DNA of 32,084 nt, taken from the NCBI RefSeq assembly GCF_002259525.1, contig NZ_MWZE01000002.1, positions 1 to 32,084 of the forward strand, written 5' to 3'. The position numbers and the translations under genes were made by a program. The DNA is from Rickettsia endosymbiont of Culicoides newsteadi. GTDB lineage: Bacteria > Pseudomonadota > Alphaproteobacteria > Rickettsiales > Rickettsiaceae. The notes under the pieces were generated by a model. It had not been told where the DNA came from. It made no database searches and worked only from the letters and a program-made list of their open reading frames with translations. Shown piece after piece: positions 1 through 32,084 of this stretch; within the stretch, counting starts at the first letter, position 1, and every line of letters starts with the position of its first letter.

Positions 1-180
1 GAAAAATTCTACTGTCATATTAGAAATATATTATAAACTTTATTAAGTAAATAATAGCACAAACAAGCTAGCCTAGCTAGTAGATTACAGAAAATAAATT
101 ACATCGCATGCAGGGTTTTTAAATTGTTGCACATTAATTTAAACTATAATAGTGAACCAATTCAGGAGAAGATTTAAATT

Positions 181-2613
<2,433 letters not shown>

Positions 2614-2752
2614 CTACATAAATAATAAAGATAAAAGATAACTATACAGCAAAATTACAGCAAGTGTATATTTTTCAAGTAGTTTATTAACAAATATTAT
2701 TTTACTAAAAATATTTATTGTTTATTATTCAGTCTAACGTTAAATTATCTTA

Positions 2753-2859
2753 TATAGTCAATTGATGAGAAGTTGATGACGTCGTCGCTCAATGCTCGCC
2801 TATTACTTATAGGCGTCGCTCCATCGTTCCTAGCCCAAAATTCTCTTGAATTAACTTAG
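2753..2859. repeat. GTCAATT-type palindromic repeat, copy 1
   Basis: The element starts TATAGTCAATTGATGAG and ends near CTCTTGAATTAACTTAG, so its ends are imperfect inverted repeats. An inner hairpin (GCCTATTACTTATAGGC) lies in the middle. Related copies occur at 4875-4949, 6034-6089, 10251-10495, 10954-11029 and 15746-15993, with partial copies at 14984 and 19208. It resembles the Rickettsia palindromic elements in size and palindromy, but I cannot assign a named family. Confidence 0.75.
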
Positions 2860-2955
2860 AACTAACCTTATAGCATTATGCCAAATTTACAGATGTCTAT
2901 TCGCGAGGGGCTCATAGATATCGATTTTTGTGTTATCCATGCTTCGGTGCGGTAT

Positions 2956-3170
2956 CCACAACTGTTGAAAGTTAGAAGGTAAAGCGGGTTTTAGATAGGT
3001 TTTCTGTCATTGCGAGACCACGCAAGTAGGTCGTGGCAATCCATCTTTGGTTACTTTTGTGGATTGCTTCGTCGACCTAAGGTCTTTCTCGCTAATAGAC
3101 GTTGACCACATACGACTTTTAAACTATCCGGTCTAAAACCGCTTCCTCTTCTAACTTCCAACAGTTGTGG
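2956..3170. repeat. Long inverted repeat with a second palindrome nested inside
   Basis: The left arm (2956 to about 3000, starting CCACAACTGTTGAAAGTTAG) and the right arm (about 3124-3170, ending CCAACAGTTGTGG) are near-perfect reverse complements over more than 40 bases. Both include the AAGCGG-TTTTAGA core. Between the arms sits a separate palindromic element (3006-3102) that starts GTCATTGCGAG and ends CTCGCTAATAGACG. That inner family recurs at 3208, 5664, 10334, 15829 and 23774. I see no coding capacity here. Together with the neighbouring elements it makes 2611-3474 a repeat island. Confidence 0.8.
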
Positions 3171-3207
3171 GGTCTAGCCCGCCTATGTGGGAATGATAGG
3201 GTAAAAA

Positions 3208-3301
3208 CGTCATTGCGAGAAGCCACTTTAGTGGCGACAAAGCAATCCCAAAAATTATTAAAAGGATTGCTTCGGAGGCTTACGCTTCCTCGCTAATAGA
3301 C
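3208..3301. repeat. CGTCATTGCGAG-type palindromic repeat
   Basis: The element begins CGTCATTGCGAGAAG and ends CTTCCTCGCTAATAGAC. It carries the internal complementary pair ACAAAGCAATCC and GGATTGCTTCG. It is a second copy of the inner element at 3006-3102, about 100 bases away. A short CCCGCCTATGTGGGAATGA hairpin remnant precedes it at about 3178. Confidence 0.75.
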
Positions 3302-3403
3302 AGCACAATGGGTGCTTATTCGGCACTAATTCAGGTTGATTGACTATATCTCTTGCCTAAAACTCGCTTATCTAATTATTTATTGTCCTCATTTCCAAAT
3401 TAT

Positions 3404-3432
3404 TTGAGTATACTATACAAATAGTATATGTT
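3404..3432 (+). promoter_or_regulatory. Possible sigma-70 promoter of cydA
   Basis: TTGAGT at 3404-3409 and TATGTT at 3427-3432 are separated by 17 bases and lie about 45 bases before the cydA start. The spacer region contains short symmetric sequence (ATACTATACAAATAGTAT) that could be an operator. The -10 match is weak, so this is only a candidate. Confidence 0.35.
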
Positions 3433-3474
3433 AGAATGAAAGATAAAAATAGCAACAAAATCAACTAATTTATT

Positions 3475-4857
3475 ATGGAATTTGATCCTAATCTACTATC
3501 TCGTATACAATTTGCTTTTACTATAAGCTTCCATATAATTTTCCCGTCCTTCACAATTGGTCTTGCTAGCTGGCTGGCTGTAGTAGAAGGGTTATGGCTC
3601 AAAACTGGCAATAATATTTACCAAGAAATATATAAATTTTGGATTAAGATTTTTGCTATTACCTTTGGTATGGGGGTAGTATCCGGCGTTGTTCTATCTT
3701 ACCAAATTGGTACTAATTGGTCAGGTTTCTCTGATAAGGTAGGTAATGTACTTGGACCACTTCTCGGTTTTGAAGTGCTTGCTGCCTTCTTTTTGGAATC
3801 GTCTTTTCTTGGAGTGATGTTGTTTGGTTGGAATAAAGTTAGTAAGAAAATGCATTTTGCTGCTACTTTAATCGTGGCAATTGGTACAATTATCTCTGCC
3901 TTTTGGATTCTGTCAGCTAATAGCTGGATGCAAACTCCTACTGGTTATGAAGTACGAGCCGATAATATTTTATATCCAACAAATTGGTTAGAAATTATTT
4001 TTAATCCTTCATTTCCATATCGTTTCTGTCATATGATTGTTGCATCATACTTAACTACAGCCTTTGTTATTGGTGGCGTCGCTGCTTGGTATCTTGTACA
4101 GAGAAAATTTGTTGCCCATGCTAAAATCATGTTTGGTATGGCAATGTTGATGGCAGTATTTGTTGCTCCAATACAGCTTTTTATTGGCGACCAACACGGG
4201 TTAAATACCCTAGAACATCAGCCTGCAAAAATTGCTGCTATGGAAGGTATTTGGGATACAGAAAAAGGTGCTGCCCTTAGGGTCTTTGGCTGGCCATCAG
4301 CTCAAGAAGAGACAACAAAATATACCATAGATATTCCAAAAATTGCTAGTTTAATACTGACCCATAGCTTAGATGGAGAAGTACAAGGGCTAAAAGAATG
4401 GTCAAAAGAAAATCGTCCCCCGGTATTAATAGTATTTTTATGTTTCCGAATAATGGTAGGAATCGGTATGTTGATGATAATTACTGGGGTGATTGCCGTA
4501 GTCTTATATTTACGTAAAAGATTATTTGATACTAAATGGTTCCAATATTGGTGTATGTTGATGACGCCAACTGGCTTTGTAGCCGTGTTGTCCGGATGGT
4601 TTGTTACGGAAATTGGTAGACAACCTTATATAGTATATAATATAATCAGAACATCTGAAGCATCTTCACCAGTACTAGGGCAATATATCTTCACTTCATT
4701 AATTGCCTTTGTGATAGTTTATGTTTTTATATTTGGCAGTGCCACTTATTATATTATAGATTTAATAAAGAAAGGACCTACTATAATAACAAAAGAAGAG
4801 ACATATGGTTTCCACAGTTTAGGAAATCCAATAGAGGATACTGTCTACGATAACTAA
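3475..4857 (+). CDS. cydA: Cytochrome bd ubiquinol oxidase subunit I
   Basis: The 460-residue, largely hydrophobic protein is CydA, the haem-bearing, quinol-oxidising subunit of the high-affinity terminal oxidase in the inner membrane. Visible family marks are FAFTISFHIIFPSFTIG near residue 20, with the axial haem histidine, the second histidine in PFPYRFCHMIVASYL near 183, and the GWFVTEIGRQPYIVYNIIRT stretch near 380. The quinol-binding loop (about residues 245-310) is of the short kind, as in many alphaproteobacterial CydA/CioA proteins. The start gives the normal MEFDPNLLSRIQFAF N-terminus. The partner gene cydB, usually directly downstream, is absent: a repeat and a nuclease remnant follow instead. 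Subunit II must be encoded elsewhere or the complex is incomplete. Confidence 0.95.
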   Translation: MEFDPNLLSRIQFAFTISFHIIFPSFTIGLASWLAVVEGLWLKTGNNIYQEIYKFWIKIFAITFGMGVVSGVVLSYQIGTNWSGFSDKVGNVLGPLLGFEVLAAFFLESSFLGVMLFGWNKVSKKMHFAATLIVAIGTIISAFWILSANSWMQTPTGYEVRADNILYPTNWLEIIFNPSFPYRFCHMIVASYLTTAFVIGGVAAWYLVQRKFVAHAKIMFGMAMLMAVFVAPIQLFIGDQHGLNTLEHQPAKIAAMEGIWDTEKGAALRVFGWPSAQEETTKYTIDIPKIASLILTHSLDGEVQGLKEWSKENRPPVLIVFLCFRIMVGIGMLMIITGVIAVVLYLRKRLFDTKWFQYWCMLMTPTGFVAVLSGWFVTEIGRQPYIVYNIIRTSEASSPVLGQYIFTSLIAFVIVYVFIFGSATYYIIDLIKKGPTIITKEETYGFHSLGNPIEDTVYDN

Positions 4858-4874
4858 TTAGTTATATTTTGAGC

Positions 4875-4949
4875 TATAGTTAATTGATGAGAAGTTGGGA
4901 ACGTTGTTGCTCAATGCTCCTCGTCCCAAATTTTCCTGAATTGACTATA
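4875..4949. repeat. GTCAATT-type palindromic repeat, copy 2
   Basis: TATAGTTAATTGATGAG at the left and CCTGAATTGACTATA at the right are imperfect inverted repeats around GTTGTTGCTCAATGCTC. It lies immediately between the cydA stop and the AddA remnant, where cydB would be expected. Confidence 0.75.
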
Positions 4950-4997
4950 GGTCAGAATGGGTAGAAGAGACTAAAACAATGAGAGGTAGGGGCTTAT

Positions 4998-5585
4998 ATG
5001 GATAAATTCATCAGGACACCAATGCACCCATGCGAGAATGACATTAAATGGCTACCAAATCTTTTTCTTATTAAGAAAATCACCAAAGATACCAAACAAA
5101 ATTATTCGGTCAATTCTCCTCTTATAGTTAATGATCATTTGGAATATGGTAGAATATTTCATAAGATTCTAGAAGATGCCGTAAAGATTAATGATTTTTC
5201 TAGTATGAACACCCACCCATTTATTGATAAATTACCAACAATGTTACAAGAGAAAATTCACAAAAATATTGACAAGTTACTGAATAATTTAGAATTTATG
5301 GCACTTATTTCTCAAGAGCTAAAAACTGAAGTACCGATAGGGATAAGTCTAAATGATGATGTTAAGATAGGAAGGATTGATTTACTTGCCATCGATAGGG
5401 GAAAGTTAACCGTTATTGATTATAAATCCGATGCTAATCCACCTAAAAATTGTCAACTAGTTAAGGAGTCTTATATTGATCAATTGAATTTTTACCGACA
5501 TCTAGTAGCCAAGTTGTATCCTGACAATCAAATTATTTGCAAAATTTTATGGCTAGAAGATGCCAGTTTTATGGCTGTTATGTAA
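4998..5585 (+). pseudogene. C-terminal nuclease fragment of the AddA-type repair helicase
   Basis: The 195-residue ORF matches only the end of AddA, the helicase-nuclease of double-strand break repair, normally over 1000 residues in alphaproteobacteria. A GRIFHKILED stretch (about residue 51) is followed by GRIDLLAIDRGKLTVIDYKSD (about residues 129-149). The latter contains the PD-(D/E)XK nuclease D and DYK residues. YIDQLNFYRHLVAKLYP then matches the helix that normally follows. No helicase motifs are present. An in-frame TGA at 4980 and a repeat just upstream end the reading frame, so the N-terminal part is gone here. The ATG at 4998 has a purine-rich stretch (AGAGGTAGGGG) before it, so a free-standing nuclease domain could still be made. 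A truncated pseudogene is more likely. Confidence 0.7.
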
Positions 5586-5613
5586 GACATATAGCAAAGG
5601 TGGGGTTCATACC

Positions 5614-5780
5614 CTACAATTTTTTATTTATTTCCTTATGATGAGTAAAAAGCTTACTGCTAAGCGTTATTGCGAGAAGTCGCTTTAGCAACGACGAAGC
5701 AATCCATAAGAATTAGTATAGATACATCAAGACTATATGGATTGCTTCGTTGTGCGGTTTACGCACTCCTTGCAATGACG
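5614..5780. repeat. Repeat block: unique 50-base segment joined to a CGTCATTGCGAG-type palindrome
   Basis: The palindromic part (about 5664-5780) runs from GCGTTATTGCGAGAAG to CCTTGCAATGACGC. Inner complementary segments ACGAAGCAATCC and GGATTGCTTCGTTG flank an AT-rich centre. The preceding segment, starting CTACAATTTTTTATTT, reappears almost exactly in reverse complement at 10865-10919, again attached to the same palindrome end. The remainder of the 5586-5946 gap shows no gene. Confidence 0.75.
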
Positions 5781-5946
5781 CAAGTTTGTATGAATAAATA
5801 CTAATCAGGTTAGCTATATATAGTTGATATTAATAGAATAATTTGCTATATATAGGCAAAATCCAAACTGTAGTAAAAGTGATTGAATTAGGTACTATCC
5901 TTATTCCTAGGAGGTTGCCTGCAATAACTAAAGCAATTATATTAAT

Positions 5947-6031
5947 GCGGTCGTGGCGAAATTGGTAGACGCGCAGCCTTGAGGGGGCTGTTCTTAACAG
6001 AGTGGAAGTTCAAGTCTTCTCGACCGCACCA
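5947..6031 (+). tRNA. tRNA-Leu(GAG)
   Basis: The acceptor strands GCGGTCG (5947-5953) and CGACCGC (6021-6027) pair perfectly. The D-loop contains TTGGTAGACGCG. The anticodon arm CAGCC-TTGAGGG-GGCTG gives anticodon GAG, which reads CUC and CUU leucine codons. A long variable arm typical of class II tRNAs follows, then the T-arm with TTCAAGT. A is the discriminator base, and CCA is encoded at 6029-6031. Confidence 0.95.
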
Positions 6032-6033
6032 AT

Positions 6034-6089
6034 TATAGTCAATTCATAGGCGAGCGACGACATCGCCAACTTCTCATCAATTGACTATA
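6034..6089. repeat. GTCAATT-type palindromic repeat, short copy
   Basis: TATAGTCAATTCATAGG at the left and TTCTCATCAATTGACTATA at the right form the inverted ends of a 56-base shortened element. It starts three bases after the tRNA-Leu CCA end. It could act as a processing or termination hairpin for the tRNA, but that is inference. Confidence 0.75.
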
Positions 6090-6157
6090 ACCCAGTTGCC
6101 ATTGCCCGTCAATTACAGAGGGCGTAAGCCGACAAAAATTTGTGCTAACGAGGAGTT

Positions 6158-7528
6158 ATGCAGAATCTACCAAAAAATATGTTACCGATCCATCAAAACC
6201 AATTTGATGCAACATTTGAACAAATTAATAATCTCCTGAATAATGATGAGGTTGGTAAAGCCGTGAAGATTATGGCTAATCTCCATTATGCAGATCTTGC
6301 AGATTTTTTAGATAATATAAATCAGAAAACATATAAAATAATTCTTCCATTATTACAGGATACACTAAAACCTGAGACTTTAGTGCAGCTTAGTGTAAGT
6401 AGAAAACCCCTAATAATCCAAATTTTGGGTATAGAAAAAACTGTACATTTAATTAATCAACTTGCTATAGAAGACGCTGTTGAAGTTATAGAAGATCTTG
6501 ATGATATAACCAAAGAAATGATCTTAGATAACCTCAAAGTAGAAAAAAGACAACAAATTATCGAAGGGTGTACTTATCCAGAAAATACTGTTGGTAGAGT
6601 AATTGAAAGACATTTTGTATCATTTCAGGAGGATTGGACAGTAGCTAGAGCTATAGATTTTATTAGAGAACAACATATAGCCCAAGATTTTCATGCTGCT
6701 ATTGTGATAGATAGTAAATATCGCCCTATAGGTAGTATACTCCTAAGCACTTTACTTAAGCATAAGGGGGATGAATTAGTAAAAGAGCTTATGAACCCTG
6801 AGTTTAAAATTACCGATCTCTTTACCAACTTAAGTGAATTAAGCTTTATTTTCAAACAATATGCTTTAACAATTGTACCAGTGGTCAATAAAAGTGGTAA
6901 GCTAATAGGTACCATTTCAATAGACAATATGCTCTATATCATTGAACAGCAAACAGAAAAAGATATAATGTCACTTGGGGGCGTCCATACCCAAGATACA
7001 TTCTACAATCTATTTTATACTGTAAGACATAGATTTCTTTGGTTATTTCTCCATCTAATTACCGCCTGTATGACGTCGATAATCATTAACCAATTCAGTA
7101 TGACCATTGCTAAATTTATAGCACTAGCAGCTATCATGCCTATTGTTGCTTCTATGGGAGGAAATGCTGGAACCCAAGCCATGACTGTAACAGTTAGAGC
7201 CCTTGCCAACAAAGATATTCACCATAGTAACGTACTGAAAGTAATCCTTAAGGAAGTAGTTGTATGTGGATTTAATGGTTCTATATTAGCATTAGTTGGG
7301 GCATTGTTAATCTTAGTAATGCTTTCTGATCCACAGATTAGCTTAATTTTTTCCGTAGCTGTTATCCTAACTTTCTTAATTGCTGGTCTTTTTGGTTCGG
7401 CAATACCAATTACTCTACATTATTTAAATATTGATCCCGCCACTGGTTCGGGTGTATTTCTGACCACCATAACCGATTCATTTGCATTCTTTACCTTCTT
7501 AACTTTAGCTTATACCTTTTTGGTATAG
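6158..7528 (+). CDS. mgtE: MgtE-family magnesium channel
   Basis: The 456-residue protein has the MgtE plan. An N-terminal helical domain (about 20-140, with the EVIEDLDDITKEMILDNL stretch) is followed by two CBS domains (about 145-265, VPVVNKSGKLIGTISIDNML) and five C-terminal membrane helices (about 285-456). The membrane part contains the conserved ASMGGNAGTQAMTVTVRALA pore-region signature and ends SFAFFTFLTLAYTFLV. Such proteins are dimeric Mg2+-gated channels in the inner membrane; the N and CBS domains sense cytoplasmic Mg2+. AACGAGGAGTT just before the ATG is a good ribosome binding site and supports this start. It stands alone between a tRNA/repeat block and the binding-protein operon. 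Confidence 0.93.
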   Translation: MQNLPKNMLPIHQNQFDATFEQINNLLNNDEVGKAVKIMANLHYADLADFLDNINQKTYKIILPLLQDTLKPETLVQLSVSRKPLIIQILGIEKTVHLINQLAIEDAVEVIEDLDDITKEMILDNLKVEKRQQIIEGCTYPENTVGRVIERHFVSFQEDWTVARAIDFIREQHIAQDFHAAIVIDSKYRPIGSILLSTLLKHKGDELVKELMNPEFKITDLFTNLSELSFIFKQYALTIVPVVNKSGKLIGTISIDNMLYIIEQQTEKDIMSLGGVHTQDTFYNLFYTVRHRFLWLFLHLITACMTSIIINQFSMTIAKFIALAAIMPIVASMGGNAGTQAMTVTVRALANKDIHHSNVLKVILKEVVVCGFNGSILALVGALLILVMLSDPQISLIFSVAVILTFLIAGLFGSAIPITLHYLNIDPATGSGVFLTTITDSFAFFTFLTLAYTFLV

Positions 7529-7616
7529 AATCATGTTATTAATTTTAAAAAGTCTGTTGTATATGAGTGCAAGAAGTGCGATAATATAGTAATAATTAAA
7601 ATAGTTATTTAATTTT

Positions 7617-8348
7617 ATGAAATTAATAAAGCTTTTCTTCCTTATTATATGTTCTTTTTTGATAGTTGGTTGTGATAACAAGCCTCAGGAAAAGAACTTA
7701 ATAGTTGCGACTTCCGCAGATAATCCCCCTTACGAATTTATTCAAAATGGGCAAATAGTGGGACTTGACATTGATATTATTAATGCTATAGGAGAAAAAT
7801 TAGAGAAGAAAGTTATAATTAAAAATTTTGATTTTAATGGCTTACTTGCATCCTTAGCTAGTGAAAATGTTGATATAGTAATTGCTGGATTAACAGTGAC
7901 TGAAGAACGTAAGAAACACATTAGCTTTTCAGCCCCTTATGTAACAACTAACGTATCAGTATTATATAGAACAGCAGATGATTTGAAAAATGTTGGAGAT
8001 TTGGATAATAAAATTGTTGGTGTGCAACTTGGTACAACATGGGCAGTGATAGTTCAGGATTTAGCCAAGCAGTTTAATATTAGAACAAATTATTTGTCAA
8101 ATAATTTAATGCTAGTCGAAGAATTAAAATCGAAAGTTGTAGATGTGGTAGTATTAGAGGAATCGCAATCTAAGAAATTTATTGAGAATAATCCTGATCT
8201 TGCTAGTTTTAGTTTAACAGAATTCTCATCTGAGCTTGCTATCGCTATGCCAAAAGATTCTAAACTTGTTGAAAATATTGATAAAGCTATTAGTGAATTA
8301 AAAAAAGATGGTACAATTAGTCGCATTACTAAAAAATGGCTGCAATAG
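7617..8348 (+). CDS. Periplasmic amino-acid-type solute-binding lipoprotein (family 3)
   Basis: The 243-residue product begins with a lipoprotein signal peptide, [19 protein letters not shown], with the lipobox cysteine at residue 19. It continues as a bacterial extracellular solute-binding family 3 protein. Marks are [35 protein letters not shown] near residues 29-64 and [24 protein letters not shown] near 85-108, typical of ArtI/GlnH-like receptors for polar amino acids. It would deliver its ligand to an ABC importer at the inner membrane; no permease or ATPase gene is adjacent. Its 3' end overlaps the flavin reductase start by 13 bases, so the two are probably co-transcribed. The ligand cannot be named from the sequence. 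Confidence 0.85.
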
Positions 8349-8818
8349 TGGATTCTGAACAATTTAAACAAGCTCTTAGCACTTTGCCTACGGGTGTTAC
8401 TATTATTACTACTTTATACAATAACAAGCTATTTGGTTTTACGGCAGACTCTTTTACCTCGGTTTCCTTGTTACCGCCATTGGTATTGTTTTGTATTAAT
8501 AAAAAATCCTTCAGTCTCAGTGCTTTTACTGGTAGTGAGTATTTTGCTGTTAGTGTTCTAGCTGAAAATCAAGAGGATATTTCTAGACATTTTGCTAAGT
8601 TTAATACTGATAAATTTTCTGGTATTGCATATGATTTAGGACAAATTACTAATTGCCCTTTGATTGAAGGAGCAGTTTGCCATATTGAGTGCAACAAATT
8701 TAGTCAATATGAAGTGGGGGATCATGTTATATTGGTTGGTAAAGTGATAAGTACTATGGTAAAAAGTAATTTAAAACCATTGGTGCATTGTTTAAGGCAA
8801 TATAGAGAGTTAAAATGA
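8336..8818 (+). CDS. Flavin reductase-like FMN-binding protein
   Basis: The 160-residue protein belongs to the flavin reductase domain family (HpaC/RutF-like), which bind FMN or FAD and often reduce it with NAD(P)H. It opens with [17 protein letters not shown], followed by [25 protein letters not shown], the flavin-contact region, then [18 protein letters not shown] and [10 protein letters not shown]. The ATG at 8336 lies inside the end of the upstream gene. A GTG at 8348 would remove four residues and lessen the overlap, and both are plausible. The stop overlaps the dapB ATG in an ATGA arrangement. No partner monooxygenase is visible nearby, so its physiological role is unknown. Confidence 0.85.
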
Positions 8819-9561
8819 TTTCTATAGGTATTTGTGGTGCTACCGGTAAAATGGGGCAGATGATAATTCAAAAAATGCATGGATTAAATAGCTGTACGCT
8901 TTCTGCTACATTTTCTAGAAAAAATAGCATAAGGGATTTTGCTGAATTTTGTCAAAATTCTGAGGTGATTATTGACTTTTCTAGTAGCGAGATATTGGAC
9001 AAACTGCTTGATTATGCCGTTATGTACAACAACAAATTAGTTATTGGTACTACTGGTCTGACTAACTATCAACTTGATCGTTTACATGAAGTTTCCAAAA
9101 GTCTAGCAATATTTTATTCAGCTAATATGAGTTTAGGGGCAAGTTTACTAGCGATGCTAGCAAAAAAGGCGGCAGAAATTCTAGATAATACTTACGATAT
9201 AGAGATTTTAGATTGTCACCATCGTATGAAAAAAGATGCTCCGTCTGGTACGGCGATAATGTTAGGTAAGGCTGTGGCAAAAGTTAGAAATTTAGATTTT
9301 AATCAATGTGCGATCTTTGATCGTACTGTAAAAGGACAAAGGCAGGCTGGTGAAATTGGCATTACTTCTATTAGAGGTGGGCGTTTGCATGGAGAACACG
9401 AAGTATTATTTTTAGGAGATAACCAAACCATTACTCTGAAACATCATGGGTCAAGAGAGTCCTTTGCTGATGGGGCGATTCAGGCGGCAATCTGGATATC
9501 TGATAAACCACCGGCTCTTTATTCAATGAGCGATATGTTGCCATCTCTTCAAAAGTTTTAA
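8815..9561 (+). CDS. dapB: 4-hydroxy-tetrahydrodipicolinate reductase
   Basis: The 248-residue protein is DapB, which reduces 4-hydroxy-tetrahydrodipicolinate with NAD(P)H in the diaminopimelate/lysine pathway and so supplies meso-DAP for peptidoglycan. The N-terminal Rossmann motif is [14 protein letters not shown] (residues 3-16). [15 protein letters not shown] and [24 protein letters not shown] follow. The catalytic motif [15 protein letters not shown] (near residues 137-151) carries the His-His pair and the lysine. The C-terminal [19 protein letters not shown] signature is complete. The ATG overlaps the flavin reductase stop, implying translational coupling in the three-gene set that starts at 7617. 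Confidence 0.96.
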
Positions 9562-9599
9562 CAATTAACAGATATTTGTATTATTTACAGCTGTAGATA

Positions 9600-9628
9600 T
9601 TGACATAAAGCCTTAATAGTAGTATAAT
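9600..9628 (+). promoter_or_regulatory. Consensus sigma-70 promoter for rpmB-rpmE
   Basis: TTGACA (9600-9605) and TATAAT (9623-9628) match the consensus exactly with the ideal 17-base spacing. They lie 34 bases before the rpmB ATG. A ribosome binding site (TAGGAG) follows at about 9653-9658. This is the strongest promoter visible in the window. Confidence 0.85.
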
Positions 9629-9662
9629 TATGTAATATTGATGAATAATTATAGGAGTCACG

Positions 9663-9956
9663 ATGTCTCGTAGATGTGAGCTTAGTGGAGTCGGTGTTTT
9701 ACACGGTAATAAAGTGTCGCACTCGCAAAGAAAAACTAGAAGACGCTTTGAGCCGAATCTAAGAGTGGTAAGGTTTGCAAGTGAGCTTACTGGGCAGGAA
9801 TACAAGCTTTCGGTAAATGCTAAATGTCTACGTTCTGTCGAGAAGGTAGGTGGTTTTGATGAATATATGCTTAAAATATCAAGTGATATACTTTCGGACA
9901 AAGCCCAAGTGATTAAAAAAAAGATAGCTGAAAAAAAAGTTGGTGCTGCATTATGA
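9663..9956 (+). CDS. rpmB: 50S ribosomal protein L28
   Basis: The 97-residue basic protein is L28 of the large ribosomal subunit. It starts MSRRCELSGVGVLHGNKVSHS and continues KTRRRFEPNLRVVRF, the family hallmark. It then has the SVNAKCLRSVEKVGGFDEY segment seen in longer alphaproteobacterial L28 proteins. It sits directly behind the consensus promoter with a TAGGAG ribosome binding site, and its stop overlaps the rpmE ATG (ATGA). Confidence 0.95.
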   Translation: MSRRCELSGVGVLHGNKVSHSQRKTRRRFEPNLRVVRFASELTGQEYKLSVNAKCLRSVEKVGGFDEYMLKISSDILSDKAQVIKKKIAEKKVGAAL

Positions 9957-10180
9957 AAGCTGGAATACATCCGAAATATAAAAAGTTCAAAATTATCATT
10001 AGTAATGATGTTTTTGAGACAAATTCCGGTGGTCATGCAGAAGAGATTTTGATGGATGTTGATTACAGGAAACATCCGGCATGGACTAAAGAATCTGGCA
10101 ATATTGTTAACCAATCTAACAAAAATGTTAGTGACTTTAACAAAAAATTTGCTGGGCTTAATTTTGGCAAGAAGGTTTAA
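9953..10180 (+). CDS. rpmE: 50S ribosomal protein L31
   Basis: The 75-residue protein is L31, recognised by MKAGIHPKYKKFKIIISN at the N-terminus and DYRKHPAWT in the second half. The usual zinc-type CxxC cysteines are absent, so this is the cysteine-free form. It overlaps rpmB by four bases and is translated from the same transcript. About 70 bases of AT-rich sequence follow its stop without a convincing terminator hairpin, then a nested repeat begins at 10251. Confidence 0.93.
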   Translation: MKAGIHPKYKKFKIIISNDVFETNSGGHAEEILMDVDYRKHPAWTKESGNIVNQSNKNVSDFNKKFAGLNFGKKV

Positions 10181-10250
10181 CCAAGTTTGGCTTGTTTGGG
10201 AAATTTTTTGCTAACAAGCAGGATAATCTTTAGATTTTTAGGCTGTATTT

Positions 10251-10495
10251 TACAGTCAATTCAGGAGAATTTGGGACTAGGAACGATGAAGCGATGCATA
10301 AGCGTTAGTTTAAGAAAACAATAATTAAAAGACCGTCATTGCGAGGAGACCGTAAGGTCAACGAAGCAATCCAAAAAAGTGATTAAAAATGGATTGCCAC
10401 GCCACCTACGGTGGCTCGCTAATAGACGACTTTTCTACTGTATTTTCTTAACTATGTGGAGCGACGACGTCACCAGTTTTTTATCAATTGACTAT
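10251..10495. repeat. Nested repeat: GTCAATT-type palindrome interrupted by a CGTCATTGCGAG-type element
   Basis: The outer ends TACAGTCAATTCAGGAG (10251) and TATCAATTGACTAT (10495) match the uninterrupted 76-base copy at 10954-11029. The insert begins CATAAGCGTTAGTTTAAG at about 10297 and contains the inner palindrome at 10334-10428, CGTCATTGCGAGGAG to GCTCGCTAATAGACG. The same insert sits in the same place within the copy at 15746-15993. This block fills most of 10181-10504, where I see no gene. Confidence 0.8.
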
Positions 10496-10504
10496 GCATA
10501 TTAT

Positions 10505-10581
<77 letters not shown>

Positions 10582-10788
10582 ACCACAACAATATTGTTGT
10601 CTTTACTAAACATTATCCACAAATATCTTATCAAAAAAGACTTAGCAATGTTTGTTATAGTTCATACAACTTTTGTAGAGACGAGCGAAGAATAGCAAGA
10701 AGTTCCTTTTTTGAGATACTAACAATATACATATTACCCGATGATCAAGTTTTTTGAATAGCTTAAGTGTCATATCTGCTTACCTCAG

Positions 10789-10952
10789 TGTAACCCCTGC
10801 TTACGCAGGGGTTATACACAACAATGGATTGCTGCGTCACCGCTTTTAGCGGCTCCTCGCAATGACGCTTAGTAGTCAGCTTTTTTACTCATCATAAGGA
10901 AATAAATAAAAAATTGTAGAGTACTATGCCTACGGTGGCTCGCAATGACGAC
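10789..10952. repeat. Repeat block: CCCCTGCTTACGCAGGGG hairpin plus palindrome halves
   Basis: A perfect hairpin (AACCCCTGC-TTAC-GCAGGGGTT) lies at about 10791-10812. It is followed by GGATTGCTGCGTC and CTCCTCGCAATGACG, the right half of the common inner palindrome. Bases 10865-10919 are the reverse complement of the unique segment at 5614-5663. A further GGTGGCTCGCAATGACG half follows to 10951. Apart from repeats, the 10582-11063 stretch shows nothing recognisable. Confidence 0.7.
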
Positions 10953-10953
10953 T

Positions 10954-11029
10954 TATAGTCAATTCAGGAGGATTTGGTGCTAGGAGCGATGGAGCGACGA
11001 CGTCACCAACTTCTCATCAATTGACTATA
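10954..11029. repeat. GTCAATT-type palindromic repeat, uninterrupted copy
   Basis: This 76-base copy runs from TATAGTCAATTCAGGAG to TCTCATCAATTGACTATA, with GGAGCGATGGAGCGACGACG in the centre. It shows what the nested copies at 10251 and 15746 look like without the inserted element. Confidence 0.8.
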
Positions 11030-11063
11030 TATAAAAATTAGTAAAATTTTCTTTAATTATCTA

Positions 11064-11092
11064 TTAGTGAGGAGCAAAACATCTGTTATAAT
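11064..11092 (+). promoter_or_regulatory. Possible pccA promoter
   Basis: TATAAT at 11087-11092 is an exact -10 consensus about 30 bases before the pccA ATG. With 17-base spacing the -35 would be TTAGTG at 11064-11069, a weak match. It begins about 35 bases after the uninterrupted repeat. Confidence 0.4.
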
Positions 11093-11122
11093 GTCTAATA
11101 TTATATTTAAGCACGAGATTTT

Positions 11123-13120
11123 ATGACCAAACCATTATTTGATAAAATTTTAATCGCCAATCGTGGTGAAATAGCTTTAAGAATAATGCGAACACTAAAA
11201 AAGATGGGTATTAAATCAGTTGCTGTATATTCTGAAGCCGATACACACTCAATGCATGTACAATATGCTGATGAGGCTTATTATATTGGTAATTCCCCTG
11301 CTACTGAGAGCTATTTGTCAATTAAAAATATTATAAATGCTATTAGAGCGAGCGGGGCTGGGGCAGTACATCCGGGATATGGGTTTCTATCGGAAAATTC
11401 CAATTTTGCGAATATTTTAAAAAGGGAAGGAGTTACCTTAATAGGTCCAAATGCTTCTGCCATTAAGAAAATGGGCGATAAAATTGAAGCAAAAAAAATC
11501 GCTTTGGAAGCCGGAGTTAGTACAGTTCCTGGTTATATTGGTACTATTAGCAATATAAATCAGGCAATAGAAATTGCAGAAGGAATAGGTTTCCCTGTTA
11601 TAGTCAAGGCAACAGCTGGCGGTGGTGGGCGTGGCATGAGAGTGGTAAAAAACTCTGAAGAAATGGCTAATGCCTTTGAATCAGCTAAGCTTGAGGCAGT
11701 AAATAATTTCAGTGATGGTAGGTTATTCATTGAGAAATTAATAAAATCTCCAAGGCATATTGAAATACAATTATTAGCTGATCAGTATGGTAATAGTGTT
11801 TGCCTCGGTGAGCGAGAATGTTCAATTCAACGCTATCATCAAAAAGTGATTGAAGAAGCTCCAAGTTCTTTTATTACCGAGGAAATACGGCAGAAAATGT
11901 ATAAAGAAACCATAGCTTTATCTAGTAAAGTAGGTTATTACTCTGCCGGTACAGTTGAATTTATAGTTGATTTAGATAAGAATTTTTATTTTCTTGAAAT
12001 GAATACTAGACTACAAGTTGAGCACCCAGTGACTGAGCTGATAACTGGTATTGATATAGTAGAAGAGATGATAAAAATAGCGGCTGGTGAAAAATTATCA
12101 TTTTCCCAAGAAGATATAAAATTAAAGGGTCATGCATTTGAATCGAGAATTTGTGCAGAAAATCCAATGCGTGGATTTTTGCCATCTAGTGGTAGAATTA
12201 CTGAATATTCAGAACCGCCAAAAAATGCTAATATTCGTGTGGATACTGGTTTAGGGCTTGGAGGAGAAGTCAGTATGTTTTATGATCCAATGATTGCCAA
12301 ACTTTGTACTTATGGAGAAACTAGAAAGCAAGCTATTGAAGTTATGCGTTCTGCTTTAAGTTCTTACATAATACAAGGCATTTCTCATAATATTAGTTTT
12401 TTGGAAGCGGTAATATCCCATCCTCGCTTTATAGCAGGTGATATAAATACCGCGTTTATAGAAGAAGAATATCCAGATGGTTTTTCTGGAGCAAGTTTAA
12501 CTTCTGAAATTACTAAAATATTCCTCGCTACAGCCATTTTTGTTTATATTACCGAGCAAAAACGTGCCTCATTAATTTCTGGTCAAATAATCGATCAAAC
12601 TAATAAAATTGGCACTCGATGGGTTGTGTCAATTGATGATAAGCTATTTCCAATTTTAATTACCTCAGTAGATTACGGTTATAACATAAGACAAGAAAAT
12701 GATAGAATCTACATACGCAGTAATTGGAACTTAGGTAGTAGGCTTTTTTCCTGTATTGTAAATGGTAGAAAAGCCAATATAAAAATTCAAAATATCGTAA
12801 CAGGTTATATGTTATCGCATTCAGGCATTACTGTTAAAGCTTATGTCCGTTCTCCAAGGATGTCTGAACTAGAAGCGTTGATGATTACCAAAAATATCCA
12901 AGAAGAGCAAACAGAGATGCAAGCTCCGCTTGCAGGGCAAATTATTGCAATTAAAGTGCAGGAAGGTAGTGAGGTAATTGTTGGTCAAGAGATTATGGTT
13001 TTAACTGCTATGAAAATGGAAAATATACTTGTTGCTGAGCGTAATGGGAAAATTGCTAAAATCCTAGTTAATGAAAAGGATATGGTGGTTAGTGGTCAAG
13101 TATTACTAGAGTTCGTTTAG
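11123..13120 (+). CDS. pccA: Propionyl-CoA carboxylase alpha subunit (biotin carboxylase plus biotin carrier)
   Basis: The 665-residue protein carries out the ATP-dependent carboxylation of biotin and holds the biotin for transfer to propionyl-CoA by the beta subunit. The biotin carboxylase domain (about 1-450) shows ILIANRGEIALRIMRT, GAGAVHPGYGFLSEN, the KATAGGGGRGMRVV ATP-grasp loop, and FYFLEMNTRLQVEHPVTE with catalytic residues. A linker/BT domain (about 480-585) follows. The biotinyl domain ends the protein, with the modified lysine in LTAMKMEN. The overall layout fits PccA rather than free AccC, which lacks the last two regions. No pccB lies in the window, so the beta subunit must be encoded elsewhere. 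The stop is one or two bases before the next gene, implying co-transcription with the sensor kinase. Confidence 0.93.
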   Translation: MTKPLFDKILIANRGEIALRIMRTLKKMGIKSVAVYSEADTHSMHVQYADEAYYIGNSPATESYLSIKNIINAIRASGAGAVHPGYGFLSENSNFANILKREGVTLIGPNASAIKKMGDKIEAKKIALEAGVSTVPGYIGTISNINQAIEIAEGIGFPVIVKATAGGGGRGMRVVKNSEEMANAFESAKLEAVNNFSDGRLFIEKLIKSPRHIEIQLLADQYGNSVCLGERECSIQRYHQKVIEEAPSSFITEEIRQKMYKETIALSSKVGYYSAGTVEFIVDLDKNFYFLEMNTRLQVEHPVTELITGIDIVEEMIKIAAGEKLSFSQEDIKLKGHAFESRICAENPMRGFLPSSGRITEYSEPPKNANIRVDTGLGLGGEVSMFYDPMIAKLCTYGETRKQAIEVMRSALSSYIIQGISHNISFLEAVISHPRFIAGDINTAFIEEEYPDGFSGASLTSEITKIFLATAIFVYITEQKRASLISGQIIDQTNKIGTRWVVSIDDKLFPILITSVDYGYNIRQENDRIYIRSNWNLGSRLFSCIVNGRKANIKIQNIVTGYMLSHSGITVKAYVRSPRMSELEALMITKNIQEEQTEMQAPLAGQIIAIKVQEGSEVIVGQEIMVLTAMKMENILVAERNGKIAKILVNEKDMVVSGQVLLEFV

Positions 13121-13121
13121 G

Positions 13122-14957
13122 TTGAAAATGTTGAATCACTTTTACCAAAATCTTAAAAAATATTGTGATAGCGGTAAATTAGTATTTATCCTAATAATTA
13201 TAGCCGTCATATTGGCTTGCTCAACTTATTACGTGATTTCGATTGAGCCAAAGTCTCTTGGTCCAGACCCAAGTAGAGTTATAGGGCTGATATTAGTAGA
13301 TCTTACTATCTTATTATTTTTAGGTATTTTATTAGCTCGTAAATTTTTACGAGATTTTGTTGATAAAGGAGATGGTGAGAAATCTTCAAAATTGCAAAAT
13401 CGTATCATCATTACCTTTAGTTTGGTTGCTACAATTCCAACGATTATTGTTTCAGTATTTTCAGCATATTTTTTTAACTTTGGTATTCAGTCTTGGTTCG
13501 ATAAAAAGATTTCTGCTGTACTTGATCAATCTATAATAGTAGCAGAATCTTATATCAATGAGCATAAACTGCAATTGCGAGAAACAGCGTTATCTGTTGC
13601 TTATGATTTAAGTGAAATGTATTATGACTTAATACATAACCCCATTTTATTTAATGAGACATTAAATTCTGAAGCTGAGATGCGTTCTCTTGACGAAGTT
13701 ATAGTTTTACATAAGCCTACTAATACTGTTATTGCTAACACCTTTTTAAGTTTTGCAATTTCATTTGCTACTATTCCATCTCATTTAATGAAAAGAGCCG
13801 AAATAGGAGAGATTGTTGAGATAAAATCTGATCCAGCAAAGATTCGTATGCTTATAAAACTTAAAGAGCAAAATGATGTATATTTGTTGGTAGGTAGATT
13901 GATTGATGCTAAAATTACCGATCATATTAATAAAACTAATGGAGCAGCTGAAGAGTATTATCGTCTTAAAAAGCATATATCCAGTATGCAGATCAAATTC
14001 TCTATAGTATTTATTTTTATTGCTTTATTATTACTGTTAGCTGCAATAAGTTGGGGGATGATTTTTGCTATAAAAATAGTAAGCCCTATTCGAAAATTAG
14101 TGAGTGCTGCTGAAAAAGTTAAAAATGGCGATCTAACTATCCAGGTACCAGAAGACGTTATTAATAAAGATGAAATAAGCGTTTTATCCTCAGCCTTTAA
14201 TAGGATGATTAAACAAATTGATCGTCAACAAAGAGATTTAGTTATAGCTCAGCGTGCACTTGCTTGGTCTGATGTTGCCAGGAAAGTCGCACATGAGATT
14301 AAGAATCCTTTAACACCTATTCATCTTGCTTCTGAAAGATTATTGAGGAAATTCAGTAATCAAGTTGAAGATAAAGCAGAATTTAACAAATACATAAATA
14401 TGATAGTACGTCACACTGAAGATATTAAGAAGATTGTCTCTGAATTTGTTAATTTTGCAAGATTACCAGCCCCAGTATTTACGGATTGTGATTTAGTAAT
14501 TCTTGTAAAAAATATGGTTGAATCACGAAAATTAATTAATGACAAAATATTATATAAGTTTATTACAACTGATCAGCATATAGATTTTATTTGTGATACA
14601 ACTCAAATTAATCAAATTATGGTTAATTTATTAAAAAATGCTGAAGAATCTATAGGGCTTACTAAATTGCAAGAAGGTGTTATTACTGTTTCTATAACTA
14701 AATCTAACCATCAGATTACTATTACAGTAGATGACAATGGGGTAGGTTTCCAAGCAAATTTAATTGATAGAGCTACGGAAGCTTATATAACAACTAGATC
14801 TAAAGGAACTGGTCTAGGGCTGGCTATTATCAAAAAAATAGCACAAGATCATTGTGCAACATTAGAGTTAGCAAACAGGTTAGAAGGTGGTGCCATTATC
14901 AACATAACATTTAACCTTGATGAATTAAAATTAAAGGTTAATAGACCTATTGCATAA
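13122..14957 (+). CDS. NtrY-like membrane sensor histidine kinase
   Basis: The 611-residue protein has the NtrY layout. Membrane helices occur near residues 20-40, 52-72 and 95-118. An extracytoplasmic stretch and a further helix (about 290-312) come next. A HAMP domain (about 318-370, IVSPIRKLVSAAEKVKNGDL) is followed by an H-box RKVAHEIKNPLTPIHLASERL with the phosphorylated histidine near 390. The ATPase domain has NLLKNAEES (N box), DDNGVGF (G1) and GTGLGLAIIKKI (G2). NtrY kinases pair with NtrX, which is not adjacent here. The TTG at 13122 or the ATG at 13128 could start it; the ATG is more usual and only two codons shorter. The last codons and the stop lie in a sequence resembling the end of the miniature element found at 19267 and 26126. 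Confidence 0.9.
   Translation: MKMLNHFYQNLKKYCDSGKLVFILIIIAVILACSTYYVISIEPKSLGPDPSRVIGLILVDLTILLFLGILLARKFLRDFVDKGDGEKSSKLQNRIIITFSLVATIPTIIVSVFSAYFFNFGIQSWFDKKISAVLDQSIIVAESYINEHKLQLRETALSVAYDLSEMYYDLIHNPILFNETLNSEAEMRSLDEVIVLHKPTNTVIANTFLSFAISFATIPSHLMKRAEIGEIVEIKSDPAKIRMLIKLKEQNDVYLLVGRLIDAKITDHINKTNGAAEEYYRLKKHISSMQIKFSIVFIFIALLLLLAAISWGMIFAIKIVSPIRKLVSAAEKVKNGDLTIQVPEDVINKDEISVLSSAFNRMIKQIDRQQRDLVIAQRALAWSDVARKVAHEIKNPLTPIHLASERLLRKFSNQVEDKAEFNKYINMIVRHTEDIKKIVSEFVNFARLPAPVFTDCDLVILVKNMVESRKLINDKILYKFITTDQHIDFICDTTQINQIMVNLLKNAEESIGLTKLQEGVITVSITKSNHQITITVDDNGVGFQANLIDRATEAYITTRSKGTGLGLAIIKKIAQDHCATLELANRLEGGAIINITFNLDELKLKVNRPIA
14942..14957. repeat. Solo end of the TA-flanked miniature element
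   Basis: TAGACCTATTGCATAA differs at one base from the first 16 bases of the miniature element at 26126 (TAGACCTCTTGCATAA). It encodes the last residues (RPIA) and the stop of the NtrY-like kinase. A half copy of the GTCAATT-type palindrome (14984-15002) follows closely. Confidence 0.4.
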
Positions 14958-15075
14958 ATAAGTCGCTCACTTATGTACAGCATTATAGTCAATTGATGAG
15001 AATAGGTAAATAGTAAAACTACTCAGAATGTGGAGTCATTAGGAAAATTAAAATATATCTCGAATGGATAAATAA

Positions 15076-15369
15076 GTGAAAGTGCAAGACTATAAATTTT
15101 ATAATGATTTAATATCACAGAATGTGGTTGAAGAAATTTGGCTATTTGGTTCTAGAGCAAGGAACGATAATCAGGATAGAGCAGATATTGATTTAGCTAT
15201 AATATGCCCTAATGCTACCATTAAGGATTGGTTAAAGTTGCAAGAAATTATTGATAATGCTGATACACTTTTAAAAATAGATTGTGTAAGATTTGATGAA
15301 TTGGATGATTCATCAGACTTAAAATTATCTATAATACGAGAAGGAGTGAAATTATATGAAAAATCCTAA
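15076..15369 (+). CDS. Minimal nucleotidyltransferase (MNT), antitoxin-type
   Basis: The 97-residue protein is a small DNA polymerase beta-like nucleotidyltransferase. EIWLFGSRARNDNQDRADID (about residues 17-36) contains the GSx10DxD motif, and the third acidic position is probably the D in KIDCVRFDEL. In described MNT/HEPN pairs this protein neutralises the HEPN RNase, in some cases by adding AMP to it. It starts with GTG at 15076 and overlaps the next ORF by 14 bases, the usual arrangement for the pair. Its catalytic motif is intact although the partner reading frame is broken. Older annotation would call it a nucleotidyltransferase domain protein with a substrate-binding partner of the HI0074 type. 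Confidence 0.85.
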   Translation: MKVQDYKFYNDLISQNVVEEIWLFGSRARNDNQDRADIDLAIICPNATIKDWLKLQEIIDNADTLLKIDCVRFDELDDSSDLKLSIIREGVKLYEKS

Positions 15370-15750
15370 AATAGAGTTAGGGTTCTCAAAATTAAGTAGA
15401 GCTTTAACCTCTTTAGAGGATATTGCATCTAAACCTCAGCAAGAAGATCGAAGTAACATAGACGCTAGCATTCAAAGATTTGAATTTACAATAGAATTAT
15501 TTTGGAAATTATTAAGGGCGATTCTTGAGAGCAAAGGATTAGAAGTACAATACCTAAAGATGTTTTAAGAGAGGCTTTTAAAGGACATCTGATTGATCAT
15601 GAACAAGAATGGCTAAAAATGCTTCTAGATAGAAATATCACTTCGCATACTTATGATGAGCAGCTAGCAGATAAAATTTATAATAATATTAAATCCTACA
15701 TTCCCATATTAAGAAGTACATTCGATAGGCTAAATTTTCTCAATGTATAG
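15356..15750 (+). pseudogene. HEPN/HI0074-type partner of the MNT protein, frameshifted
   Basis: The first frame (15356-15568) encodes IDASIQRFEFTIELFWKLLRAILESKG, the first half of the HI0074/HEPN fold, then stops. The next frame, shifted by one lost base near 15551, continues the family exactly: PKDVLREAFKG, EWLKMLLDRNITSHTYDE and IPILRSTFDRLNFLNV, ending with a TAG at 15748-15750. Adding one C at TACCTAAAG (to TACCCTAAAG) restores one frame of about 131 residues. The RNITSH stretch is an Rx4H motif, the RNase signature of HEPN toxins, and it lies after the break. As written, the toxin would be inactive. The stop codon falls inside the following palindromic repeat. Confidence 0.8.
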
Positions 15751-15993
15751 TTAATTCAGGAAAATTGGATAGCAGGAGTGATGGAGTGACGCATAAGCGT
15801 TAGTTTAAGAAAACAATAATTGAGAAACCGTCATTGCGAGGAGACCGTAAGGTCACGAAGCAATCCAGAAAAGTGAATAGAAATGGATTGCTACGCCACC
15901 TAAGGTGGCTTGCAATGACGATTTTTCTACTTTATTTTTTTAAACTGAAGCCTAAGAGTGACGACGTTACCAACTTCTCCTAAATTGACTATA
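15746..15993. repeat. Nested repeat, second copy of the interrupted GTCAATT-type palindrome
   Basis: The outer ends TATAGTTAATTCAGG and TCCTAAATTGACTATA enclose an insert that starts GCATAAGCGTTAGTTTAAG. The insert contains the CGTCATTGCGAG element at 15829-15920. Order and junction match the copy at 10251-10495, so the two probably descend from one nested unit. Together with the promoter it accounts for 15751-16111, where no gene is visible. Confidence 0.8.
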
Positions 15994-16007
15994 ATATAAA
16001 AATTAAC

Positions 16008-16036
16008 TTGCAATAATTCATAAAAAATATTATATT
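16008..16036 (+). promoter_or_regulatory. Probable promoter of rpmI-rplT
   Basis: TTGCAA (16008-16013) and TATATT (16031-16036) are spaced by 17 bases and lie about 75 bases before the rpmI ATG. The leader contains a small perfect hairpin, CCATAT-AGCA-ATATGG. L20 controls this operon through the leader in some bacteria, but I cannot show such a site here. Confidence 0.5.
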
Positions 16037-16111
16037 TCACCATATAGCAATATGGCTTTGGTATGCCTAGTTTTGCTATACAGCCTTAAAATACCAAATA
16101 AAGGAACTATA

Positions 16112-16315
16112 ATGCCTAAATTAAAAACCAAATCAGCTGTAAAAAAACGCTTTAAACTTACCGCTACTGGTAAAGTTTGTGCCACTCAAGCTGGTAAAAA
16201 ACACTTCATGAGACGTCGGACAAAAGCTCAACTTCGTAACCTTAGAGGAACAACGATTCTCTGTACTCAAGATGCAAAGAATTTAAAAAAATTCTTCCTT
16301 CCATATGGAATTTAA
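16112..16315 (+). CDS. rpmI: 50S ribosomal protein L35
   Basis: The 67-residue basic protein starts [22 protein letters not shown] and contains [20 protein letters not shown], both typical of L35. The start at 16112 is preceded by AAGGAACT, a good ribosome binding site. An upstream in-frame ATG at 16052 would add 20 hydrophobic residues that do not belong to the family and is rejected. rplT follows after 27 bases. infC, which often precedes rpmI, is not in the window. Confidence 0.95.
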
Positions 16316-16342
16316 CAATTTAACTAAGGAAATAGGTGAGAT

Positions 16343-16696
16343 ATGTCACGCGTAAAATCAGGAAAAATTTCAAAAAATCGCCATAAAAAAATTCTCAAAC
16401 TTGCTAAAGGTTATAGAGGGCGGTCTAATAATTGCTTTAAGGTAGCAATTGAGAAAGTTGAAAAAGCTCTACAATATGCTTATAGGGATCGTAGAAATCG
16501 TAAACGTGATTTTAGAGGGCTTTGGATACAAAGAATTAATGCAGCAGTGCGTGAGCATGATTTAGTATATTCCCAATTTATGGGTGGGCTTAAAAAAGCT
16601 GCAATAGATATTGATCGTAAGGTGCTAGCTGAATTGGCAGTTAATAACCCGCAAGGTTTTGCAGATATAGTGGCTAAAGCTAAGGCTCAGTTGTAA
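16343..16696 (+). CDS. rplT: 50S ribosomal protein L20
   Basis: The 117-residue protein is L20, an early assembly protein of the 50S subunit. It has [29 protein letters not shown] at the N-terminus and [23 protein letters not shown] in the middle, where family members bind 23S rRNA. It follows rpmI after 27 bases with an AAGGAAATAGGTGAG ribosome binding region. Downstream, GACTTAGCTAAGTTC (about 16712-16726) is a small symmetric sequence that could be part of a terminator, but no strong T tract follows. Confidence 0.96.
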
Positions 16697-16772
16697 TAAT
16701 ATATTTCTTTAGACTTAGCTAAGTTCTTATATTTAGGGTAGTTTTGTCATCAAAATATCTAGGTTGTTGTGA

Positions 16773-17570
16773 GTACTATCCACATTAAAAAAATATTCGC
16801 AACACCTAAGACGTGAAGAGCAAATAGTTAATATTGGCGATTATATTTACCGTCCCGCTGGGTTCTGGACTAAACAAGTTCACAATCTTCTAGATCATAT
16901 TCGTAGTGAAGGTTTTCTTTCGGCTCCCAAGCCTGTGGGATTTGATAATTCAGGACGAGAAATAGTTAGCTTTTTAAAAGGAGAGGTAAGTAACTATCCC
17001 CTCAGCAATAATGCTGCATCGATAAAAGCCCTTACATCTGCTGCTAGTCTTCTACGTAAATATCATGATGCATCACAAAATTTCTTAATTAAAGTTGTTT
17101 CCGATGAAAAATGCTGGCAGCTGCCATCTCGACACCCAAAAGAAGTAATATGTCATGGTGATTTTGCTCCTTATAATGTTGTTTTGAATGGAGAACAAGC
17201 AGTTGGAATAATTGATTTTGACACTTGTCACCCAGGGTCACGCTTATGGGATGTTGCTTATGCCCTTTACCGATGGGCTCCACTGACAAATCCCAATAAT
17301 AAAGATGGATTTGGTTCTATAGATGAGCAAATTATAAGAGCATGTTTATTCTGCCAAGCTTATGGTTTAGCTGAAAAAGATAAAAATGGGATGATAGACT
17401 TGATTATCGAAAGACTACAAGTATTAGTAAGTTTTATGTTTAGTCAAGCAGCAGAAGGTAACGAAACATTTGCAGCAAATATACAAGATAACCATCATCT
17501 TCTGTATTTAGCAGATATTGAATACATTAAATCTAATCAATCCTATATTGAATATGGTCTTAGTACTTAA
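16773..17570 (+). CDS. APH-type phosphotransferase, start codon not identified
   Basis: This frame encodes an aminoglycoside phosphotransferase/choline kinase-like protein. The conserved coding clearly begins before any normal start. IVNIGDYIYRPAGFWTKQVH (about 16824-16883) is the typical N-terminal lobe of the family. It is open back to 16773, just after an in-frame TGA at 16770, without ATG, GTG or TTG until the GTG at 16935. The catalytic region is intact: VICHGDFAPYNVVL has the HxDxxxxN loop, and IIDFDTCHPGSRLWDVAYAL carries the metal-binding acidic residue. The gene may be 5'-decayed, use an unusual start, or be expressed as a shortened form from 16935 that lacks the ATP-binding lobe. 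The substrate is unknown; antibiotic resistance should not be assumed. The glycosyltransferase starts six bases after its stop. Confidence 0.7.
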   Translation, partial: VLSTLKKYSQHLRREEQIVNIGDYIYRPAGFWTKQVHNLLDHIRSEGFLSAPKPVGFDNSGREIVSFLKGEVSNYPLSNNAASIKALTSAASLLRKYHDASQNFLIKVVSDEKCWQLPSRHPKEVICHGDFAPYNVVLNGEQAVGIIDFDTCHPGSRLWDVAYALYRWAPLTNPNNKDGFGSIDEQIIRACLFCQAYGLAEKDKNGMIDLIIERLQVLVSFMFSQAAEGNETFAANIQDNHHLLYLADIEYIKSNQSYIEYGLST

Positions 17571-17576
17571 ATAAAA

Positions 17577-19202
17577 TTGAGAAAAATAGTGAATAAAAAA
17601 TTAATATTACAAAAATATAAATATGCATTAGCTTTGTTAATAATAATATTATTTATATTAGGAGGTTATTCTTATGACAAAAGAAAAATAAAAATAAAAA
17701 AATTTTCAAATGACTTAGTGTCACTGCAAAATAATGATAATATTCAAAATGGGAAAATATCAGTTGTTGAAAGAGTAAGTGATTATGCTTACTCTCGTAT
17801 TTACTCAAATTTAAGAAAAAATCGTTTTGAATTTGATATGGTGGTTAATGATCTAAACAATAGTTTTTTAACTGATGAAAGAAAAAACTACATTGAAAAG
17901 GTTTGTCTTTTCCAAATTGAAGAAGCGGTAGATAGGATATCAATTGCCAAAGGTTACGATTGTTTATCACGTTTACAACTTTTAAAAAAGGAAAAAGCTG
18001 AATTATATAGGGGCATAAAAAACAGCAGCTATTCTTTAGATTTATTATATAAATCAGAATATGCCCTTAATTTAGCTCATATTATTATTAAAGATCATAA
18101 AGAACAAATTTTTTCTTTTATTAAAGACCTAAAAGAAGAAGATTTACTAAAATATTTTAGTGGTTATATGCAAGATGAAGTAGCTTTTCTTAATAAGCTG
18201 ATAGCATTAAATATTCCTGAATTATCAGCTAAAGCTTTTTATAGGCTTAGCATGATTAATATATTAGGTCGATCTTCTGTTTTAGAGAAAGCGAACATAG
18301 ACCTTAAGACAGCCGTTGCTAACTATCAACGAGCCTTGAATTTAAGCGGAATAGAGGCTAATAATGTTACTAATATTGCTCTTGTTATAAATGATAAGTA
18401 TGCAGTACATGCTGCAACTACCATTGCATCAGCTTTGTTAAATTCAGACTTAGATAGCTTCTATGATTTTTATTTTATTATGGATCAGGAAGACCTTATA
18501 TCTATAGAATCGCAAGAAAAACTATCATCTATGCAGGATATAAAGCCTTACAAAATAAATTTTATAAATGTTGATAATAATTTACTGCCGATAGAATTAA
18601 TAAAAAGTAAATTTAAAAATTGTGACTGGCCTCTTTTAATAAGCTATAGACCATTTTTTAGTAAAATTTTGCCGAATTTAACCTCGGTATTATCGCTGGA
18701 TGCTGATTTAATAGTTTTAAAAGATTTAAGCTATTTTAAAACTATTGATATGACGGATTATTTTGTGGCAGGTAGCTATGATGCCGGTAATCCTGGTCAT
18801 AACGAACTTGGGTGTAATCATGCTTTACCGTATTTTTATATAAATGCCGGTGTTATGTGGTTTAATTTAGAAAATATGAGAAATAATAAAGCGGAAGATT
18901 GTTTAATAAATTCATTAAACAATACTGTATGTTCTCTTTCAATGTTTGAACAAGATATAATAAATATAGCTTTTAACGATAGAATTAACCATATTTCACA
19001 TAAATGGAATCATACCCCTAGTTATAGATCAAGCACAACCAATACAAATTATTATACAAAATTTATTTTACATTATTCAGGAACAAAACCTTGGGCTGGG
19101 GGTGTGGAAAAAGCACAGATAGAACAATTAGACGATATTTACAAAGAATATTGGCGTTATAGAGAATTAACGCCTTGGGGGACGTCATACTCACCTAAAT
19201 AG
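17577..19202 (+). CDS. Membrane-anchored glycosyltransferase family 8 protein
   Basis: The 541-residue protein has two parts. The N-terminal 265 residues start with one hydrophobic helix (about 13-32, YALALLIIILFILGGYSY). An uncharacterised, probably helical region follows. The C-terminal part is a family 8 glycosyltransferase domain: NIALVINDKYAVHAATTIASALLNS, the metal/sugar-nucleotide DxD motif in LSLDADLIVLKDL (near residue 375), YFYINAGVMWFNLENMR, and FILHYSGTKPW at the end. Such enzymes transfer glucose or galactose from UDP-sugars with retention, often onto lipopolysaccharide cores. The anchor suggests action at a membrane. TTG at 17577 or GTG at 17589 could start it. The six-base gap from the phosphotransferase implies one transcript. 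Acceptor and sugar are unknown. Confidence 0.85.
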   Translation: MRKIVNKKLILQKYKYALALLIIILFILGGYSYDKRKIKIKKFSNDLVSLQNNDNIQNGKISVVERVSDYAYSRIYSNLRKNRFEFDMVVNDLNNSFLTDERKNYIEKVCLFQIEEAVDRISIAKGYDCLSRLQLLKKEKAELYRGIKNSSYSLDLLYKSEYALNLAHIIIKDHKEQIFSFIKDLKEEDLLKYFSGYMQDEVAFLNKLIALNIPELSAKAFYRLSMINILGRSSVLEKANIDLKTAVANYQRALNLSGIEANNVTNIALVINDKYAVHAATTIASALLNSDLDSFYDFYFIMDQEDLISIESQEKLSSMQDIKPYKINFINVDNNLLPIELIKSKFKNCDWPLLISYRPFFSKILPNLTSVLSLDADLIVLKDLSYFKTIDMTDYFVAGSYDAGNPGHNELGCNHALPYFYINAGVMWFNLENMRNNKAEDCLINSLNNTVCSLSMFEQDIINIAFNDRINHISHKWNHTPSYRSSTTNTNYYTKFILHYSGTKPWAGGVEKAQIEQLDDIYKEYWRYRELTPWGTSYSPK

Positions 19203-19207
19203 TTTCC

Positions 19208-19238
19208 CCGTCACTAACTTTTCATGAATGACTGTAGG
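19208..19238. repeat. Remnant of the GTCAATT-type palindrome
   Basis: CGTCACTAACTTTTCATGAATGACTGTAG resembles the right half of the intact copy (CGTCACCAACTTCTCATCAATTGACTATA) with several changes. No left half is visible. Confidence 0.45.
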
Positions 19239-19266
19239 AGAGTAGGAAGAATTTGTTTTCTTCCAT

Positions 19267-19410
19267 TAGACCTTGCATAACCTAATCTAATTGGTAATTT
19301 TGTTGTCAAAACTCGTCTCCGTTCCTCACGTACATCTTAGTACGCTGCGGTACTCGACTTCGTTTTTCCTAAAAATTCCTCAATTATCTTTAGGTTATGC
19401 AAGAGGTCTA
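19267..19410. mobile_element. 144-bp miniature inverted-repeat element, copy 1
   Basis: The left end TAGACCTTGCATAACCTAA lacks two bases compared with copy 2. The right end is TTAGGTTATGCAAGAGGTCT plus A. The terminal repeats are flanked by TA on both sides, which fits insertion at TA by a Tc1/mariner-IS630-like or IS5-like transposase supplied in trans. No transposase frame is present. The body, including ACTCGTCTCCGTTCCTCACG and a TTAGTACGCTGCGGTACTCG hairpin, is almost identical to 26126-26271 and in the same orientation. It abuts the stop codon of the spoT-like remnant. Confidence 0.8.
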
Positions 19411-20033
19411 TTACAATTTTGGCTTTAAACATAATTGGCGTAGCTCATTTTCAATTGTCGAGCCAAAATATTTAGCTAGTGGTAAAAAACTATACTTAGT
19501 CTCTTGTATTATTTTCTTTATTTTTTCAGATGGTTTAATTTCAATTGTTTGCATATTATGGATTCGATCACACAATTTAATAAGCAATATGTCATATTTA
19601 CCTTGAAGCCATAACGACTCTACCATTTCCTTTGAGCTAATTTTTCGATCCATTTTTATTCTAGTTAAGTCCTGAACTTGACTGGCAACTAACTTACCAA
19701 AATTATTGGCAATTATTTTTTCAGTAATCTCTGTATCTTCAATCGTATCGTGTAGTACACATGTAACCAGTAAATCTGTTCTAAAAATTTTATATTCTCC
19801 CGTGAAGTATAGTTAGTAAAAATACAAGCAACTTCAATTGGATGAGAATAAAAAGGTTCCCCTGAATCTCGCTTTTGCTTACCATGGTACTCTTTGGCGT
19901 AGTAAATAGCTTTTTTTACTTTGAGAATATCTATCGTATCTGTCTTGTCATGTAACAGTAATAGTTTATCTAGTAACTTATTTGAATAGCAACAAGTTTC
20001 GAATTTTGATTTCCAACAATTAGCCTCTTTCAT
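19411..20033 (-). pseudogene. SpoT-like (p)ppGpp hydrolase fragment, frameshifted
   Basis: Read from 20033 downward, the first frame encodes KAIYYAKEYHGKQKRDSGEPFYSHPIEVACIF, the start of the RelA/SpoT HD hydrolase domain. It shifts frame at a run of five T (AAATTTTTAGAAC) near 19790. The next frame continues FRTDLLVTCVLHDTIEDTEITEKII, with the HDxxED metal motif, and runs to KYDILLIKLCDRIHNMQTI before ending at 19411. Restoring one T joins the parts into one frame of about 207 residues. No synthetase domain is present. The relative at 31473-32084 is uninterrupted and about 35 residues longer at its C-terminus. The stop lies directly against the miniature element at 19267-19410. Confidence 0.85.
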
Positions 20034-20189
20034 ACAATTTTATTTTTATTTATTACTATTGTAAATAAAACATATAAAAAACCATTTCGTAAGATAGAAA
20101 TTCAGTGGCAAAAAAAGCTTGCTATTTTTACCGGCATTTATAGGAGGGTAAAATGCTTAATAAATCGTTGCATTGTATTGCATTTAAAA

Positions 20190-20211
20190 TGATAATAAGT
20201 ACTTATTATCA
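20190..20211. promoter_or_regulatory. Perfect 22-bp palindrome, candidate operator of the methyltransferase operon
   Basis: The half-site TGATAATAAGT is followed by its exact reverse complement ACTTATTATCA with no spacer. It lies 18 bases before the methyltransferase ATG at 20230. A perfect dyad of this length next to a start suggests binding by a dimeric regulator. AT-richness makes short palindromes common, but 11 matching pairs are much less expected. No regulator gene is adjacent. Confidence 0.5.
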
Positions 20212-20229
20212 AATCTATAAAATAGTATT

Positions 20230-20985
20230 ATGGACATTTGGAAATTGAGCAACATTGCTAACTCGTACAGTGAAACAAAGGAATATAGGTTTAACAATTA
20301 TGTTGTTAATCCACATATCAAAAATTTAATAGGTAGTGCAAAAGATAAGGCCCTATTAGAGGTAGGATGTGGATTTGGTAGGTACTTAGAGATTTTTTCC
20401 AAAGAATGTCCACTAAAATTAGTAGGATGTGATCTTTCTTATTATCAAATAGAATTATGTAAACAATACATACAAAATAATAATATTGGGCTACATGTAT
20501 TAGATTTCTCTGATTCTGCCAGCCCTGAGATAGTAGGTCAAGGTGAATATGATATTGTTTTCAATATTTTTGTAATTTTATACATAGATACTTTAGAGAA
20601 ACTTAAAGCATTTATTACAAATTGTTATAAATGCTTAAAAAAAGGTGGAAAGGTTTTAATATGTACTTTAGATATTTTAAGTGCTTCATTTTACCCAGAG
20701 GTTTTTAGTATATTAAAACTTCCTACAAGACCTTTGCACAACAATAAATATAGTGATGGTTGTCCAATAGAAATAAGTATCACAAATGATTGTGTGGTAA
20801 CGTCTTATCAGAGAGATTTTGATACTTTAAAATCACTAATGACAGAAGTAGGCTTTAAAAATATAAAAAAGTATGATTTATTTTTAGATAAAGTTGCTTT
20901 ACAGGTTTTTACAGATGAGGAATTAAATATTATAAAAAAGTCTAATATACTTCTACTTATAACAGCAGAAAAATTAAATGATTAG
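20230..20985 (+). CDS. Class I SAM-dependent methyltransferase
   Basis: The 251-residue protein has the seven-strand methyltransferase fold. Motif I is LLEVGCGFG (residues 42-50), and the acidic residue after strand 2 is D68 in VGCDLS. A motif IV-like stretch is YDIVFNIFVILYIDT. The post-motif LKAFITNCYKCLKKGGKVLICT, carrying the KKGG turn, is typical. It therefore very probably uses S-adenosylmethionine to methylate a small molecule or a protein; the acceptor is not readable. There is no signal peptide, so it should be cytoplasmic. It is the first of three same-strand genes and begins 18 bases after a perfect palindrome. A pathway enzyme such as UbiG/UbiE is less likely because the C-terminal half does not match them. 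Confidence 0.8.
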   Translation: MDIWKLSNIANSYSETKEYRFNNYVVNPHIKNLIGSAKDKALLEVGCGFGRYLEIFSKECPLKLVGCDLSYYQIELCKQYIQNNNIGLHVLDFSDSASPEIVGQGEYDIVFNIFVILYIDTLEKLKAFITNCYKCLKKGGKVLICTLDILSASFYPEVFSILKLPTRPLHNNKYSDGCPIEISITNDCVVTSYQRDFDTLKSLMTEVGFKNIKKYDLFLDKVALQVFTDEELNIIKKSNILLLITAEKLND

Positions 20986-21041
20986 TAACATTGGTATTAA
21001 AATTACTATGTTAAAAATCTTTACAATATCTTATTTAAGTA

Positions 21042-22391
21042 ATGAATATGTTTAATACTCTTGATCAAGATGTTCAATTAAATATTGAGCAAGTAAAATG
21101 GAGAGAAGTTAGAGATGTGGTACATAGGTGCAATCCTACATTAGCAGAGAAATGCGATAATATTAATAAAGATGCGGAATATCCTTTATTCAAAATGTAC
21201 TATCCTTATGGTGCATTTATTGTTGATAAAGGAGAATTTTACTTACCAACTTTAGATGGTAAAACAATCTCTATAGAAGATAAGCGTATTCCACCAATTT
21301 TAAAAACAAATCTAGGGTATAGCCAAATCCCCTTATCCCTTATTATTGATAAGGCTAGTGAAGTCTTTGTTGAAGCGCAAAATAGAGTAATCTCACTTAA
21401 CTTTCTTAACATAGGGGAAATGTTTGGTTTATTTGAATTAATGAATCTATTCGGTCTAGGATCCCAACACTCTTCGTTAAATACTCCTATTTGGAATATA
21501 TCAGCTGGAGCACGTTCGACATTTATGATTCCAAGCATTTCTAACATGATCAGTTATACTAGAATCAAAAAAAAATTCGGTAAAGATATTCATGTTCCTT
21601 GTAATATTACAGATCATTGGCAAACATTTGTAGATATTCACAAATATAACTGCAATACAAAATCTTGGTATAATACAGTCTTAGTCTTCTCAAGTGGGTG
21701 GTTTTTAGATAAAAATAATCATGCATATATTGAATTATATAAATACTTAGTTAGTAAATGTTGGCAACAATTTCAGTTATTAGAGGATTTTACGGAATTC
21801 AGTTTGTTATGGTCATTTTTTATACATGCCATTAGTAAACGTAATTTAAAACCAAGACCCTACTTAATTGATACTATAAAACATTTGATTTTGATTGCTA
21901 AAGGTTTAGGTATCGCATTTAAACCAACTCCCAATGATACAGCACTACCAATGAGTTTAATACAACAAGTATATAAGGATGATTATCGTTTAAAAGATTA
22001 TATACCAACTATTATGCAACCAACAAAGCTTACAAAAAAAAATAGAGTTTATTATTCTCTTAGCTATCCTAATTTACGTGATAGTTCACCCTATTTAAAA
22101 AATCCTCCCAGTATAATTGAAGATCAAAGAGAAATAAAAAAATTATTAGATATATTAATAAATATTATCCATCAGATTGATACTTTGAATACTAATTCAC
22201 TTAAAAATATAAATTTTGAGCTGTTTCATTCTAATAATGATCCATTTGGTCAAATATTACCTAGCAGAACTATACCAGAAACAGATTCTAGATTTCTAGA
22301 ATCTGCTTCTAATGAAGATAAAAGATTATTCTGTTCTTCATCTAGCTTCTTCAATGGTTGTATCGCTATATATACTACAAACTTAACCTAA
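21042..22391 (+). CDS. Unrecognised 449-residue protein of the methyltransferase operon
   Basis: I do not recognise this protein. It has no signal peptide and no clear membrane helix, and looks like a soluble globular protein. Notable stretches are NIGEMFGLFELMNLFGLGSQ, WNISAGARSTFMIPSISNMI, DHWQTFVDIHKYNC, LVFSSGWFLDKNNHAYIELY and the C-terminal DPFGQILPSRTIPETDSRF. Aromatic and proline residues are frequent, as in enzyme cores. It starts 56 bases after the methyltransferase, and the next gene starts six bases after its stop, so the three genes are almost certainly one transcript. A role as the main biosynthetic enzyme or as a substrate carrier is possible, but nothing in the sequence decides it. 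An internal ATG two codons later (21048) is an alternative start. Confidence 0.75.
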   Translation: MNMFNTLDQDVQLNIEQVKWREVRDVVHRCNPTLAEKCDNINKDAEYPLFKMYYPYGAFIVDKGEFYLPTLDGKTISIEDKRIPPILKTNLGYSQIPLSLIIDKASEVFVEAQNRVISLNFLNIGEMFGLFELMNLFGLGSQHSSLNTPIWNISAGARSTFMIPSISNMISYTRIKKKFGKDIHVPCNITDHWQTFVDIHKYNCNTKSWYNTVLVFSSGWFLDKNNHAYIELYKYLVSKCWQQFQLLEDFTEFSLLWSFFIHAISKRNLKPRPYLIDTIKHLILIAKGLGIAFKPTPNDTALPMSLIQQVYKDDYRLKDYIPTIMQPTKLTKKNRVYYSLSYPNLRDSSPYLKNPPSIIEDQREIKKLLDILINIIHQIDTLNTNSLKNINFELFHSNNDPFGQILPSRTIPETDSRFLESASNEDKRLFCSSSSFFNGCIAIYTTNLT

Positions 22392-22397
22392 GGTGTT

Positions 22398-23714
22398 ATG
22401 AGTAATACTGAGCATAAACAAAAAATATTACCAGTCTTGCAAACTATAGTAGATAGGTTAAAGGTTTGTAAGGATATCAATTTAACAGATGTAACATTTG
22501 TTTGTATACAACATCTTCTATTTACAACAATTGACCTAATAAAATCTCTTATCATGCTCGGTGCCAAGCCAAGCAACATTCATATAATGGGTAAAATATA
22601 TTCAACTTGTCCAGAGGTGGTAGAGCAAATTATAAAATTAGGAGTAATACACTATCATTGTACCCAACCCCAACAATTGGGTAATTTCAATGATTGCTTT
22701 AATAAAGATATAGCTAATATGTGGAATAAGGTTAGCAATACCTTAATCAATACAAAATCTAATAATATTATTATCCTTGATGACGGTAGTAAGTGTATAA
22801 CAAATATTCCAAAATCTTTAAGTGACAATTATACAGTTTTTGCTGTAGAACAAACATCTTCAGGTATAGCTCACATTAAAAAAACTAACATTACTGTACC
22901 CGTAGTTAATGTTGCTTTTTCTGCTGCAAAACAATTATTAGAATCTCCAATGATTGCAAGAGCTGTTGAAATCAAACTTGATAAATTCTTGTCACTACGT
23001 AGTAGTGGTCTTACGTCAGGAGTAGTCGGACTTGGAGTAATAGGAAGGGCTGTTGTTCAGAAACTTTTATCGTTTAATCATAAAGTAATAGTTTACGATA
23101 AGATCAAAGAAAAATGTAATTTCATAAATTCCGTTAAGGTTGCTAATAGTACTCAATTGCTATTTCAGGAAGCAGATTATATTTTTGGTTGTACGGGTGA
23201 AGATATTAGTATTTCTATTAATATAAATGAGATACAAGGAATCAAAAATTTAATCAGCTGCTCATCACAAGATATTGAGTTTCAATCGTTACTTAAAATC
23301 ATTCAAAATAATTATCCCAATATGATCTCAGATGTACTAAGTAATCTATGTTTACCTTTAGATAATGGTATAATTAAAATATATAGAGGCGGATATCCGA
23401 TAAATCTAGATAATTCTGGCGAATCTGTGCCAGCTCAAGATATACAACTTACTCGTGGATTGTTATTAGGTGGGATTATACAAGCTATATTTCAATTAAT
23501 TCAAGAACCTAAGCTGGAATCTAAACAATATATGCTAGATCCTAAAATACAGAAGTTAATAGTACAAGAATTAATGATAAATAGACTAAGCCAGATATCG
23601 GATGAGTCGTTAGTTATGAACTTTTTGGACGAAGAATGGATCAAAAATAATTCTATCGGGTGTTCTACGAAGAAACCTATTATTTTCCCAGAAAGTTTAT
23701 TTAACGTAACTTAA
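22398..23714 (+). CDS. Diverged S-adenosylhomocysteine-hydrolase-like NAD-binding protein
   Basis: The 438-residue protein resembles adenosylhomocysteinase in arrangement. Strand-helix repeats come first (about 30-100). LDDG follows at 128-131, VEQTSSG at 150-156 (compare EETTTG) and K178, with E182 four residues later where the true enzyme has KxxxD. A Rossmann fold follows, with GLGVIGRA at 211-218 and YDK ending strand 2, then FGCTGEDISI near 263-272. The C-terminal GGYPINLDNSG and LTRGLLLGGIIQAI region recalls the SAH hydrolase tail. It could break down SAH made by the neighbouring methyltransferase or do related oxidation/elimination chemistry on another substrate. A 2-hydroxyacid dehydrogenase is an alternative but fits the N-terminal half poorly. 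AAGGTG before the ATG and the six-base gap indicate coupled translation. Confidence 0.65.
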   Translation: MSNTEHKQKILPVLQTIVDRLKVCKDINLTDVTFVCIQHLLFTTIDLIKSLIMLGAKPSNIHIMGKIYSTCPEVVEQIIKLGVIHYHCTQPQQLGNFNDCFNKDIANMWNKVSNTLINTKSNNIIILDDGSKCITNIPKSLSDNYTVFAVEQTSSGIAHIKKTNITVPVVNVAFSAAKQLLESPMIARAVEIKLDKFLSLRSSGLTSGVVGLGVIGRAVVQKLLSFNHKVIVYDKIKEKCNFINSVKVANSTQLLFQEADYIFGCTGEDISISININEIQGIKNLISCSSQDIEFQSLLKIIQNNYPNMISDVLSNLCLPLDNGIIKIYRGGYPINLDNSGESVPAQDIQLTRGLLLGGIIQAIFQLIQEPKLESKQYMLDPKIQKLIVQELMINRLSQISDESLVMNFLDEEWIKNNSIGCSTKKPIIFPESLFNVT

Positions 23715-23728
23715 GATTATTTTAGAAA

Positions 23729-23923
23729 CTCACCTTACGCATGGCATTTAAAAAGGTCATGAAAATAGCTTAGCGTCATTGCGAGCCACCGTAGGTGGCG
23801 TGGCAACCCATTTCTAATCATTTTTCTGGATTGCTTCGTCGACCTTACGGTCTCCTCGCAATGACGGTTTCTCAATTATTGTTTTCTTAAACTAACGCTT
23901 ATGGGGGGTATGCGTAAGGTGAG
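23729..23923. repeat. Nested palindrome between convergent genes
   Basis: The outer arms CTCACCTTACGCAT (23729-23742) and ATGCGTAAGGTGAG (23910-23923) are perfect inverted repeats. Inside lies the CGTCATTGCGAG-type element (23774-23866). It is joined to CTCAATTATTGTTTTCTTAAACTAACGCTTATG, the reverse complement of the inserted sequence at 10297 and 15791, so the insert is in the opposite orientation here. It separates the convergent operon and ABC exporter and may end both transcripts. Confidence 0.8.
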
Positions 23924-23931
23924 TTAGAAAT

Positions 23932-25710
23932 TTAAATTATCAAACCTTTCGCTTGTGATTTCCATAACTTTTTGTACAGTTTACTGTTTTTTAATAGTTC
24001 CTCATGCGATCCATCTTCGACTATACTACCCGCATCAAAAACTAGAAGTCTATCCATATTCAACAAAGTCGATAACCTATGAGCTATAACTAATACAGTT
24101 TTATTTTGCATTAAGTAAGATAGAGAATCTTGTATTAAGCTCTCAGTTTCACTATCTAAACTGCTTGTTGCTTCATCAAGGATTAATATAGGAGCATTCT
24201 TTAATATTGCCCGGGCGATTACTATTCTCTGTCTTTGACCACCTGATAAATTATTACCCCTTTCACCGCATAAGCTTTGGTACCCTTCAGGCATGGCGGC
24301 AATAACTTGATGTATATGAGCTGCTCTTGCCGCCTCTATTACTTCTTCTAAGCTAGCATCTTTTTTTCCATATCTAATATTATCGATAATTGTCCTATGA
24401 AATAGGATTGGTTCTTGTGGTATTATGCTAATATTATCTCGCAAAGAGTCTTGAGTTACATATCTAATATTTTGCCCATCAATTAAAATTTCTCCTTGGT
24501 CTATATCATGCAACCGTGTAATAAGATTGATAAAAGTTGTTTTTCCTGAGCCAGAAAATCCTACTAATCCGACCTTTTGTTGACTCAAAATTGTAATAGA
24601 TTTATTCTCAAATAAATTATTATTATGGTAATATTTAAAACTAACATTTTTAAATGCTATCTCACCTTTTGCAACCCTTAGAAGATGGGGATTATCAATA
24701 TCTTTTATAATATGAGGTTTCATCAATGATAAAGTTTGATGAAAAGAGCCAAATTCTTCAAACATATCCCCTATTTCTTGCGTTAAATCCCAAATTTCAG
24801 TAGTAACAGCCATACACAAAGTAAGTATCAAGACACAATCTCCTATAGTTATTTGCATTTGACTACGAAGCTGTGCCAAATAATAAATCATGATAAAAAT
24901 CATTATAGCACAGATTATTCCTAGTACGTTACGTAGCTTCCACATGAAAAACTGCATAATTTGTTCATTGACTATCGCATTATCTATTCTTGCTTCTAGA
25001 TTTTGACGTTCAAATCTATGAGAAGTAAACATTCGTACTGTACTAATATTGGCTATCAAATCCACAATCTTACCGGCAACTATTGATTTACTTCGGGCAT
25101 AATTTACTGAATATTTATTTACTGTACTTGAACAAATAACAGTAATTCCTATAAAAACACAAATAAATATCAGGAATATAGTGAAAAATATTTGATGAAC
25201 CGAGTACATGGCTACTAGAGAGAAGACAATTACAGCTAACTTATATATAATTTTCTCACCAAATAACGATAGAACCATTTCAAAAGATCTAGAAGCTTCA
25301 GTAATACGATTGGTAATATAACCAGCCAGGTTTTCTTGAAAAAATTTATGATTATGATACTGAGTATAATTATACATCTCATCTAGTATCTGTCCTTTGA
25401 TATAGGGTATTGTTTTTAGATAAACATAATCATAAACCCGCCATATAACATTGACACCCATCCACCAAACTGCATATATTATTGCCCAATACATCATAGA
25501 GGAAGGTAGATATTTAGCTTCTTCATCAGAGAAAGACTCTAGCAAATTTATAATCTTTTGGAGCAATACACCATCAATAGTAGGTATCATTCCCAACATT
25601 ATGCATAACAAACCTAAAACGATTAGTTTAATTTTTCTTTTCTTTAAGAAATAGAAAAATAGCCTTATTGACGAGTTTGAAAAATCAATATTTCCTAGCA
25701 CTACACACAC
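23932..25710 (-). CDS. ABC-type half-exporter (fused permease and ATPase)
   Basis: The 592-residue protein is an MsbA/multidrug-type half-transporter that would act as a homodimer in the inner membrane. Residues 20-310 hold six membrane helices (for example KLIVLGLLCIMLGMIPTIDG and IIYAVWWMGVNVIWRVYDYVY). The ATPase domain (about 345-585) has Walker A GFSGSGKTT (near 385), Q-loop IIPQEP, signature LSGGQRQRIVIARAIL (near 487), Walker B ILILDEATSSLD and the switch histidine in IAHRLST. Exporters of this type move lipids, peptides or small molecules outward. It converges on the methyltransferase operon with only a repeat between them. It could export that operon's product, but it could equally be an ordinary housekeeping exporter. 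The start at 25710 gives a short cytoplasmic lead. Confidence 0.88.
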   Translation of the reverse strand: MCVVLGNIDFSNSSIRLFFYFLKKRKIKLIVLGLLCIMLGMIPTIDGVLLQKIINLLESFSDEEAKYLPSSMMYWAIIYAVWWMGVNVIWRVYDYVYLKTIPYIKGQILDEMYNYTQYHNHKFFQENLAGYITNRITEASRSFEMVLSLFGEKIIYKLAVIVFSLVAMYSVHQIFFTIFLIFICVFIGITVICSSTVNKYSVNYARSKSIVAGKIVDLIANISTVRMFTSHRFERQNLEARIDNAIVNEQIMQFFMWKLRNVLGIICAIMIFIMIYYLAQLRSQMQITIGDCVLILTLCMAVTTEIWDLTQEIGDMFEEFGSFHQTLSLMKPHIIKDIDNPHLLRVAKGEIAFKNVSFKYYHNNNLFENKSITILSQQKVGLVGFSGSGKTTFINLITRLHDIDQGEILIDGQNIRYVTQDSLRDNISIIPQEPILFHRTIIDNIRYGKKDASLEEVIEAARAAHIHQVIAAMPEGYQSLCGERGNNLSGGQRQRIVIARAILKNAPILILDEATSSLDSETESLIQDSLSYLMQNKTVLVIAHRLSTLLNMDRLLVFDAGSIVEDGSHEELLKNSKLYKKLWKSQAKGLII

Positions 25711-25816
25711 CTCATTATAAAAAAACTAATTATACTAAAATTAACCTAATAACAAACCTTGCCACTTTACTACAAAACTGCTATAAAACAGTACAGAATA
25801 TCTGAAGTTATCTAGA

Positions 25817-26074
25817 ATGAAAGAAAAAAACATACCTATTTTGAATAGCCTAACTAAGAAAGCTACCAATTCATTAGATACTGATAATAATCCTTTTTTT
25901 AATGTTAGATATATTGGTCAATCAACGACTCTAATTACTGAATCTATCCAAAAAGGTTTTGATGTTGCACAGTTATCTAATGGAGACATTACAGTTACGG
26001 AAATTAAAACAGTAAATGTTCACTATAATTGGGATCCTGTTAAACAAAAATTTATTAAAATAAACCAAAATTAG
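25817..26074 (+). CDS. Small conserved Rickettsia-type protein
   Basis: The 85-residue protein has no signal peptide or membrane helix and looks soluble. The stretch NPFFNVRYIGQSTTLITESIQKGFDVAQLSNGDITVTEIKTVNVHYNWDP reads as one small beta-rich domain. It reminds me of a Rickettsia-restricted domain of unknown function, possibly DUF2671, but I cannot confirm that. It stands divergent from the ABC exporter, with about 106 bases between the two starts, and upstream of the miniature element at 26126. No function can be given. Confidence 0.6.
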   Translation: MKEKNIPILNSLTKKATNSLDTDNNPFFNVRYIGQSTTLITESIQKGFDVAQLSNGDITVTEIKTVNVHYNWDPVKQKFIKINQN

Positions 26075-26125
26075 AATTATATACTAAATATACTTAGTGT
26101 ATGTATAATATAGTGTATACTATAA

Positions 26126-26271
26126 TAGACCTCTTGCATAACCTAATCTAATTGGTAATTTTGTTGTCAAAACTCGTCTCCGTTCCTCACGTACATCTTA
26201 GTACACTGAGGTACTCGACTTCGTTTTTCCTAAAAATTCCTCAATTATCTTTAGGTTATGCAAGAGGTCTA
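26126..26271. mobile_element. 146-bp miniature inverted-repeat element, copy 2
   Basis: The 21-base terminal inverted repeats (left end TAGACCTCTTGCATAACCTA plus A) are perfect and include the flanking TA at each side. No coding capacity for a transposase is present. The body differs from the copy at 19267-19410 at only a few bases and lies in the same orientation. It sits directly upstream of the PCu(A)C gene, between an AT-rich promoter-like stretch (26078-26125) and the ribosome binding site. The whole element could fold as a hairpin in the leader. Confidence 0.85.
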
Positions 26272-26307
26272 ATGAATGACTCGAATAACTTAATTTATGA
26301 GGATAAT

Positions 26308-26799
26308 ATGATACTGAAGAATATAATAGCCATCATTGCTGCCATCCTATGTTTTAGCCTGTCAGTATGCTTTGCCGCCGCTCCAAATAGCAACAATCCG
26401 GATAATACGGCGATATTAGCTACTTCCATTGACACACGAAACGCTTGGGCAAGACCTTCCATATCAACTACTATTGGCAAACGTAATAATTCTGCAATAT
26501 ATCTTGAAATAGTTAATAATTCTGATACAAATTATAATTTAGTAAATGTTTCTTCCGAGGTCGCTAACAAGGTTGAATTACATAAAAGTTTTGTTGACGA
26601 AAAAGGTGTTAGCAAAATGGTACAACTAGATAAGCTAGTCATTCCAGCGAAAACTAGTGCTATTTTACAGCCAGGCGGTATGCATATTATGCTTTTGGAT
26701 TTAAAAACTACACTAAAAGTTGGTGATAAATTTGATTTACTTTTATATTTCGATAACAACATTAAGAAAGTTGTACAAGTAGAAGTAAAGACCCAATAA
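26308..26799 (+). CDS. Periplasmic copper chaperone PCu(A)C
   Basis: The 163-residue protein has a signal peptide, ILKNIIAIIAAILCFSLSVCFA, cut near AAPNSNN. It is followed by a PCu(A)C domain that delivers Cu(I) to cytochrome oxidase assembly in the periplasm. The copper-binding pattern is visible: H in VELHKS, M in SKMVQ about ten residues later, then HIM in GGMHIMLLDLK, as in the HX10MX21HXM motif of the family. NAWARPS at the start of the mature part is also typical. The ATG at 26308 has TGAGGAT before it and places the signal peptide at the N-terminus. An open frame runs upstream into the miniature element, and an ATG at 26272 is a less likely start. No cytochrome oxidase gene is adjacent. 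Confidence 0.9.
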   Translation: MILKNIIAIIAAILCFSLSVCFAAAPNSNNPDNTAILATSIDTRNAWARPSISTTIGKRNNSAIYLEIVNNSDTNYNLVNVSSEVANKVELHKSFVDEKGVSKMVQLDKLVIPAKTSAILQPGGMHIMLLDLKTTLKVGDKFDLLLYFDNNIKKVVQVEVKTQ

Positions 26800-26832
26800 A
26801 TAATTATTTTGCATTAGCCACTACTTTAAAAG

Positions 26833-27669
26833 TTATTTAAACAATTTTTGAAGTAGTGATAAGTCATTATAGTCAACTCTAAGGAAATACAGCCCACATG
26901 CCGGAGCCTTTGCTCCGGCTATTTCTCTTTTTTTAGCATTCAGAACTCTTTGGATATCATCTTCCTGCCATATATTTCGTCCAACTAATACTAAACTACC
27001 AACAATATTTCGAACCATATTATGTAAAAAAGATCGAGCAGAAAAATATATTTTTATTTCTTCATTTTTTGGGGTAATAATTAATTCGGATAAGGTTTTT
27101 ATAGGTGACTTTGCTTGGCAAAATTTGCCTCTAAATGAGCTAAAATCATGATGTCCTATGAGGTAGGAAGCCCCGCGTCTCATTGCTTCAACGTCAAGAG
27201 GTTGTTTTATCCACCAAGCACGATTTAAATCTATTATAACTTGGCTAGGTCTATTGATAATTCTATAGACATAATGACGTTCTAAAGCAGAAAATCTTGC
27301 ATGAAAATCTTTGTCTACTAGAACACAATCAACTACCGCTATATTATAATCTCTCACAAAATAGTTGATAGCCTGCATAACTTTATAAGGACACATATAT
27401 TTCACTAAATCGAAATGTGCTACTTGCCCTAAAGCATGAACCCCTGCATCAGTCCTGCCAGCTCCATGAACCGCTACTATTTCACCAGTAAATTTATGGA
27501 TACCATCTTCCAGTGTTTGTTGAATAGATAAAGCACCTTTCTGCTTCTGCCAGCCAACAAAAGCAGTTCCTAAATATTCAATAGTAATTTTATATCGATA
27601 AAAATCTAAATTCTTATCGATCTGCAAAATTGATGAATTATCATGATCTTTAATATCATTATCATGCAT
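26833..27669 (-). CDS. truA: tRNA pseudouridine(38-40) synthase
   Basis: The protein is TruA, which makes pseudouridine at positions 38-40 of the tRNA anticodon arm. [20 protein letters not shown] opens the domain. [22 protein letters not shown] carries the catalytic aspartate in [24 protein letters not shown] and [15 protein letters not shown] complete the family pattern. The reading frame is open to a TTG at 27744, only eight bases from the divergent glycosylase start, which leaves no room for promoters. The ATG at 27669, with AGAGG upstream, gives 278 residues and is chosen here. Even so there are about 22 extra residues before the usual start of the fold, so the true start may be further in. 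Confidence 0.9.
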
Positions 27670-27752
27670 ACTCAAATGATTGCCTCTTTTTGGTTCATAA
27701 TCTACATAAGAATATGTTATAATGGGTCTTTTTCTTTTTTGCAAAGGCTAAG

Positions 27753-28262
27753 ATGTCTACAATAGTTCCAAAATCATTCTATGAAAGAGATACGCTTATT
27801 GTATCACAGGAACTACTGGGCAAGGTTCTGTGTTTTGGTAATATAGAGGCACGAATTATTGAGACAGAAGCTTATGTTGGAGAAGATGATCCTGCTTGCC
27901 ATGCAGCCAGGGGGATAACACCTCGTACAAAGCTTATGTATGGTTCTGCAGGTAATGCCTATGTATATTTAATTTATGGTATGTATTATTGTTTAAATAT
28001 AGTGACAGAAAAACCAGGGTTTCCAGCTGCTGTATTAATTAGAGGAGTATATCAATACAAACCTTCAGCAGTTTTACTTGATGGGCCTGGTAAATTATGT
28101 CGTACCCTTGGAATTAATAAAACCCAAAATGGTCAAGATATGACTAGTAATCAATCCTTTTGTGTTATTGACGTAGGTGATACTCCTCAATTTATTATTA
28201 CCCCTAGAATTGGCATTAGCAAAGGTACCGACAAACTTTGGCGTTATTTAGTACGTAAGTGA
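27753..28262 (+). CDS. mpg: DNA-3-methyladenine glycosylase (AAG/MPG family)
   Basis: The 169-residue protein belongs to the AAG family of base-excision repair glycosylases, which remove alkylated and deaminated purines. It begins [22 protein letters not shown] and contains [19 protein letters not shown] with the catalytic glutamate in ETEAY. The [21 protein letters not shown] strand region, AVLIRGV and [14 protein letters not shown] follow. It ends with the family's PRIGI segment and WRYLV, a little shorter than many members. It is divergent from truA. A repeat island follows from 28263. Confidence 0.93.
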
Positions 28263-28774
28263 TCACATACATTGGCTCTGTCCAAAAAACTGCGTAAATT
28301 TCCAAAATTAGGTCTATTGCTAAAATACCACACGAAATTAAGGGGTATTAACCATCAAAACCATATCTAATGCCAGTGAATTATTGAACATTGTTTTTAT
28401 TAAGAACAATAAATATATTTTAATAAAAAATTAGTTGACTATTCAATGCAGGTTATATTTAATTCTTTAGATGAGTGAATGACAGAATATGGGTAAAAAT
28501 GTCATTGCGAGAAGGCGTAAGCCAACGAAGCAATCCTGTTTTGTCCCCCTTGTGTAAAATGTCATACCTGCGTAGGCAGGTATCTAGATTCCGCACCGAA
28601 GCGGAAATGACAGATTATAGCTAAAGATGTCACCCCTGCGTAAGCAGGGGTCTCAGATTCCCGCCTACGCGGGAATGACAATAGTAGGCGAGAATGACAG
28701 AATAAAAATTATTTTTCTTATATCACTTAGTGCAGCGATAAAATACTATATACTAAACATATTAACACAAAATA
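28263..28774. repeat. Repeat island between the glycosylase and the MFS genes
   Basis: From about 28500 the sequence is built of short hairpins. These are the left half of the CGTCATTGCGAG element (GTCATTGCGAGAAGGCGTAA with AACGAAGCAATCC), TACCTGCGTAGGCAGGTA, CCGCACCGAAGCGG, CCCCTGCGTAAGCAGGGG, and CCCGCCTACGCGGG followed by AATGACA. Each is often flanked by ATGTCA or ATGACA, so they look like units of one family in tandem. Bases 28263-28490 show no gene or clear repeat. Confidence 0.7.
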
Positions 28775-28822
28775 TTGAAAAAATATGAGCTATCAGAAGT
28801 CAACAACAAAATCAGAGCAACT

Positions 28823-30202
28823 ATGAGTAAAGTTGTTCAAGAAAATACCAGGATTATCCCTAATCGGCAAACTAGCCTTACCAAAGAACAAAAAGAAGCT
28901 GTTGGGCTGTTGTCAATAGGAACATTCCTTGAATATTTTGACTTAATGCTATATGTCCATATGGCAGCGTTTCTTAATCAGTTATTTTTTGAACCTACTG
29001 ATCCTCACACAGCCTCTTTAATGTCGGCTTTTGCCTTTTGTTCTACCTTTGTTTTCCGACCTGTTGGGGCAGTAATATTTGGCTGGTTAGGTGATAATAT
29101 CGGGCGTAAATCTACAGTGATCATGACAACTTTTATGATGGCATTTTCGTGCCTTGTTATGGCTAATCTGCCTACTTATGCCCAGATAGGAAGCATAGCA
29201 GCTTGGATACTGACAATATGTCGTATTATGCAAGGTATGTCTTCTATGGGTGAAATAATAGGGGCCGAACTTTATTTAACGGAAATAATCAAGCCTCCAG
29301 CCCAATACGCAAGCGTGGCACTGATAGGGGTTTTTTCTTCTCTAGGAGGTGTAGCTGCTTTAGGCGTTGCATCACTTGTAACTGTGCATGGTTTTAACTG
29401 GCGTCTGGCATTTTGGTTTGGTGCGGCAGTAGCAGTGATTGGTTCTGTTGCCAGAACAACCTTGCGAGAAACCCCAGAATTTGCTGATGCCAAACGTCGA
29501 ATAAAAAAATTTTTTAAAAAACTAATACTGATACAGCTTGCTTAAAAGATAATCCGATGTGGCAAGAAAAAGTTGATAAAAAAACTATCATAGCTTTCTT
29601 GTTATTACAATGTGTTGCACCAGTATGTTTTTATTTTGCCTATGTTTATTGTGGCAATATTTTAAAGACTTCTTTTAATTACACAACTTCTGAGGTTATC
29701 CATCATAATTTTATTGTTTGTCTAATACAATGTTCAATTGTGTTGATATTAGCGAATTTAAGTTACAAAATCCATCCATTATTAATCATGAAAGTTATAC
29801 TAATAGTATTTTCTATTTTTATGTTATTTTGTCCATATTGGTTGAGTAATCTTCATTTGCCATTTGAGCTATTTTTAGTTCAATCATGTATTATTTTGTT
29901 TGGACATTGTGATGAACCTGCTGTTCCTGTTTTTTTATAAGAACTTTCCTGTTTTTAAACGTTTTAGCAGTGTTAGTATGATACGTGCGGTATCTCGGGC
30001 TTTGATGTATGTAATCACTGCTTTTGGTTTTATTTACATTACTGACTATTTTGGTCATTGGGGATTATGGATTATTATGGTTCCGACAATTATCGGTTTT
30101 GCCTACGGATTATTTTATTTTGATAGATTGGCAAAAAAGTATGGTGATTTACCTATTGCTTTTAGAAACACGGCTACTTATTCCGAAGAAAACAATTATT
30201 AG
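28823..30202 (+). pseudogene. MFS metabolite:proton symporter (ProP-like), copy 1, two frameshifts
   Basis: The copy starts MSKVVQENTRIIPNRQTSLTKEQKEAV, identical in plan to copy 2. It has the MFS motif GWLGDNIGRKSTVIMTT between the second and third helices and ITLRETPEF-like RTTLRETPEFADAKR at mid-length. The frame changes near 29500, in an A/T homopolymer stretch after DAKRRIK. It continues with MWQEKVDKKTIIAFLLL (helix 7 onward) and changes again near 29932, where a run of seven T (copy 2 implies six) breaks PVF-YKNFPVFKR. Intact, it would be about 460 residues with 12 helices, importing an organic solute with protons. An upstream ATG-less extension is not needed; the ATG at 28823 matches copy 2. 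Confidence 0.85.
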
Positions 30203-30210
30203 AGTTAGTT

Positions 30211-31594
30211 ATGAGTAAAGTTGTTCAAGAAAATGCCAGAATTATCCCTGATCGCCAGACTACCCTTACTAAAGAACAAAAAGAAGCTGTTTGTTTACTT
30301 TCAGTGGGGACTTTTTTGGAATATTTTGACTTAATGCTATATGTCCATATGGCAGTTCTTCTAAATGAGCTATTTTTCCCAAAGACTGATCCACATACTG
30401 CTGCTCTCCTTTCTGCTGCCGCTTTTTGTAGCACCTTTATCTTTAGACCATTTGGTGCTTTTTTATTTGGTTGGATAGGGGATACTGTTGGTCGTAAGGC
30501 AACTGTTATTGTAACAACCTTTATGATGGCTATTTCTTGCATTATTATGGCTACTCTTCCAACTTATGCCCAAATTGGCGTTACAGCTGCTTGGTTAGTT
30601 ACAGTGTGTCGCATTATTCAAGGTATATCATCGATGGGTGAAATAATGGGGCTCAAATTTATTTGGTTGAAATTTCAAAACCACCAATACAATATCCAGT
30701 TGTAGCGTTGATAGTAACTTTTTCTACTTTAGGTGGATCTTTTGCTTTAGCTATAGCATCGTTGGTAAATTTTCAAGGATTTAGCTGGCATAATGCTTTT
30801 TGGATAGGAGCAGTGGTTGCTTTAACGGGCATAATTGCGAGAACTGCTTTGCGGGAAACACCAGAATTTGCTGATGCAAAACGACAACTAAAAAAGCTTT
30901 AGCCCCAGCTTTGGATAAGCTAGGCATAGATACAAAAAAACTAGAAGATATGCCTGTTTGGAAGGGAAAAGTTAAGAAAAAAACTGCACTTGCGTATTTT
31001 TTAATAGAATGTGCTTGGCCGGTATCCTTTTATTTTACATATTCTCATTGTGCCAATGTTTTAAAAAACTCTTTTGGCTATAATGCTGAGCAAATCATTC
31101 ATCAAAATTTTATAGTCTCAATGGTGAATCTAGTATCCTATATAATATTGACTTATTTATGCTACAGAATATATCCGTTGATAATCCTTAAAATTAGGTT
31201 GGTAGTATTTTGGGGTTTTATTCTTATATGTCCATATTTATTAGACAATGCTGCTAGTCCATTTGATATACTTTTAATCCAGTCATTTTTTATTATATTT
31301 AGACCTGATGCTTTTCCAGCTGTTCCAATTTATGTTAAACACTTTCCAGTCTTTAAACGCTTTACTTACACTAGTTGGTTATTTGCCTTATCGCGTGCCT
31401 TAATGCATATTGTTACGTCTTTTGGGCTTGTATATTTGATAGAATATTTTGGTCATTGGGGATTATGGGTTATTATGATTCCAGTGAGCTTAGGGTTTGC
31501 ATTTGGGTTACTTCATTTTGAGAAGTTGGACACAGAGGCTGGGAATCACCCTCAAAAATTATCTCGTGATACTTTGGTAAAAGTTGGGGAATAG
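30211..31594 (+). pseudogene. MFS metabolite:proton symporter (ProP-like), copy 2, two frameshifts
   Basis: This tandem paralogue begins eight bases after copy 1. The first frame ends at 30705. Comparison with copy 1 (ATAGGGGCC) shows one G lost in ATGGGGCTC near 30650. After correction GEIMGA-IYLVEISKPP is continuous with copy 1. The second frame (to 30902) ends after DAKRQLKKL, where a run of six A (seven expected) near 30894 shifts the frame. The third part (to 31594) contains the C-terminal six helices, including YVKHFPVFKRFTYTSWLFALSRALMH and LIEYFGHWGLWVIMIPVSLGF. Two single-base insertions restore about 461 residues. The 3' end overlaps the spoT-like gene on the other strand by about 120 bases. 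Confidence 0.85.
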
Positions 31595-32084
31595 CTAAAC
31601 TTTGATAGCACAATTTAATTAGACTTTGTTTTATTATCTGTGTTTCTAGGTACATAGAAAAACTTACAAAGTTTATTAAAGTTTCCTCCAGTATCTTTCT
31701 AACTTTTTCTGGCGATTTAGCACCAATAGTTTGCATATTATGAAGTCGGTCAAATAACTTAATCAATAAAACATCATCTTTCTTTTGTTGAAATAATATA
31801 TTCAATGTTTCTGCCGCACTAATCTTCCCATAAGACTTCACCCTAGTCAAATCTACCACTTGACTGGCAATTCGCTTGTCAAAGAGCCGAGTAATCATAT
31901 CTTCGGTAAGAGTTGTATCCTCAATAGTATCATGCAGTAAACTAGTAATGATCATATCAGTCCTGAAGTGTTTTGGTACCTTTAATGCTGTATATTCGGC
32001 AACCATATACGCCACCTCTATCGGATGGGAGTAATATGGATCGCCGGATTGTCGCATTTGGCTACCATGATACTTTTTGGCGTA
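31473..32084 (-). CDS. SpoT-like (p)ppGpp hydrolase, 5' end outside the window
   Basis: The frame is open to the window edge and its first visible residues are YAKKYHGSQMRQSGDPYYSHPIEVAYMVAEY, so the true start lies beyond base 32084. The RelA/SpoT HD hydrolase domain has H in YSHPIEV, the HDxxED motif in SLLHDTIEDTTLTEDMI and the later KLFDRLHNMQTI with the conserved R-HNM pattern. No synthetase or TGS domain follows; the protein ends after a tail of about 60 residues. It could act as a small alarmone hydrolase. Rickettsia genomes are known for many split spoT genes. It is intact over the visible part, unlike the relative at 19411-20033, and overlaps the end of MFS copy 2 tail to tail. Confidence 0.85.
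   Translation of the reverse strand, partial: YAKKYHGSQMRQSGDPYYSHPIEVAYMVAEYTALKVPKHFRTDMIITSLLHDTIEDTTLTEDMITRLFDKRIASQVVDLTRVKSYGKISAAETLNILFQQKKDDVLLIKLFDRLHNMQTIGAKSPEKVRKILEETLINFVSFSMYLETQIIKQSLIKLCYQSLAIPQLLPKYHEIIFEGDSQPLCPTSQNEVTQMQTLSSLES

Follow-up and report, generated by a model that had tools for sequence, protein, structure and literature searches.

Three open reading frames in the genome of the Rickettsia endosymbiont of Culicoides newsteadi raise the question of whether a methyltransferase (MT), a 449-residue protein of no described family (P449) and a protein resembling SAH hydrolase (SAHHl) act in one pathway, and whether the ABC half-transporter that converges on them takes part in it. 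The window, as the whole stretch of 32,084 nucleotides analysed here is called, corresponds to contig C106 in an assembly of 1.46 Mb, and a MAG labelled Rickettsia sp. nzgw532 is among its close relatives. Our preferred reading, to which we give a probability of about one in two, is that MT, P449 and SAHHl form a mobile biosynthetic cassette that jointly produces or modifies a small molecule.

The three frames are open, lie on the same strand and are separated by gaps of only 56 bases (MT to P449) and 6 bases (P449 to SAHHl), as the original prediction had stated (Table 1). Neither a YcaO gene nor a precursor peptide occurs among the frames of 20190-25710. The perfect palindrome noted before the first gene is real, and 15 first-order Markov shuffles of the window produced none as long. 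However, the sequence ahead of the operon in the related genomes G004 and G008 lacks it, and a role as a conserved operator was therefore rejected. Promoter and terminator scans gave results at chance level only. Divergent from the operon, at 19411-20033, is a SpoT-like HD-domain gene that is split into two frames in the window. The same gene is whole in a second genome of the species (G163; 207-aa frame, L080:5813-6436), and related HD genes also flank the operon divergently in G004 and G008. Repeated MFS-transporter-like gene fragments, apparently decaying copies, are found at 28775-31594.

Table 1. Features of the operon region, with positions in the window and the basis of each assignment
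Feature	Position	Strand	Basis and remarks
Perfect palindrome of 22 bases ahead of the MT gene	20190..20211		Sequence; absent in related species
MT: class I SAM-dependent methyltransferase, type A	20230..20985	+	251 aa; Methyltransf_11 E 2.6e-13, type A/B comparison, dN/dS 0.16
P449: outside described families; barrel like that of cyclic-nucleotide-binding domains in the N-terminal part, no known counterpart for the C-terminal part	21042..22391	+	449 aa; family scans, relatives, model and fold search, hhalign with shuffles
SAHHl: SAH-hydrolase-fold NAD-binding protein with changed active site	22398..23714	+	438 aa; profile, alignment, model, Foldseek
Copy of a dispersed genomic repeat, ~130 bases	23774..23903		At a break in synteny, where the operon region ends on its right; not one of the functional parts
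ABC half-transporter, converging on MT-P449-SAHHl	23932-25710	minus	Open reading frame

The ABC half-exporter does converge on the three genes across one repeat, and this repeat is one of a family scattered through the window's genome, where it has dozens of matches. The exporter's proposed membership of the set did not survive comparison with related genomes. Close homologues of the exporter (72-97%) occur in 13, or nearly so, of the 14 genomes of other species in the genus, with only distant ones in G011 and G012. The gene lies at positions unlinked to the operon in G001, G002, G008 and G009, and a block consisting of the ABC gene, DUF2671 and PCuAC is kept without the operon in G007, G014 and G013. 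The similarity of these last three genomes to the window begins at 23925, the edge of the dispersed repeat. Judged by synteny, the exporter is a core Rickettsia gene unrelated to the operon, and its convergence on the operon is a repeat-associated rearrangement rather than a functional link. What is left is a three-gene cassette without a dedicated exporter.

P449 is carried by 10 of 262 Rickettsiales genomes searched with a profile (A1), including the second genome of the same species. SAHHl is found beside it in all ten, with an extra ORF between the two in G009, and MT adjoins the pair in nine; no MT occurs within the stretch examined in G009. Both the surroundings of the pair and the gene order vary among carriers. 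The order is MT-P449-SAHHl in the window, G163, G004, G001, G008 and G002, and P449-SAHHl-MT in G022 and G223, while in G053 MT converges on the pair. Pairwise identities of P449 and of SAHHl are correlated (r=0.955 over 9 loci). The dN/dS values between the window and G004, a check named with the original prediction, are 0.16 for MT, 0.26 for P449 and 0.24 for SAHHl, which by sequence comparison places all three genes under purifying selection. Together, the constant adjacency of P449 and SAHHl, their parallel divergence, the presence of MT in nine carriers and this selection support the prediction of a single pathway with methyl transfer. A comparison of gene neighbourhoods, also named with the prediction, divides by taxon: no sampled member of the Rickettsiaceae has the P449-SAHHl pair split, but outside this family relatives of P449 occur without SAHHl on Legionella plasmids, and relatives of SAHHl without P449 in Simkania and in further families of the Rickettsiales. 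A single distant SAHHl and no additional P449 came from 399 sampled Pseudomonadota genomes, a thin sample with Legionella chromosomes outside it, and a contig search with a single P449 sequence matched only the nzgw532 MAG.

The varied genomic locations of the genes, and the presence of relatives on conjugative plasmids of Legionella and Simkania, would also fit a selfish or remnant cargo of mobile DNA: carried between intracellular bacteria by conjugative elements, the genes would have no lasting function in this host and now be decaying. P449 is broken in G001, G004, G008, G009 and G022, although G004 is a draft assembly in which the break may be an error, and MT is broken or missing in three carriers (truncated in G001, interrupted in G022). 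However, all three frames are open in two genomes of the source species, SAHHl is open in all ten carriers, and the dN/dS values argue against decay; we consider this explanation very improbable. The predicted contrast between open frames and decayed neighbours is thus seen in the window, where the HD gene is split, but not throughout the relatives, where P449 and MT are often broken. Since SAHHl stays open where P449 or MT is broken or missing, it may act alone in some hosts.

The first gene is a methyltransferase, as predicted, with the label holding at the superfamily level. Its Rossmann domain resembles those of class I SAM-dependent methyltransferases (Methyltransf_11, UbiG-like) and scores 50.9 bits against a Pfam cut-off of 21.2; no NCBIfam subfamily cut-off is reached. 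Most carriers have this type (A), whereas G002 and G053 have a distant type B. The type B proteins are 48% identical to each other and ~22-26% identical to the window MT over the SAM-binding part. Depending on the genome, the operon has one or the other of these two distant MT types. A defence system was considered and rejected: MT gives only a generic methyltransferase-domain match (mad2), and P449 and SAHHl give nothing.

The second gene was predicted to fit no family, and P449 indeed has no family match in Pfam, NCBIfam, PHROGs or PDB sequences. Its AlphaFold model has a whole-model pLDDT of 61.6, with good confidence only at about residues 11-100. With this model, the top 50 Foldseek matches in the PDB are all proteins with a cNMP-binding domain (best E 0.027, probability 0.97). 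Alignment with hhalign to 27 domains of the cyclic-nucleotide-binding family PF00027 (CRP/FNR, PKA, PKG) gives P 7e-4, or 9e-5 for the N-terminal part alone, compared with 0.11 or worse for 30 column-shuffled control profiles. An N-terminal cNMP-like barrel in P449 is therefore likely, to the extent that the predicted structure and this weak profile match can indicate. P449 differs from PF00027 proteins in the lack of a family-level sequence match (7 members searched with E values up to 5 gave none) and in its C-terminal ~260 residues, which have no known counterpart. Because cNMP-binding-like domains are often sensors, P449 could be regulatory; Pfam recognises no DNA-binding domain in it. A phage origin was rejected, as P449 has no PHROGs match and none in 50,697 phage records, and its matches in a viral structure library are noise (probability 0.08 or less).

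Relatives of P449 with 24-29% identity are encoded on conjugative or mobilizable plasmids of Legionella in two settings. The first consists of ATP-grasp, ThiS, ThiF, YcaO, TfuA and a POT symporter; here the relative is ~25% identical over 96% of the length. A cluster of this kind (P449 relative-ATP-grasp-ThiS-ThiF-YcaO-TfuA, L023:5888-11818) is conserved on conjugative plasmids of several Legionella species. It shares the P449 relative with the Rickettsia operon, but contains neither MT nor SAHHl, having the ATP-grasp, ThiS, ThiF, YcaO and TfuA genes instead. In a 2011 comparative paper the ycaO and tfu genes of this plasmid region were drawn as proteins of unknown function (PMC3218107). The second setting consists of a methylase of the tetrapyrrole type (TP-methylase) together with a 64-aa protein and an MFS transporter. 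On a Legionella israelensis plasmid (L022:9344-10308), the TP-methylase and the 64-aa protein, which belongs to no family, stand beside a P449 relative and could be a split-borosin-like pair. A search of open-licence papers for borosins in Legionella returned nothing relevant, which is weak evidence of absence.

The third gene was labelled SAH-hydrolase-like, and this also holds at the superfamily level. SAHHl alone matches only NAD-binding domains, with no AdoHcyase match in Pfam or NCBIfam, but a profile of 16 members retrieves AdoHcyase structures at E 4e-19. In Foldseek its model (mean pLDDT 85.8) has SAHH or SAHH-like proteins as all of its top 50 matches (TM 0.56-0.75). Profile and structure searches, as put forward with the prediction, have thus given SAHHl an SAHH fold and P449 a cNMP-like barrel of moderate support, and have left P449 without a sequence family. 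The likeness of SAHHl to AdoHcyase (PF05221; AHCY, AHCYL) covers the fold over the whole length and the NAD-binding GxGxxG with its following Asp (G211, G213, G216 and D234, none of which varies among 16 divergent members). For the active site we use the human AHCY numbering, and as the set H55, D131, E156, K186, D190, C195 and H301 together with Q/E59 of the adenine site. H39, D129, T153, K178 and E182 of SAHHl are invariant in the same 16 members and align with H55, D131, T157, K186 and D190, respectively, the last being a change from Asp to Glu. Other positions are replaced, with Q152 for E156, S290 for H301, A187 for C195, S183 for N191 and T43 for Q/E59. The C-terminal region also differs, and scores fall below the family thresholds. 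Identity as a canonical SAHH was rejected on the active-site residues and the thresholds. The residues suggest instead a divergent NAD enzyme, an active-looking but repurposed member of the SAHH fold.

The original prediction had SAHHl remove the SAH released by the methyltransferase, a role left unsupported because several active-site residues of a true SAH hydrolase are missing. It could be held that SAHHl is nevertheless the divergent SAH hydrolase of the organism, clearing SAH from MT and other methyltransferases, with P449 as an accessory or regulator. The fold, the NAD site and the retained equivalents of H55, D131, K186 and T157 are consistent with this, as is the lack of a canonical SAHH in the ten Rickettsia-genus genomes tested, the carriers among them. 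However, other Rickettsia survive with neither SAHHl nor SAHH. Moreover, SAHHl relatives coexist with a canonical SAHH in G176 and G183, and so are not simply the SAHH of those organisms. Given also the replaced residues and the low family scores, we regard this explanation as rather unlikely. A search of open-licence papers for Rickettsia SAH hydrolase found nothing relevant, again weak evidence of absence. At L086:6772-9766 and L087:6109-11836 the SAHHl relatives are longer (525-528 aa), and behind them a ~460-aa protein is encoded in one to three copies; the one copy scanned has no Pfam match.

Relatives of SAHHl adjoin histidine kinases with six transmembrane segments (6-TM) in three other Rickettsiales (G063, G073 and G093), and in G063 an MT lies between the two genes. 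The 6-TM domain of these kinases matches, at E 1e-6 to 1e-14, that of Vibrio and Cupriavidus kinases encoded next to a synthase of the CqsA/LqsA type, and no such synthase is found above cut-off in the three genomes. The SAHHl relatives occupy the position of the autoinducer-synthase gene beside CqsS/LqsS-type kinases, as in CqsA/CqsS, LqsA/LqsS and PhcB/PhcS, although their fold differs from that of CqsA/LqsA and the Rickettsia operon has no kinase. In Ralstonia the synthase is itself a methyltransferase, PhcB, which makes the signal sensed by PhcS (PMC10653808). The kinase-bearing genomes have 4-9 CqsS/LqsS-type kinases each, so the adjacency is suggestive and may partly be chance. Open-licence papers yielded nothing relevant on SAH-hydrolase-like proteins with quorum-sensing kinases, which is likewise weak evidence of absence.

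This neighbourhood raises the alternative of a signalling module, in which SAHHl and MT would produce a quorum-sensing-type signal and P449 would either receive this signal through its cNMP barrel or regulate the pathway. The fold predicted for P449 with moderate support would suit such a role, but P449 lacks a recognised DNA-binding domain, and the kinases are multi-copy. In the Rickettsia carriers tested, no CqsS/LqsS-type kinase occurs in the window's genome (G000), G163, G002, G004, G223 or G053, and only a weak match in G022. This alternative is given a small chance. Somewhat less probable is a further proposal, in which SAHHl is the first member of a new class of synthases for signals or secondary metabolites. 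From a nucleoside, SAM-derived or other, this SAHH-fold enzyme would produce a diffusible molecule. Kinases of the CqsS/LqsS type would sense the molecule in some Rickettsiales, and Rickettsia, without the kinase, would have kept it as a host-directed compound.

For the biosynthetic cassette that we prefer, SAHHl would run an SAHH-type cycle on a substrate other than SAH, with transient oxidation of a ribose hydroxyl by NAD followed by elimination or addition. MT would methylate the product or an intermediate. The N-terminal barrel of P449 would bind a ligand or intermediate, and its C-terminal part may be catalytic. Also in favour of this reading are the exchange of MT between distant types and the enzyme-rich plasmid clusters that contain P449 relatives. 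If one kind of product is to be named, a diffusible signal is the best guess, given the CqsS/LqsS-type kinases that adjoin SAHHl relatives elsewhere; against it, the Rickettsia carriers tested have no such kinase beyond the weak match in G022. Through their pairing with these kinases in other Rickettsiales, the SAHHl relatives offer a candidate quorum-sensing synthase, distinct from CqsA/LqsA and from PhcB, that can be tested directly. Rickettsia genomes are reduced and have few known biosynthetic clusters, and a co-inherited, selected cassette around a repurposed SAHH fold would suggest that the symbiosis involves a small molecule not yet characterised.
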